Shown: one piece after another, positions 1 through 64,000 of the stretch
How positions within the stretch are numbered: the first letter of the stretch is position 1
Layout of the letters: every line of letters begins with the position of its first letter
DNA from: Thioalkalivibrio nitratireducens DSM 14787
Lineage (GTDB): Bacteria; Pseudomonadota; Gammaproteobacteria; Ectothiorhodospirales; Ectothiorhodospiraceae
Assembly (NCBI RefSeq): GCF_000321415.2
Contig: NC_019902.2
Location: 3,286,001 to 3,350,000, forward strand
Length of the DNA stretch: 64,000 nucleotides
Direction: 5' to 3'
Program-made: the position numbers and the translations under genes
Notes under the pieces: generated by a model
Seen by the model: the letters and a program-made list of their open reading frames with translations, nothing else
Databases searched by the model: none
Told to the model about the DNA's origin: nothing

Positions 1-71
1 TGGTCGATGCGAAAGCCTGCCGGTGGGCGCAGCACGTCCATCGCCACGGAGCGGGTATCAGGAGCGAGCAT
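1..71 (-). CDS. PLD-like (phospholipase D-fold) protein, N-terminal fragment cut by window edge
   Basis: Only the first 23 codons are present, beginning MLAPDTRSVAMDVLRPPAGF on the minus strand. The start codon overlaps the stop of the DUF6361 gene (TGATG), so the two are translationally coupled. From memory, this N-terminal pattern (DTR, then LRPP-G-F/Y-x-D) opens PLD-like proteins that sit next to DUF6361 genes and helicases in bacterial accessory clusters. The body of the protein, including any HKD catalytic motifs, lies outside the window, so the assignment rests on a short match plus context. Confidence 0.55.
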   Translation of the reverse strand, partial: MLAPDTRSVAMDVLRPPAGFRID

Positions 72-1279
72 CAGTGACCGAGTCCTTTATGAAGATCGAT
101 GAGGAGCCGGCGTACCTGGGGCCACCGGAACTGCATGCGCCCGACACCGACATTGCCGCGCCAGTCCAGCAGCCGCCCCTGGTTCACGACCCGGGCCCTC
201 GGTCCCTTGAGTTGGCGCTCCCGGTCGGCGATCAGCCGGCGCAACTCTTCGTCATTCACGACGCCATCCGGTCCGTTCATGGCGACCCGCCGGGACCATG
301 TTTCGACGAAGCGCTGTTGGGGTGTGGGCAGGTGCGCGCCGTGCAAGCGCACGAAGTGCCAGAGCGCTTCTGGATCAAATGCGTCCTCGTCGGCCTCGCG
401 ATTCGCCCATTCTGCGAGCGCGTCGCGGTAATGCTCGATCCATTCCTCGTCGTCAGCCCGGTCGTGCTCGGTACGACGCAGTTCCGCCAGCAACAGGTTG
501 TAGAGCAGCGGCGCGCCCTCGACGTGCCGTGAAAAGCGGCGCGCAAGCTCAACCACATCGCAGATGGCCGGAGGGCCGCGAAGCGCTTCCGGGTCTTCCC
601 ACAGATACTCGGCCGGTGAACTGGAGCCCTCGCGGGCAAGCCACGCCAGCAGGGTGCCGTTGCAGGTGGCTTCCAGGCGCCCGAGCAAGAAGTCGGCTTC
701 TTCCGGGGTCAGCGCAAAGGCGGCGTCTTCCGGGAACGCATCGGGTGCGGGCGGGAGCCGAGGGTGCCAGGTGGCCTCCTGAGTCCAGATCACGCCGGGA
801 TCGTCGGTGCGAGGGTAATCGGAACGCCGACGCCGGAGGCTGTGGAAGTGCGCGTGATACCAGCCCTGACTCTTGGCGGGAACGAACAGGCCCCAGTGCA
901 CTAGGGCCGCCCAGTAGGCGGAACTGGCCAGCCGCGCCACCGCCTCGCGCGCGTGGACGCCGATGATCCCCTCCGGCGCATCACTGGTAGCAAGGGCGTC
1001 GATCAGCGTGACCTCAAGGCGCCGAGCCTCACTGGCGACATCAAAGTTGCCGTGCCTGGCCTCGAGCTGCTGATAGACCCACGGAATGAACAGCACGTAC
1101 CGAAGCCTTGTGTGCAGCACCGAGGTGCCGGGAAACAGGGCGTTGGACAGCACATCGCGCAGGCTGCCAAGCCCGAGCTCATCGACCGTGCCCTGCTCAT
1201 TGAACAGATCGAGCACCTTGCGCGCTTTGTCGCGATCCGCTGCGGTCAGATCGAGCCAGTGCAGATAGGCGTTATCCAT
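71..1279 (-). CDS. DUF6361 family protein (probable defence-cluster component)
   Basis: This 402-residue protein opens with a WLDLTAADRDKARKVLDLF-type segment followed by DELGLGSLRD and LFPGTSVLHTRLRYVLFIPW, the hallmark start of DUF6361. The biochemical function of the family is not known to me. I recall it beside PLD-like proteins and helicases in accessory regions, and here the next gene is coupled by a one-base overlap and looks PLD-like. I chose the ATG at 1279 over an in-frame ATG at 1306 because a strong GGAGGGGG Shine-Dalgarno lies directly upstream of it. An inverted repeat and a divergent HTH regulator gene lie upstream, suggesting repression from that region. Cysteine is scarce, and no signal peptide or membrane segment is seen, so a cytoplasmic location is likely. 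Confidence 0.8.
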   Translation of the reverse strand: MDNAYLHWLDLTAADRDKARKVLDLFNEQGTVDELGLGSLRDVLSNALFPGTSVLHTRLRYVLFIPWVYQQLEARHGNFDVASEARRLEVTLIDALATSDAPEGIIGVHAREAVARLASSAYWAALVHWGLFVPAKSQGWYHAHFHSLRRRRSDYPRTDDPGVIWTQEATWHPRLPPAPDAFPEDAAFALTPEEADFLLGRLEATCNGTLLAWLAREGSSSPAEYLWEDPEALRGPPAICDVVELARRFSRHVEGAPLLYNLLLAELRRTEHDRADDEEWIEHYRDALAEWANREADEDAFDPEALWHFVRLHGAHLPTPQQRFVETWSRRVAMNGPDGVVNDEELRRLIADRERQLKGPRARVVNQGRLLDWRGNVGVGRMQFRWPQVRRLLIDLHKGLGH

Positions 1280-1415
1280 CGTCTCCCCCTCCGGACGTAT
1301 CGTCATTCTCCGGCTGATCGCGTCTCCTCTTCCGCGCGAACGCGAAGATTAGATCAGCATTCCGGATCGGCTGGCGGTTGGTCGCTTCAGGGTTCATGTG
1401 ACCATTGTCTGCAGT

Positions 1416-1440
1416 CTATGCGACTTCCCATGTCGCATAG
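1416..1440. promoter_or_regulatory. Perfect 9-bp inverted repeat, candidate operator
   Basis: The arms CTATGCGAC and GTCGCATAG are perfect complements around a 7-base centre. The site lies between the divergent DUF6361 gene (start 1279) and the HTH regulator gene (start 1479). Such palindromes between a WYL-type regulator and a defence operon are typical operator positions, for example for BrxR/CapW-type proteins. Binding by the local regulator is inferred only. Confidence 0.5.
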
Positions 1441-1478
1441 TGGGGTTCCGATGGAACTTCCGTGCACACTGGAATCCT

Positions 1479-1751
1479 ATGGCCAATCACAGCGACCAGG
1501 TTTACCGGCAGTGGCAACTACTGAGGGCCATCCCCCGTGCGCCCCAGCGTCGTTCGACGCGCGAGCTCTATGAGCATCTGCGGCATAACGGTTACGACAT
1601 CACGGTGCGCTCCGTGCAGCGGGATCTGGCGGCTCTGTCGACTCAGTTTGGCTTCGTCGACGAAACGCAGGGCAGAACTGCATACTGGTACTGGCCGGAA
1701 AGCTTCCGGGTGCTTGATGTCCCGGGCATGGATCCGAAGGATAAAGGATAG
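1479..1751 (+). CDS. Truncated WYL-family transcriptional regulator (HTH part only)
   Basis: The 90-residue product carries a winged helix-turn-helix of the type found at the start of WYL-domain regulators: STRELYEHL, ITVRSVQRDLAAL, then a FGFVDE...YWYWPE wing. Full-length WYL regulators are usually about 300 residues, so the whole sensory WYL domain is missing. I start at the ATG at 1479; an upstream in-frame ATG at 1398 would run through the inverted repeat. The stop codon falls inside the first copy of a 31-bp direct repeat, which suggests that a rearrangement removed the 3' part. It may still bind DNA as a short repressor, or be a remnant. Confidence 0.7.
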   Translation: MANHSDQVYRQWQLLRAIPRAPQRRSTRELYEHLRHNGYDITVRSVQRDLAALSTQFGFVDETQGRTAYWYWPESFRVLDVPGMDPKDKG

Positions 1752-1807
1752 GAAATCCAATCGCCTTGAGGCAATTAAGGATAGAGGATAGCAAATCCAA
1801 CTGCCTT
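1737..1807. repeat. Two imperfect 31-bp direct repeats, 40-bp period
   Basis: Copies at 1737-1767 and 1777-1807 match at 27 of 31 bases and share AAGGATA, AAATCCAA and GCCTT blocks. The first copy contains the stop codon of the truncated regulator gene. They are AT-richer than the surroundings and look like a junction left by a rearrangement. Confidence 0.7.
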
Positions 1808-1893
1808 CGCCCGAATATCCCTTCGCCCAAGGGGTCTGTCAACTCCCAACGGAAGGCCCTTCTGAGCAGCGGCGGCAGCCTATGGGGCCGACT

Positions 1894-2745
1894 TCAGCCA
1901 ATTCGACGTCCCTGATCGCCCACGCACACGACGTCCGCCGGACACCAGACCGCCGCGTCGGCGTCGCCCAGGGGCACCGTGCGCCCCGCAAAGTACTCGG
2001 CACCGACCCAGGCACAGACCAGCGCATCGAGTGCATCCTCGTACCGCTTCAATCCCGAGAGGGTTTCCACGCGCTCCGGGTCCGGAAGCTCCAGCGTCAG
2101 CCCCTCGAACACCTCTCCCAGTGCATCGCGAATCGCCGCGAACTCGCCCAGGAGGTTCCGGATCCGCTCGGACACGGTCGCGGTCGGCCAGTACTTTCTG
2201 GACTTGGCCACCTTGTACCGGATTCTGCTCGAACGCCGCAGCAGCGAAAGCAGCGCCGGGTGCGGGTACACCTCCAGGACCTTCCGGCTGTCGGGGAACC
2301 TGGTGGCCGTGGTCGCGAGCTCGTACCCGGCCGCAGACAGGGCCTGGGAGATCCGGGCGCCGAGCGAGCCTGGGCGCATTGCCGTCGGCGAATGCGCGGC
2401 GCAGCCGCGGCCGCCGAACTCTCGGGACACCGCCTGGTCTGCAGGGCGGCGCCCGCTGAATGCAGTCCGCGCGATGGGCATGTCCAGGGTCACGAGGTCC
2501 GGCGGCCGCCCGGCGAGTCGCCGCGCGGCCTCGAGCAGGCGGGGAATGTCCGGTTCGGTGCCGGAGAAACGGCGGATCGACCAGTCGGTCTCGGTGCCCG
2601 CCGCCCGTTCCATGAAGCCGAGGTAGCTCGGCGCAAGGGCGACGCAGCGCCAGCGGGCCCCGCGCTGCTGGACCAGCGCCACGCCGCTGGGCTGGCCTGC
2701 GGTCCAGGCGGAGTCGATACCGAGGACGGTCGGATGCGGTTTCAT
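1894..2745 (-). CDS. DUF429 domain-containing protein
   Basis: The 283-residue protein begins with VLGIDSAW and has an internal VTLDMPIA segment and a C-terminal ALDALVCAWVGAEY segment, the arrangement of DUF429, an RNase-H-like-fold family often annotated as a predicted nuclease. No activity is established to my knowledge. I chose the ATG at 2745 because the conserved core (MKPHPTVLGID) starts there; an ATG 42 bases upstream is possible. It is convergent with the truncated regulator gene and lies 65 bp downstream of the SRAP gene on the same strand, so the two may share a transcript. Confidence 0.75.
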   Translation of the reverse strand: MKPHPTVLGIDSAWTAGQPSGVALVQQRGARWRCVALAPSYLGFMERAAGTETDWSIRRFSGTEPDIPRLLEAARRLAGRPPDLVTLDMPIARTAFSGRRPADQAVSREFGGRGCAAHSPTAMRPGSLGARISQALSAAGYELATTATRFPDSRKVLEVYPHPALLSLLRRSSRIRYKVAKSRKYWPTATVSERIRNLLGEFAAIRDALGEVFEGLTLELPDPERVETLSGLKRYEDALDALVCAWVGAEYFAGRTVPLGDADAAVWCPADVVCVGDQGRRIG

Positions 2746-2810
2746 GTCAGCATCCCCGACCGTGCCAGGGAGCGTGTGCCCCTGCAAGGCATCACTGTCT
2801 TGGCTCGCAC

Positions 2811-3500
2811 TCAGGCTCTGGAGCCTCCGGCATCGTCGACCGGTTCCAGCAATGCAGGATCGTCATTCGCCGGCCGGTTCACCCGGGTCGAAACCGGGTA
2901 CGCGACCAACCGCTCCGGATCCTGCCGCCGGGCAACGTTGCGCAGCGTCTTCCGGTCCGAAAGCCCCGGATCCAGCCACTGCCACCGGCACCCGGGATCG
3001 AGCACCACCGGCTGGCGGTCGTGGATGAATGCGAAGGACGGCGAGACCGGTTCAGTCAGGATAGCACAGCAGATGTCCGTCCCCTTCTCGGCCGGCTCCC
3101 AGAGACCCGCGAAGAAGACCACCTCGTCCCGCTTCGGATCCTTCAGAGTGATGTAGTACGGCTGCTTGCCGGATTCGGTCCGCCGCCACTCGTACCAGCC
3201 GTTGGCCGGAACCAGGCAGCGCCGGTGGGCGAACGCGGAGCGGGAGTACGGGCTGGTCGCGGCCTTCTCGGCGCGGATATTGATCGGCGTCGGGGCGCTT
3301 TCCTTTGCCCAGGGCGGCCGAAAGCCCCAGTGCGCGAGGGCGAAGGACACCGGCGCCTCGGCGGTGGCAAGGACGGCGGTGATCTGGGTGCCGGGGGTGA
3401 CATTGTAGCGGGCGTGGCCGTCGCCGACCGGCAACTGCAGGTCGAAGTAGCGTGCCGCGATCCGGCTGCGCGGCGTGTGGAGGGCGAAACGGCCGCACAT
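2811..3500 (-). CDS. SOS response-associated peptidase (SRAP; YedK/HMCES family)
   Basis: The 229-residue protein begins MCGRFAL, exposing Cys2 after methionine removal. In this family Cys2 forms a thiazolidine DNA-protein crosslink with abasic sites in single-stranded DNA. Other family landmarks are RYNVTPGT, the conserved NIRAEK segment, LVPANGWYEW with the active-site Glu, and a late SPSFAFIHDRQPVV segment in place of the usual histidine-containing HxRMP motif. The start at 3500 is fixed by the need for Cys at position 2 and by an AGGAG Shine-Dalgarno about 9 bases upstream. It probably shields abasic sites during replication, in the cytoplasm. Confidence 0.92.
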   Translation of the reverse strand: MCGRFALHTPRSRIAARYFDLQLPVGDGHARYNVTPGTQITAVLATAEAPVSFALAHWGFRPPWAKESAPTPINIRAEKAATSPYSRSAFAHRRCLVPANGWYEWRRTESGKQPYYITLKDPKRDEVVFFAGLWEPAEKGTDICCAILTEPVSPSFAFIHDRQPVVLDPGCRWQWLDPGLSDRKTLRNVARRQDPERLVAYPVSTRVNRPANDDPALLEPVDDAGGSRA

Positions 3501-3817
3501 GGGCAATCTCCTACTGCCAGCATGTCGCGCTGATCAAGCAGGGATTACGGCTTGCCACGCGCCCGACTCGTTGACGCGCATCCGTCTGCCGTCCCAGCGC
3601 TCGAGCACTCAACAGCCCGCGTTTCAGCACCAACGCTCTCCTGTCATGAATATGCTGCGCATCCTGAAAGCGGCGGTGAGCCCCACAGTCGCAGCCCGTC
3701 GTGCCAGCAGAGGCTGTCGAGCCCCGCGTCGAAGACGTCGATTGCAAGCCCGTCGTTATCCAGCTTCTTCGATGGCCTCATCGACCGTTACGGGGTCCGT
3801 TGCCCGCGATCGGCCGC
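3501..3817. other. Gene-free spacer, about 320 bp
   Basis: Short reading frames exist in all frames, but none has a convincing start, Shine-Dalgarno or recognisable product. No tRNA, terminator or repeat is evident to me. Confidence 0.4.
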
Positions 3818-4450
3818 CTACGCAAGCTGCTTCTCCAGCTGCCCGACCACGCCTTCGACCGTGACACGATCGAACCACTCGCGCTCGTGATCCGGAACCA
3901 GAAGCTGGCCTCTTTCCAGCGCCACGCTCATCCGCCGTAGGTGACCACGGGACCACTGCGCTTCGGACAGCCGCGCACATTCCTTCTCGGCGTCGGCCGG
4001 ATCAAGGAACACCGCGTGGAGATAGGCGAACTTGCCATCACCCAAGGCCGATTCGTAGGTGTCTTCGTGCAGGACCGCGAACACGGGCAGGCCTGTTGCT
4101 GGTCCCGTGCGAATCTGCTCCGCCAGTAACGGGAACCTTGAGGCGAACATCGGCTCACGCCGCCGCAGGGCAGCGGAGCGCTGCCCTGCGGACACCTGCT
4201 CCGGCAACGGCGGAAATGCCGCAATCCGCTCAGGTTCCAGCTGATCCCAGCGATCGTTACGGTACATCGCCTGGTGCGCGGCGTTCCAGACAGAACCGTC
4301 CAGTGGAAGCCACTCCCAGGCGCCGCCGGATTCTGCCCGGGAGAGGCGCAACATTGCATCGCTCGCCTTCGGGCCAACGCACGCATAGATGGTGCCGCCG
4401 TCCGACTCCCAGTATTCGACGTCGGTCAGATCAAGTCTGCCCGTGGACAT
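3818..4450 (-). CDS. Hypothetical protein, unrecognised
   Basis: The 210-residue product is supported by an AAGGAGC Shine-Dalgarno about 8 bases before the ATG and by even, protein-like composition. Visible landmarks are VEYWESDGGTIYAC near the start and a C-terminal LLVPDHEREWFDRVTVEGVV segment. It has no signal peptide and no membrane segment. I do not recognise the family. Its position between the SRAP gene and a repeat-bearing gene-free tract next to tRNA genes suggests accessory DNA. Confidence 0.6.
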   Translation of the reverse strand: MSTGRLDLTDVEYWESDGGTIYACVGPKASDAMLRLSRAESGGAWEWLPLDGSVWNAAHQAMYRNDRWDQLEPERIAAFPPLPEQVSAGQRSAALRRREPMFASRFPLLAEQIRTGPATGLPVFAVLHEDTYESALGDGKFAYLHAVFLDPADAEKECARLSEAQWSRGHLRRMSVALERGQLLVPDHEREWFDRVTVEGVVGQLEKQLA

Positions 4451-5041
4451 ATCGCGCTGCTCCTTGCAGTCGAGTCTAGTGGGATTTAGCTGGACCGGCC
4501 CGGAATTGCAACCCGGGCCGAAACCCGTGACCCCCGCTGTCGGGGCCGCGGCGGGGATCCGGCAGGCGCCACCGACTCACGGCCGACGCTGGCCCGCCCG
4601 CACCCCGATGCCTCCGCCAGAATACCCGTCGCGATGGCAGCAGGTCCCTTCCGAAGCAGGTCCAGCGGTCCGCTTCAGTGTTGCTTCTCTGCGACGGTGC
4701 CAGGCTTGTCCGCCCCTGATCTGCGCACCGATCCGCGACCGGCATCTTCACTGGTCCGGACACAACAGGCAGTTGGGGGTTGGCGACGGGCCACGTTCAT
4801 CGGGAGCCATTGAGGCGATGGTTCGGGTTTCCGCACTCACCTGGGATCCGGATCCCCCAGCGCGATGCACCGGGGCCTGGTGAAGCTTGACGCGCCTGAT
4901 GCCCTTTACCGTCACCCGCTATCCATGCGCTGCCCAGCCCGATCCTTTCCAACGAGACAGGAAGGAATGCGCTCGCGGCTCATTGCATTTCCTGATCATC
5001 ACCGATGCTCCGTAATTTGGAACGGGCCGTCTCGCAACCAC
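4451..5041. other. Gene-free region between the unknown ORF and the dispersed repeat
   Basis: Open frames here are short and lack credible starts. I see no RNA gene. Together with the repeat that follows it forms about 0.9 kb of non-coding sequence next to the tRNA cluster, a usual landing zone for mobile DNA. Confidence 0.4.
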
Positions 5042-5204
5042 CGTCATCACGAGGAGCGAAGCCTTTAACCGCGAGCACAGTGTGGCGGGACGTGGCGATC
5101 CAAACGGCGTGAGTCCTCCCGACGCCAGATGGATTATTCGCTGCGCTCACCCTGCGGCTGTCCAATGCGCTACGCGCATGAGCGCCCCGCTACGCTCGCA
5201 ATGA
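5042..5204. repeat. Dispersed palindromic repeat with inverted ends
   Basis: The left end reads CGTCATCACGAGGAGCGAAG and the right end reads, in reverse complement, GGTCATTGCGAGCGTAGC, giving imperfect terminal inverted repeats. This resembles the intergenic repeats of the type 'GTCATTGCGAGCGAAGCG...' scattered in many proteobacterial genomes. A related fragment lies at 47720-47766. Confidence 0.6.
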
Positions 5205-5296
5205 CCACCGAGACGGAGCGCTGCCGTGCTGGCTGCGGAGGTTCCGTGATAATCAGCCTCCCGGCCCGGGCCGAGGCAGGCGTTCGTAGAGAAACC

Positions 5297-5318
5297 GTGC
5301 CCGTAGCTCAGCCGGTGG
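5297..5318 (+). pseudogene. Possible tRNA 5'-end remnant (D-arm like)
   Basis: The sequence GCCCGTAGCTCAGCCGGTGG looks like the acceptor and D-arm start of a tRNA on the plus strand, but no anticodon arm, T-arm or matching acceptor strand follows. It may be a leftover of recombination at the neighbouring tRNA cluster, or chance similarity. Confidence 0.3.
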
Positions 5319-5393
5319 TTACTGCGGGTGACCTTGGCGCAAGTGGTTGATTTCCGGCTAAGGACACGGTTTGTTTCTCAAGCGGTTGCATTT

Positions 5394-5469
5394 TGGTGGG
5401 CCGTGTAGGAATCGAACCTACAACCAATGGATTAAGAGTCCACTGCTCTACCAATTGAGCTAACGGCCC
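5394..5469 (-). tRNA. tRNA-Lys (CTT)
   Basis: The minus strand folds as a standard tRNA starting GGGCCGTTAGCTCA, with anticodon loop CTCTTAA (anticodon CTT), a GGTTCGATTCC T-arm and an encoded CCA. It is the last gene of the Pro-Arg-His-Lys cluster. Confidence 0.95.
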
Positions 5470-5483
5470 GAGGAAAGAGGGGG

Positions 5484-5560
5484 TGGGGTGACCGATGGGA
5501 CTCGAACCCACGACAACCGGAGCCACAATCCGGGACTCTACCAACTGAGCTACGGTCACC
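5484..5560 (-). tRNA. tRNA-His (GTG)
   Basis: The minus-strand cloverleaf has anticodon loop TTGTGGC (GTG), acceptor GTGACCG/CGGTCAC, and an extra 5' G at position -1 opposite discriminator C, the identity element of tRNA-His. CCA is encoded. Confidence 0.95.
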
Positions 5561-5595
5561 ACCGTTTCACTGTACCGCTGCGGCATGCCGGGCGG

Positions 5596-5672
5596 TGGCG
5601 CGCCCGGCAGGACTCGAACCTGCAACCGTCGGCTTAGAAGGCCGATGCTCTATCCGGTTGAGCTACGAGCGC
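5596..5672 (-). tRNA. tRNA-Arg (TCT)
   Basis: The minus-strand cloverleaf starts GCGCTCGTAGCTCAACCGG, with anticodon loop CTTCTAA (anticodon TCT), T-arm GGTTCGAGTCC and encoded CCA. Confidence 0.95.
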
Positions 5673-5688
5673 GTATGGCCTGGAGCAG

Positions 5689-5765
5689 TGGTCGGGGTAG
5701 AGGGATTCGAACCCCCGACATCCTGCTCCCAAAGCAGGCGCGCTACCAGACTGCGCTATACCCCG
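5689..5765 (-). tRNA. tRNA-Pro (TGG)
   Basis: The minus-strand cloverleaf starts CGGGGTATAGCGCAG, with anticodon loop TTTGGGA (anticodon TGG) and encoded CCA. It is the promoter-proximal gene of the cluster. Confidence 0.95.
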
Positions 5766-5806
5766 TAGTGCCAACCCGCGTTAAAGCCCAGTACAGCGAG
5801 CCGTGG

Positions 5807-5836
5807 ATGTTATCCCGGGTCGAACCGCTGGGTCAA
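5807..5836 (-). promoter_or_regulatory. Candidate sigma-70 promoter of the tRNA cluster
   Basis: On the minus strand TTGACC (5831-5836) and TAACAT (5807-5812) are separated by 18 bases, and tRNA-Pro begins about 40 bases downstream. Confidence 0.5.
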
Positions 5837-6022
5837 GAATGGGTTCAGAGCGTTTGACGGAATCCGGCGCTGCAACCGATCCGAAAGCCGGGAATCGGCC
5901 CGCGCCCGCAGGGCGGCTCCTCGCTCCCGGGCCGCCGGCAGCGGCCTCCTGGTTCCGGTGCTGCTTCTTGAGGGCCGACGCCGGTCATGGGATCATCGCG
6001 GCCTGCCACCGGGATCCCTGCC

Positions 6023-6892
6023 ATGAGCGCCAACATCATCGACGGTCGCGCGATCGCGGCCACGCACCGCGAACGCATCGCCCAGGAAGTGGGCACGATG
6101 AAGGCCGCGGGCCTGCGGCCACCGGGGCTTGCGGTGGTGCTGGTCGGGGACAACCCGGCATCCGAGGTGTACGTGCGCAACAAGCGCCGCGCCTGTGCGC
6201 AGGCCGGCATCGAATCGCATTCGTTCGACCTCCCCGCGAACACGCCGCAGGCCGACCTGCTTGCGCTGATCGAGCGGCTGAACCGGGATCGGGCGATCGA
6301 CGGCATCCTGGTGCAGCTGCCGCTGCCCCCGCATATCGACCCGGAAACCGTGATCGAGGCCATCGATCCCGCGAAGGATGTCGACGGGTTCCATCCCTAC
6401 AACATGGGCCGGCTCGCGGTGCGGCTGCCGCGGCTGCGCCCGTGTACGCCCTGGGGGGTGATCCAGCTGCTGCAGGCGATCGGCGAACCGTTCAAGGGAC
6501 GGACTGCCTGCGTCATCGGAGCATCGAACATCGTCGGTCGCCCGATGGCGCTGGAACTGCTGCTCGCAGGCGCAACGACGGTCGTCTGCCACCGTTTCAC
6601 CCGCGATTCTCGCGCGCTTGCCCGCGAGGCCGACGTGTTGATCGCGGCCGCAGGTAAGCCGGGGCTGGTTCGGGGCGACTGGGTGAAGCCCGGGGCCACC
6701 GTGATCGACGTCGGCATCAACCGCCTCGAGGACGGCTCGCTGTGCGGGGACGTCGACCTCGACACCGTGTCCGGCCTTGCCGCCTGGGTCACCCCGGTGC
6801 CGGGCGGTGTCGGACCGATGACGGTGGCAATGCTGCTGGAGAATACGTTGAAGGCCCGGGCGTTCGGGGAGAACGAGCCGCAGGAAGCATGA
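6023..6892 (+). CDS. folD: Bifunctional methylenetetrahydrofolate dehydrogenase/cyclohydrolase
   Basis: The 289-residue protein has the FolD signatures: [18 protein letters not shown] with the catalytic Lys region, [23 protein letters not shown] and the nucleotide-binding [13 protein letters not shown], ending with [15 protein letters not shown]. It interconverts methylene-, methenyl- and formyl-tetrahydrofolate in the cytosol with NADP. Length is normal. I chose the ATG at 6023 because the conserved start ([12 protein letters not shown]) begins there. I looked for a ZTP riboswitch upstream, common before folD, and did not find one. Confidence 0.97.
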
Positions 6893-7190
6893 TCACGGCG
6901 GCGCTTGCGAACATGACGTCGGCCGGCGCGACGGCGTCCCTGAACCCGCCCGGCAGAGTGCGCGGCGCAGAACCCTTGCGCGCATGGCGGCGGGGCTCCA
7001 CGCGCTGGCGTTGTTGAGTGTTCCCGGGCAGACGCAGGACCGGGCGTTGCAGGCACGGGGGCATGGTCACGGACTCCCCGTGCACGACCCGACCCAGAAA
7101 TCGAAGGATTCATCCCGCAGACGGCGTGCTGGCTCACCCGGGCCCTAGGCGGTACCATCGCGGACCCACGACATCAGAGAGGGACCCTGC
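6893..7190. other. Gene-free spacer between folD and the cyclophilin gene
   Basis: About 300 bp without a convincing gene, hairpin or RNA. It should hold the promoter of the cyclophilin-lpxH pair, but I see no clear -35/-10 pair. Confidence 0.35.
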
Positions 7191-7769
7191 ATGCCTCGCT
7201 CGTTCATCCCGTTACTGTTTCTTCTGGCAACCACTACTTCAGGAGTTCTGATGGCTGATGATCAACCGAAGGTCGCGATCGAGACCAACTACGGCCGCAT
7301 CGTGCTGCAGCTCGATACAGCGGCTGCACCCACGACGGTCGCCAATTTCTTGCGCTACGCCGACGACGGCTTCTACGACAACACCATCTTTCATCGCGTG
7401 ATCCCCGGTTTCATGATCCAGGGCGGCGGCTTCGATCCGGACATGCGCCAGAAGCCCACTGGCGATCCGATCGAAAACGAGGCCGACAACGGCCTGAAGA
7501 ACCGGACCGGCACCATCGCGATGGCGCGCACCCAGGATCCGCATTCCGCGACGGCACAGTTTTTCATCAACGTGTCGGACAACAGCTTCCTCGACCATAG
7601 TTCCAAGACACCCCAGGGCTGGGGCTACGCGGTGTTCGGCAGCGTGGCCGAAGGCATGAGCGTCGTCAGCGAGATCGAACGGGTGAAGACCGGACGCGTC
7701 GGCATGCACCAGGACGTGCCGGCACAACCGGTGATCATGCAGAGCGTGAAGCGCGTCTCCGGAGAATGA
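7191..7769 (+). CDS. Cyclophilin-type peptidyl-prolyl cis-trans isomerase
   Basis: The 192-residue protein carries the cyclophilin core: [32 protein letters not shown], then [10 protein letters not shown] and [17 protein letters not shown] (shown in parts: [19 protein letters not shown]). Residues 1-22 form a signal peptide (hydrophobic [17 protein letters not shown], likely cleaved before DDQPK), so a periplasmic PpiA-like role is likely. A second in-frame ATG at 7251 has its own good CAGGAG Shine-Dalgarno and would give a cytosolic PpiB-like form. lpxH overlaps its stop by four bases (ATGA), so the two are co-translated. Confidence 0.92.
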
Positions 7770-8527
7770 GCCCGGACGGCCCGGTCCTGGTCGTTTCCGA
7801 CCTGCACCTGGACCGGGAATCCGGCCCCACGTTCGATCGGTTCCTCGAGTTTCTCCGCGGCCCGGCCCGTACCGCGGCCGCGCTCTACATCCTCGGGGAT
7901 CTGTTCGAGTACTGGATCGGCGACGACGCCCGTTTCGACGCGGCCGAGGAACTCGCCGGCGTACTCGCCCGTCTGCCGCTGCCGGTCACCTTCCAGCACG
8001 GGAACCGGGATTTCCTGCTCGGTGCCGGGTACGCCCAGCGGGCCGGGATGCAGATTGCCCCGGAGGAGTTGCGGGTCCCGTTTCCTTGCGGGCCCGCGCT
8101 GCTGATGCACGGCGACAGCCTGTGCACGGCGGACATCGATTACCTGAAGTTCCGCGAGATCGTGCGCCAGCCTGACTGGCAACAGGCTTTTCTGGCCCGC
8201 CCGTTACCCGAGCGTATCGCCGAAGCGGAACGGCTGCGCGCCGCGAGCCGCGACGCGGGCCGACAGAAGGCTCGCGACATCACCGATGTTCACCCGAATG
8301 CGGTGACCGAAGTGCTGCGCGCACACGGCGTCTCGCTCCTGATCCATGGCCACACCCACAGGCCCGCAATCCACGGACTGCAGGTCGACGGGCGGCCCTG
8401 CCTGCGCTGCGTGCTGCCCGCCTGGGATGAGCGGCCCGGTTATCTCGCGGTGGACGCCCGTGGCCCCCGGCTGCTCACGCTAGACGGTCAGGACTACCCG
8501 TCCGACGCCGGCCACCCCCCTGCCTGA
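7766..8527 (+). CDS. lpxH: UDP-2,3-diacylglucosamine diphosphatase
   Basis: The 253-residue calcineurin-like phosphoesterase shows the metal-binding series [36 protein letters not shown] and [12 protein letters not shown]. LpxH hydrolyses UDP-2,3-diacylglucosamine to lipid X in lipid A synthesis at the inner face of the membrane. The start ATG overlaps the stop of the cyclophilin gene. The 3' end overlaps the convergent kinase/DUF455 fusion gene by 34 bp. Confidence 0.96.
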
Positions 8528-10686
8528 GCCGCCAGCGCTGCCATCTCGCGCCGGCTGAAGCCCGCCGCGAGGCGCGCATCCAGTGCGAACGGCGGGCGCA
8601 CCCGCCCGGGCATGTGGCGCACCAGCAGATCCAGAAAGGTCGCCTCCGGATCCAGTCCGCGCTGACGCGCCAGGAAACGGAACCAGCACGACCCGATCGC
8701 GACATGACCCACTTCCTCACGCTGGATCACCTCCAGCACCGCCGCGCTCGCGGTATCCCCGGCGGCCTCAAGCCGGCGGATCATGCCCGGAGTCACGTCC
8801 AGCCCCCGAGCCTCAAGCACGCGCGGCACGAGCGCCATGCGTTCCATCGGGTCGGCGTCGGTCTTTACCGCCATCTCCCACAGCCCGTTATGCGCGCCAT
8901 AGCTGCCGTAGTCGCATCCCGTTTCATGGAGTCGGCGGGACAGCACGCGAAAGTGTCTTGCCTCCTCCGCGGCGACCTGTAGCCAGTCGCTGACGAATTC
9001 CGCAGGCAACTCCCTGAACCGGTAGACCGCATCCAGCGCGAGGTTGATCGCGTTGAACTCGATGTGCGCGATCGCATGCAGCAGGGCCTGCCGGCCGCGC
9101 TCGGTGTGCAGGCCGCGCCGCGGCAGCTCCTGTGGCCGCACCAGTGCCGGCCGCGCCGGGCGGCCGGGAACCTCGATGCGTTCCGCAGGCGGATCCTCGG
9201 CCTGCACCTGCAGGTCACCCGCGCGCCAGGCCTCGAGCAGCCTGTCGGCACATTCGCACTTGTGCTCCGGGTCGCGCACCCGCAGCGCCCTCAGCGCCAT
9301 CGCGTACACACCGGGCGGGGTGCCGCGGGGCCGCAGGGCACCCGGGACCGGTGCCATGCCTTCGGGTGCCGACACGTGCGCAACCCCGTCGCGGGCGCCG
9401 GTCCCGTCCGCTCCATCGGAGCAACGCGCAAACGCACGGGCGGCGGGCGCATCGGGCCCAAGGCGCACCACCAGCAGGTCCATTACGTTGGTTCCGGTCG
9501 CGCCCCCGGGCAGCGACTGCCCGACCCGGTCCCAGAAGCCGCCGGTATCGGCGCGGCGCAGGGCTTCGCGCAGCGCCTTGCGCGTACGGGAATCGGCCGC
9601 GGGAGATCCGTCAGCGAACCACGCACCGGCCGCCGCCCCGTCGCCATCGGCGCCGTCGGTCGCCCCGGCCAGCACGGCCAGCGGCCGCGGCCAGCCCCGG
9701 GCAGCCCAGAGCAGCAGCAATTCCGCCGCAAGGTGGCGTGCCCGGCCGCCGCGGCCCGGGCGCGCGGGTAGACATACCGGCACCTCGCCTCCCCATACAT
9801 GCACCCCGGCCGGTGCATGCCGGAGCCGCCGGACGAGTTGGGCGGCGACCCGATGCCCCGCGCCGTCCGGGAACAGGCCGTGGTCCTGGCCAGGCAGTCC
9901 GTCACCGGCCACCGCCGCGAGCACGGCTGCGCGCGCATCGGCATTGCTGGCGACGCGCCGGTGCGACGGGCGTGGCCCCGCCGTCGGAGGCGGCACGAGG
10001 GCGCTCAGCCAGCGGTCGAGATCCGGCCACCCGGTCTTAGGGGCTTCCCGGGTTTCCGTTGGATCCGGCGGCCAGAACGGGCCGGATCCGATGCTGGCCA
10101 GTGCATCCCCGGGAATGTCGCTGATCACCAGCACGCGGATGTCGCCCGTGCGGCAGAACGTCAGCGCCCCGCCCGCCTTCAGCCGCGACAGCCGTGCCCG
10201 CACCCGGTTCATTGCCCGGATCTCCAGCCCAGCACCCAGCAGGCGAGCGTTGACTTGGGCCAGCCATTGCGGTTCGACACCCGCGCGCGGAAGTTCCGCG
10301 AGGCTGGATGCGCCACCCGAGAGCAGCACCAGCAGCGCCTCCGCAGCCGGAATCGTGCGCAGGAAGGCCGCCACCGCCTCGCCGGCCGCGAAGCTCGCGG
10401 CTGCCGGTACCGGGTGTTCGCCCGCCTTGCGCTGCACCGGAAACCCGAGGCCGGAGGTCAGGACCTGCGCATCGGCGGGCGCGACGACCAGGGCCCGGGA
10501 GATCACTCCGGGCCAGGCCGAGGCCGCACCCTGCAGCATCGTGTCCGCGGCCTTGCCCCAGGCCAGTACGTGCACCGGGTGCGCCGGGGTTTCTTCGCGG
10601 GCCAGCGCCGCTTGCACGGCATGGGCGCCGTGCACTGCCGCCACTGCAGCGCGATACCAGCTGTGCAGCGGCTCGGGATCACTCAC
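8494..10686 (-). CDS. Fusion: glycerate kinase type II (DUF4147) plus DUF455 ferritin-like domain
   Basis: The 730-residue protein is a clear two-part fusion. Residues 1 to about 413 are DUF4147/MOFRL glycerate kinase: AWGKAADTML, LLSGGASSL, ISDIPGD, IGSGPF and TGTNVMDLLV. After a linker, residues about 458-715 are DUF455, a ferritin-like four-helix domain with carboxylate/His pairs (AHIEFNAI near 541, EEARHF near 574, REEVGH near 657) fit for a di-iron site. The start is GTG at 10686 and overlaps the metZ stop (GTGA), so it is translationally coupled to metZ. The kinase part would phosphorylate glycerate; the role of the DUF455 part is unknown. No stop or shift separates the parts. Confidence 0.88.
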   Translation of the reverse strand: MSDPEPLHSWYRAAVAAVHGAHAVQAALAREETPAHPVHVLAWGKAADTMLQGAASAWPGVISRALVVAPADAQVLTSGLGFPVQRKAGEHPVPAAASFAAGEAVAAFLRTIPAAEALLVLLSGGASSLAELPRAGVEPQWLAQVNARLLGAGLEIRAMNRVRARLSRLKAGGALTFCRTGDIRVLVISDIPGDALASIGSGPFWPPDPTETREAPKTGWPDLDRWLSALVPPPTAGPRPSHRRVASNADARAAVLAAVAGDGLPGQDHGLFPDGAGHRVAAQLVRRLRHAPAGVHVWGGEVPVCLPARPGRGGRARHLAAELLLLWAARGWPRPLAVLAGATDGADGDGAAAGAWFADGSPAADSRTRKALREALRRADTGGFWDRVGQSLPGGATGTNVMDLLVVRLGPDAPAARAFARCSDGADGTGARDGVAHVSAPEGMAPVPGALRPRGTPPGVYAMALRALRVRDPEHKCECADRLLEAWRAGDLQVQAEDPPAERIEVPGRPARPALVRPQELPRRGLHTERGRQALLHAIAHIEFNAINLALDAVYRFRELPAEFVSDWLQVAAEEARHFRVLSRRLHETGCDYGSYGAHNGLWEMAVKTDADPMERMALVPRVLEARGLDVTPGMIRRLEAAGDTASAAVLEVIQREEVGHVAIGSCWFRFLARQRGLDPEATFLDLLVRHMPGRVRPPFALDARLAAGFSRREMAALAAQAGGWPASDG

Positions 10687-11882
10687 GCCAGGCGGTCCAG
10701 CCCCCGGGCCAGGTCCGCCTGCAGATCCGCCATGGCCTCCAGCCCGACCGCCACACGCACGAGGCCCTCGGTAATCCCCTGGACTTCGCGCTGGTCCGGC
10801 TCCAGCCGGCCGTGGGTAGTCGTGGCCGGGTGGGTGATGGTGCTCTTGGTGTCGCCGAGGTTCGCGGTGATCGACAGCATCCGGGTGGCATCGATCACCG
10901 ACCAGGCCGCGGCGCGCCCGCCCGCGACCTCGAAGCTCAGGACGCCGCCGAACCCCTGCTGCTGCGCCTTGGCCAGAGCATGCTGCGGATGATCCACGAG
11001 CCCGGGATAATGCACCGCGGTCACCGCCGGATGCACATCCAGCCAGCGCGCGAGTGCCAGCGCGTTCTCGCTGTGCGCGCGCATGCGCAGATGCAGCGTC
11101 TCGAGCCCCTTCAGGAACACCCAGGCATTGAAGGGCGCCAGCGTCGGCCCCGCGCTGCGCAGGAAACCGTAGACGTCCTTGCCCACGCGCTCGGCATCGC
11201 CGACGACCGCGCCACCGAGGCAGCGCCCCTGGCCGTCGAGGAACTTGGTCGCCGAGTGGATCACCAGGTCCGCGCCCAGGGCCAGCGGCCGCTGCAGCGC
11301 CGGGGTGCAGAAACAGTTGTCGACTGCCAGCAGCACCCCGCGGGCCTGTGCGAGCGCCGCGAGTGCCCGAATGTCGACCAGTTCACCCAGCGGGTTCGAC
11401 GGGGTCTCGCAGAAGTACAGGCGGGTGTTCGGGCGGGTCGCTTCGGACCAGGCATCGACGTTCGACAGCGGCACATAGGTGACCTCGACGCCGAAACGCA
11501 CCAGGTAGTTGTTCAGCAGCACGGTAGTGGTGCCGAACACCGAACGCGAGCAGACCACGTGATCGCCGCCGCGCAGCAGACCCATGAACGTGGCCAGGAT
11601 CGCCGCCATGCCGGAGGCGGTGGCCACGCAGGCCTCGCCCCCTTCCATCGCGGCCAGGCGCTGCTCGAAGGTACGGACCGTGGGGTTGGTGAAGCGCGAG
11701 TAGATGTTGCCCGGCTGTTCGCCCGAAAACCTCGCGGCCGCCTCCGCGGCGCTGCCAAACACGAAGCTCGAGGTGGGAAAAATCGCCTCGGAGTGCTCGC
11801 CCTCGGCTGTGCGGCGATACCCGGCACGCACGGCAACGGTTTCGGGGGCGTACTCGGTCGGGTCGAATTCCTGCATCGGCAT
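10683..11882 (-). CDS. metZ: O-succinylhomoserine sulfhydrylase
   Basis: The 399-residue protein belongs to the Cys/Met-metabolism PLP enzymes. It shows ATASGMAAILA, the MetZ-type NPLGELVDI and AVDNCFCTPALQ segments, the PLP lysine in HSATKFLDGQGR, and a C-terminal ANLGDTKSTITHPATTTHGR. It makes homocysteine from O-succinylhomoserine and sulfide. The start is uncertain: I chose the ATG at 11882 because similarity to MetZ begins soon after; ATGs at 11936 and 11876 are also possible. The downstream kinase/DUF455 gene is coupled to it. It is divergent from the MFS gene. Confidence 0.93.
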   Translation of the reverse strand: MPMQEFDPTEYAPETVAVRAGYRRTAEGEHSEAIFPTSSFVFGSAAEAAARFSGEQPGNIYSRFTNPTVRTFEQRLAAMEGGEACVATASGMAAILATFMGLLRGGDHVVCSRSVFGTTTVLLNNYLVRFGVEVTYVPLSNVDAWSEATRPNTRLYFCETPSNPLGELVDIRALAALAQARGVLLAVDNCFCTPALQRPLALGADLVIHSATKFLDGQGRCLGGAVVGDAERVGKDVYGFLRSAGPTLAPFNAWVFLKGLETLHLRMRAHSENALALARWLDVHPAVTAVHYPGLVDHPQHALAKAQQQGFGGVLSFEVAGGRAAAWSVIDATRMLSITANLGDTKSTITHPATTTHGRLEPDQREVQGITEGLVRVAVGLEAMADLQADLARGLDRLA

Positions 11883-11944
11883 TCCGGGGTCTGGCTGGGC
11901 AGCGGCCCCGGACAGCGCCGGGGCTCGCATGGGCATTCGGTACA

Positions 11945-11973
11945 CTATACTGCCTCTTGCGCTCCCACCCAAA
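11945..11973 (-). promoter_or_regulatory. Candidate metZ promoter
   Basis: On the minus strand a TATAGT -10 (11945-11950) is preceded, 17 bases upstream, by TTTGGG, a weak -35. The same bases read TATACT on the plus strand (11946-11951), so this AT-rich patch could also serve the divergent MFS gene. Confidence 0.35.
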
Positions 11974-11992
11974 GGCCCCGGATCCGCGCGCA

Positions 11993-13279
11993 ATGGGTTC
12001 CACCGTACGCTCCGTGTTCAGCCTGCTGCTCGGCATGAGCATCCTGCTGATGGGCTCCGGGCTCGTCGGCACCCTGCTCGGCCTGCGCGCGGTCTCGGAA
12101 GGCTTTTCCGAGTTCACCATCGGCTTGGTGATGTCGGCCTTCTTCATCGGCTACATCGTTGGGACGTGGCTGATGCCTGCGCTTATCGGGCGCGTGGGGC
12201 ACATCCGCAGCTTCGCCGCGCTAGCCGCGCTCTCCGCGGTGGTGGCATTGCTGCACGGACTCTGGGTCGACCCTGTCGTCTGGTGGGTGCTGCGACTGAT
12301 CAACGGGATCAGCCTGCTGGGCACCTACATGGTCATCGAGAGTTGGCTGAACGAACAGGTGGTCGAGAAACGAGGGCAGGTGTTTGCCATCTACATGATG
12401 GCCAGCCTGCTGGCCTTGGGCATCGGCCAGTTCCTGCTGCTGGTCTACGGTCCGGAAACGGTGCAGAGCTTCATGCTCGTCGCGATCCTGTTCGCGTTGG
12501 GCCTGATCCCGATCGCACTGACGCCGGTCACGCAGCCGGTGCCGATCCAGACGGCTCGACTGCCGCTACGGGAACTGTACCGCCGCGCACCGGTGGGGAC
12601 GGCCGGGGCCGGGGTGTCGGGCCTGGTCACTGGCGCCTTCTGGGGCCTTGCGGCAGTGTTCGCCCGCGAGGTCGGCCTCGCCGATTCCGGGGTGGCCCTT
12701 TTTCTGAGCGCGGCCATCTTCGGCGGGGCACTGCTGCAGTACCCGATCGGCCATGCGACCGACCGGCGCGACCGGCGCAAGGCGCTGATCGTGGTTGCGG
12801 CCGCGACCGCAATGGGGTCGGTCGGGATCTTCCTGGCGATCGGACATCCGCCGGGCCTGATCGTTGCGCTGGCTCTGGTCTGGGGCGGCTTCGCGTTCTC
12901 GCTGTACGCGCTGAGTGTCGCACAGACCTACGACCGCTTGGATGCCTCCGAGGCACTGGAAGCCACCCGCGGCCTGCTATTGATGAACGGCATCGGGGCC
13001 GCACTGGGTCCGATGCTCGCCGGCCTGGTTCTGGTCGTGACCACAGCGTCGGTGCTACCTCTCGCGTTCGCCGGTGTACTGCTGCTTTTCATCGCCTTCG
13101 TGGGCATGGAACTGCGCCGCGAACCCCCGGTGCCCCGACCCGAAATGACCGAGTTCGTCCCGGTCACCCGCACCAGCGTAGTCGCCGCCGAGATCGACCC
13201 GCGCACCGAGTCCGATCCGCACGAGACCGTCACCCTGCACCCGGGCGACGACGCGGATTCGCCTGAGCCGCGCCCCTGA
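11993..13279 (+). CDS. MFS transporter (YcaD-like)
   Basis: The 428-residue protein has about 12 hydrophobic segments and the feel of YcaD-type major-facilitator proteins, with VMSAFFIGYIVGTWLMPALIGRVGHIR after the second helix and HATDRRDRRKAL in the central cytoplasmic loop (motif-A-like). Residues after about 380 form a charged cytoplasmic tail. The substrate cannot be read from the sequence. The start is taken at ATG 11993 because the first transmembrane helix follows it closely; an in-frame ATG at 11957 exists. The end overlaps the convergent GGDEF-EAL gene by 50 bp. Confidence 0.85.
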   Translation: MGSTVRSVFSLLLGMSILLMGSGLVGTLLGLRAVSEGFSEFTIGLVMSAFFIGYIVGTWLMPALIGRVGHIRSFAALAALSAVVALLHGLWVDPVVWWVLRLINGISLLGTYMVIESWLNEQVVEKRGQVFAIYMMASLLALGIGQFLLLVYGPETVQSFMLVAILFALGLIPIALTPVTQPVPIQTARLPLRELYRRAPVGTAGAGVSGLVTGAFWGLAAVFAREVGLADSGVALFLSAAIFGGALLQYPIGHATDRRDRRKALIVVAAATAMGSVGIFLAIGHPPGLIVALALVWGGFAFSLYALSVAQTYDRLDASEALEATRGLLLMNGIGAALGPMLAGLVLVVTTASVLPLAFAGVLLLFIAFVGMELRREPPVPRPEMTEFVPVTRTSVVAAEIDPRTESDPHETVTLHPGDDADSPEPRP

Positions 13280-15386
13280 CACGCTGATAGTGCTCGGCGG
13301 GAACGGGTGCCCCCAGCAGAAAGCCCTGAGCGAACCCGCAGCCGGCGGCCCGCAGGTAGTCCCGCTGAGCCTCCGTCTCCACGCCTTCGGCAATCAGCCG
13401 GATCCCGAGGCTGCCGGTCAGCACGATGGCAGCATCGAGGAACGCCCGGGCTGGCCGGTCGTGCGGGATGCGGCGGACCACGCTGCCGTCGAGCTTCACG
13501 TACTCGAACGGGATGCGCTCGAGGCAGGTCATCGACGATTGCCCGGTCCCGAAATCGTCCAGCGCCACCGCGACGCCCCGCTCGATCTGCCTGCGCACCT
13601 GGGACTCGACCATGGTTCCGCCCTCGATCAGCGTCCGTTCGGTGATTTCGAACACCACCCGCTCGACCGGAAGCCCGTATTCCTGCAGGTGGGTCACCCA
13701 GCCCCGTCCACCGCGGCCATGCCCCAGTTCGCGCAGCGACTGGTTGATCGCGATGCGCAGCGAACTTCCGGCAGGCGTTCCCTCCAAGGCCTTGATCACA
13801 CCGAACACGTTCTCGAAGACCAGCTCACCGATTTCACCCATGATGCCGATGTCCTCGGCCAGCGGCAGAAACTGCGCGGGCAGGATCAGGCCCTGGTCCG
13901 GATGTTGCCAGCGCAGCAGAGCCTCCAGCAGGCGTATCTCCCCTGAAACCAGATCGACCGCCGGCTGCAGATAGACCCGGAACTGGCGCCCCGACAGAGC
14001 ATTGCGCAGGTCGGCGATGCGTCGATGCCGCTCGCGCAAGCTCGACTGCAGCTGCGGCGTGAAGTACTGGTAGCGGTTCCTGCCAGCCTTCTTGGCGGCG
14101 TACATCGCGCGGTCCGCGTGGTCGACCAGTTCGGCAGCGTCACCGGCATCTGCAGGAAAGAACGCGATCCCGAGACTCGCGGAGACCTGCACCACCTCCG
14201 AACCGAGCGGGAACGGCCGGGCCAGGGCATCGATAATCTCCTGTGCCACGACGTCTACACGGTTGAGTTCGCTCAGGTCGGCCATCACCACCGTGAACTC
14301 GTCGCCCCCCAGACGGGCCACGGTATCGGTTTCGCGCACGCTCGCCCCGATACGCCGTGCCGCCTCCTGCAGCAGCCGGTCGCCGGCCTGATGCCCGAGG
14401 GTATCGTTCACCTCCTTGAAGTGATCGAGATCCAGGTACAGCAGCGCCACGGAACGCCCGTTGCGCTGCCCCTTGCGCACCTCCTGCTCCAGGCGGTCGA
14501 GGAACAGGCTCCGGTTCGGTAGCCCGCTCAGGGGATCGTAATTGGCCTGCCGCTGGGCCTCTTCCACCGCGCGGCGCTGGTCGGTGATGTCGGAAAACAG
14601 CGCCACGCGCCGCAGAACGCGTCCTTCCCGGTCGCGCAGGGTATGGATCGACAGCGACTCGAGGAACTCCTCGCCGCTCTTGCGCCGGTTCCATAACTCG
14701 CCCTGCCAGCGCCCGTTGGTCTCGAGCGCGTGCCACATCCGCTGATAGAAAGCGTCATCCTGGCAACCCGATTTCAGCAGGTTGGTCCGTTGCTCCACCG
14801 CCTCGCCCGGCGGGTAACCGGTGATCTCCGTGAACCGCGGGTTCACCGAAACGATGCGGTTATCGGCATCGGCGATCATCACCGCATGGTCGAGCACCTG
14901 GTAAACCGAGACCGCGATCTCCATCTCGTCCGGACTGACCCCGAGGTCGCGAAAATCGGTCGCGACGATCAGCGCACGATGCCCGGGACCGTCGGCCCGC
15001 GCCTGCAGACGGATCCAGGTCGCAGGACTACCACGGGTGACGAGCGTGATCTCCCGGGTCCTTTGCTCCGGCTCGTCGAAAACACCGGCCAGAAAACGCC
15101 GGAGCCGGCTGCGCTCCGGCTGCGCCACGATCACCCCGATGCGCCGGCCGACGAGCCTGCTGGGCTCGGTCGACAGCAGTAGCGACGCGGTCTGGTTAAC
15201 CTTCAGAATCCTCCCGCGCCGGTCCACCACCATGTAACCCACCGGGGCCCGGTCGAACAGTTCGCGGTAGCAGTGCAGCAGGCGCTCGGCCGTAAAGCGC
15301 TCCGGTGAATCTGGCCCGGCCGCGGAGACAGAATGGTCGGTTTCGCCTTGCTGCGCGCGACTCCCGGTTGCCGAATCCTCGTGCAT
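13230..15386 (-). CDS. PAS-PAS-GGDEF-EAL protein (cyclic-di-GMP turnover)
   Basis: The 718-residue protein has two PAS domains (about 38-148 and 160-270), GGDEF (about 285-440) and EAL (about 465-710). The GGDEF motif is intact at 360-364 with an RETD inhibitory site five residues before it. The EAL signature EALLRW and the DDFGTG, VKLDGS and AEGVET motifs are intact, so both synthesis and hydrolysis of c-di-GMP are possible. There is no membrane segment; the PAS domains would sense an internal signal. I start at the ATG at 15386, where similarity begins; longer in-frame extensions run through the tRNA-Gln repeat region and are not credible. Confidence 0.92.
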   Translation of the reverse strand: MHEDSATGSRAQQGETDHSVSAAGPDSPERFTAERLLHCYRELFDRAPVGYMVVDRRGRILKVNQTASLLLSTEPSRLVGRRIGVIVAQPERSRLRRFLAGVFDEPEQRTREITLVTRGSPATWIRLQARADGPGHRALIVATDFRDLGVSPDEMEIAVSVYQVLDHAVMIADADNRIVSVNPRFTEITGYPPGEAVEQRTNLLKSGCQDDAFYQRMWHALETNGRWQGELWNRRKSGEEFLESLSIHTLRDREGRVLRRVALFSDITDQRRAVEEAQRQANYDPLSGLPNRSLFLDRLEQEVRKGQRNGRSVALLYLDLDHFKEVNDTLGHQAGDRLLQEAARRIGASVRETDTVARLGGDEFTVVMADLSELNRVDVVAQEIIDALARPFPLGSEVVQVSASLGIAFFPADAGDAAELVDHADRAMYAAKKAGRNRYQYFTPQLQSSLRERHRRIADLRNALSGRQFRVYLQPAVDLVSGEIRLLEALLRWQHPDQGLILPAQFLPLAEDIGIMGEIGELVFENVFGVIKALEGTPAGSSLRIAINQSLRELGHGRGGRGWVTHLQEYGLPVERVVFEITERTLIEGGTMVESQVRRQIERGVAVALDDFGTGQSSMTCLERIPFEYVKLDGSVVRRIPHDRPARAFLDAAIVLTGSLGIRLIAEGVETEAQRDYLRAAGCGFAQGFLLGAPVPAEHYQRVRGAAQANPRRRPGAG

Positions 15387-15570
15387 TTCCCAAGTATAGC
15401 CGGAGCACCTGCGCCCCGGATGGGCGCCAGGCAGAAGGTTCGCGTCAGGCCCGAACCGCGTGGCGCTGGCTCCTGTCTCAACCCGCATTCCGGCGTGACG
15501 GGCATGGTCGCGGCTCGGCTGCGCCTCGCGCGTCGAACCTTTCAGGTTCGAACCCTGGCCGTGCTCGATC

Positions 15571-15609
15571 AACATGCAGAAGGCCCCACGAGGGGGCCTT
15601 CTGCATGTT
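15571..15609. terminator. Strong hairpin, left copy
   Basis: Arms of 17 bp (starting AACATGCAGAAGGCCCC) flank a five-base loop ACGAG. There is no U-run. It is an exact copy of the hairpin that follows tRNA-Gln and so is probably a duplicated terminator. Confidence 0.5.
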
Positions 15610-15737
15610 GGCTGGGGGACCAGGATTACTCGGCCTACGGCCTCGCCCTTCGGGCCAGCGCCGCAAGCGGCGCTGTTCGGCTCGGCTGCGCCTCGCGCGT
15701 CGAACCTTTCAGGTTCGAACCCTGGCCGTGCTCGATC

Positions 15738-15776
15738 AACATGCAGAAGGCCCCACGAGGGGGCCTTCTGCATGTT
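15738..15776 (-). terminator. Hairpin directly after tRNA-Gln
   Basis: The 17-bp stem begins at the CCA end of tRNA-Gln on the minus strand. It likely acts as terminator or processing signal for the tRNA transcript, although no U-run follows. Confidence 0.6.
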
Positions 15777-15849
15777 GGCTGGGGGACCAGGATTCGAACC
15801 TGGGTTGACGGAGTCAGAGTCCGTAGTCCTACCGCTAGACGATCCCCCA
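15776..15849 (-). tRNA. tRNA-Gln (CTG)
   Basis: The minus-strand cloverleaf starts TGGGGGATCGTCTAGCGG, has anticodon loop CTCTGAC (anticodon CTG), T-arm GGTTCGAATCC and encoded CCA. It lies downstream of rpsI on the same strand and could be part of that transcript. Confidence 0.95.
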
Positions 15850-15886
15850 ATCGGGAAGGCCCGGAGCGGGGCTCCGGGTCGGCAAC

Positions 15887-16279
15887 TCAGCGCTTCGAGA
15901 ACTGCTTGGCGCGGCGGGCCTTGGCCAGGCCGACCTTCTTGCGCTCAACCTCGCGTGCGTCACGGGTCATGTAGCCCGCCTGGCGCATCGGCGAACGCAG
16001 TGTCTCGTCATACTGAACCAGCGCCCGGGCGATGCCAAGGCGAATCGCGCCAGCCTGGCCGTTGGCACCACCGCCCTTCACGGTCACGACCGCATCGAAG
16101 CGGTCCGTGGCCTCGGCGGTCTCCAGCGGCTGCCGGACGACCATGCGCGAGGTCTCGCGCCCGAAATAGTCGTTGAGCGACTTGTTGTTGACGGTGATGT
16201 CACCCTTGCCCGGGCGCAGAAAGACGCGCGCCGAGGCGGTCTTGCGGCGACCGGTGCCATAGTTCTGGTTCGTTGCCAT
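15887..16279 (-). CDS. rpsI: 30S ribosomal protein S9
   Basis: The 130-residue protein shows [18 protein letters not shown] at the start, [21 protein letters not shown] in parts ([10 protein letters not shown]) and the basic C-terminal tail ending QFSKR that reaches the ribosomal P site. It follows rplM by 38 bp, the usual rplM-rpsI pair. Confidence 0.98.
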
Positions 16280-16317
16280 GAATGCGTTGTCCTCGACGTC
16301 TCTGCTGTGGCCCGGAA

Positions 16318-16746
16318 TCAGATTTCGAGCGGCTGCGGCTGCTGGGCGGCATGACGATGCGCGCTGCCGGCGTACACCTTCAGCTTCTTGAACATCGCCC
16401 GGCCCAGCGGGTTCTTCGGCAGCATGCCCTTCACGGCCAGCTCCAGCACCCGTTCCGGGGCGCGCTCGATCATCTGGGTGAAGTTCGCCTGCTTCAGGCC
16501 ACCCGGATACCCGGTATGGCGGTAATACATCTTGTCGTTGGCCTTGTTGCCGCTCACGTGGATCTTCTTGGCGTTGATCACGACGATGTAGTCGCCCGTA
16601 TCGACGTGCGGGGTATACATCGGCTTGTGCTTGCCGCGCAAGCGACGGGCAATCTCAGTGGCGAGCCGGCCCAGGGTCTTGCCGTCGGCATCGACGAGGT
16701 ACCAGTCGCGTTCGACTTCGGCCGGCTTGGCGCTTATGGTTTTCAT
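16318..16746 (-). CDS. rplM: 50S ribosomal protein L13
   Basis: The 142-residue protein begins [20 protein letters not shown] and carries [21 protein letters not shown] in parts (LRGKHKP) and [12 protein letters not shown], all standard for L13. The ATG at 16746 has a GGAG Shine-Dalgarno; a longer frame to 16815 runs into the promoter. First gene of the rplM-rpsI operon. Confidence 0.98.
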
Positions 16747-16786
16747 GCCTGTTGCTCCGAGTGCGGGGCTTTTCAGAAAGCGCGGA

Positions 16787-16815
16787 AGCATAACCAAGCC
16801 GCGCCCGTTATTCAA
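16787..16815 (-). promoter_or_regulatory. Candidate sigma-70 promoter of rplM-rpsI
   Basis: On the minus strand TTGAAT (16810-16815) and TATGCT (16787-16792) are 17 bases apart, about 40 bases upstream of the rplM start codon. Confidence 0.6.
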
Positions 16816-16830
16816 GGGACCGCAGAACGG

Positions 16831-16864
16831 CAGCAGGCCGCCCCCCGGAGGGAGCGGCCTGCTG
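16831..16864 (-). terminator. Hairpin after the DUF4168 gene
   Basis: GC-rich arms of about 11 bp (AGCAGGCCGC / GCGGCCTGCT) lie just after the stop of the DUF4168 gene and before the rplM promoter. No U-run is seen, so termination is plausible but not classical. Confidence 0.5.
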
Positions 16865-16879
16865 GGGCGGAAGCGCGGA

Positions 16880-17281
16880 TTACATCCGGTCCGCCGCCTT
16901 CTCCTGTACCTGCTGCATCAGTTCGGGATCGTCCTGCAGCGCGATCGCGACTTCATTGTACTCCTGTACGCTCATCCCGGACTCCTCGACGGCGCGCATC
17001 ATCTCGTGCTGGGCCTCCTGCTGCATCGTCTGAGCCTCGTGCTCGTCGGATGCTGACTGGAGCCGCTCGGCGAAGTCCTCGCGGATCTGCTGCACCGCGA
17101 TGAAGGCGTCAACAAAGGTGTCGACGGTCTGCTCGGTGAGCGCTGCCGAGCCCGGGGTAGTTTCACCGTAGGCGGGAGGCGGCGCCGCGCCGGCACCACC
17201 GTAGTCCTGCGCCAGAGCGGTACCGCCGAGGGCGAACAGGGAAGTCAGCGCCAGGGTCAGCGTGGTCTTGCGAATCGTCAT
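16880..17281 (-). CDS. Secreted DUF4168 protein
   Basis: The 133-residue protein has a signal peptide ([20 protein letters not shown], cleavage after ALA before QDYGG), a Gly/Pro-rich linker and a helical C-terminal part with [15 protein letters not shown] and the [18 protein letters not shown] ending typical of DUF4168. The function is unknown; the family is periplasmic or surface-associated. The ATG at 17281 is chosen because an AAAGGAG Shine-Dalgarno precedes it and the signal peptide starts there. Confidence 0.85.
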
Positions 17282-17478
17282 CAATAGGCTCCTTTCGGTT
17301 GCATTGGTCTGGATTGCACCGAAAGGCGTAGCAGTGATCGTGCCAGGATCGGCCAAAAACTAGAATTTACTTGATTTTCCGACAGATGAGATCGAACCAA
17401 GGAGGATCTACCCAGCTCCGGGCGCCGCCCCGTTCGTGTCATTTCGACACATGCGTCAAAGCGCCCCGTTTCGCAGTG

Positions 17479-18864
<1,386 letters not shown>

Positions 18865-18880
18865 TAATCGTGCCCCGCGG

Positions 18881-20368
18881 TCACGAGGCGCGTTCCCCAT
18901 CCACGGGCAGTGTCATCACGAAACGCGTACCACTCTGCGGCTCGCGATCCAGCCAGATCCGGCCACCGTGATCCTCCACCGCGGCATGGGCCACCGCAAG
19001 CCCCAGCCCGGTTCCCGCACCCACGGGCTTGGTCGTGAAGAACGGATCGAAGACATGGTCCCGGTGTTCCTCGGCGATGCCGGGGCCATCGTCCTCCACC
19101 GACAGTTCGACAGCGGAATCCGCGGTGTCCTGCAGCTGGCACCAGCGCACGACGACCCGGGTGCGGGCTGCCTGGATCGCATTCCCGACCAGGTTGCCCA
19201 GCGCCTGCTCCAGCCGCACCGGATCCACCTGGACCCGGAGGTCGTCGGCGTTCGCGGGGGCCTGGACGCAGATCTTGACATCCGGGCGGTCGTGCGCGGT
19301 GCGCGCACGCGCGACCACGTCCGCGACCAGCCCTTTCAGGCTCAGGTCGCGCAGGTTCAGCGGATTCCTGCGGGCGAAATCCAGGAGCTGCCGCACGATT
19401 CCTTCGACCCGGCCCAGTTCGTCGAGCACGCTGGTCATCTCCCGGGTCAGCGGGGAGTCTGCTCCGGCCCGGCGACGCGCCCGCTGGGCACGGCCGGCGA
19501 TCACGCCGAGCGGCGTGCCCAGTTCATGGGCCACCCCGGCGGCGAGCTGTCCGATCGCCGCGAGTTTCTGGGACTGGCGCAGCCGGGCCTCGAGTTCGGC
19601 CTGCTGCGCCCTTTGCACTTCAAGGGCTTGCTCCGAATCCTCGCGCCGCTGGATCATGTCGTTCATGTTCGTCGCCAGCAGCCGCAGTTCGTCCGGACCC
19701 TGCTCGGGCACCCGAAGCCCGCGCGCGCCCTCCCCGATCCGCCGCATCGCCTGGGCCAGCCGATCCACGTGGCGCCCAACCGCGCGGTAATAGCCCCACA
19801 GAACCACCAGCAGGAACAGCAAGGACAATACCGCGATCGCCACCCCGCCCTGCCAACGCATCTGCGCGATGTAGGCCTGGAAGCGGGAAACATCCCGGGT
19901 GATCTGCAGAAGACCGATGATGCGTCCCCCCGCGTCAGTCAGCGGTAGAAAGAACGAGAACACCTCGCGACCATGGCGTTCGTCGAACGCGCCCTGGCTA
20001 CCGGTCGCGGTGATCAGCCGGGCGTCGCGGCGGCGGTCCAGTGACGGGCTGCGCGGCCCACTGGTGGCGATCAGGTCGCCGCCCGCATCATAGACGTAGA
20101 CCCCGAACACCTGCTCGAGCTGGAACGCCGAATCCAGCGCCTGCTGCACGTCCATCACATCGCGCCGGATCATCGCGGTCGATATTGGCAGCCGAATCGA
20201 CCGCGCCACCAGTTCGATGTCCTCCTGCATACGCAGCTGCATCTGCTGTTCGAACTCCCGCAGGCCCAGCATGCCGAGGGCGATCAGCACTCCGAGCAGC
20301 GGCACCAGCACGAAGGCGAGCACGGCGTTGCGCAGATTGTTGAGTCGGAATGACACAGTCACGATCAT
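18881..20368 (-). CDS. Membrane sensor histidine kinase
   Basis: The 495-residue protein has a first transmembrane helix (about 15-36), a periplasmic sensor of about 130 residues, a second helix (about 175-193), a HAMP linker, a HisKA domain with His281 in GVAHELGTPLG, and an ATPase domain (N-box NLVGNAIQAA, G1 EDDGPGIAEEH, FDPFFTTKP, G2 GTGLGLAVAHA). It should phosphorylate the NtrC-type regulator encoded just downstream. I use the ATG at 20368, close to the first helix. A transcription terminator stands about 130 bp upstream on the same strand, so a leader or separate small transcript precedes this gene. Confidence 0.93.
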   Translation of the reverse strand: MIVTVSFRLNNLRNAVLAFVLVPLLGVLIALGMLGLREFEQQMQLRMQEDIELVARSIRLPISTAMIRRDVMDVQQALDSAFQLEQVFGVYVYDAGGDLIATSGPRSPSLDRRRDARLITATGSQGAFDERHGREVFSFFLPLTDAGGRIIGLLQITRDVSRFQAYIAQMRWQGGVAIAVLSLLFLLVVLWGYYRAVGRHVDRLAQAMRRIGEGARGLRVPEQGPDELRLLATNMNDMIQRREDSEQALEVQRAQQAELEARLRQSQKLAAIGQLAAGVAHELGTPLGVIAGRAQRARRRAGADSPLTREMTSVLDELGRVEGIVRQLLDFARRNPLNLRDLSLKGLVADVVARARTAHDRPDVKICVQAPANADDLRVQVDPVRLEQALGNLVGNAIQAARTRVVVRWCQLQDTADSAVELSVEDDGPGIAEEHRDHVFDPFFTTKPVGAGTGLGLAVAHAAVEDHGGRIWLDREPQSGTRFVMTLPVDGERAS

Positions 20369-20497
20369 GGAGGCAGTCGGCAGCAGCGGCAACCCCGCTC
20401 ATCGCGCAGATCGCGGACGCAGCCGGAACGCCTGCATCAGGTCACGGGCTCCGCGGGCCGGAAACACGCTGGGGCGACGCATGGGCGGGAACAGGGC

Positions 20498-20526
20498 AAA
20501 AAAAAAGCGCGGACCGAAGTCCGCGC
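20498..20526 (-). terminator. Rho-independent terminator with UUCG tetraloop
   Basis: An 8-bp GC-rich stem closed by C(UUCG)G is followed by nine U on the minus strand. It is the clearest intrinsic terminator in the window. Confidence 0.9.
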
Positions 20527-20625
20527 GAATAACCACCAAAGGAGGATGGAGGAGTACGCTGACCGCAGCAGGGGGGCATGCGATCAACGTATGAGCAGTT
20601 TCTAATATTACGGATGTCGTGTCAA
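20498..20625 (-). ncRNA. Candidate small RNA or leader transcript ending in a strong terminator
   Basis: On the minus strand a TTGACA box (20620-20625) starts a stretch of about 120 bases with no credible ORF, ending in a stem GCGCGGAC-TTCG-GTCCGCGC followed by nine U. The single-stranded part before the stem would carry CUCCUCCAUCCUCC (complement of 20541-20554), an anti-Shine-Dalgarno-like motif common in base-pairing sRNAs. A well-spaced -10 is not evident. It could instead be an attenuating leader of the kinase gene that starts at 20368. Confidence 0.5.
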
Positions 20626-20798
20626 CACCCCCGCCGGCCTTCGCGCTTCCCCGGCGGATCGTCGTTCGCACCCCACGTGGAAGCAGGAAACACCGTCTGC
20701 AACAATGACACGGTCGGCCGCCACGGGTTTCGGGATCCCCCGGCCCCAATGCAACGCTACGGCCAGCGCCTGTGACACCGCCAAAACGGAAGCCCGCC

Positions 20799-21458
20799 AT
20801 GCTCGGATTCGTCAGCATCCCCGTCACCGCGTTCGAACAGAACGCCACGCTGATTTGGTGCGAAACCACCGGCGAAGCGGCCTGGGTGGATCCGGGCGGG
20901 TCTGCCGGAACGCTGCTGAACGAGGCCGCGACCCGGGGGCTGGTTCTGCGCCAGGTCCTGCTGACCCACGGGCATCTCGACCACGTGGGCGCGGCACGTG
21001 AACTTGCAGACCGCGCCGGCATCCCGATCGTGGGGCCCGCCGAGGCGGACCGCTTCTGGCTGGAGCAGTTGCCGATGCAGGCCCGGATGTTTGGCACCGA
21101 AGAGGTGGCCGCCTTCCTGCCCGACCACTGGCTCCGGGATGGCGACCGGGTCCTGGTCGGCGAGCAGATTCTGGACGTGTACGAATGCCCCGGCCATACG
21201 CCGGGGCACGTGGTCTTCCACCATGCGCCCAGTCACCTGGCCCTGGTCGGGGACGTACTCTTTGCCGGCAGCATCGGCCGCTCGGACTTCCCCAGGGGCA
21301 ACCACGCGGACCTGCTGCGCTCGATCGTGACCAAGCTGTGGCCGCTCGGTGCGGAAACCCGCTTCATTCCCGGCCACGGACCGATGTCCACCTTCGGGGA
21401 GGAACGCCGGCACAACCCCTTCGTCAGCGACCAGGCGATCGCGGCGCAGCGAGGCTGA
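20799..21458 (+). CDS. MBL-fold hydrolase, YcbL / type II glyoxalase family
   Basis: The 219-residue protein carries the metallo-beta-lactamase series LTHGHLDHVGAA, ECPGHTPGHVVFHH, VGDVLFAGSIGRSDFP and the final FIPGHGPMSTFGEE, matching YcbL-type hydroxyacylglutathione-hydrolase-like proteins. It is expected to bind two metals and cleave a thioester, in the cytosol. The ATG at 20799 fits the start of family similarity (MLGFVSIPVTAFEQNA). It is monocistronic and convergent with htpX. Confidence 0.9.
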   Translation: MLGFVSIPVTAFEQNATLIWCETTGEAAWVDPGGSAGTLLNEAATRGLVLRQVLLTHGHLDHVGAARELADRAGIPIVGPAEADRFWLEQLPMQARMFGTEEVAAFLPDHWLRDGDRVLVGEQILDVYECPGHTPGHVVFHHAPSHLALVGDVLFAGSIGRSDFPRGNHADLLRSIVTKLWPLGAETRFIPGHGPMSTFGEERRHNPFVSDQAIAAQRG

Positions 21459-21526
21459 CTGACGCTCAGTGGCCTGCTTTCATCCTTCGGGGTGCCTCAC
21501 ACCCGCGTGCCGACCGCCCTCAACAC

Positions 21527-21549
21527 CCTCCCCCAGCAAGTGGGGGAGG
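21527..21549. terminator. Bidirectional hairpin between the YcbL-like gene and htpX
   Basis: Perfect 9-bp arms CCTCCCCCA/TGGGGGAGG with loop GCAAG lie between the two convergent genes. There is no long U-run. Confidence 0.5.
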
Positions 21550-21588
21550 AAGTTCTTCATCGCCAGCGATGGCGCAGGGCCATGGCAG

Positions 21589-22479
21589 TCAGCCGCGCAT
21601 TCCCTTCAGCGCCATGATCCGCTCCTCGATCGGCGGGTGGGTCATGAACAGACGCTTGATCCCCTGCGGCACGCCGCCACGGATCCCGAAGGCCGCCATC
21701 TGATCGGGCATGTCGACCGGCCGGCCGGAGGCGCGCGCCAGCGACTCGAGCGCACCGATCATCTGGTCGCGGCCCGCGAGCTTCGCACCTGCCTCGTCGG
21801 CCCGGAACTCGCGCTGGCGCGAGAACCACATCACGATGATCGATGCCAAGATCGCGAGCAGAATCTCGGCGACGATGGTGGTGATCCAGAACGCCGGTCC
21901 GTGCCCCTGCTCGTTCTTGAACACGACCCGGTCCACGAAATGGCCCAGTACCCGTGCCAGGAAAATCACGAAGGTGTTCACCACCCCCTGGATCAGCGCC
22001 AGGGTCACCATGTCCCCGTTGGCGACGTGCCCCACCTCGTGACCGAGCACCGCCTCGACCTCGCCCTGGCTCATGCTGCGCATCAGCCCGCTGCTGACCG
22101 CGACCAGCGCGTTGTTCCGGCTCATGCCGGTGGCGAACGCATTGGGGTCGGGTGAGTCGTAAATGCCAACCTCGGGCATCCCGATGCCAGCTGCCCGAGC
22201 CTGGCGTCGGACGGTCTCGAGCAGCCATTGCTCGGTGGCGTTGCGGGGCTCCTCGATCACGTGGACGTTCATCGTCTTCTTGGCCATCCACTTGGAAATG
22301 GCCAGCGAGATGAACGAGCCGCCGAAACCGAACACCGCCGCGAAGACCAGCAGCGCATTCAAGTTCAAACCCACGCCCTGCTCGTCCAGGATGCGTTCCA
22401 CCCCGAGGATGCGCAGCGTGATGCTCAGCACCACGATGATGGCGAGGTTCGTACCCAAAAACAGCATGATACGTTTCAT
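21589..22479 (-). CDS. htpX: Membrane zinc metalloprotease HtpX
   Basis: The 296-residue protein begins [19 protein letters not shown], has two N-terminal transmembrane helices (about 4-24, 40-61), the zinc motif HEVGH (147-151), two more helices (about 158-178, 193-213) and the third ligand region [13 protein letters not shown]. HtpX degrades damaged membrane proteins with FtsH. It lies 91 bp downstream of parC on the same strand but may have its own promoter in that gap. Confidence 0.97.
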
Positions 22480-22570
22480 GGTGACTCCGAGCGATTGACC
22501 AGAAATTCAGGATTGACCGGGCATTATAGATGGGGCGGAACCCGAGAAATTCAAGCCTTGTGCACCTGCC

Positions 22571-24823
22571 TCACAGCTGCACCTCCAGCCGGTCCACCTT
22601 CTGGTAGCCGCGCGGCAGCTTCAGACCCCGCCGGCCCCGCTCGCCCTCGTACTCGGCCCACTCGGACGGGCCCATGCCTTTGAACCTGCGCCCGGCGTGC
22701 ACCACCAGCGTCGCGCCTTCGGGCAGCACTGCGATCGCCACCACCCGCTCCTTGCCTTCTTTCAGGCGGGCCGCAGGGATACCGATGATCTTGTTGCCCT
22801 TGCCGCGCGCCATCTCCGGCAGATCGGCCGCACGAATCACCAGCAGGTGACCCTCGGAGGTTGCCAGCGCGATCCGATCGGTCTCGGCCTCGCGCAGCCG
22901 CTGTGGCGCCAGCACACCCGCCCCGGCAGACACGTTCAGCACGGCCTTGCCGGCCTTCTGGCGGCTGAACAGGTCGCCGAGCCGGACCACGAATCCATAA
23001 CCGTGATCGGTGGCCAGCGCCCAGCGCTCATCCGACGCCCCGGTTGCAAGTCCGACGAAGTGGCCGCCGTCTGCCAGCGTCACGCGTCCGGAAAGCGGTT
23101 CGCCCTGCCCGCGCGCCGACGGCAGCGTGTGCGCCGGCAGCGTGTAGGCGCGGCCGGTCGAATCCAGGAACGCAACCGGCTGATTGCTGCGTCCGGCGAG
23201 CGCGGCCAGGAAACCATCCCCCGCTTTGTAGTTCAGTGCGGCCGGGTCCACCTCGTGGCCTTTCGCCGCACGCACCCAGCCCATTTTCGACAGCACGATG
23301 GTCAGCGGCTCGGTCGGCACCAGCGCGGTTTCTTCGAGCGCCTGCGCGGCCGAGCGCTCGACCAGCGGCGACCGGCGGTCGTCGCCGAAGTTCTCGGCAT
23401 CGGTGCGAATCTCGTCCGCGACCAGGCGCTTCAGGCGCCGCTCCGACGCCAGGGTCTTCTCCAGTTGTTCGCGCTCGGCGGCAAGTTCATCCTGCTCGCC
23501 GCGGATCTTCATTTCCTCGAGCTTCGCCAGGTGCCGCAGCTTCAGTTCCAGGATCGCCTCGGCCTGGATATCGCTGAGGCCAAAGCGCTCCATCAGCACC
23601 GGTTTGGGCTTGTCGTTCTCCCGGATGATCCGGATCACCTCGTCGATGTTCAGATAAGCGATCAGCAGGCCGGCCAGCACGTGCAGCCGCGCGAGCACCT
23701 TGTCGAGCCGCCACTGCAGCCGCCGGCGCACGGTCGCCACGCGAAACCCCAGCCACTCGATCAGGAGTTCGCGCAGGTTTTTCACCCGCGGGCGACCGTC
23801 GAGACCGATCAGGTTCATGTTGACGCGGTAGCTCTTCTCGAGGTCGGTTGTCGCGAACAAGTGGACCATCAGACCCTCGATGTCGACGCGCTGGCTGCGT
23901 GGGGTGATCACCAGCCGGGTCGGGTGTTCGTGGTCGGACTCGTCGCGCAGATCCTCGACCATCGGCAACTTCTTCGCGTTGATCTGGCCCGCGATCTGTT
24001 CCAGCACCCGCGCCCCCGAGGCCTGGTAGGGCAGCGCGGTGATCACGATATCGCCGTTCTCGCGCTCGTAGCGGGCCCGCGCGCGCACCGCTCCATGCCC
24101 GCTCGCGTACATCTTTCGCAGGTCTCCGCGCGAGGTGATGATCTCCGACTCGCAGGGGAAGTCGGGGCCGGGGATGTGCTCGATCAGGTCGTCCACGGTC
24201 GCATCCGGGTGTTTCAGCAGGTGCACGCAAGCAGCCGCGACCTCGCGCAGGTTGTGCGGCAGGATGTCGGTCGCCATGCCCACCGCGATCCCGGTCGCAC
24301 CATTGAGAAGCACGTTCGGAAGCCGCGCAGGCAGCACCTTCGGTTCTTCCAACGTGCCGTCGAAGTTCGGCGCCCAGTCCACCGTCCCCTGGTCGAGTTC
24401 GGACAGCAGCAGCTGGGCGTAGCGCGACAACCGCGACTCGGTGTAGCGCATCGCCGCGAAGCTCTTCGGGTCGTCCGGCGAGCCCCAGTTGCCCTGCCCG
24501 TCGACAAACGGGTAGCGGTAGGAAAACGGCTGCGCCATCAGCACCATCGCCTCGTAGCAGGCGCTGTCGCCGTGCGGATGGAACTTGCCGAGCACATCCC
24601 CGACAGTACGCGCGGATTTCTTGTACTTCGCAGTCGCGGTCAGTCCCAGCTCGCTCATCGCGTAGATAATCCGCCGCTGCACCGGCTTCAGGCCGTCGCC
24701 CACATGAGGCAGGGCCCGGTCCAGGATCACGTACATGGAATAGTCCAGGTACGCCTTCTCGGTGAAATCCTTCAGCGGCAGACGCTCGGCATCCGCGAAG
24801 TCCAGCGTCAGGTTCTCGGGCAT
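22571..24823 (-). CDS. parC: DNA topoisomerase IV subunit A
   Basis: The 750-residue protein shows the GyrA/ParC breakage domain: [40 protein letters not shown] in parts (KFHPHGD) and the active-site Tyr in [14 protein letters not shown], with a shorter C-terminal beta-pinwheel region than GyrA. Together with ParE it decatenates daughter chromosomes. The ATG at 24823 matches the ParC start ([20 protein letters not shown]). parE is not in the window. Confidence 0.97.
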
Positions 24824-24960
24824 TGCGTTGCGCTCCGGTTCGGGGGCTGCAGGGCAGAGGGATGGCCCCCAGCGCCGATTTGCCCGGCGCCGGGCGCGGC
24901 CGTACTGTAGCCAGTTCGGATCGCGCATTCCAACGCAATTTCGCGGCACGGGGGACCGGT

Positions 24961-26391
24961 TTGGACCTGGAGACAGGCTGGATCGCCAGCGGCATCGCGG
25001 CCGCCGTATTCCTGCTGGCCGTCGCCACCGCGGTACATGCGCTGCTGCAGCGCCGGGAGACCGGGGCGGTGATCGCCTGGGTCGGCCTGATCTTCCTGTT
25101 GCCGCTGGCCGGTTCGATCCTGTATTGGCTGTTCGGAATAAACCGCATCCGCAGGCGCGCCCGGGCGCTGCGCGAGGGCCACAGCCCCGCCCCGGCCGCT
25201 CACCGCAGCCTCGACGTGGACCCCGACCTGAGCGCGCGCTGGCGCGGGCTGCTCGGCTCCGGCGACGCGCTGAGCCCGTTCACCGTTGCGCCGGGTAACC
25301 GCGTGACCCCGCTGTTCGATGGCGACCGGGCCTACCAGGCGATGCTCTACGCGATCGACGGGGCGCAGCGGCGCGTGACCCTCGCGACCTATATCTTCGA
25401 CGCCGACCCCATCGGCCTGCATTTCGCCGAGCGGCTGAAGGCCGCCCGGGACCGTGGCGTCGACGTGCGGGTGCTGATCGACGGCATCGGCGCCCGCTAC
25501 AGCCGCCGCAGCATGCTGCGGCATCTGCGCCGGCTCGGGGTCCGTACCGCGGCGTTCCTGCCAGTACAGCTGCCGCGCACCGTCGCGGTATTCAATCTCC
25601 GGAATCACCGCAAGCTGCTGGTCGTCGACGGCACGATCGGATTCACCGGCGGCATGAACATCCGGCGCGGTCACTGCCGGACCGCCCCCGGCAAGCACCC
25701 GATTCACGATCTCCACTTCGAAATCGAAGGGCCTGTGGTGGAGCAGCTCGAGGCGATCTTCTGCGAGGACTGGCACTTCAGTACGCGGGAACGGGTCACG
25801 ACCGCACCGGGATCGGACCGGCCGGCCGGTCCGCCGCCCGGCCACACACCGTGCCGGGGGCTTCCCGACGGCCCCGACGAAGACTTCGAGGTTCTGCAGT
25901 TCACGCTGCTGGCGGCGCTGGCCGAGGCCCGGGAGCGGGTCACCATCGTGACGCCCTACTTCCTGCCCGATGTCGGCCTGCTCGGCGCGTTGAAGACCGC
26001 AGCGCTGCGCGGGGTACAGGTGGACATCCTGCTTCCGGAACGCAGCAATCTGCGCCTGGTGCAGTGGGCCGGAAACCCGCTGCACACGGAACTAGTGGAA
26101 CGTGGCTGCCGGTTGTGGCTCACCCCGCCGCCGTTCAACCACAGCAAGCTGATGCTGGTCGACGAGTGCTGGGTACTGTTCGGGTCGGGCAACTGGGATC
26201 CACGCAGCCTGCGGCTGAATTTCGAGTTCAACGTCGAATGCTACGACGCCGAACTGGGCCGCCGGCTGGGCCGCTGGGCATCCGAGCTGCGCGCACGCTC
26301 GCGGCGGCTGGATCTCGCCGAGATCCAGAAACGGCCGATCCCGATGCGCCTGCGCGACGGGGCCGCACGGCTCCTGACGCCGTACCTCTAA
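24961..26391 (+). CDS. cls: Cardiolipin synthase (PLD family)
   Basis: The 476-residue protein has two N-terminal transmembrane helices (about 8-30 and 39-60, the second ending in [12 protein letters not shown]) and two PLD motifs, [19 protein letters not shown] and [19 protein letters not shown] (HxK(x)4D both intact). It condenses phosphatidylglycerol, or PG with PE, into cardiolipin in the inner membrane. I favour the TTG at 24961, which has a GGGGGA Shine-Dalgarno and gives normal length; ATGs further upstream (24823, 24862) overlap the divergent parC start region. The extension before the first helix in those longer forms is not membrane-like. Confidence 0.9.
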
Positions 26392-26537
26392 CCGGCACGG
26401 CCCTCGCCCCCCGCGCGTGACTCGCGTCCATGCCAGTCGCAGCGTGTGCGGTCGACGGTGTAGTCTGAACCCATGGATGTGATCTTCCGCGGGCCGGACC
26501 CGCAAACGCCAACCCGTAACGCCGGAGGCGCGAGCCG

Positions 26538-27365
26538 ATGTTCCTGAACCTGTTCCGCCGCGACCCCCTGCTGGATGAAACGACCCGGCAGTGGATCCAC
26601 GAAGTCTTCGCGTGGGCGCTGCGCCACCAGGGTCCCGGGGTATTCTTCCGCAAGACCGACCTGGTGCTGCCGACTCCTGAGTACTTTCCGGGCCGCGCCA
26701 GCAGCGTGCACGGCATGGCGCAGCTGATGTTCGAGTCGGTCCGCAGGCACGCCGGCCTCGACCACTGGCCTTGCCACCTGCTGGAACCGGGTGCGCTGAC
26801 CGCGCAGCCCTACCCCCGCCATGCACCGGGTCCCGCATACCGCGCCCGCAAGGAACCGGCCCAGGCGACAGACGGGGCGGTTTCCACCGCCCTGTTCAGC
26901 TATTCACCGGAACTGGTCGGAAACCCCGAAGCGCTGATCGCGACCTTCGCGCGTGATTTCGCGCAGCATGTCGCCGCTTCCGCCCCCGAGGCCCCGCCCG
27001 GGGGCCGAGAAAACTGGCCACACGTCACCGAACTAGTCAGCGTCTTCATGGGCTTCGGGCTGATGCTGGCGAACACCGCCTTCAGCGTGCGGGTCAACCG
27101 CTGTGGTTCCTGCCAGGGGCCGGCAGCCGAACGCAGCGGCTACCTTTCGCGGGCCGACCTGACCTATGCGCTAGCCCTCTTCTGCAGGCTGAAGGACATC
27201 CCGGCGGGGCAGGCGCGCAGGCACCTGAAGGCGGCCCTGCGGCCGGTATTCCGGCGTGCCCTGGCGCAGATCGACCGCCACCCGCAAGACCTCGAGACAC
27301 TGAAGGCAACGGCGCCGGCGGTCGCCGGCGCCCCAGCGGCAGGAGTTCTGACCCTCCCGCGCTGA
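26538..27365 (+). CDS. Conserved hypothetical protein
   Basis: The 275-residue protein starts after a GGAGG Shine-Dalgarno. Landmarks are TRQWIHEVFAWALRH, LVLPTPEYFPGR, ALIATFARDFAQHV, ELVSVFMGFGLMLANTAF and YLSRADLTYALALFCRLK. I recall related uncharacterised proteins with a metalloprotease-like HExxH where this one reads RDFAQH, so it may be a degenerate, non-catalytic member; that is from memory and unverified. There is no signal peptide. It lies convergent with the cytochrome gene, 7 bp apart. Confidence 0.75.
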   Translation: MFLNLFRRDPLLDETTRQWIHEVFAWALRHQGPGVFFRKTDLVLPTPEYFPGRASSVHGMAQLMFESVRRHAGLDHWPCHLLEPGALTAQPYPRHAPGPAYRARKEPAQATDGAVSTALFSYSPELVGNPEALIATFARDFAQHVAASAPEAPPGGRENWPHVTELVSVFMGFGLMLANTAFSVRVNRCGSCQGPAAERSGYLSRADLTYALALFCRLKDIPAGQARRHLKAALRPVFRRALAQIDRHPQDLETLKATAPAVAGAPAAGVLTLPR

Positions 27366-27372
27366 CCAGCCC

Positions 27373-27924
27373 TCAGGGCGCAGGGAAATTGGCGTCATAG
27401 TCCAGCCATGCGGCGTAGATCCGGTCCGGCCAGTGGCTCTGAAACCAGGCGATCACGGCATCGATCTCCGCAGCCGACAGGATATCCGCAAACGGCGGCA
27501 TGTCGCCGTGCTCGGGATCGGAGCCCTCCCGGATCTGCTGCCGCAGCTGCCAGAGCGGGTGGTGCCAGGTGTGCGCCGTGCCGTTCAGCGGCGGCGGCCG
27601 CCAGCGGCCATCCGGCAGGCGCCGTCGCCATTCCTCGGCGCCTTCGGCCTGCCCACCATGGCACGATGCGCAGTACGCAACATACAGCGGAGCGCCCTGC
27701 ATGACCTGCTCGACCGTATACCACCGGCCGGTCTCCGCATCCCGTCGTTCTGCCTCGCGCGGGGGCTCCGTGCAGCCGGCCACCAGCAGCCCCGCAATCA
27801 CGATTGCGGCAATCGCGAGGTGCGCCGCGGCCACTCCCCGCGCGCGACCGGGTCGTTTTCGCTCGCGTAACGGCCGTGCTCGCGCATCAACCTCAACCTC
27901 GCCGCCATGAACCAGGTCCATCAT
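27373..27924 (-). CDS. c-type cytochrome lipoprotein
   Basis: The 183-residue protein has a long charged N-terminus (about 32 residues), a hydrophobic stretch ending in a lipobox (IAGLLVAGC, about residues 41-49) and a single class I cytochrome c domain with heme motif CASCH and a probable axial Met in GDMPPFADIL. It would be membrane-anchored on the outer face of the inner membrane or on the outer membrane, acting as electron carrier; partner unknown. The ATG-ATG pair at 27924 follows a GGAGG. A later start nearer the hydrophobic stretch is possible because the n-region is unusually long. Confidence 0.85.
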   Translation of the reverse strand: MMDLVHGGEVEVDARARPLRERKRPGRARGVAAAHLAIAAIVIAGLLVAGCTEPPREAERRDAETGRWYTVEQVMQGAPLYVAYCASCHGGQAEGAEEWRRRLPDGRWRPPPLNGTAHTWHHPLWQLRQQIREGSDPEHGDMPPFADILSAAEIDAVIAWFQSHWPDRIYAAWLDYDANFPAP

Positions 27925-28176
27925 CGAATCCGATACCTCCGAGTCAAAACGTCCGTCCGACTGCCGCGTGGGAACCCACTTCGGCACCGGGGCAGCCCGA
28001 AACCTTGAGACTTGAGCCGATACGCGGCACGCTGACTACACTGTGGAGGACAACCGCCCCGAACTGAAGCCATTCAGGTTCGCCGACGGACAACCTCCCA
28101 CGGTCAACGAGAAGAACGATTTCCGGGCCAACACGATACCGCACCGGACCAACCACCGCCCCAAGGAGACCGCACC

Positions 28177-29712
28177 ATGAACGACTCGCAACCCCCGCTG
28201 CAGCCACGGGCCCGACGACCGGGGTTCCCGCGACCTGTACTGGTCGCGGGCGCGCTGTTCCTGGCCCTGAGCCTTTCCGGCACGGGCCAGGCCGAGACCG
28301 CCGCTGAAAACGCTGCCTCGGAGACCGGGCCCGACGCCCTGCTGGAACGGATCCATTCCATGGAGGGCATGCTCGGCAACCTGCGCGACGAGAACGAGAT
28401 GCTCTCTGCAGAGCTGTCGACCGCCCGGACCGAACTCGCAGCCCACGGAGAGGAACGCGCGCTATTCCGCGCCGACATCGCCTCGCTGGAAGGCGAACTC
28501 GAGGCCACCAACCGGACGCTATCCGAGCTCCAAGCCACGGCCGACCAGGCCTGGGCAGAATCCGAGGATGCGCGGAACGAGCTGGCCAACCTGCGCGCAG
28601 CCCACGAAATACTCCAGGCCGAGCTCTCCCAGGCCCGTACCGAACTCGCCGCCCAGGGCGAGGAACGCGCCCTGCTCCGCGCCGAGATCACCGACCTCGA
28701 GAACCAGCTGACCGAGACACAGGCCGTCGCCAGCGATGCCCGCCAGGGCCGCGAACAGGCCGAGGCCGCCGCCGCGGACCTGCAGGCCGCCAAGGAGATC
28801 CTCGAGGCCGAGCTCTCCCAGGCCCGTACCGAACTCGCCGCCCAGGGCGAGGAACGCGCCCTGCTCCGCGCCGAGATCACCGACCTCGAGAACCAGCTGA
28901 CCGAGACACAGGCCGTCGCCAGCGACGCCCGCCAGGGCCGCGAACAGGCCGAGGACGCCGCCGCGGACCTGCAGGCCGCCAAGGAGATCCTCGAGGCCGA
29001 GCTCTCCCAGGCCCGTACCGAACTCGCCGCCCAGGGCGAGGAACGCGCCCTGCTCCGCGCCGAGATCACCGACCTCGAGAACCAGCTGACGTCCGCCCGG
29101 ACCGAACTGAGCGAAGTCCGCAACGCGAACGAAGACCTCCGGCAGGAACAACAGGCGGCCCGCGATGAACTCGCCACGCTACAAACCAGCATGGACGATC
29201 TCAGGGCGCGACTGGACGAGTCACAGGCGGAACTGACCCGCGCACAATCCAACCAGGCCGCCCTGCAGGAAGAACTGGCCGCTGTGCAACAGGCACGCAC
29301 CGAGGCCCAGGCCGAGAGCGAACGCGAACTCGCCCGCCTGCGTGCGATGCTGCCGCCGGACGAGGGAGGCTCGCTGGATCTGGAAGCCGTCCGCGCACAG
29401 GCCGCCCAGCATGCTCGCGAGCTGCGCGCTGCCAACCGCGCACTGCGGCCGGGCAGCAGCGCCGAACCACGACAGCTGGAAGCCATCGAGGCAGCCGCCG
29501 AGCAACTGCGCCGCGAGCAGGCACTGGTGGTCCGCGCCCAAGGGGGAACGCTGTACCAGGTGAAGCCCGGGGAAACACTTGGCATGATCGCGGCCCGGTT
29601 CTATGGCGAAGGCAACACCTGGCCCCAGGTCCAGGAGATCTACGAGGCCAACCGCCACATCCTGGAAACCCCGGACCAGGTCTGGCCCGGAACGACCCTG
29701 ATCCTGCCGTGA
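28177..29712 (+). CDS. Secreted coiled-coil protein with C-terminal LysM domain
   Basis: The 511-residue protein has a long signal sequence (hydrophobic about 20-38, GTGQAETA cleavage region), a Glu/Ala/Leu-rich coiled coil over about 50-430, and a C-terminal LysM domain (about 455-511: YQVKPGETLGMIAARFYGEG, then WPGTTLILP in parts). LysM binds peptidoglycan, so this is a cell-wall-anchored rod-like protein; resemblance to FimV-type LysM/coiled-coil proteins is general only. The coil contains 63-residue repeats encoded by near-identical 189-bp DNA. An AAGGAG Shine-Dalgarno supports the ATG at 28177. Confidence 0.85.
   Translation: MNDSQPPLQPRARRPGFPRPVLVAGALFLALSLSGTGQAETAAENAASETGPDALLERIHSMEGMLGNLRDENEMLSAELSTARTELAAHGEERALFRADIASLEGELEATNRTLSELQATADQAWAESEDARNELANLRAAHEILQAELSQARTELAAQGEERALLRAEITDLENQLTETQAVASDARQGREQAEAAAADLQAAKEILEAELSQARTELAAQGEERALLRAEITDLENQLTETQAVASDARQGREQAEDAAADLQAAKEILEAELSQARTELAAQGEERALLRAEITDLENQLTSARTELSEVRNANEDLRQEQQAARDELATLQTSMDDLRARLDESQAELTRAQSNQAALQEELAAVQQARTEAQAESERELARLRAMLPPDEGGSLDLEAVRAQAAQHARELRAANRALRPGSSAEPRQLEAIEAAAEQLRREQALVVRAQGGTLYQVKPGETLGMIAARFYGEGNTWPQVQEIYEANRHILETPDQVWPGTTLILP
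28621..29091 (+). repeat. 189-bp in-frame tandem repeats, two full copies plus a half copy
   Basis: Units begin at 28621, 28810 and 28999, each with GAGCTCTCCCAGGCCCGTAC, and copies are almost identical at DNA level. 189 bp is 63 codons, exactly nine heptads, so copy-number change keeps both frame and coiled-coil register. The third copy stops after about 93 bp. Confidence 0.95.
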
Positions 29713-29716
29713 CAAG

Positions 29717-29753
29717 CCGTACCCCGGTGCGCCGTGCGTGTGCCGGGGTACGG
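29717..29753 (+). terminator. Hairpin after the LysM gene
   Basis: Perfect 11-bp arms CCGTACCCCGG/CCGGGGTACGG begin 5 bases after the stop codon. No U-run follows. Confidence 0.55.
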
Positions 29754-30084
29754 TCCAGAGAGTACTCCGAGGCCCTCCCGGGCCGCGCCCGGCGCCCGTG
29801 ACGACGCCCCCGGCCGCACAGCCGATGCGGCCCTGCGCGTTCCCGACACGGCGCGGTCGCAATCCCCCGCATCACCGGCCGGCGCCTCAAGGTTCCGGCA
29901 ACGCCGCCATGCGCGTTCCCCGGGCAGCCGCACCCGGCACTGGAGTACCCGATTTGGGTCAGTCCCGCGCAGCGCACCGGCTCGCACGCCAGGCGCGTTC
30001 TTTCACGCCAGGATCCTTGCGCAGGTCTGCCTCGCGGGAGAAAGGCTACGGCTGCATGCCGATGCGTCCGACGGGATACCTGCG
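29754..30084. other. Gene-free spacer between convergent LysM and lptG genes
   Basis: About 330 bp of GC-rich sequence with only shadow frames and no recognisable element. Confidence 0.4.
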
Positions 30085-31152
30085 TCAACCCCGTACCCTG
30101 GCCAGCGCCACCAGCGCGATCAGCAGGAACAGCCAGAGCGGCGCACTGGCGGCGACCCAGGGCGGGAGGTCGTAGACCAGTCCCATGTGCGTCATCGTTC
30201 GCATCACGATCACGAAACCCACACCGAGCACCAGCCCAATGAACAGGCGTCGCCCGGCGCCGCCCTCGCGCTGGTGTCCGAACAGGAACGGGATCGCCAG
30301 CAGCAGCATCACCCAGGTGCTGGCCGGCAGAATGACACGCTGCCAGAAGGCCACTTCGTAGGCGGCGGACTCGAGATGGTTCTCCTGCAGGTACCGGATA
30401 TATCGCGCCAGGTCGCCAGCGGCCATCTGGCGCGGCTCCACCACCAGCACACCGAAATATTCCGGGGCCAGCAGCCGGTCCGAGATCTCCTCGGACTGCC
30501 TTTCCGGAATCACGCCGAACGGTGATACCCGTGATCGGGCGACCTCCAACAACCGCCAGCGGTCTCCTTCGAACTCGGCCCGGTCCACCTTCGTGATCGA
30601 CCGCACCCCCCCGGTGGGACCCAACTCGATCACACGCACTCCGGCCAGCCGGTCCCCGGGCAGGACCGCATCGGCATGGACGATCCGATTGCCGTCGCGG
30701 GCCCAGAGACCGATCCGGCCGACCGTCATCCGCTCGTCAAATGCGAAAGCCTTCAGGTGCTGCGCACGCGCCTCGGCCTCGGGCGCCAGCAGTTCGCCCA
30801 GGCCGACCATGCCCACCACCACCACCAGGCCGCCCTGCATCACCCAGCTCACGAGTCGCACCCGCGTTACGCCGGCGGCGCGCATCGCCGTCAACTCGCT
30901 GTTCGACGCCAGGTTGCCGAGCCACAGCAGACTCCCCAGCAAGGCCGCCGTCGGCACCAGTTCGTAGACGCGACGTGGCAGAGTCAACAGGACGTAGACG
31001 ACCGCCTCCCAGAGCCCATACTGGCCGCGCCCGATGTCACCCAGTTCGCCGATCAGCGCGAACACGCCGTCCAGGGTCACCAGCAGCAACAGCGCGAACA
31101 GGGTTCCGATCAGCACCTGGGCGATCACATAGCGGCCGAGTACCGTCGTCAT
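30085..31152 (-). CDS. lptG: LPS export permease LptG
   Basis: The 355-residue protein begins MTTVLGRYVIAQVLIGTLFA and has the LptF/G layout: helix, FALIGELGDIGRGQYG, three N-terminal helices, a periplasmic beta-jellyroll (about 130-260) and three C-terminal helices. It forms the LptB2FG transporter that extracts LPS from the inner membrane. The ATG overlaps the lptF stop (ATGA); a longer frame upstream lies inside lptF and is not used. Confidence 0.96.
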   Translation of the reverse strand: MTTVLGRYVIAQVLIGTLFALLLLVTLDGVFALIGELGDIGRGQYGLWEAVVYVLLTLPRRVYELVPTAALLGSLLWLGNLASNSELTAMRAAGVTRVRLVSWVMQGGLVVVVGMVGLGELLAPEAEARAQHLKAFAFDERMTVGRIGLWARDGNRIVHADAVLPGDRLAGVRVIELGPTGGVRSITKVDRAEFEGDRWRLLEVARSRVSPFGVIPERQSEEISDRLLAPEYFGVLVVEPRQMAAGDLARYIRYLQENHLESAAYEVAFWQRVILPASTWVMLLLAIPFLFGHQREGGAGRRLFIGLVLGVGFVIVMRTMTHMGLVYDLPPWVAASAPLWLFLLIALVALARVRG

Positions 31153-32255
31153 CTCGAACCGTCCCTCATCGGCCGGAGCAGGACCGGCCACAGGCACCGG
31201 CGCCACGACAGCACCAGCCAGACCGACAATGGCAGCAGGTGCACCCACCACAGCCCGAGCCACATCGGCACCTGCCCGACGATCACCCAGGACTTGCCCA
31301 TGATCAGCAGGTTTGCATACAGGGCATACACGACGATCGCCAGCGGCACCGCCGCGTATCGCCCGCTGCGCGGGGGCACCAGCCCCAGCGGCAGCGCGAC
31401 CAGAGCCAGCATCAGCACCGACACCGGCATCGCCAGCCGCCACTCGAGTTCCCCACGGAACACCGGCTGGTGCCGCTGTTCCCAGAGCTCCGCGATCGGA
31501 ACCCCGTCGAGACTGCGCCTAGGCTCCGCCAATGTTGGATCCGGCACGCGCATGCGCAGGCGATCGAAATCCAGCATCTGAAAGGAGCCCTCGCCCGGAA
31601 CGCCGACGTAACGGTGGCCGTCCTCCAGAACCAGATAGCGCGCGCTGGCGTGCAGCTCCGCGATGGCCCGCGTCGCCACCGTGACCTCGGCGATACCATC
31701 GGCACGCTCGTGGTAGATGAACACGCCGAGCAGCGCCTGACGGTCGGGCGTCAGACTTTCCGCGAAGAACACCTGGTCACCCACACGCGAGCGCAGAAAT
31801 CTGCCCGGCGTGATCCCCACCAGGTCGGATCGCTGGTCCGCCCGGTCCCGAAGCTGATCCACCATCGCTTCCACCCGGGGCACCACGAACGACATCAGGA
31901 ACAACAGGACCAGCGCCGCAGGAATCGCGACCAGGTAGATCGCCCGATACAGACGAGCGAAAGATACGCCGCCGGCCTGCATCGCGATCAGTTCGCTGTC
32001 GCGCTGCATCCTGCCCAGCACCAACAGGAACGACAGGAACAGCGCGACCGGCCACAGGAGCATCAGCCCCTTGAACGACCCGAACGCCACCAGCGCCGGC
32101 AGTACGTCGAGAGGAATCCGGCCTTCCGCGACGTCGCGCAAGACACGGCCCAGCACACCGCCGATGATAACCAGCAGCAGCACCGCGGTGACCGCGGCCT
32201 GGGTCACCAGGAAGTCGCGGGCAAGAAAACGCTCGATCAGCAGCGGACGAATCAC
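31149..32255 (-). CDS. lptF: LPS export permease LptF
   Basis: The 368-residue protein has the LptF/G architecture: LLIERFLARDFLVTQAAVTA first helix, GRMQRDSELIAMQAGGVS conserved loop, periplasmic jellyroll and three C-terminal helices. I choose GTG at 32255, just before the first helix, over ATG 32309, because family members begin about there. It is divergent from pepA, the normal gammaproteobacterial arrangement. Confidence 0.95.
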   Translation of the reverse strand: MIRPLLIERFLARDFLVTQAAVTAVLLLVIIGGVLGRVLRDVAEGRIPLDVLPALVAFGSFKGLMLLWPVALFLSFLLVLGRMQRDSELIAMQAGGVSFARLYRAIYLVAIPAALVLLFLMSFVVPRVEAMVDQLRDRADQRSDLVGITPGRFLRSRVGDQVFFAESLTPDRQALLGVFIYHERADGIAEVTVATRAIAELHASARYLVLEDGHRYVGVPGEGSFQMLDFDRLRMRVPDPTLAEPRRSLDGVPIAELWEQRHQPVFRGELEWRLAMPVSVLMLALVALPLGLVPPRSGRYAAVPLAIVVYALYANLLIMGKSWVIVGQVPMWLGLWWVHLLPLSVWLVLSWRRCLWPVLLRPMRDGSR

Positions 32256-32386
32256 GCGGCGACCGCCCCGGGTTCGCGGAACCGCCAGCACGACGGCCCC
32301 ACCGGCCATTCCGCATCCTTGGTCGTTTCTTTACACACACTGCTAAGATTAGCGTCCAAACCCTTTCCCGTCGCGCGAGGTTTCGA

Positions 32387-33874
32387 ATGCAATTCTCGGT
32401 CACTACCGATCCGATCGACAAACCCAGGGCCGGCCTGCGCGTGGTGGGGGTGTTCCAGAAACGCAAGCTCGGCACCACTGCCACGGCCCTGGACGCCGCG
32501 TTGGAAGGTGGCATCGGGAACGTGCTCAAGGCGGGGGAGATGGATGGCGAGGCCGGCAGCACGCTGCTGATCCCCGCCAGCGCGAAGGGCGCCGCGGGCA
32601 CGGTGCTGGCCGGGCTCGGCAAACCGAAGGAGTTCGCTGCTGGGTCCGCGCGCAAGGCCTGCACGGCGGTCGCGAAACTGCTCGCCGAACGCCCGGCCGC
32701 CACAGTGGCCATCGCCGCCGGAGATCTGCTGCCGACCGGACAGGACATCGGCTGGCTGATACGGACGCTGGTCGCCGGGATTGGCGACGCGGCCTACCGG
32801 TTCAACGACTACAAGGGCAAGGAGGAGGTCAAGCCTATCCGGCTGCAGCGGGTGATCTTCTGCGTGGCCGAAGATCAGGCGGTCGATGCGGAGAAGGCCT
32901 GCATCGAGGCTGCCGCGATCCTCGCTGGTTCGAATCACACCCGCGATCTCGGCAACACCCCGCCCAACGACCTCTACCCGGAGACGCTGGCCGAGGCGGC
33001 ACGGGCGCTCGCGAAGGAACACAAGAAGCTCGAGGCCACCGTGCTCGACGAACAGGAACTCGAAAAACTCGGCGCCAATGCGATCCTGGCTGTCGGCCGG
33101 GGCTCCGAGCGCCCGCCGCGCCTGATCGCGCTGGAGTACGGCGGCGGGCCGAAGGACGCGGCGCCAATCGTGCTGGTCGGCAAGGGCATCACCTTCGACA
33201 CCGGGGGCATCTCGCTGAAACCGGGCGAGGCCATGGACGAAATGAAGTACGACATGTGCGGCGCCGCAACCGTGCTTGGCGTGATGAAGGCCGTCAGTCA
33301 ACTCAAGCTGCCGCTGAACGTGGTGGGCGTGATCACCAGCGCCGAGAACATGCCCGACGGTCGTGCCACACGCCCCGGCGACATCGTGAAGACCCTGTCC
33401 GGCAGGACGGTCGAGATCCTGAACACCGACGCCGAGGGGCGCCTGGTGCTCTGCGACGCGCTCACCTGGGTCGAGCGCTTCAAGCCCAAGGCCGTGATCG
33501 ACATCGCGACGCTGACCGGCGCCTGCATCATCGCGTTGGGGCACCAGGCCAGCGCGGTGCTCGGCAACGACGAGGATCTGGTGGCTGCGTTGAAGCAGGC
33601 CGGCGAGAGCAGCCACGACCGCACCTGGGAACTGCCACTGTGGGACGAATACCAGGAGCAGCTGAAGAGCAATTTCGCGGACATGGCCAATATCGGCGGC
33701 CGCCCTGCCGGCACCATCACCGCTGCCTGTTTCCTGGCGCGCTTCGCGGAAAAGTATCCCTGGGCGCACCTGGACATCGCCGGGGTGGCATGGAAGAGCG
33801 GCAAGGAAAAGGGCGCAACCGGGCGCCCGGTACCGCTATTGATGCACTACCTGCTGGACCAGGCTGCTCAGTAG
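32387..33874 (+). CDS. pepA: Leucyl aminopeptidase (cytosol aminopeptidase)
   Basis: The 495-residue M17 peptidase shows VGKGITFDTGGISLKPG, the metal/active-site segment EMKYDMCGAATV, and the signature NTDAEGRLVL. It removes N-terminal residues in the cytosol as a di-metal hexamer and in some bacteria also binds DNA. Length is normal. It is followed by holC after 15 bp, the standard pepA-holC-valS order. Confidence 0.97.
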   Translation: MQFSVTTDPIDKPRAGLRVVGVFQKRKLGTTATALDAALEGGIGNVLKAGEMDGEAGSTLLIPASAKGAAGTVLAGLGKPKEFAAGSARKACTAVAKLLAERPAATVAIAAGDLLPTGQDIGWLIRTLVAGIGDAAYRFNDYKGKEEVKPIRLQRVIFCVAEDQAVDAEKACIEAAAILAGSNHTRDLGNTPPNDLYPETLAEAARALAKEHKKLEATVLDEQELEKLGANAILAVGRGSERPPRLIALEYGGGPKDAAPIVLVGKGITFDTGGISLKPGEAMDEMKYDMCGAATVLGVMKAVSQLKLPLNVVGVITSAENMPDGRATRPGDIVKTLSGRTVEILNTDAEGRLVLCDALTWVERFKPKAVIDIATLTGACIIALGHQASAVLGNDEDLVAALKQAGESSHDRTWELPLWDEYQEQLKSNFADMANIGGRPAGTITAACFLARFAEKYPWAHLDIAGVAWKSGKEKGATGRPVPLLMHYLLDQAAQ

Positions 33875-33889
33875 GCGCTCGGAACCCTG

Positions 33890-34315
33890 ATGACGCGCGT
33901 CGCCTTCTACCTGCTCGCGGCCCGCGATGAGCAAGCGCGGCGCCTGTTTGCCTGCCGCCTCGCGCGCAAGGTCAGCAGGATGGGCCACCACGTGCACATC
34001 CATACGCCGGACGCGGGCAGCACAGACGAGATGGACCGGCTGCTGTGGACCTTCGAGGACATCGCGTTCCTGCCACATGGCACCGATGTCAACGATCCCG
34101 ACAGCCCGGTCACGGTGCACGACCAGGCGGCTCCCGCAGACCGCTGCGACGTGCTGATCAACCTCGCGCCCGAAGTGCCGGAGTACTTCGGGCGTTTCGA
34201 GCGCGTCGCCGATCTGGTCGGCGGCGACGCGACGGCACGGGCACGGGGCCGCGAGCGCTACCGCTTCTTCAAGGAACGCGGCTACCCGCTGGAGCACCAC
34301 GAGATCGACCCCTGA
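33890..34315 (+). CDS. holC: DNA polymerase III subunit chi
   Basis: The 141-residue protein shows the HolC pattern: VAFYLLAARDEQARRLFACRLARK in parts (FACRLARK), LLWTFEDIAFLPH and CDVLINLAPEVPEYFGRFERV in parts (VLINL). Chi links the clamp loader to SSB. It lies directly after pepA. In most relatives valS follows at once; here a GATase gene is inserted between. Confidence 0.95.
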   Translation: MTRVAFYLLAARDEQARRLFACRLARKVSRMGHHVHIHTPDAGSTDEMDRLLWTFEDIAFLPHGTDVNDPDSPVTVHDQAAPADRCDVLINLAPEVPEYFGRFERVADLVGGDATARARGRERYRFFKERGYPLEHHEIDP

Positions 34316-34341
34316 CCGCGACCCAGCCCGACCACCAATCG

Positions 34342-35058
34342 ATGCGCATCGCGATACTCCAGCACGTACCCCACGAGGGTCCCGCGGCCCTCGACGAATG
34401 GACCCGCGCCCGCGGCCACGAAAAGACCGATTACCCCCTGTACCAGGGCCAGGCACTGCCCGCACCCGCCGCGTTCGAGTGCCTGGTGGTTCTCGGTGGC
34501 GGCATGAGTGTTCACGACACCGGTATCCACGCGTGGATCGAGCCCGAACGCGTGCTGATCCGTGCGGCCATGGCCGAGCGGATTCCCGTGATCGGCATCT
34601 GCCTCGGCGCCCAGCAGCTCGCTCATGCACTGGGTGCCCGGGTCGTTCCGAACCCGGTGCGCGAAGTGGGCTTCTGGCCGATCCGGCGCGTCGGCGACGC
34701 CCTGCCGCTGCCCGCTGAGACGACGGCCCTGCACTGGCATGGCGACACCTTCGATCTGCCCGAGGACGCGTATCGGCTCGCAGCCAGCGATGCCTGCCGG
34801 AACCAGATCTTCGTTACCGGCGATGGTCTTGGCCTCGGCCTGCAATGCCACTTGGAAGCGACACCGCAATGGATCGACGCCTGTTGCACCCACGACGCCG
34901 ACTACCTGATTCCGGGGCCATGGATGCAGGATGCCGCCCGGCTCCGCGCCGAACGCGCTGCCTATCCGACCATGCACGCAGCGTTGTTCGATCTGCTCGA
35001 CGCCTTCCTCGACTGCGCCCGGCGCGCGGGCGAGGTTTTGCGCCGCGACGACGACTGA
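34342..35058 (+). CDS. Type 1 glutamine amidotransferase-like protein
   Basis: The 238-residue protein has a class I GATase fold: LVVLGGGMSVHD oxyanion strand, nucleophile Cys in GICLGAQQLAHALGA, and LHWHGDTFDLP and LQCHLEAT giving the His-Glu pair (H, E two residues later). It resembles the stand-alone GMP-synthase-like amidotransferases. The acceptor substrate is unknown. It starts 26 bp after holC, so it is probably co-transcribed with pepA-holC. Confidence 0.88.
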   Translation: MRIAILQHVPHEGPAALDEWTRARGHEKTDYPLYQGQALPAPAAFECLVVLGGGMSVHDTGIHAWIEPERVLIRAAMAERIPVIGICLGAQQLAHALGARVVPNPVREVGFWPIRRVGDALPLPAETTALHWHGDTFDLPEDAYRLAASDACRNQIFVTGDGLGLGLQCHLEATPQWIDACCTHDADYLIPGPWMQDAARLRAERAAYPTMHAALFDLLDAFLDCARRAGEVLRRDDD

Positions 35059-35148
35059 CCGCCCGCGGATCCCCTGATCCGCCCCGGCCCGCCGCCAACC
35101 GCGGTGTCCGTGCGACCATCGGCGCACCGCTCGCTGCCCGCCACCCGC

Positions 35149-35154
35149 TATAAT
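35149..35154 (+). promoter_or_regulatory. Candidate valS -10 box
   Basis: A perfect TATAAT lies 30 bp before the valS start codon. No convincing -35 is seen at 17 bases upstream. Confidence 0.45.
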
Positions 35155-35184
35155 GCGCCGCTGATTCCAAGCCCCCGGCCCGTC

Positions 35185-37950
35185 ATGGACAAGAGCTTCG
35201 ACCCGCGCACGATCGAGCAGGATCTGTACCGTCAGTGGGAGGAAAGCGGCTGCTTCGCGGTGCGCGACGCCAATGCCCCGCCCTACTGCATCCTGCTGCC
35301 GCCGCCGAACGTCACCGGAACGCTGCACATGGGGCACGCGTTCCAGCACACGCTGATGGACGCACTGATCCGGCACCGGCGCATGCGCGGCGACGCGGTG
35401 CTGTGGCAGGGCGGCACCGACCACGCCGGCATCGCGACGCAGATGGTCGTCGAGCGCCGGCTCGCGGCCGACGGCAAGAGCCGCCACGACCTCGGGCGCG
35501 AGGAATTCCTGAAGGCGGTCTGGGACTGGAAGGAGCAATCCGGCGGCACGATCTCCGCGCAGATGCGCCGACTCGGCAACTCGATCGACTGGTCGCGCGA
35601 GCGCTTCACGATGGATGCAGGACTGTCCAACGCGGTCACCGATGTCTTCGTTCGCCTGTACGACGAAGGGCTGATCTACCGCGGCAAGCGGCTGGTGAAC
35701 TGGGACCCGGTGCTGCACACCGCGGTCTCCGATCTCGAGGTGTTGTCCGAGGAAGAGCAGGGTTCGCTCTGGCACTTCCGCTACCCGCTGACCGACGGCA
35801 CCGGGCACCTGGTGGTCGCCACCACCCGGCCCGAGACGATGCTCGGTGACACCGCGGTGGCGGTGCACCCGGACGACGAGCGCTACCGGCACCTGATCGG
35901 GCAGCAGGTCGAACTGCCGCTGACCGGGCGGACCATCCCGGTGATTGCGGACGACTACGTCGATCCTGAATTCGGTACCGGCTGCGTGAAGATCACGCCG
36001 GCGCACGACTTCAACGACCACGCGGTGGGCATGCGCCACAACCTGCCGCTGATCAACCTGTTCACCATCGACGCACGCCTGAACGAGAATGCGCCCGAGG
36101 CCTACCGGGGCCTGGACCGCTTCGAGGCACGCAAGCGGGTCGTCGCGGATCTCGAGGCCCTCGGCCTGCTGGAGAAAGTGGCTGACCACCGGCTGATGGT
36201 CCCGCGCGGGGACCGCAGCGGTGCGGTGATCGAGCCCTTCCTGACCGACCAGTGGTACGTGAAGGCCGGCCCGCTGGCAGAGCCCGCGATCCGGGCGGTC
36301 GAGGACGGGCGTATCCGCTTCGTGCCCGAGAACTGGTCGAAGACCTACTTCGAGTGGATGCGCAACATCGAGGACTGGTGCATCTCGCGCCAGATCTGGT
36401 GGGGCCACCGGATCCCGGCCTGGTACGACGCCGAAGGGAAAGTCTACGTCGGACGCTCGGAAGCCGAGGTGCGCGAACGCCACGGTCTGGGGCCGGCGGT
36501 CGCGCTCGCGCAGGACGAGGACGTGCTCGATACCTGGTTCAGCTCGGCGTTGTGGCCGTTCTCGACGCTCGGCTGGCCGGAGCAGACACATGAACTGGGT
36601 CGCTTTTACCCCACCAGCGTACTGGTCACCGGCTTCGACATCATCTTCTTCTGGGTCGCCCGGATGATCATGATGGGCCTGAAATTCATGGACGACGTTC
36701 CCTTTCGCGAGATCTACATCACCGGGCTGATCCGCGACGCGGAAGGCCAGAAGATGTCCAAGTCCAAGGGCAACGTGCTCGACCCGATCGACCTGATCGA
36801 CGGCATCACGCTCGACGCGCTGGTCGAGAAGCGCACCGCCGGGCTGATGCAGCCGCAGATGGCGAAGAAGATCGCCAAGGCCACGCGCGGACAATTCCCC
36901 GAGGGCATCCCCGCGTTCGGCACCGACGCGCTGCGTTTCACGCTGTCGGCGCTCGCGACCACCGGACGCGACATCAAGTTCGACCTCGGGCGCATCGAGG
37001 GCTATCGCAACTTCTGCAACAAACTCTGGAACGCCGCGCGCTTCGTGCTGATGAACGTGGACGGGCATGACACCGGGCTCGGTCCCGACGCGCGCATGCC
37101 GACACTGGCCGACCGCTGGATCCAGGACCGGCTGCGCGCAACCGCCACCGCGGTGACGGCCCACTACGACGCCTACCGCTTCGACCTGGCCGCGCAGACG
37201 CTGTACGACTTCACCTGGCACGACTACTGCGACTGGTACCTCGAACTGACCAAGCCGGTGCTGAACGGCGATGCGGATGCCTCGGTGAAGCGCGCGACGC
37301 GGCACACGCTGGTGCAGGTACTGGAAGCACTGCTGCGGCTGCTGCACCCGATGATGCCGTTCATCACCGAGGCGATCTGGAACGACGTGAAACCCGCCGT
37401 CGGCGTCGACGCCCGCTTCCTGGTCGAACGGCCCTGGGTCGAAACGGAGGATTTCCCGGCCGATGCCGCCGCCGGTACCGAACTCGAGTGGGTCAAAGGC
37501 TTCATCACCGGCCTGCGCCGGATCCGGGCCGAGATGGACATCGCGCCGGGCAAGCTGTTACCGGTACTGGTGCAGAACTGGACCGAACCCGACCAGGAGC
37601 GTTTCCTGCGCCACCGCACATTGCTGGACTTCCTGGCGAAACCCGAGTCGGTCACCTGGCTGAACCCGGGCGAAGAGGCGCCAGAATCGGCGCTGTCGCT
37701 GGTCGGCGAGATGCGCCTGCTGATTCCTCTCGCCGGGCTGATCGACAAGGATGCCGAGATCGCGCGCCTCACCAAGGAGATCGGCAAGTTGGACCGGAAC
37801 CTGGAACAAAGCGAATCGCGCCTGGCCAACGAGAGCTTCGTCGCCCGCGCACCCGCGGAGGTGGTCGCAAAGGAACGGGCCCGGGTCGCCGAGCTCCGCG
37901 CGGCCCGCAGCGACCTCGGCGCCCAGCTCGAGCGCATCCGCCGCCTGTAG
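35185..37950 (+). CDS. valS: Valyl-tRNA synthetase
   Basis: The 921-residue class I synthetase shows the HIGH motif in [15 protein letters not shown], the editing (CP1) domain with [20 protein letters not shown] in parts (RPETMLGD), the KMSKS motif in [11 protein letters not shown] and the C-terminal coiled-coil tRNA-binding arm ([16 protein letters not shown]). It charges tRNA-Val in the cytosol. The ATG at 35185 ([18 protein letters not shown]) matches the family. Confidence 0.98.
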
Positions 37951-38145
37951 GACCGTGCCTCCCGCAAGAACGAGGGATCGGTCACGCGCCAACGCCGCCG
38001 TGCCTTTGGCGCGTCCCTGCAAAGGCCGCCGTTTCAACCGTGCAGGAGCACGCCTCGCACGCGAATCGGCGATCGCCAAGGCACCAACGTTTACCGTGTC
38101 TGCGGCGCGTTCGCGAGCACGCTCGCTCCCAAGGGTGCGGGTCGT
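37951..38145. other. Spacer between convergent valS and zapG
   Basis: Nothing coding is evident. The sequence has several short GC-rich inverted segments but no classical terminator. Confidence 0.35.
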
Positions 38146-38571
38146 TCAATCGGGGCGCGGGGGTTTGAGATCGATCTCGCGTTCGCGGGCGTCCGAGCTG
38201 CGCGACTGCGTCGGCTCGGACCGTCCTTCGCGGCCTTCGCGCACCGGCACGTTGGCGAGCAACCGGCCCGCGCGTTCTTCGAGCCGCTGCCGGGTGGGCT
38301 TGTCGGCCAGCTCCTCGCAACTCTCGGCGAGGTGGTGGTACAGATCGCGGTACGCCCCGGCCATCCCGGCAAACAGCGTCGCGGTTCGATCGAAATGCTG
38401 GTTCACCGCGCTGCGGTAGCGGTTGAGTTCCTGCATGCGGCTGTCGAGTTCGCTCTCCAGTTCGCGGATCAGGCGCCGCTCATGGCTGGTCGTCCGGCCG
38501 ATCCAGAACCCCAGCACTCCCGCCAGCGCCACCGCCAACAGGATCAGGAGCAACCAGAGACCCATCGTCAT
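38146..38571 (-). CDS. zapG: DUF1043 / YhcB (ZapG) family envelope protein
   Basis: The 141-residue protein has one N-terminal transmembrane helix (LWLLLILLAVALAGVLGFWIG), then RTTSHERRLIRELESELDSRMQELNRYRSAVNQHF in parts (ELNRYRSAVNQHFDRTA), the DUF1043 signature, and a charged C-terminal tail. In Escherichia coli YhcB links division, peptidoglycan and phospholipid synthesis. Start fixed at 38571 by a GGAAGAG Shine-Dalgarno and the helix position. Confidence 0.9.
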   Translation of the reverse strand: MTMGLWLLLILLAVALAGVLGFWIGRTTSHERRLIRELESELDSRMQELNRYRSAVNQHFDRTATLFAGMAGAYRDLYHHLAESCEELADKPTRQRLEERAGRLLANVPVREGREGRSEPTQSRSSDAREREIDLKPPRPD

Positions 38572-38728
38572 CTGCTCTTCCACCGCTTCGTTCCTCAGCG
38601 CGTATCCCTGAAACCTATTGTGCCCGACGGCGGACCGCGAGGTACAGGAAGCCCCTGTCAGGGGCTCGCCCCGCCCTGGCAACTGCGCTATCGTCTGGGG
38701 CCACCCTCGCCAGCCCGTCGGTACCGCC

Positions 38729-39280
38729 ATGGCCCTGTCCCCCCGTGATGAACAGATCCGCCTTACCCATGCAGACCTGATCCGGCTGGTGGTACAGGCG
38801 GCCCAGAATCCGGATGCACGTGCGGAACTCGGACCCGTGCTCACCCAGGCCGAACAGGGCGGATGGGCCGACCTGGTCGCGCGGATCCGCAAGATCCTGA
38901 ACGGGGACCGCGACCCCGCGCTGCTGCGCGGCCTGGACGACGAAGACACCGTGATCGTGAGCGCGATCCTCGCCGGACTTCAGGACCCGTCTACGCTCCC
39001 GGATCCAGAATCGGGTCCAGATCCGAGCCAGGCGGCACCGGGTCTCGCGCAGGTGATCCATGCGGCCAGCCGCGGCGACGCCCAGGCACTGCACTGGCTG
39101 TCGCAGATGGCCGAGCAGATGACCCGGGCCGGCGGGGACATGGCGCGCATCGGAGGAATCACCAAGCGCCTGGTGGACGGAGAACGGGATCCCGACACGC
39201 TGTGCCGCGGAATGGGTGCACAGGGAGAATCCCTGGTGCTGTCGCTGCTGACCGAACTGGGCAAACTCGAGCGACACTGA
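38729..39280 (+). CDS. Conserved hypothetical protein
   Basis: The 183-residue, mainly helical protein starts MALSPRDEQIRLTHADLIRL. Visible features are two similar helical segments (DLVARIRKILNGDRDPALLRGLDDED and KRLVDGERDPDTLCRGMGAQGE, each with a GDRDP/GERDP turn), suggesting an internal duplication. It has no signal peptide or membrane segment. I do not recognise a named family. It is divergent from zapG, with the shared promoter region at 38572-38728. Confidence 0.7.
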   Translation: MALSPRDEQIRLTHADLIRLVVQAAQNPDARAELGPVLTQAEQGGWADLVARIRKILNGDRDPALLRGLDDEDTVIVSAILAGLQDPSTLPDPESGPDPSQAAPGLAQVIHAASRGDAQALHWLSQMAEQMTRAGGDMARIGGITKRLVDGERDPDTLCRGMGAQGESLVLSLLTELGKLERH

Positions 39281-39354
39281 ACGCAACGCCGCCGCGGTCC
39301 GCCGCGATCCGGTTCGGCACCGCCGCATGCCCGCGCGAGGCACAGCCCGCCGCG

Positions 39355-39408
39355 TTCTCGAAGGCCCAGAGGTTCTCGAAGCCCCAGAGGTTCTCGAAGC
39401 CCAGGGCC
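39355..39408. repeat. Three tandem 18-bp repeats
   Basis: Units TTCTCGAAGGCCCAGAGG, TTCTCGAAGCCCCAGAGG and TTCTCGAAGCCCAGGGCC follow each other without gap in the spacer between the hypothetical gene and dacB. A small minisatellite, possibly variable between strains. Confidence 0.85.
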
Positions 39409-39505
39409 GGTGCCGGCCTTGCCGGCAGGAGACGCCGCAGGCACGGCAGAACGAACCCGGTTTCCGCAAGCGGAACCGATACGGACGACATCCGACCGGC
39501 TCCGC

Positions 39506-40945
39506 TCAGAGAGCATGCACCCAGCGCAGCACGGCGTCCTGCAGGCGAACGCCGGCACCGGTATGGGCGTTCTCGTGGTTCACCAGCAACACGACCATCA
39601 CGTCCTCGTTGCTGCGGGTCCGCACGAATCCGGCGACCGCCGAAACCTGGTTCAGGTGCCCGGTCTTCAGGTGCATGCGCCCACGCTCGGGCCCGTCCTG
39701 GAAACGCCGGCGTAGGGTGCCGTCGAGACCCGCAATCGCCATCGACGACACGAATTCGGGGCGCCAAGGGCTGTCCCATCCTGCCTGCAGCACCTGAGCC
39801 AGCTGCAACGGCGTGATCCGCGTGTGCCGGCTGAGCCCGGAGCCGTTATCGATCACCATGCCGCCAACCGCGACGCCGTGTTCGCCCAGCGCCTGGTACA
39901 GGGCCTGGCGGGCCTTGTCGACCGTCGCCGGCGGACCGAACCGCTCGGCACCCAGCGTGAGCGCCAGCTGCCGGGTCGCCACGTTCGAACTCCACTTGTT
40001 GGCCACGCGGAGGATTTCCCCGAGCGGTCGTGACGCGTGCACCGACAGCGGCTCACCGACGGCGTCCGGGCCCGTGCCATAGCGAACCTCGCCGGTCAAC
40101 TCCCCGCCCCACTGGCCCCAGTGGAGCCGGAACAGCTCGCGATTGTAGATCTCGGGCGCCACCGCGGTCCTCAGGAGCTCGAAACTGCCGCAATTCACCG
40201 GGTAGTCCCCGGAAAAGCGGACCCGCGGCCCGCCCGCGCTATTGTCGACGACCTCGTAGCGGATGCCCCGCTGCCAGGTACCGCAGCTGCCGTTGGATAC
40301 CCGCAGGCGATTCTCGATCGGCAGACCGGGCAGCGGCGGATCGGCCTCGACGCGGATGCTACGCCCGTCGGGCTCGGGCAGCACGTGGAAACGCAGCGCG
40401 TTGGCGTTCACATGCAATGCGTGCGGCGGCTGGTTGTAGGCGCGCAGCGGCTGCCCGTCGAAGGCCCCCGGATCCTCGGCCGGCAGACGGAACTGGCTGG
40501 TATCGAGCAGCACGTCACCGTTGATGCGGCGCAGCCCGGTCCGCCGCAGGGCCGCCAGCATGCGCCAGTGCTCCTCGCTGACCATGCCCGGATCGCCGAC
40601 GCCGCGCAGGATCAGGTCCCCGTGGAGCACGCCGTCACGTACAGGGCCGGTGCCGTAAATTTCCGTCTCCCAGACATGATGCGGACCCAGCTGCGACAGT
40701 GCCGCGAGGGTCGTCGCCAGCTTGATCGTCGAGGCCGGGTTGAACAGCCGGTCGGCGTGCAACTGCACCAGTGGCTGCGGGTCACCCACGCGTTGCACCC
40801 ACAGGCCGACGGCATCGGCCGGCAGGTTCTGCCCGCGTATGGCCTGTTGCAGGGGTTCGGGCAGCAGCGTGAACGATGACGCCGCCGCTGTCGGGCCAGC
40901 AAGGATCACCAGCAGGAACCAGGCGACGGCCGGCGTCAGCCACAT
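39506..40945 (-). CDS. dacB: D-alanyl-D-alanine carboxypeptidase/endopeptidase (PBP4 type)
   Basis: The 479-residue protein has a signal peptide (MWLTPAVAWFLLVILAGPTA), and the S13 catalytic series: Ser-x-x-Lys in NPASTIKLAT, Ser-x-Asn in KWSSNVATR, and KTG in HLKTGHLN. The large insertion between the first two motifs is typical of PBP4. It acts in the periplasm on peptidoglycan peptides. The ATG at 40945 is chosen because the signal peptide starts there; the longer frame to 41110 adds a non-signal-like stretch. Confidence 0.94.
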   Translation of the reverse strand: MWLTPAVAWFLLVILAGPTAAASSFTLLPEPLQQAIRGQNLPADAVGLWVQRVGDPQPLVQLHADRLFNPASTIKLATTLAALSQLGPHHVWETEIYGTGPVRDGVLHGDLILRGVGDPGMVSEEHWRMLAALRRTGLRRINGDVLLDTSQFRLPAEDPGAFDGQPLRAYNQPPHALHVNANALRFHVLPEPDGRSIRVEADPPLPGLPIENRLRVSNGSCGTWQRGIRYEVVDNSAGGPRVRFSGDYPVNCGSFELLRTAVAPEIYNRELFRLHWGQWGGELTGEVRYGTGPDAVGEPLSVHASRPLGEILRVANKWSSNVATRQLALTLGAERFGPPATVDKARQALYQALGEHGVAVGGMVIDNGSGLSRHTRITPLQLAQVLQAGWDSPWRPEFVSSMAIAGLDGTLRRRFQDGPERGRMHLKTGHLNQVSAVAGFVRTRSNEDVMVVLLVNHENAHTGAGVRLQDAVLRWVHAL

Positions 40946-41432
40946 GCTCGCCGCGGACCCTGGTACCACCCGGCGGGCGGACCGGCGCTGGCTGCCGGGA
41001 TCCCGGGATCGGTCAGAACTCGCACCCAGCCGCTCCGCCGGACCGAATGACTCCGCGACTGCCCGTGTGCAGCAGCCGCGTCCCTTGCCTGAACGATGCC
41101 CTGCGATCATCTGGGCGGTCCTCCCCTGTCATTGTTCGGATGTATCATGGTGCGCACGGGGCCGCCCGGGTGACAAGCGGGTCTCCTGCATCGCGTCCCC
41201 GCCCGTCCAGTGCCCCGGATCGCTCCGGTCGATCGCGGCCACCGGCGCAGGATCCGCATGGGTCACCTTCCTCGGCTTTCGGGCCTGAGCAGTGGCCTGC
41301 AGGACACGGACCACGCCCAACCGGGCTCCCGGCCCCATTCTCTGGTTCAGCGATGCACCCGCACGGTGCAGAACCCGCACCCCGGCGGCCACGATGGACC
41401 CTCCCGGTGCCGCCGGCAGCGCGATCGGAGGT
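40946..41432. other. Gene-free region upstream of dacB
   Basis: About 490 bp with no convincing gene, tRNA or repeat. The dacB promoter should lie near its left end. The right end is the 3' flank of the DUF3581 gene. Confidence 0.35.
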
Positions 41433-42173
41433 TCAGGCGGTGGCCCCGGCGTAGCGCGCTTTCCACCCCGCGTACTCGTCCACCAGTTTCCGCACCGCCT
41501 CGGCATCGTAGGCGCGCAGCCCGCTCAACACCAGGTGCTTGCTGCCGGCCGCGAAGGGCTCGCCGTCGACGCATAGCGCGTAATCGAGCCGCGCCTCCCC
41601 GCGCTTGCCGTCGACCCGCATGTCGGCTTCCTTCAGGTGCGGCTGCACGGTCTCGGTGAGACTGCCGACCGGTTCGCGCAGCGACAGCGACATCCGGTCG
41701 TACATCACCAGCGGGCGTGCGGGATTCACCATCACCTCGTGCCGCTCCATCAGCGGCACGAGCACGTGGGGGAAATTCTCGCCGGAGAACGCGACATAGC
41801 TTCGCGTCAGGGCCTCGATTGTGTAGGCGTCCGTGACCACCGGCCCATCCCGCTCCACTTCGAGGTACTTCTTGCCCTGGCTGTCCATCACGGCGAACGA
41901 TGTGCCGGGATCCTCGGGAAACACCAGCGCCACTCCGGCCCCGACCATGCCGACAAAGCGGCAATGCATCCTTGCGCTGACGCCGTAACGTGCGAGCACC
42001 AGCGCGAACAGCAGGTCTCCGGGGACGCAGAAGCGCCGCGAGCCCGGATCGTGGATCGGGTTGAAATCCCCGGCAATCTCCTTGGCGAAGCGGCTGGCCT
42101 GCTCGGGCTCGATGTACACGAGCCCATCGCGCAGGGCATGGAAGGATTGCAGAAAGGAACCGTCGGTCACCAT
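41433..42173 (-). CDS. DUF3581 family protein
   Basis: The 246-residue protein carries EQASRFAKEIAGDFNPIHDP, RRFCVPGDLLFALVLARYG and a late DYALCVDGEPFAAGSKHLV, matching DUF3581, a family largely confined to gammaproteobacteria with a hotdog-like (dehydratase-type) N-terminal segment. No activity is known to me. The ATG at 42173 has a GGGGA Shine-Dalgarno; the much longer upstream open frame is antisense noise inside recQ. It lies 32 bp after recQ on the same strand. Confidence 0.88.
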   Translation of the reverse strand: MVTDGSFLQSFHALRDGLVYIEPEQASRFAKEIAGDFNPIHDPGSRRFCVPGDLLFALVLARYGVSARMHCRFVGMVGAGVALVFPEDPGTSFAVMDSQGKKYLEVERDGPVVTDAYTIEALTRSYVAFSGENFPHVLVPLMERHEVMVNPARPLVMYDRMSLSLREPVGSLTETVQPHLKEADMRVDGKRGEARLDYALCVDGEPFAAGSKHLVLSGLRAYDAEAVRKLVDEYAGWKARYAGATA

Positions 42174-42205
42174 TTTTCCCCGGGCAAGTGGTCGGAACCC
42201 GTGCA

Positions 42206-44134
42206 CTATAGCCCCAAATGACCCCGGATGACCCTCAGGAACTCGTCTCCATAGCGATCGAGCTTGCTGATGCCGACACCCGATATCCCCGCCATCTGGT
42301 CCAGCGTGACTGGAGCCTCGTGCAGCATCTCGGCCAGCGTCACGTCGTGGAAGATGACATAGGGCGGCACGCCCTGGGCATCCGCGAGTCGGCGTCGGCA
42401 GGCGCGCAACGCATCCCACAGCGCCTGATCCTCGGGGGCCAGGTCGGCAGCGGGCCTGGCCGCCCGGCTGCCGCGTTCGCGCGGTGACCTCGCCGGACGC
42501 TGATCGCGGCGCAGCTCCACCGTGGTCTCGCCGCGCAGCAGCGGACGGCAGGACTCGTCCAGGCTCAGTCCACCGTGGCCATCGAGATCCGTCCGCAACA
42601 GGCCGCGCGCGATCAGCTGCCGGAACAGCACGCGCCACTCGGCGGGCTCGAGTTCGGTACCGATCCCGAAGGTACTCAGGTGATGGTGCCCCAACGCCCG
42701 CAGGCGGTCGGTCTCGCGGCCCCGCAGGACGTCGATCAGGTAGTTCACCCCGAAACGCTCGCCCGTGCGATAGACGCAGGACAGCGCCTTGCGCGCGGGC
42801 TCGGTGGCATCCCAGGTCGCGGGCGGCTCCAGGCAGGTGTCGCAGTTCCCGCAGGGCGAGTCGAGATCGTCGCCGAAATAGGCGAGCAGCGCCTGGCGCC
42901 GGCAGCTGGTGAGTTCGCAGAGCCCCAGCATCGCCTCGAGCTTCTGCCGTTCGACGCGCTTGTGGCCGTCGTCCGCATTGGATTGGTCGAGCATCTGGCG
43001 CAGGGTGATCACGTCCTGCAGGCCATACAGCATCCAGGCGTCCGCTGGCAGTCCATCGCGTCCGGCGCGCCCGGTCTCCTGGTAGTAAGCCTCGATGCTC
43101 TTGGGCAGGTTCAGGTGGGCCACGAAACGGACGTTGGGCTTGTCGATTCCCATGCCGAAGGCGATGGTGGCGACCATGATCACGCCTTCCCCAGTCAGAA
43201 ACCGCTTCTGGTTGCGGTCGCGCTCCGCCACACTCAGGCCGGCATGATACGGCAGCGCCTCCAGCCCCTGAGCCGCGAGCCAATCTGCGATCGCCTCCAC
43301 GCGCTTGCGGCTCAGGCAATAGACGATCCCGGCCTCTCCCGGGTGTTCCTGGCGGATGAAACGCAGCAGCCGGTCACGCGCGCTCCCGCCGCCGGCATCG
43401 GACTGCGAGATGCGGTAGCGAATGTTGGGACGGTCGAAACGGCTGACAAACTGCCGGGCCCGTTCCAGCCCCAGTCGGGTGACGATCTCCCGCCGCGTCG
43501 GGGCATCGGCGGTGGCGGTCAGTGCCAGGCGCGGCACGCCCGGAAAGCGCTCCGCCAGCAGCGAGAGCTGGATGTACTCGGGGCGGAAATCGTGGCCCCA
43601 CTGTGACACGCAGTGTGCCTCGTCGATCGCGAACAGCGCGACCCGCGCACGCGCCAGCAGATCCAGCGTACGCGGCAGCATCAGGCGCTCCGGGGCGATG
43701 TACAGCAGGTCGAGTCGGCCATCGAGCAGCGCCCGTTCAGCCTCCTGGTTCCGTGCGAGCGATTCCGCGGAATTCAGTGCAGCCGCGCGGACACCACTTT
43801 GCCTCAGGGCAGCCACCTGGTCCTGCATCAGTGCGATCAGCGGCGAGATGACCACCCCGCAGCCCGGGCGAATCAGTGCCGGAATCTGGTAGCAGAGCGA
43901 CTTGCCGCCGCCGGTCGGCATCAGGACCAGGGCATCCCCACCCCCGGCGACGCAGTCGATGATCTCGCGCTGGCGGCCGCGGAAACCGGAATAGCCGAAG
44001 ACCTCGGACAGGATCCGCACGGGATCCGGGGATCTTTGCCCCGCCCCGGAGGGCTCCGTATCGCCGCCGGCCTGGGCAGTGAGGCTCACGGCGCGCTCAG
44101 ATTCAGGCAACGGTTCATCATCCACGTTCCACAT
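42206..44134 (-). CDS. recQ: ATP-dependent DNA helicase RecQ
   Basis: The 642-residue protein has an N-terminal extension of about 45 residues, SF2 helicase motifs ([54 protein letters not shown]), the zinc-binding RQC part with cysteines (CELTSC, CGNCDTC) and a C-terminal HRDC domain with [17 protein letters not shown]. It unwinds DNA 3'-5' in recombination repair. The ATG at 44134 has a GGGAGAG Shine-Dalgarno. It is divergent from the ABC exporter gene. Confidence 0.97.
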
Positions 44135-44279
44135 CCCGTTCTCTCCCGTCCGTGGGCAGTCGGATCGACCTCCGGGGGCGATGCAAACCGCGCTTCCCGC
44201 CGGGCACACTGGACCGCGCTGCGCACCGCGCCTAGAGTGGCCGCCCTGCATCCACCCTCAATGAACCGGGAATTCTGCC

Positions 44280-46142
44280 ATGCGTGGGCACGCATCGCTC
44301 GTTGACGCGCCCGACGGGGCCGTGAACTGGCGCATCATCCGCAGCCTGCTGCCGTACCTGTCCGAGTTTCGCGGACGCCTGTTCCTGGCCATGGGCCTGA
44401 TGGGGCTGGCCAAGCTCGCGAACGTCACCGTGCCGCTGGCGCTGAAGTACATCGTCGACCACTTCGAGGGCGCCGGCACCGCCGAGGCACTGGTCACCGT
44501 CCCGCTGGCCCTGCTGATCGCCTATGGCCTGCTGCGATTCTCCGCGACATTCTTCGGGGAACTGCGCGACGCTGTGTTCGTGCGCGTCGCGGAACGGGCG
44601 ATGCGCCGTGCCGCGCTGCGGGTGTTCCAGCACCTCCACCGGCTGGAACTCGGGTTCCACCTGTCGCGGCAGACGGGAGGGCTGTCGCGCGACATCGAGC
44701 GAGGCACCGCCGGAATCAGCTTCCTGCTGCGCTTCATGGTGTTCAACATCCTGCCGACGATGGTCGAGATCCTGCTGGTCGCGGTGATCCTGCTGGTCGC
44801 GGTCGGGCCGATTTTCACGTTCACCGTGTTCGCGGCGATCGTGGTGTACGTTGCCTTCTCCGTCTGGGTTACCGAGTGGCGCACCCGTTTCGTGCGCGAG
44901 GCCAATCTGCGCGACAACGAGTCCAACACCCGAGCGATCGACAGCCTGCTGAACTACGAGACCGTGAAATACTTTGGCAACGAGCGCTTCGAGGCTGAGC
45001 GCTACGACCGGGGACTCGCCGCCTGGGAAACCGCCAGAATGAAAAACGTGCTGTCGCTGGTACTGCTGAACAGCGGCCAGGCGCTGATCATCGCCACCGC
45101 GATCACGGTGATGATGGTGTTGGCGGCCTACCAGGTCGCGGCGGGCACGATGACACTCGGCGATCTGGTGATGGTGAACGCCTACATGATCCAGCTGTTC
45201 ATCCCCCTGAACTTCCTGGGTTTCGTCTACCGCGAGATCCGGCAGTCGCTGGCCAACATCGAGCGGCTGTTCGGGTTGCTCGAAAAGCCGGTGAAGGTCG
45301 AAGACCGCCCGGGCGCACCGGATCTGCACGTCACCGCCGGCACGGTACGCTTCGAAAACGTGCGTTTCCGCTACCACCCGGACCGTCCGATCCTTGAAGG
45401 CGTTTCGCTGGAAATTCCGGCGGGCCAGAAGGTCGCGGTGGTCGGACCCAGCGGGGCTGGCAAGTCGACGCTTTCGCGGCTGTTGTTCCGCTTCTACGAC
45501 GCCGATCGAGGCCGGATCACGATCGACGGGCAGGACATCCGCGAGGTGACCCAGGACAGCCTGCGCCGCGCAATCGGCGTGGTCCCTCAGGACACGGTGC
45601 TGTTCAACGAGAGCATCGCCTACAACATCGCCTACGGGCGCCCGGACGCGACGCCCGAGGAAATCCGCGAGGCGGTGCGCCTCGCCCACCTCGAGGACTT
45701 CGTGTCACGGCTGCCGAACGGGCTCGATACCGTCGTCGGCGAGCGTGGGCTCAAGGTTTCGGGCGGCGAGAAACAGCGTATCGCGATTGCGCGAATGCTG
45801 TTGAAGGATCCGCCGATCCTGGTCTTCGACGAGGCCACCTCGTCGCTGGATTCGGGATCGGAGAAGGCGATCCTGGCCGCGCTCAACGAGGTCGCATCAC
45901 GGCGTACCACGCTGGTGATCGCGCACCGACTTTCCACCGTGATGGATGCCGACAACATCGTCGTGCTCGAGAATGGCCGCGTGATCGAACAGGGCACCCA
46001 CCTGCAGCTGCTAGAACAAGACGGCGCCTATCGGCGCCTCTGGGAACACCAGCACGAGAGCGGGTCACCGCGCGGGAGCAGCACGGCCCGGGATTTCGAT
46101 CCCCACCACGAACCGGCGCCCGAACCCGGGCGCGGTCCGTGA
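44280..46142 (+). CDS. Atm1/HMT1-type ABC exporter (half transporter)
   Basis: The 620-residue protein fuses a six-helix transmembrane domain (about 25-310) to an ABC ATPase (about 345-590; Walker A GPSGAGKSTL, signature VSGGEKQRIAIAR, Walker B ILVFDEATSSLD). The segment NYETVKYFGNERFEAERYD is the hallmark of the Atm1/ABCB7/HMT1 branch, which exports glutathione persulfides or metal-glutathione conjugates. It should act as a homodimer in the inner membrane. The last 35 residues are a polar tail without match. Confidence 0.92.
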   Translation: MRGHASLVDAPDGAVNWRIIRSLLPYLSEFRGRLFLAMGLMGLAKLANVTVPLALKYIVDHFEGAGTAEALVTVPLALLIAYGLLRFSATFFGELRDAVFVRVAERAMRRAALRVFQHLHRLELGFHLSRQTGGLSRDIERGTAGISFLLRFMVFNILPTMVEILLVAVILLVAVGPIFTFTVFAAIVVYVAFSVWVTEWRTRFVREANLRDNESNTRAIDSLLNYETVKYFGNERFEAERYDRGLAAWETARMKNVLSLVLLNSGQALIIATAITVMMVLAAYQVAAGTMTLGDLVMVNAYMIQLFIPLNFLGFVYREIRQSLANIERLFGLLEKPVKVEDRPGAPDLHVTAGTVRFENVRFRYHPDRPILEGVSLEIPAGQKVAVVGPSGAGKSTLSRLLFRFYDADRGRITIDGQDIREVTQDSLRRAIGVVPQDTVLFNESIAYNIAYGRPDATPEEIREAVRLAHLEDFVSRLPNGLDTVVGERGLKVSGGEKQRIAIARMLLKDPPILVFDEATSSLDSGSEKAILAALNEVASRRTTLVIAHRLSTVMDADNIVVLENGRVIEQGTHLQLLEQDGAYRRLWEHQHESGSPRGSSTARDFDPHHEPAPEPGRGP

Positions 46143-46401
46143 GCGTACGAGGGAAACCGGGATGCGGCGATGGCGGACGGATCGGAACGGGGCTTGCGCC
46201 GGCAATCGCAAGGCGGCACCGCCCGAACGGTGTCGGCGAGAAGGGCGCTCTGCGCACCGCCCGCGACAAGGTGCGGGAGCGAAAGGGCGGGCAAGCTCGC
46301 ACTCCATGGCGCCCCTTTGGAGCCCGTCGGTCCGGCAGTCCTTTTGGCCTCGGGGCCGCCCGCCGCCCAGCAGGGATCCCGGCCGGACAGCCGCGCACAG
46401 C

Positions 46402-46758
46402 TCAGTCGCGCTTCAGCAGGTCGCCCAGGCCCGCGAACGGGTTGTGAGTCGCGCCTTTACCCGATGCCTTGTCGCTACCCGGGGTCGCGTCCACGTAACG
46501 CTGGTGCTCGTTGTCGTGACAGTAGACGCACAGCAGTTCCCAGTTGCTGCCGTCCAGCGGGTTGTTGTCGTGGTTGTGGTCGCGGTGGTGCACCGTGAGT
46601 TCACGCACGTTCGCGGCGTTGAACTCGCGCCCGCAGCGCCCGCAGACCCAGGGATACATCTTCAGGGCCCGCTCGCGGTAGCCCTGCTCGCGTTCGGCCT
46701 TCTCGCGCTGGGCCTTGGCCACGATCGCATCCAGCCGTGAGGAATCGCGCTGGCTCAT
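46402..46758 (-). CDS. HNH endonuclease family protein (YajD-like)
   Basis: The 118-residue protein has a helical basic start (DAIVAKAQREKAEREQGYRERALKMYP in parts), then a zinc-finger HNH domain: CGRCGREF, ELTVHHRDHNHDNNP and LLCVYCHDNEHQ. It matches YajD-like proteins. Substrate unknown; members are chromosomal and not typically phage-borne. The C-terminal 25 residues (NPFAGLGDLLKR) recall the NPF tails of this family. Confidence 0.92.
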   Translation of the reverse strand: MSQRDSSRLDAIVAKAQREKAEREQGYRERALKMYPWVCGRCGREFNAANVRELTVHHRDHNHDNNPLDGSNWELLCVYCHDNEHQRYVDATPGSDKASGKGATHNPFAGLGDLLKRD

Positions 46759-46967
46759 GCTCCGTCTCCGTCGTCGTCTGACCCGACTTTAGGCGAACAC
46801 CGGCCGCTTGGGAATTCCCCTGCCCCATTTTCGGGCGTTGCACGAGAACTGCGCCCCGATCGGGTGCAGCCGAGCGGACCGCCTTGACGGCGGCCAGCGC
46901 GAAGACGCACGTGCGGTCAGCCCCTGCCAGGGATCGATCCGATCGGGTCCGGAGTCGGCGCGCGCAG

Positions 46968-47135
46968 TCAGCAGGAACGCGTGCCGTGGCACTCCATCGC
47001 CGCGCCGACCGCGCTGCGCTGCCGATCGACGCCACTCTCGGTGAACAGGATGATCAGCAGCCCGGCGGTCAGGCCAATGATGGCGGCCTCCACCAGAACC
47101 TTCGTCTTTTTCCAACGCCACCTGCCTCGCTTCAT
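46968..47135 (-). CDS. Small membrane protein, unrecognised
   Basis: A 55-residue ORF starting MKRGRWRWKKTKVLVEAAII has a strong GGAGG Shine-Dalgarno 6 bases before its ATG, a basic N-terminus and one transmembrane helix (VEAAIIGLTAGLLIILF). The positive-inside rule would place the C-terminus outside. I do not recognise it. A longer frame to 47177 lacks this ribosome-binding site. Confidence 0.55.
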   Translation of the reverse strand: MKRGRWRWKKTKVLVEAAIIGLTAGLLIILFTESGVDRQRSAVGAAMECHGTRSC

Positions 47136-47280
47136 GGCCCACCTCCGCGCGCGGGTTCCACGAGCCGGATCGCGCAACGATGCCCCTGCAGGAACCGTTC
47201 CTGACTACCCGGTGGCGATCCGCGAGAGGGTTCGCCTCCTGCACACGAGCAGGTCCCGAGAGGCCTTACTGATGACCCCC

Positions 47281-47577
47281 CTACTGGAAACTGCCCCCGG
47301 TGATCCGTCCTTCCTCGTCGAGGTCGGCGAAGTAGCGGCTGTTGTCGGTGCGGTACTCGCGGGTGGCGATGTCACCGGGAAGGATCAAGACCACGTCCGG
47401 GTAGACCTCCTGGAACTCGTCGGGCGTCGGCACCAACGCGAGGAACGCTTCGAACTCGGCCATGTCGGCCACCACGCCGGCGCGCGGTTCCGGAAGTTCC
47501 CGGGTCTCGTTCATCGCACAACCCGGAACCGCGGCGAGCGACAGCAGCAGAAGCAGGATCCAGGCATGGGGCTTCAT
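47281..47577 (-). CDS. Small lipoprotein
   Basis: The 98-residue product has a signal peptide with lipobox (LLLLLSLAAVPGC, Cys20) and a mature acidic domain (MAEFEAFLALVPTPDEFQEVYP, then LPGDIATREYRTDNSRYFADLD in parts). A TTGGAG Shine-Dalgarno supports the ATG at 47577. The mature part is unrecognised. Asp is absent at +2, so outer-membrane sorting would be predicted by the Escherichia coli rule. Confidence 0.8.
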   Translation of the reverse strand: MKPHAWILLLLLSLAAVPGCAMNETRELPEPRAGVVADMAEFEAFLALVPTPDEFQEVYPDVVLILPGDIATREYRTDNSRYFADLDEEGRITGGSFQ

Positions 47578-47719
47578 CTCGGTTCTCCAAGGTGCAGGCG
47601 ACGGGCTGGCGCCCGTGCACCGGTCCCCGGGGAGTCTATCGGAGAGCCTGGGAACAGGCCAGCCAGGTGCCAGCGTCCACTACGGGGGCCGAACGCCGTC
47701 CGCAGCGCATCAAGCCCAG

Positions 47720-47766
47720 GTGGTCGTCGGAGTCACCTGGATTGCCGCGCTTCGCTCGCAACGACA
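47720..47766. repeat. Fragment of the dispersed 'GCTTCGCTCGCAA' repeat
   Basis: The block CCTGGATTGCCGCGCTTCGC followed by TCGCAACGAC matches the right end of the repeat at 5042-5204 and the general proteobacterial form. It lies between the lipoprotein gene and prfC. Confidence 0.6.
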
Positions 47767-47800
47767 GAGCCCTTCGTTCAGCGTTTCGCCCAGCGTTTCC

Positions 47801-49390
<1,590 letters not shown>

Positions 49391-49418
49391 CGGGGGGCTC
49401 GAGCGGGAAAAACGTTGT

Positions 49419-49424
49419 ATTATA
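49419..49424 (-). promoter_or_regulatory. Candidate prfC -10 box
   Basis: The minus strand reads TATAAT 29 bases before the prfC start codon. The -35 position (CTGCGC) is a poor match. Confidence 0.45.
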
Positions 49425-49510
49425 CCGGCGAAACAGACCTTGCGCAGGTTTAATCCGCCCCTCGAACTCCGGACGTCGATTGCCCCTTTCCGCCCTATCC
49501 TGCACCATTA

Positions 49511-49544
49511 CCAACCCAAGCCTCGCGGCGAGGGGTTGGTGGCA
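49511..49544. other. Nested inverted repeat between prfC and the small lipoprotein gene
   Basis: ACCAACCC and GGGTTGGT form outer arms, with CCTCG and CGAGG as inner arms, giving a stable cruciform-like hairpin. It has no U-run on either strand; it could be an operator or a REP-like unit. Confidence 0.5.
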
Positions 49545-49628
49545 CCGCCACATCCCCGCCAACCACCGCACGTACTTACGACCACCACCGTCCGCTTAAC
49601 CCGGAAGTACGCGAACCTGAGCACGACC

Positions 49629-49823
49629 ATGCACCTCCGCTCCCTGATGCTTCTGGTACTGCCCGTGTTGCTTGCCGCGCTGACTAGCGGCTGTACCGCG
49701 GTCAAGGTCGCCGGGACCACGGCGAGTGCGGCGGCCAGTGTGACCAAGGGCACGGTCAAGACCACCGGCCGCGTCATCGGCGCGGTCACCCCTGGCGGCA
49801 AGAGCGACAAGGACGACGACTGA
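49629..49823 (+). CDS. Small lipoprotein of the NF038104 type
   Basis: The 64-residue product starts MHLRSLMLLVLPVLLAALTS, has lipobox LTSGC and a short mature part of Ala/Thr/Val/Lys repeats (VTKGTVKTTGRVIGAV) with an acidic end. It resembles the small lipoproteins found in pseudomonads with the same layout (from memory). The Shine-Dalgarno is weak. Longer upstream frames are antisense to prfC. Confidence 0.65.
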   Translation: MHLRSLMLLVLPVLLAALTSGCTAVKVAGTTASAAASVTKGTVKTTGRVIGAVTPGGKSDKDDD

Positions 49824-49979
49824 CAGCACGGGAAAGCGCCAACGCATTCACTGCAACCGGACGGGCCGCCACTGCCTTCTGGCGCTGGCGGCCCCGGTGA
49901 AGCGGCCATCGGCTCCCTGTTGGTTGCTCTACAGCGGGCTGGAGACGGCAATCGGCACCGCCGCTGACCGGCCGGCCGG

Positions 49980-50654
49980 TCAGCGAGCTGCGCTGAGGGC
50001 GCGCACGCGCTCGTCGGCTGCGGCGATCTGGCTGCGGGTCAAACGCTGGCGGGCCTCGGCCATGCGTTCCTCGTTGCGTGCGAGCCCGTACCAGAGGTAG
50101 GCCTCCTCGGCGTCCCTGTCCACACCGCGCCCGACCAGGTACAGATCGCCCAGGCGGGTCTGCGCCTGCGGCTCACCCTGTTCCGCGGCCGCCCGATACC
50201 AGCGCACCGCGGCGCGTAGATCCGGGCGGACCCCGCGCCCGTACTCGTAGGCCTGGCCCACGGAATACTGCGCATCCTGGTTCCCGAGCTCCGCTGCGAG
50301 GCGGTAATGCTCGAGGCTCTTCTGCGGGTTGGCTTCGACACCCACGCCCACCGCGTACATGTAGCCGAGATAATGATGCGCGCTTGCATGGTTACGGTCG
50401 GCGGCACGCTGGAACCAGTGCACAGCTTTCGCGCGATCCTGGGCCGTCCCTCGTCCCAGGTAGTTGGCCACGCCGACATCGTACTTGGCCTCGACCTCGC
50501 CCTTCGACGCAGCCCCCTCGCGGATTTCGTACCAGATGCGCAGCAGCTCCTGCTGCCGCTCCTCCGCACTGGGTGCCTGCGCAAGCACCGGCGAAGCGAA
50601 GCCGATGGCGAGGAAAAGGGCCAGCGCCAGTATCCCGGGAATCGTATTGCTCAT
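49980..50654 (-). CDS. Periplasmic Sel1-repeat (TPR-like) protein
   Basis: The 224-residue protein has a signal peptide (GILALALFLAIGFASPVLA, then QAPSAEE) and about four Sel1 repeats, each with the A-x2-x-Y-L-G-x-G pattern: YLGRGTAQDRAKAVHWFQ, YAVGVGVEANPQKSLEHY, YEYGRGVRPDLRAAVRWY, YLVGRGVDRDAEEAYLWY. Sel1 proteins scaffold protein-protein contacts, often in envelope stress or cell-wall complexes. An AAGG Shine-Dalgarno supports the ATG at 50654. Confidence 0.88.
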   Translation of the reverse strand: MSNTIPGILALALFLAIGFASPVLAQAPSAEERQQELLRIWYEIREGAASKGEVEAKYDVGVANYLGRGTAQDRAKAVHWFQRAADRNHASAHHYLGYMYAVGVGVEANPQKSLEHYRLAAELGNQDAQYSVGQAYEYGRGVRPDLRAAVRWYRAAAEQGEPQAQTRLGDLYLVGRGVDRDAEEAYLWYGLARNEERMAEARQRLTRSQIAAADERVRALSAAR

Positions 50655-50842
50655 GCCTGCACCTTCCTGAATGTCGTTCTGGATTCGTTCACCAACCCAC
50701 TGACTGATCGGCAAAGACTAGCCGCAAACCGGGCCGACCGCAAAGCCATCATCCGGCTCGGGTGCAGCGCTGCCGGGACAACCCCGCACCCGGATCCACT
50801 CAGGACCTGGGCCCACGCTCCCACCACGGCAGGGGGATCCGT

Positions 50843-51310
50843 TCAAGGCACCGTCCGCAACGAGAACACCCAGGCAGCCTCGCGGCCCTGTTCCCCAGGA
50901 TAATAGCGGGGACGCGTGCCAATGTGTGCGAAACCTTCGGAACGATACAGTGCTACGGCCGCCACGTTGGACGGACGCACCTCGAGGAACACGGTCTCGC
51001 CCCCCCGGCGCCGCACGTCGGCGATCAAGCGCCGCAACAGGAAGCGGCCCAACCCCTGGCGCTGCCGGCGCACGTCGACCGACAGGTTCAGCAGGTGTGC
51101 CTCGCCGGCCGCCAGCGTCAGCACCGCATGCCCTACCAGGTCGCGATCGAGTTCCAGTACCCGACAGTCGTAGCCGACACGCAGGCAATCGCGGAAGATG
51201 CCCTCAGTCCAGGGAAACGGGTAAGCACGACGCTCGATCTCCATGACCCGGTCGACATCTTCGGGCCGCATCGGGCGCACCACAGGCTGGGGTTCGACGC
51301 GCGCGTTCAT
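50843..51310 (-). CDS. rimI: Ribosomal protein S18-alanine N-acetyltransferase
   Basis: The 155-residue GNAT protein shows YPFPWTEGIFRDCL at the start, LLNLSVDVRRQRQGLGRFLL (acetyl-CoA loop RQRQGLG) and FLEVRPSNVAAVALYRSEGF in parts, the RimI signature. It acetylates the N-terminus of S18. The ATG at 51310 begins the conserved part. It follows the uracil-DNA glycosylase gene by 64 bp on the same strand. Confidence 0.93.
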   Translation of the reverse strand: MNARVEPQPVVRPMRPEDVDRVMEIERRAYPFPWTEGIFRDCLRVGYDCRVLELDRDLVGHAVLTLAAGEAHLLNLSVDVRRQRQGLGRFLLRRLIADVRRRGGETVFLEVRPSNVAAVALYRSEGFAHIGTRPRYYPGEQGREAAWVFSLRTVP

Positions 51311-51374
51311 CGCCCGACGGTTTCCACGCTCCCCGGGCCACAACAGCCAGCGCGCAGGCGAGAGTCGGCAATGC

Positions 51375-52190
51375 TCAGCCTGCAGCCAGACATGCCCGGG
51401 CACGCAGCAGATCCTGCCAGGCCCTGGCCTTCTCGGTCGGCGAACGCAGCAGGTAGGCAGGATGATAGGTCACCACCAGCGGTACACCCCGATACTGCAG
51501 ATCGCGACCGCGCAGCCGGCCCAGTGGCGCATCGGTATCCAGCAATGCCTGCGCCGGCACCCGGCCGACGGCGACGATCACCCGCGGGCGGATCAGTTCG
51601 ATCTGCCGGTCCAGGTATCCCCGGCAGGCGGCAGCCTCCTCAGTCTTCGGATCGCGGTTTCCCGGCGGGCGGCACTTCAGGATGTTGGCAATATAGACGT
51701 TCTCGCCCCGGCGCAGCCCCAGCGCGGCCAGCATGTTGTCGAGCAGCAGCCCCGCGCGTCCCACGAAGGGCTCCCCGCAGCGGTCCTCCTCGGCCCCGGG
51801 TGCCTCGCCGATGAACAGCCAGTCGGCGTCCGGGTCGCCCACGCCGAACACGGTCTGCGTGCGCCGCGCCGCCAGTTCCGCGCAGGCCGCGCATTCCGCG
51901 ACCCGCGCGCGCAGAGCCTCCCAGTCCAGCTGTGCCACGGGCGGCACGGTTTCGGCCGAAGGAGACACTGGCACCGGGGAGACCGGCGAGCGTGGCGCCG
52001 GTTCCCTCCTGGTGTCTGCCGCGGGCGGTTCCGGCGGCGCCACCGCCTGCCGCGGCATCGCGTTGCCGCGCTCATTCGCAGGGTCGGTGTCGGCGCCCGG
52101 TGCCGGCGGCGGGACCGGGCGCTCGCGCGGCACCCAGACGGGGATCCCCAGCTCCTGCAGAACCTCGCGCTGTCGCCGGCTCAGCGGCAT
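51375..52190 (-). CDS. Uracil-DNA glycosylase, family 4 (Fe-S type)
   Basis: The 271-residue protein has a Pro/Ala-rich N-terminal region (about 1-85) and a UdgA-like catalytic domain with motif [21 protein letters not shown] in parts (GEAPGAEED), PPGNRDPK and motif [11 protein letters not shown]. Cysteines in AECAACAEL and in the later KCRPP and AAACRGY segments suit the 4Fe-4S cluster of the family. It removes uracil from DNA. It sits 11 bp after leuA and precedes rimI. Confidence 0.93.
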
Positions 52191-52201
52191 CCGGTCAGGT
52201 C

Positions 52202-53743
52202 CTAGACGCCGTCGTGCTGGGGATGCGCCCGCTCGGCCGGCACGGTCAGCCGGTTCAACGCGTGCAGGTAGGCCTTCACCGACGCGATCACAATGTCTGT
52301 ATCCGCCCCCAGCCCGTTCACGATGCGCCCGGCCCGGGACAGGCGCACGGTGACTTCGCCCTGCGCGTCGGTGCCCGAGGTAATGTTGTTCACCGAGTAG
52401 AGCAGCAACTCGGTGCCGCTGTTCACGATCGACTCCACCGCCTGGAACGACGCGTCGACCGGGCCGCTGCCTTCCGCAGCCCCGGACCGCAGCTGATCGT
52501 CGATCTCGAGTTGAATCTCGGCGCGCGGGGTGACGCCCGTTTCGGAACAGACGTGCAGCGAGCGCAGGCGGTAGCGGTCGGATTCCTCGGGGGCCGCCTC
52601 CGATACCAGTGCCTGCAAGTCCTCGTCGAAGACCTCGTGCTTCTTGTCCGCCAAATCCTTGAATCGTAAAAAAATATCGTCCAGCTGGGCGCTGTCGAAT
52701 TCGACCCCGAGTTCGAGCAGCCGGGTGCGCAGCGCGTTGCGACCGGAGTGCTTGCCCAACACGATCCGGTTCGCGCTCCAGCCCACGTCCTCGGCACGCA
52801 TGATCTCGTAGGTATCGCGGTGCTTCAGCACACCGTCCTGGTGGATGCCGGATTCGTGCGCGAAAGCGTTCGCACCGACGATCGCCTTGTTCGGCTGCAC
52901 TGGAAAGCCGGTCACGTTGGACACCAGCCGCGAGCAGGGCACGATCTGCGTGGCGTCGATGCGGGTCTCGACCGGGAAAATGTCCTGCCGCGTGCGCACC
53001 GCCATCACGATCTCCTCCAGCGACGCATTGCCCGCGCGTTCACCCAGGGCGTTGATCGTGCACTCGACCTGGCGCGCGCCGTTCAGCACCGCAGCCAAGG
53101 AGTTGGCGACCGCCAGCCCGAGGTCGTTGTGGCAGTGCACCGAGAACACCGCCTTGTCCGAATTCGGAACACGTTCCAGCAGGGTCGCAATGGTCGCCCC
53201 GAACTGTTGCGGAATCGCATAGCCCACCGTGTCCGGGATGTTGATCGTGCGCGCGCCCGCGTCGATCGCCGCCTCGATCACCCGGCACAGAAAATCGATC
53301 TCGGAACGGCCGGCGTCCTCGGCCGAGAATTCGACGTCGTCGGTGTAGTTGCGCGCGTGGCGCACCGCGGCGATCGCGTGCTCGATGACCTGTTCCGGGG
53401 TCATGCGCAGCTTGTGCTGCATATGGATCGAGCTGGTCGCGATGAAGGTGTGGATGCGCGGAGCGGCCGCGTCCTTCAACGCCTCGGCGGCGCGATCGAT
53501 GTCCGGGGCGCGGGCACGCGTCAGCCCGCAAACGCGGCTGTCCTTCACCGCGCGCGCGACCGCACGCACCGCCTCGAAGTCGCCGGGGCTTGCGGCCGGG
53601 AAACCGGCCTCGATCACGTCCACCCGGAGCTTCTCGAGCAAGTGTGCGATGCGCAGCTTCTCCTCGCGCGTCATCGACGCGCCGGGGCTTTGTTCGCCGT
53701 CACGCAGGGTGGTATCGAAGATGATCAGTCGGTCTTGGGTCAT
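52202..53743 (-). CDS. leuA: 2-isopropylmalate synthase
   Basis: The 513-residue protein has the HMGL-like TIM barrel ([17 protein letters not shown], then ETRIDAT and [15 protein letters not shown] metal ligands, HESGIHQDG) and the C-terminal leucine-binding regulatory domain. It performs the first committed step of leucine synthesis and is expected to be inhibited by leucine. It is the last leucine/valine gene of the ilv-psd-pss-leu series but is separated from pssA by 470 bp of repeats. Confidence 0.97.
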
Positions 53744-53788
53744 GTCTCGCTATTCCGCCACTCGAGGGATCGTTTCCACACCCGCGTA

Positions 53789-53963
53789 GCTTAACGTGAA
53801 AATACAACCACGGAAGGCACGGACAAGGGCCGAAGGCGTTCTTTGCCACGGATGCACACGGATGTTTCTTGGTTGAAACCCTATCCGTGCTCATCCGTGT
53901 GCATCCGTGGCTAACCTTTTTCATCGTTCGGGGTGGCCCGGAGCCATGCCAGCTAGCGTGAAA
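53789..53963. repeat. Composite repeat with 'TAGCGTGAAA' direct ends and CACGGA units
   Basis: The tract begins near GCTTAACGTGAAAAT and ends near CTAGCGTGAAAG. Between lie CACGGAAGGCACGGACAAGG and an inverted pair CACGGATGCACACGGAT / ATCCGTGTGCATCCGTG, then TTTCATCG...GGGTGGCC. Blocks of it recur in opposite orientation at 63768-63949. Confidence 0.8.
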
Positions 53964-53994
53964 GTCACGGCCTGTCTCGTGTCCCTGGCGACCC

Positions 53995-54107
53995 GTAGGG
54001 CGGAATAGCGCAGCGTCATCCGCCGCTCGGCGTTCGCGCATCCCCGGCGCCCGCGGCACCCCAGGCGCCGGCTGGCGGATGACGGCCTTCGGCCTCTTCC
54101 GCCCTAC
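53995..54107. repeat. 113-bp REP/MITE-like element with 10-bp inverted ends
   Basis: The ends GTAGGGCGGA and TCCGCCCTAC are perfect inverted repeats. Inner blocks GCGTCATCCGCC and GGCGGATGACGGCC are also inverted. It resembles the common proteobacterial repeat 'GTAGGGTGGATTAGCG...TCCACCCTAC'. A second, degenerate copy lies at 56905-57013. Confidence 0.8.
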
Positions 54108-54215
54108 GCCTCTTTCAGCATCGGGGGTGGCCACACGGACCGAGTGTCGGACACTGCCCCGGTCGGGTTCGCGGCCGACGTCCTGCCCGCCGGGGCCGGG
54201 GCGCTGACGCACGGC

Positions 54216-54983
54216 TCAGGACGACTTGCGGCTGCGGTGGCGCCGCCAGCGCTCCAAGGTGAGCAGCGGCCCCGACAATGCGTACAGCGTAAAGCCCGCG
54301 AGCAATACCTTCGGCGGGTCCAGCGCAGCCAGCATCAGCACGCCGACCACGGCGAGCATCACGAAGAACGGCACCCGGTGGCGGAAGTCCATGTCCTTGA
54401 AACTGAAATAGGCCAGGTTGCTGACCATCAGTACACCGGCCAGCACCGCCACCAGCAGCGCCAGCGCCATCAGCACCGCCGGATTTTCGGCGAACGCCCC
54501 CATGTCCTCGATCACCCAGACCGTACCGACCACGAAGGCCGCACTCGCCGGGCTCGGCAGCCCCTGGAAGAAACGCTTGTCGGCGACCGCGAGACGGCTG
54601 TTGAACCGTGCAAGCCTGAGCGCGGCGGCCGTGGCGTAGAAGAACGCCGCGACCCAGCCCAGATTCCCGAGTTCGTGCAACTGCCAGAGGTAGACGACCA
54701 GCGCCGGAGCGAGACCGAACGCGACCAGGTCCGACAGCGAGTCGTACTGGGCACCGAATTCGCTCTGGGTGTTGGTCAGCCGTGCCACCCGTCCGTCGAG
54801 CCCGTCCAGCACCATCGCGACGTAGACGGCGATCGCCGCGGTCATGAAGTCGCCGTTGATCGCCGAGACGATCGCGAAAAACCCGGAGAAAAGCACCCCG
54901 GTGGTGAACAGGTTGGGCAGCAGGAAGACCCCGCGCCGACGCCGCGCGTCGGATTCCGGTCCGCCAGGCAACTCGGCGCTCAT
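54216..54983 (-). CDS. pssA: CDP-diacylglycerol-serine O-phosphatidyltransferase
   Basis: The 255-residue membrane protein shows the CDP-alcohol transferase motif DGLDGRVARLTNTQSEFGAQ followed by YDSLSD (DG-x2-AR-x8-G-x3-D-x3-D) and about eight transmembrane helices. It makes phosphatidylserine from CDP-diacylglycerol and serine; this is the membrane type, unlike the PLD-like enzyme of Escherichia coli. Its start overlaps the psd stop (ATGA), so precursor and decarboxylase are coupled. Confidence 0.95.
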   Translation of the reverse strand: MSAELPGGPESDARRRRGVFLLPNLFTTGVLFSGFFAIVSAINGDFMTAAIAVYVAMVLDGLDGRVARLTNTQSEFGAQYDSLSDLVAFGLAPALVVYLWQLHELGNLGWVAAFFYATAAALRLARFNSRLAVADKRFFQGLPSPASAAFVVGTVWVIEDMGAFAENPAVLMALALLVAVLAGVLMVSNLAYFSFKDMDFRHRVPFFVMLAVVGVLMLAALDPPKVLLAGFTLYALSGPLLTLERWRRHRSRKSS

Positions 54984-55639
54984 CCGCCGGGTTCCCCGGT
55001 TGGTCGCGCCGCGTGTCCGGGCAGATCACCGATTCGATCCATTCCGGCGAACACGCGTTGCCCGGGCCTCGCCGTCAGCGCCGACTTGGCCGGAACCCAC
55101 AGGGTCACGGTGCTGCCGAATCCCGCGAACCCAAGCCGCTTGCCGCGCCCGATGCGGCTGCCGGTCACCGCGCCGACACGAACGAAGCGCGGCCAGCGGC
55201 GCAGGTCGAACGCCAGCGAAAAGCCTTGCCCCTCGTCGGTCTCGAAGGCAAACCCGAGTTGACCGTTCAGCTGGGGATCGACCGGATCGCCGGTGTCCCT
55301 GCCGGGCCACGCGCGGCGCAGCAGCTTCGCCTCCTGCGGGGCATGCAGATGGTACTCGCCCAACGCCCGCTGGCGGATCACGATCCGCTGCGCCGGCTTG
55401 CCGGTGAACGGATCGGTGCCCTGATCGAGCGACTGCACGACACCGTCCACCGGGGCCACCAGTCCGAGTGCCTGTACCGGCGGATCCCGGCGCACGAAAT
55501 CGCGGAACACCAGCAGCAAGGCCACCGCCAGCGTCACGAGAAACGCCCCGGGCTCGGTGTAGCCGAACAGCAGCGTGATCACCGCAAGCCATGCGGTGCC
55601 GACGACGAACAGCCTTCCTTCGGGCGCTATCGGAAACAT
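54980..55639 (-). CDS. psd: Phosphatidylserine decarboxylase, short (Psd-A) type
   Basis: The 219-residue proenzyme has a hydrophobic N-terminus with two helices, APVDGVV, RQRALGEYHLHAP and the autocleavage site in GFGSTVTLWVP, where family members usually read GS(T/S) with Ser becoming the pyruvoyl group. It converts phosphatidylserine to phosphatidylethanolamine at the membrane. The short length fits the archaeal/alphaproteobacterial-like Psd-A class. ATG at 55639; the longer frame to 55696 adds a basic tail without support. Confidence 0.92.
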   Translation of the reverse strand: MFPIAPEGRLFVVGTAWLAVITLLFGYTEPGAFLVTLAVALLLVFRDFVRRDPPVQALGLVAPVDGVVQSLDQGTDPFTGKPAQRIVIRQRALGEYHLHAPQEAKLLRRAWPGRDTGDPVDPQLNGQLGFAFETDEGQGFSLAFDLRRWPRFVRVGAVTGSRIGRGKRLGFAGFGSTVTLWVPAKSALTARPGQRVFAGMDRIGDLPGHAARPTGEPGG

Positions 55640-55721
55640 CGGAAACTCGGTTCGGATTCGCGGCTGGAAGCGGCGGGAACGGAACCGCCCCGACATGCCG
55701 GGGCGGCCGGGCCGCCGCGGA

Positions 55722-57013
<1,292 letters not shown>

Positions 57014-57042
57014 GCTGCTTTTCCGCCCTGCGCGGCACCCGG

Positions 57043-57537
57043 TTAGAGGTGCAACGCCACCTCGCCGCGGGCGATGCCCATCACGCCCGAGCGCACGACC
57101 TCCATCACCGGAAAACCCTGAAGCGCCTCCAGGAACGAATCCAGCTTGCTCCCGTGGCCAGTGAGTTCGATCACATAGGTTTCCTGCGAGACGTCGATGA
57201 TGCTGCCGCGGAAGATGTCGGTCAGGCGCTTCGCCTCTTCGCGGTCACCGGACTCGGCCACCTTGACCTTCACCATCATCATTTCGCGCTCGATGTGCCG
57301 GTAGGGCGTCAGGTCGATCAGGCGCACCACGTCGATCAGCTTGTTCAGCTGCTTGGTGATCTGCTCGATGATTTCCTCGGAACCGCTGGTCACGATCGTC
57401 ATCCGCGACAGGCTGGGATCGTCGGTGGGGGCGACGGTCAGCGACTCGATGTTGTAGCCGCGGGCCGAGAACAGGCCGGACACGCGCGACAGCGCGCCCG
57501 ATTCGTTCTCGAGTAACAGACTGATGATGTGTCGCAT
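57043..57537 (-). CDS. ilvN: Acetolactate synthase small (regulatory) subunit
   Basis: The 164-residue protein has an ACT domain (MRHIISLLLENESGALSRVS, then GLFSARGYNIESLTVAPT) that binds valine, and a C-terminal IlvH/N domain (REMMMVKV, ETYVIELTGHGSKLDSFLEA). It follows ilvB by 15 bp and controls its activity. Confidence 0.97.
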   Translation of the reverse strand: MRHIISLLLENESGALSRVSGLFSARGYNIESLTVAPTDDPSLSRMTIVTSGSEEIIEQITKQLNKLIDVVRLIDLTPYRHIEREMMMVKVKVAESGDREEAKRLTDIFRGSIIDVSQETYVIELTGHGSKLDSFLEALQGFPVMEVVRSGVMGIARGEVALHL

Positions 57538-57552
57538 GCTGGTCCCTTTCCC

Positions 57553-59271
57553 CTACACCAGGATCATTTCGTTCTGGCCGGCGCCCGCCGGAATCATTGG
57601 GTAGACGTTCTCGGATTGGTCGGTGATGAAGTCCAGAAACACCAGCCGGTCCTTCATCGCCAGCGCCTCGCGCAATGCCCCCTCGACGTCGCCCGGCTGT
57701 TCGATGCGCATGCCGACATGCCCGTAGCTCTCGGCGAGCTTCACGAAATCGGGCAGCGCGTCCATGTACGACATCGCATAGCGGCCCTGGTAGAAGAACT
57801 CCTGCCATTGCCGCACCATGCCCAGGTAGCGGTTGTTCAGGTTCACGATCTTGATCGGCAGCTGGTACTGCAGGCAGGTCGACAGTTCCTGGATGCACAT
57901 CTGGATGCTGGCCTCGCCGGTGATGCAGGCAACCGTCGCGTCGGGGTTCGCAAACTGCGCGCCCATCGCGAACGGCAGACCGACACCCATGGTCCCGAGC
58001 CCGCCGGAGTTGATCCAGCGATTCGGCTTGTCGAAGCGGTAGAACTGCGCTGCCCACATCTGGTGCTGGCCGACGTCCGAGGTCACGATCGCGTCGCCGC
58101 CGGTCAGTTCCCAGAGCTTCTGCACGACCAACTGCGGCTTGATGATCGGCGAGGCTCGGTCGAACTTCAGGCAGTCCTTCGCCCGCCATTCCTCGATCTG
58201 GCGCCACCAGGCCGCCAGATCCTCCGCGTCGGGCTCGCGGTTCATCGACTCCAGTTCCCGGAGCATCTCGCGCAGCACCGGCTCGACCTGGCCGACGATC
58301 GGCACGTCGACCTTCACGTTCTTCGAGATCGACGCCGGATCGACGTCGATGTGGACGATCTTCGCGTAGGGACAGAACTTCTCGATGTTGCCGGTCACCC
58401 GGTCGTCGAAACGTGCACCGATCGCGATCACGACATCGGCGTAGTGCATCGCCATGTTCGCCTCGTAGGTGCCGTGCATCCCCAGCATCCCGAGGAACAG
58501 CGGATCCGACGCCGGAAAACCGCCCAGGCCCATCAGCGTGTTGGTGATCGGGTAGCCCAGCCGGCGGGTGAACTCGGTCAGTGCGTCGGACGCCTGTCCC
58601 AGGATGATGCCGCCGCCGGTGTAGAGCATCGGCTTCTGCGCCGACAGGATCAGGTCGAGCGCCTTGCGGATCTGGCCGCCGTGCCCACGCGTGGTCGGGT
58701 TATAGGAACGCATCCGAATCTGCTTCGGATACTCGAACACCGCGGTTTGCGCGGTCACGTCCTTCGGGATGTCGACCACCACGGGGCCGGGTCGGCCGGT
58801 CGTCGCGACATAGAACGCCTTCTTGATCGTCGTCGCGAGGTCGTTCACGTCCTTGACCAGGAAATTGTGCTTCACGCAGGGGCGGGTGATGCCGACCGTG
58901 TCGACTTCCTGGAACGCGTCGTTGCCGATCAGGTTGGTCGGCACCTGCCCGGTGAACACGACCAGCGGCACCGAGTCCATGTAGGCGTCGGCGATGCCGG
59001 TCACCGCGTTGGTCGCACCCGGGCCCGAGGTCACCAGCGCGACGCCGCACTGATTCGAGGACTTCGCGTAGCCCTCCGCGGCGTGCACCGCGCCCTGCTC
59101 GTGGCGTACCAGGATGTGCGAAACCTTGTCCTGCCTGTACAGCGCATCGTAGATGTGCAGGACCGCACCGCCCGGGTAACCGAATACGACCTCGACACCC
59201 TCCTCCTGAAGGCAGCGGACAAAGATTTCGGCGCCGGTGATGGCGGTGGGCTTCGCAGAGGTCTCGGACAT
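57553..59271 (-). CDS. ilvB: Acetolactate synthase large subunit
   Basis: The 572-residue ThDP enzyme shows the start segment GYPGGAVLHIYDAL, the catalytic Glu region LVRHEQGAVHAAEGYAK in parts (RHEQGAVHAAEGYA), TSGPGATNAVTGIADAYMDS in parts and the ThDP motif region (GDAIVTSDVGQHQMWAAQF, then LNNRYLGMVRQWQ). It condenses pyruvate to acetolactate. ATG 59271 begins the family match. It is the first gene of the ilvBN-ilvC-psd-pssA-leuA series. Confidence 0.97.
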   Translation of the reverse strand: MSETSAKPTAITGAEIFVRCLQEEGVEVVFGYPGGAVLHIYDALYRQDKVSHILVRHEQGAVHAAEGYAKSSNQCGVALVTSGPGATNAVTGIADAYMDSVPLVVFTGQVPTNLIGNDAFQEVDTVGITRPCVKHNFLVKDVNDLATTIKKAFYVATTGRPGPVVVDIPKDVTAQTAVFEYPKQIRMRSYNPTTRGHGGQIRKALDLILSAQKPMLYTGGGIILGQASDALTEFTRRLGYPITNTLMGLGGFPASDPLFLGMLGMHGTYEANMAMHYADVVIAIGARFDDRVTGNIEKFCPYAKIVHIDVDPASISKNVKVDVPIVGQVEPVLREMLRELESMNREPDAEDLAAWWRQIEEWRAKDCLKFDRASPIIKPQLVVQKLWELTGGDAIVTSDVGQHQMWAAQFYRFDKPNRWINSGGLGTMGVGLPFAMGAQFANPDATVACITGEASIQMCIQELSTCLQYQLPIKIVNLNNRYLGMVRQWQEFFYQGRYAMSYMDALPDFVKLAESYGHVGMRIEQPGDVEGALREALAMKDRLVFLDFITDQSENVYPMIPAGAGQNEMILV

Positions 59272-59370
59272 GGCTTCGATGATTCCTGAGGGGTCAACGG
59301 CGCGATCGTGTTGGAACGCGGACATCGGGTCAAAAATGGCTACACATCGTAATACGAAATGGCTTCACTT

Positions 59371-59384
59371 TCACGGTTCCGTGA
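59371..59384. promoter_or_regulatory. Short palindrome upstream of ilvB
   Basis: TCACGG and CCGTGA flank a 2-base centre about 100 bp upstream of the ilvB start. It may be an operator. I saw no leader peptide rich in branched-chain codons. Confidence 0.3.
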
Positions 59385-59466
59385 TGAACGAATATTGGCC
59401 ATTGCTGAACGACGCTGAGCATAGGCCCGGCGCAGGAGAATGCATTGCGGCGGGTCGTGCTCGGAT

Positions 59467-59492
59467 CCCCTCTCCCGCAGGCGGGAGAGGGG
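59467..59492 (-). terminator. Hairpin after the aldo/keto reductase gene
   Basis: Perfect 12-bp arms CCCCTCTCCCGC/GCGGGAGAGGGG with a 2-base centre lie downstream of the reductase stop. The flanking GCAGAGGTGAGGGTGAGTG matches a repeat commonly fused to such hairpins in proteobacteria. Confidence 0.6.
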
Positions 59493-59559
59493 CAGAGGTG
59501 AGGGTGAGTGCACAACGGCAGGGCACGCATCCCTGCACAGGCTGCCGGATCCACCGGCA

Positions 59560-60723
59560 TCACTCGGCCCTCCGGTACATCCCCAGGTAATCCCTGCGCT
59601 CCAGCAACGGGCGACCCGCGACCGCCAGCAGGTCGTCGAGATGCTCGGGGGCGCTCAGCCCGACCAGCGAAGTGCCAAGCCCCGGCGTCGAGCGGTTGAA
59701 CTGCAGTGCCCTCTGTGCCGGATTGGGATAGTCCGCCAGGCGTTCGGCGACCACGTCGACCGATTGCCGCGCCAGGTGCCCCTTCAGCAGCGTGTGCGAG
59801 GCCATCACGTACACCTCGAGCTGGTGCGCAGCCTGCAGCGGCGACGCCACGTTGCCCTGGCCGGTCGCGGTATTGAAGCGGGCAAACCCCTCCGGCATCA
59901 CTTGGTTGAACGGCAGCATCGCCAGCCTGAAATGGTGCCGCGCGCGCTCGTCGCCGGTCACGGCCCGGGCAGCGCGCTCGGCCAGCGCCTGCATCGAGGT
60001 CAGCGACTGGAACAGCGGCGCGTCGGTCTCCACCCGGAAGCCGTCGAAGGTCGAGATCCCGTAGCCGCGAATGCGGTTCTCGCGCACCGCCCGCTCCAGC
60101 AGCGCAAACACGGGTTCCAGCTTCCGGCTGGTTTCCTCCTTGCCGATCTGCGGGATATGCACCTCGGGCTGGTCGACCAGGAACACGTCCAGGGTCTCGA
60201 CCCCCATCAGGCGGCGCGACAGATCCAGTTGGTGGTCGATGTACTCCGGGGTCAACAGGTGCGCACCCTTCGCGAGGTGCTGCCGGCTCCCGAGCCTCTG
60301 CGCGGCAATCTCGCGCTCGAACCAGCGGTCGAAGTCCGCCGGCGGCCCACCCGGAAACGCCAGGAAACCGCCTTTTCCGATCAGGAACATCGCCTCGCGC
60401 GGCACCCCCGCGTTCAGCGCCACGCGCACTCCCGTGCCAACCGCCGCCAGCGAACGCCCGTAGCGGTAATGGGCCGCGGTATCGATCACGTTGATACCCG
60501 AGCACAGCGCCCGGGCGACGATTGCGGCCATTCGGCCGTCCACCTCGGGCGTGGCCGCGCCGCCAAAGGTACCGACGCCGAGGCTCGACAGGCGCAGCTT
60601 CGATCGGGTGTATTCGCTGTAATGCCCCTCGGCGCCATCCCCGGCCTTGACGTGCCGTTCGGCATAAGCGCGCGTCGCCTTCGCGTTCGCGTAGCCCGGA
60701 ATCCGTGCTCGTTGCGGCTCCAT
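59560..60723 (-). CDS. Aldo/keto reductase family protein
   Basis: The 387-residue protein has an AKR barrel start (LSSLGVGTFGGA), catalytic Asp/Tyr region INVIDTAAHYRYGRSL, and a long insert. The Lys-His pair region reads FLIGKGGF and FLVDQPEVHI. It resembles the larger AKRs with an N-terminal extension (first 45 residues rich in Arg/Ala). Substrate unknown; NADPH use is likely. ATG 60723 is chosen with a GGGG Shine-Dalgarno. Confidence 0.82.
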   Translation of the reverse strand: MEPQRARIPGYANAKATRAYAERHVKAGDGAEGHYSEYTRSKLRLSSLGVGTFGGAATPEVDGRMAAIVARALCSGINVIDTAAHYRYGRSLAAVGTGVRVALNAGVPREAMFLIGKGGFLAFPGGPPADFDRWFEREIAAQRLGSRQHLAKGAHLLTPEYIDHQLDLSRRLMGVETLDVFLVDQPEVHIPQIGKEETSRKLEPVFALLERAVRENRIRGYGISTFDGFRVETDAPLFQSLTSMQALAERAARAVTGDERARHHFRLAMLPFNQVMPEGFARFNTATGQGNVASPLQAAHQLEVYVMASHTLLKGHLARQSVDVVAERLADYPNPAQRALQFNRSTPGLGTSLVGLSAPEHLDDLLAVAGRPLLERRDYLGMYRRAE

Positions 60724-61121
60724 CAGCAACCCCGACTATGGAATCCGCATGCTACGCGACGCAGGGGGCACCGTAAAAATGCGCCCCCTGTTTCAGGGAG
60801 ACCCCCACTACCCGAGACCCGCCCGACAGACCGAAACCGATGTCGTGCTTCGCGAGCCCACGTGCGAACTGCGGTGGGCGCAGGGCAGCCCGAAACGCGA
60901 GGCGGCACGGTGGACCTACTCTTACTGACCCCTGCAACATCCCGATCACGTCGCAGCGGCAGCGAAACGGTGTCCTGCCAGCTCCGCAGCAGCGCCTCGG
61001 GGTGCGGTGCCCCCACTCGGCCCCTCGGAATCCGTGGATGCGTGCAGGATTCCGGTATCCTTGGGATCTTCTCGAACACCTGCCTTGTCACCGCGGATGC
61101 ATGCGCCTGAGGGGAACCGGC
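60724..61121. other. Spacer between divergent reductase and small-protein genes
   Basis: About 400 bp. It has an 8-bp-arm hairpin CAGGGGGC/GCCCCCTG at 60762-60790 but no gene I can support. It should carry promoters for both flanking genes. Confidence 0.4.
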
Positions 61122-61439
61122 ATGAAGCTTGTGAAACTCGTGAAGCTGAACAACCTGCAGTACAACGCGAACCGCGATCCCGCGTTCTACCGCCGCCCGG
61201 TGAACACGGAGTTCCGGCTCCAGGTGGTGCTGAACGGAACGGGCGAGGCGAAGGCCACCTTCACCGTGGGTGACGAGGCGCTTTGCGAGAACACCATCAC
61301 CCTGCCCGGCACCTTCGACTGCAGGTTCAGCTTCGACACCCCGGGCACACGGGTGGGCATGATCGAGGTCGACGGCAACGCTGGACAGTACCGCGAGAAG
61401 ATCCGCATCGACGTGCTGGAACACGCGCCAGTGGGCTGA
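61122..61439 (+). CDS. Small conserved-looking protein, unrecognised
   Basis: The 105-residue protein starts MKLVKLVKLNNLQYNANRDP after a GAGGGG Shine-Dalgarno. It is rich in alternating hydrophobic/polar strands (EFRLQVVLNG, ATFTVGDEA, CRFSFDTPGTRVGMIEVDG, EKIRIDVLEH), suggesting an all-beta, immunoglobulin-like fold. It has two cysteines and no signal peptide. The function is unknown. It is convergent with the receiver-like gene of the ligase cluster. Confidence 0.65.
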   Translation: MKLVKLVKLNNLQYNANRDPAFYRRPVNTEFRLQVVLNGTGEAKATFTVGDEALCENTITLPGTFDCRFSFDTPGTRVGMIEVDGNAGQYREKIRIDVLEHAPVG

Positions 61440-61542
61440 GTCGGTCGCTTCGCAGGCATCGCGACTCTCAGCCCCCCCCCGGCACGGCAGGCGTTCGGCG
61501 TGGCCGGCTCGTGCCACCTACCGCCAGCGGCATCACGCGTTG

Positions 61543-61926
61543 CTACCAACCGTACTGGCGCAGGAACTCGGGCAGGCGTGCGAGCATCTCCTCGCGGTCG
61601 AAAAAACGGTCGGCGCGCGACAGGCGCATCTCGTCCTGAATGTCCTCGTCGCCGCCGAAACAGAACACCGGCAGGTTGATCTGGTACTCCATGCGCAGAA
61701 TGCGGATCACGTCCAGCGGGTCGAAAGCCTCGACCTCGTCGAGGTCGAGGAGCAGGAACCGGTACAGCAACAGTTCGTTCCAGGCACCCAGTGCGTCGAG
61801 ATCGGTGGTCGTGACGATCTGCCACGGTGGTTCCACCAGTGCCTCGACCGCACGGATCATCCCGGGGTCTCGGGTCATCAGGATCAGGCGGCGTTCGAGA
61901 CGGCGTGCGATGGTCGGTTCGGTCAT
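61543..61926 (-). CDS. Degenerate response-regulator receiver-like protein
   Basis: The 127-residue single-domain protein shows alternating strands and helices of a CheY fold: RLILMTRDPGMIRAVEALVE, FLLLDLDEVEAFDPLDVIRI, then NLPVFCFGGDEDIQDEM and RADRFFDREEML. An Asp stands at the expected phosphorylation strand (LLLDLDE), but the usual acidic pair after strand 1 and the conserved Lys near the end are not kept, so phosphorylation is doubtful. An AGGAG Shine-Dalgarno precedes the ATG. It follows the ligase gene by 113 bp. Confidence 0.65.
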   Translation of the reverse strand: MTEPTIARRLERRLILMTRDPGMIRAVEALVEPPWQIVTTTDLDALGAWNELLLYRFLLLDLDEVEAFDPLDVIRILRMEYQINLPVFCFGGDEDIQDEMRLSRADRFFDREEMLARLPEFLRQYGW

Positions 61927-62039
61927 GACGGAGCTCCTGGTTTGTGTACGGTCGTGGTGGCTCCGGGGCACGGCAAGGGCAACAACCCCGTCCTCCAAGC
62001 CTCCCCCATGACCGGGTGGGGGCTCTTCCGCATGGCCCA

Positions 62040-63080
62040 CTAGGGGTTGCGGATGCCGCGGTAGAGCGCGTCGATCCGGCAGCTGATCTCGTCGACCAGT
62101 CCGGGGTCGAGCCGGGAGCCGAGACCCGCGCGCAGCACCAGCCGCTCCGGTGCAAGACCGATCACGTTTTCCTGGAGCACGCGGTCGATTCGGGGTTCCT
62201 CGCACCAGATGCGGCGGATCCGGGTGCCTGTCACGTGCAAGCGCAGGCGGCCGCAGCGCGAACGAGTCTCGAATACGTGGTTCGCACGGTTGATGCGGAT
62301 GCCGCCGGGAACCGCGGGCCGGGTCTCGGCCTGCTCCATCTCGTCCAGTTCTTCCCGCCCCCGGGCAATCCAGTGATCGCGGGCGGCCGGAGCCAGGGTC
62401 TCGACCTGGGGTGTCACGCCGAATCGCTGCAACAGCGCGGTGTGCAGGGCCGCGCGGAAAGCCTCGACGTCTGGCGTCAGCGCCAGTTCGTGCTCGCAGT
62501 CGGTGACGCCCTCGCGCAGGGCCGGCAGGATCCAGTCCCGGTACCCCTCGCTGGGCTCGTGGATGCAGGCGAGGAAGCGCTCGGCCGGGAAATGCTGGAG
62601 AAAACTCGCACCGAACACGCAGCCATTCTCCAGCGTCGCCGCGCCGGTCCCCATGATCTTGCGGCCATGGACCCAGATATCCTGGCTGCGCATTTCGACA
62701 TCCTCGAGCCCGAGTTGTCGCAGCACAGCCACCGCGAGCCCCATGCCGAGTGAGAACAGGTGCCGATGACCGCGCGCGAGGGCCCTGCGCGGCAGCACCA
62801 GGAAAAAACAGGGCTGGTCGGAGTCGATCCACACCGCACCGCCCCCGAGGGACCGCCGCACCACCGGGATACCCTGGGCAACACAACCCGCGAGATCCAG
62901 GTCGGCAGCGGCATTCTGGCTCGCACCCACGGACACATGGGCCTCGGCGCTGACCAGCCACAACACCCGCATCGGATCCGCCTCGCCAGTGCAGGCGGTC
63001 ATGCCGGTGTACAAGGCATGCATCGCAGGGGCAGAGAGGCTGCCCGCATCCAGAAAAGCGAGCGCCGGAGGACGGATCAA
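62040..63080 (-). CDS. Lipoate-protein-ligase-like enzyme (LplA family)
   Basis: The 346-residue protein has the biotin/lipoate ligase catalytic fold: VVRRSLGGGAVWIDSDQP in place of the family RRxSGGGAVyHD, and KIMGTGAATLENG with the conserved Lys, then a C-terminal accessory region (about 230-346; NRANHVFETRSRCGRLRLHV). It would attach lipoate, octanoate or a similar acid to a carrier protein. Some motif positions deviate (Leu for Ser/Arg in RRSLGG), so substrate may differ. The start is TTG at 63080 with a GAGGG Shine-Dalgarno, 4 bp after the upstream stop. No lipoyl-carrier gene is in the window. Confidence 0.82.
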   Translation of the reverse strand: MIRPPALAFLDAGSLSAPAMHALYTGMTACTGEADPMRVLWLVSAEAHVSVGASQNAAADLDLAGCVAQGIPVVRRSLGGGAVWIDSDQPCFFLVLPRRALARGHRHLFSLGMGLAVAVLRQLGLEDVEMRSQDIWVHGRKIMGTGAATLENGCVFGASFLQHFPAERFLACIHEPSEGYRDWILPALREGVTDCEHELALTPDVEAFRAALHTALLQRFGVTPQVETLAPAARDHWIARGREELDEMEQAETRPAVPGGIRINRANHVFETRSRCGRLRLHVTGTRIRRIWCEEPRIDRVLQENVIGLAPERLVLRAGLGSRLDPGLVDEISCRIDALYRGIRNP

Positions 63081-63084
63081 GAAA

Positions 63085-63519
63085 TCAGCCCTCGTGGTCG
63101 CCCTGGGGACCGCTCGACCGCTCATCCGACGGGTTCTGAGCGTCGTCCGGACGGTAGAAGTAGCGGAAGTAGAAGTCGCTGCGGGACAGGTCTTGGTAGA
63201 GTTTGGCGCGCTCCTCCACGCCACCGCGGAGGATCCGGACCAATGCCTGCGCCTGCTTCCCGTCGACGATATGCATCGCCCCGACCAGTTCCTGATCCGT
63301 GTCCAGGATATGCGCCGCGAGTTCATCCGGCTCCTGGACATAGACCAGAAACGACGTACAGTCCGGATCCTGCGGGTCCAGAGGCTGCATCACGACCCGT
63401 CCGAGCCAAGCCAGCCTCGCGACCTGATTGAACTGGTGGATGTCGAGCTTTCTGCCCCGCCGGTACTTGTTCAATTCGTTGCGGATCTCACCGATGTGGG
63501 TGATCTTCTGGGATTTCAT
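63085..63519 (-). CDS. Hypothetical protein of the ligase cluster
   Basis: The 144-residue protein starts MKSQKITHIGEIRNELNKYR and is basic at the start, acidic at the end (RPDDAQNPSDERSS). Visible segments are RLAWLGRVVMQPLDPQDPDC, a FLVYVQEPDELAAHILDTDQ strand-helix unit and LYQDLSRSDFYFRYFYR. No signal peptide. I do not recognise it. Its stop lies 4 bp before the ligase start, so both are made from one transcript and probably work together. Confidence 0.65.
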   Translation of the reverse strand: MKSQKITHIGEIRNELNKYRRGRKLDIHQFNQVARLAWLGRVVMQPLDPQDPDCTSFLVYVQEPDELAAHILDTDQELVGAMHIVDGKQAQALVRILRGGVEERAKLYQDLSRSDFYFRYFYRPDDAQNPSDERSSGPQGDHEG

Positions 63520-64000
63520 GCACACGGCCCTGCTGCGGCAATCCGAAAGAGCATACAAAAGCGGCCGTGGCCACCCTAAATGGCCCCGGGGAACCGGGGT
63601 AGTGGGCACCGCAACGACGCCGCATAGCCTGCGCTGTGCGGGGAAATACCTTCGGAATCCGGCCCGGCGCGATACCCGGCGAGAGCATGCGCGCGAGACC
63701 GGCACTGCACGGACCACGCATCCGCCGCGGCTCAAGCCCGGGCAAGGAACGCACGGCACACGCGACTCACGCTAACTTTCATGGCCAGCGGCCACCCCGC
63801 AAGATGAAAAGACGAGCCACGGAAAGCACGGAAAGACACGGACAAGGGGTTGGATCCGTCTCATCTTCCGTGATTTCCGTGTCCTTCCGTGGCTGCATTT
63901 TCACGCTAACTTTCATGCCCTCGGCCGCGAGGCACCCCGAAGGATGAAACTACGATTATGAATCAGAGACATACGATTCTCGGGCGGCGTATTTTCACGC
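63520..64000. other. Gene-free, repeat-rich right end
   Basis: No credible ORF. The segment from 63768 holds the repeat family described separately, and the last bases (GTATTTTCACGC) repeat its end sequence. Confidence 0.5.
63768..63949. repeat. Repeat tract related to that at 53.8 kb
   Basis: CACGCTAACTTTCATG occurs at 63768 and 63902, each followed within 30 bases by CACCCCG and GATGAAA. Between them are GCCACGGAAAGCACGGAAAG and its inverted partner ending TCCTTCCGTGGC, then TGCATTTTCACG. The same blocks, reversed, form the tract at 53789-53963. Confidence 0.8.

Follow-up and report, generated by a model that had tools for sequence, protein, structure and literature searches.

An intact Azaca (ZacABC) operon beside a truncated WYL-family regulator and a probable WYL-subfamily operator in Thioalkalivibrio nitratireducens

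The left edge of the window (i.e. the whole 64,000-nucleotide stretch of Thioalkalivibrio nitratireducens DSM 14787 that was analysed, corresponding to G000:C1:3286001-3350000 in the complete genome of 4,002,350 bases) is, judging from gene content and order, part of an intact and complete three-gene ZacABC operon. ZacABC, as named in PADLOC, is the already known anti-phage system Azaca. As a system, this operon is one more Azaca that adds little further, and the useful part lies in its regulation, for which both a specific operator and a likely cognate WYL subfamily can be predicted. We consider it very likely that this region is jointly explained by an intact Azaca operon, by helicase, nuclease and adaptor roles of its products, and by ancestral WYL repression at a palindrome whose regulator has since become truncated.

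The zacABC operon and its identity

Extending the analysis over the 18 kb to the left of the window revealed three overlapping genes on the minus strand, encoding a DUF6361 protein, a PLD protein and a helicase. The DUF6361-PLD-(helicase?) order proposed in an earlier sequence-only reading of the window was thus right in every part. The first gene, zacA, spans positions 71-1306 on the minus strand (411 aa counted from the first ATG), the ATG at 1279 being its likelier start according to an alignment of 23 homologues. Its product matched PF19888 (DUF6361) with an E-value of 1.7e-52 (179 bits versus a Pfam cutoff of 25), and the PADLOC ZacA model with 402 bits across residues 14-409. The start of zacB (position 71) has one base in common with the zacA stop, in agreement with the previously described overlap between a DUF6361 gene and a PLD-like gene. 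Only the first 23 codons of zacB are located within the window (positions 1-71, minus strand), and the entire gene (L002:16224-18071, to genome position 3284224) encodes a 615-aa PLD protein that matched the PADLOC ZacB model with 529 bits over residues 1-593 and PLDc_2 with an E-value of 8e-6, at 26.1 bits slightly under the Pfam cutoff of 27. A separate frame of 41 codons (1272-1397, minus strand) has its end overlapping the likely zacA start at 1279, and could be a leader peptide.

The helicase gene zacC lies wholly outside the window, in a minus-strand frame at L002:13073-16345 with a likely ATG at L002:16237, yielding 1090 codons from a TTG or about 1054 aa from the likely ATG. Its product matched the PADLOC ZacC model near full length with 1048 bits, and Pfam Helicase_C with an E-value of 6e-8, the scan having covered 1076 residues from an arbitrarily chosen in-frame codon that precedes the likely ATG. 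Both PLD half-motifs (HPK...NxT and HAK...GSxNxT) were kept in 26 of 26 aligned ZacB proteins, while helicase motifs I (GLGKT), II, III and VI were kept in all 24 aligned ZacC proteins, one of which has a D-to-N change just before GLGKT.

ZacA, ZacB and ZacC are thus all present, adjacent and co-directional, with near full-length PADLOC matches, the same gene order and intact PLD and helicase motifs, and no difference from Azaca was found in the three genes themselves; the truncated WYL-family regulator and the operator are local additions. Since all three models are in PADLOC, a novel DUF6361 system was rejected as an identity, and the operon does not remain the under-described defence candidate that it had seemed, because it is already catalogued as ZacABC, or Azaca. 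In the available text of PMC12278908, "Azaca (ZacC)" is named among defence helicases, Table 1 of PMC10952713 attributes a PLD-like domain to Azaca with reference to Millman et al. 2022, and a review table in PMC12926258 places Azaca in a group of systems with the mechanism given as unknown. Literature searches on ZacA, ZacB and DUF6361 returned nothing useful, and neither DUF6361 nor Zac occurs as a word in the accessible portions of PMC12839542 and PMC12458937.

DISARM likewise combines a PLD protein (DrmC) with an SNF2-like helicase (DrmD), and weak local matches were obtained between ZacB and DrmC and between ZacC and DrmD. However, the operon in the window has no DrmA or DrmB (the helicase-DUF1998 pair) and no methyltransferase, and a DISARM variant was rejected on scores of 24 versus 133 and 55 versus 610 bits (curated DISARM cutoffs).

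Spread, gene neighbourhoods and predicted mode of action

Matches to ZacA were obtained in 8 of 369 genomes of the window's class (Gammaproteobacteria, window's own counted), 7 of 398 genomes of the phylum sample and 8 of 337 genomes of the class of G616 (taken as Alphaproteobacteria), with one or two weak matches in these samples, and in 8 of the 30 genomes of the genus, three of them as fragments only; all ZacA counts include the window's own match wherever its genome was searched, and these four samples partly overlap. Among plasmid records, 45 of 72,556 gave a match, and among phage records 1 of 50,697, which was partial. Viral contigs searched with ZacA and with the ZacA alignment yielded no relative.

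The order zacA-zacB-zacC was found in 29 of the 29 loci examined, these being the fetched loci with a full-length zacA (window included; 8 of the 45 plasmid records were opened). They derive from the window's class, alphaproteobacterial plasmids, a Bacteroidota and an archaeal plasmid, and two MAGs, while the weak or partial ZacA hits of G048, G713, G770 and G1018, the second hit of G236 and the zacA fragments of G370, G375 and G379 stand outside this set. In loci L018 and L123 zacC falls in two frames, and it runs up to the end of the contig in L121, L123 and L124. For unannotated loci, the gene limits are those of our own simple gene caller.

The sequence-only reading had expected DUF6361 homologues in defence-rich surroundings, and several indeed have restriction, DRT, DrmB or AddAB-like genes among their hand-picked neighbours, or are plasmid-borne. 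These neighbours were picked by eye at several loci, without a genome-wide control, and comprise type I restriction genes (L016, L074, L122), DrmB (L076), a DRT class 1 protein (L119), a weak type III match (L018) and an IetA/TRIP13-like tandem AAA protein (L017). Directly upstream of zacABC in L044, L045, L047, L119 and L120 is an AddAB-like pair, in which a PD-(D/E)XK protein is accompanied by a UvrD helicase (the domain scan covered L045 alone); side by side, this pair and zacABC are arranged as if they formed a five-gene unit. Taken together, neither a left-hand gene lacking a PLD domain, nor the lack of a helicase or nuclease downstream, nor an absence of DUF6361 homologues from defence islands was found, the last point being based on the hand-picked neighbours. 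In the genus relatives L068, L071 and L072, a WYL gene shares one island with type I restriction-like genes and with either zacABC or fragments of zacA.

From what is known of the respective families, ZacC would be a RapA/DrmD/BrxH-like helicase that loads onto invading DNA and translocates along it, ZacB a PLD nuclease with two lobes that cuts this DNA, and ZacA an adaptor or recognition subunit coupling ZacC and ZacB. A profile search against solved structures gave a weak match of ZacC to RapA, no match for ZacB and no credible match for ZacA. Self would more likely be told from non-self by a feature of the DNA (its ends, structure or state of replication) than by a mark from a partner, because the operon in the window has no methyltransferase gene of its own. 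Some Azaca loci may nevertheless have a partner mark, since a site-specific DNA-methyltransferase gene (L045:15174-17876) directly follows zacC at a distance of 30 bp on a Shinella plasmid. The same lack of a methyltransferase gene in the window operon would also suit a modification-dependent (type IV-like) restriction system in which ZacA reads a modification of phage DNA instead of its ends or structure, and a trio of helicase, nuclease and reader would fit such a system. As ZacA matched no reader domain in Pfam, NCBIfam or solved structures, we regard this alternative as unlikely.

The regulator remnant and the dispersed repeat

Divergently from zacA, positions 1479-1751 on the plus strand encode a 90-aa protein (counted from the likely ATG) that consists of a wHTH domain only and that, by its alignment with WYL-family proteins, appears to be a truncated WYL-family regulator. 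Its matches to generic profiles were weak, and under the curated cutoffs where such exist, yet an alignment with the N-terminal ends of WYL-family proteins covers up to 83 of its residues, with identities reaching 46%. Of the divergent WYL-type wHTH gene with a perfect palindrome in between, as it had been described, the wHTH and the palindrome (1416-1440) therefore stand, while the gene proved to be without a WYL domain.

Matches to the 90-aa protein were obtained in 18 of 96 relatives, at 22 places including the window's own. The other 21 places are in open frames of 269-443 codons (at least 332 in 20 of the 21), and WYL and WCX domains were detected in each of the three full-length relatives scanned. 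The alignment with full-length relatives runs to a conserved linker, DVPGMDP, where the window protein stops, i.e. at the wHTH/WYL junction. No WYL match was found in the 90-aa ORF and no WYL part downstream of it, and the WCX extension is absent as well, as the ORF ends at this junction. Within the genome, the only PF13280 match belongs to a different gene (C1:2914181), and a further wHTH of the same kind was not found. A full WYL repressor beside zacA was accordingly rejected for want of a WYL domain.

The frame of the regulator runs into a dispersed repeat (1744-1899, plus strand) composed of a 24-bp head (1744-1767) and a longer copy that starts at 1785 and extends to about 1899, and the regulator's stop codon is inside the 24-bp head. 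The longer part (about 110 bp) is repeated five more times in the genome, the copies being 72-84% identical. The simplest reading of this arrangement is that the regulator has been cut off at the wHTH/WYL junction beside the dispersed repeat.

BrxR and CapW, to which the regulator had initially been likened, resemble it in that the window wHTH is of the same general type and divergently positioned before a defence operon, but differ from it in the WYL and WCX domains that the window regulator lacks. The supposed repressor in this position is hence a truncated remnant, and because of its truncation and the loss of both domains, a working BrxR/CapW-like switch should not be assumed in this genome. 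In the ancestor, a WYL-family dimer bound at the palindrome probably repressed both the operon and the divergent regulator gene. In the window, the zac operon would more likely be constitutive, since the regulator has lost its WYL and WCX parts, or would at most be held weakly by the predicted wHTH fragment.

Alternatively, the 90-residue wHTH protein might be a functional stand-alone repressor that has retained its DNA-binding face and acts independently of a ligand on zacABC and on itself from the palindrome. The palindrome is indeed perfect, the wHTH reading frame stays open throughout the aligned domain, the linker being reached without a stop, and a single half-site is enough for BrxR binding according to the available text of PMC9122601. 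However, published WYL repressors dimerise, as described in the accessible parts of PMC9122588 and PMC9122601, via the WYL and WCX domains that have been lost here. Moreover, none of the 21 other homologous places holds a short wHTH-only frame (the shortest being the one of 269 codons), and the stop codon is supplied by the repeat. We therefore consider a stand-alone repressor somewhat unlikely, and retain the loss of WYL-dependent control as the preferred reading.

Two further genes were observed around the remnant. A DUF429 gene (window 1894-2787) flanks it and has a broken second copy at G000:C1:3628880-3629557, and a gene for an SOS-response-associated peptidase (SRAP; window 2811-3506) is located within about 5 kb of it. 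An SRAP gene was likewise seen within about 5 kb of a WYL gene in a genus relative (L068:360-1073) and on plasmids of other genera (L186, L187, L188).

The palindrome and its recurrence beside WYL genes

The perfect inverted repeat CTATGCGAC-ttcccat-GTCGCATAG (1416-1440), a probable WYL-subfamily operator, is 38 bp away from the start of the wHTH gene and 109 or 136 bp away from zacA, depending on the start chosen. No sigma-70-like promoter was found at the palindrome, and its exact form (CTATGCGAC-n7-GTCGCATAG) has a single copy in the 4.0-Mb genome. Dinucleotide shuffling of the 180-bp region produced some inverted repeat with arms of at least 9 in 19 of 5000 cases. Because the 64-kb window holds 44 inverted repeats with such arms (nested variants counted), the perfection of the palindrome is by itself weak evidence, and it is the recurrence of the box beside related WYL genes that lifts it above chance.

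With regard to known operators, BrxR sites consist of half-sites of 11 or 10 bp with 5 bp between (PMC9122601 and PMC9122589, in their accessible parts), and CapW sites are palindromes of 19-24 bp over the -10 element (PMC9122588, likewise). Read as 10-bp halves with one mismatch and 5 bp apart, the window box has the same 25-bp layout as a BrxR site, but the Escherichia fergusonii site (read from pEFER), AACCTACTG-AAAAA-CAGTAGGTT, is made of other letters. The palindrome box may stand in the supplementary table of PMC9122601. A literature search, whose reach did not extend to most subscription papers and supplements, returned Azaca and WYL together in no one paper.

The box was defined as ATGCGAC-n7-GTCGCAT. 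With at most two mismatches, it was located upstream of 5 of 21 other WYL homologues (L021, L022, L025, L038 and L041, of which L021 and L022 are a near-identical pair), and for each of these five boxes none of 200 shuffles was as good; the remaining 16 had no upstream box at this threshold. A recognition-helix rule, with Gln marking the box-binders, was rejected, as L025 has Glu and yet a 2-mismatch box.

The exact box has nine sites in the 369 class genomes, and a reversed control pattern occurred in 1 of the 369. Of the nine, five (or four of eight when the window is left out) stand at a WYL-subfamily gene or no more than 5.4 kb from one. The G038 site is just upstream of a WYL gene, and in G151 a one-mismatch box is upstream of the WYL gene with the exact box just past its stop, before the next gene. 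In G026 the box, inside a called frame, precedes a same-strand gene run with a WYL gene 5.4 kb on, while the G234 site is about 60 bp past a WYL stop, which is not a promoter position. The G279 site, also inside a called frame, is near a gene that by eye resembles a type I methyltransferase, with no WYL gene found, and those of G363 (dinB-like by eye), G286 (jetC-like by eye) and G171 are inside called coding sequence.

These counts also bear on the possibility that the palindrome is an unrelated inverted repeat or transcript hairpin matching other WYL boxes by coincidence. In its favour, apart from the abundance of inverted repeats in the window, base composition alone predicts about 2-4.5 exact 14-base matches (taking an estimated 1.07 Gb), and there is no WYL gene near four of the nine sites. 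Likewise, none of 60 viral stretches with the box had a WYL gene near, and the similar pattern TGCGACA-n5-TGTCGCA in 318 genomes of the G616 class had one near none of its five sites, its control being present in 2 genomes. Nevertheless, the proximity of more than half of the exact sites to genes of one small WYL subfamily, the shuffle-resistant boxes upstream of other WYL homologues and a pair of boxes in locus L017 make such a coincidence very unlikely. In L017 (G363, of another family), where zacA has 32% identity, a box with 1 mismatch and one with 2 stand between zacA and a divergent AAA gene, which is followed on the same strand by a full-length WYL-WCX gene.

Four of the five plasmid records with a WYL match were opened. 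Marinobacter nauticus pMAQU02 has a 1-mismatch box preceding a set of metallophosphoesterase and helicase genes that neighbours a WYL gene, and Vibrio echinoideorum p1 a 2-mismatch box before a WYL-TerB-ATPase set, in which the WYL gene is a second one and not the initial match. On the Methylomonas plasmid a box with 3 mismatches shortly precedes the WYL gene, while the Halomonas plasmid has no box within 3 mismatches. The box has so far been seen in the window's class and on two gammaproteobacterial plasmids.

In the 350 bp before zacA the box was missing (best at least 4 mismatches) in 21 of 22 other loci, the exception being L017; the zacA starts of L073, L077 and L078 were estimated for this comparison. 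In view of these results of the viral, G616-class and zacA-upstream scans, the box is to be seen as a trait of one WYL subfamily and not of Azaca, and from these sequence comparisons it looks like an operator that belongs to one WYL subfamily and occasionally controls Azaca. A WYL gene as a standing partner of Azaca was correspondingly rejected, as a WYL-subfamily gene and the box occur together in 2 of the 29 loci (the window and L017). More distant WYL genes are about 4 kb (L018) and 6 kb (L077) away, that of L068 is about 14.5 kb away and without a box, and L044 has an annotated WYL gene that was missed by the profile. Boxes with 2 mismatches were also found far from any WYL gene in L014, L015 and L120.

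It might be that, in the Gammaproteobacteria, one WYL-repressor subfamily shares the operator TATGCGAC-n7-GTCGCATA across unrelated defence loci, among them Azaca, the IetA/TRIP13-like AAA operon, the TerB operon of the Vibrio plasmid and the helicase operon of the Marinobacter plasmid. Azaca would then be WYL-inducible in some lineages, and the window genome a natural mutant without the sensor half, in which Azaca is kept on. We put this proposal forward tentatively, as a possibility falling somewhat short of an even chance. With a predicted operator and its likely cognate WYL subfamily, of which L017 offers an intact member and the window a naturally truncated one, both the inducibility of Azaca and the cost of its always-on state are directly testable. 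As a minor observation, two boxes (L094:8279-8299 and 9343-9361) flank one WYL gene in L094, one being upstream of the gene and the other just past its stop.
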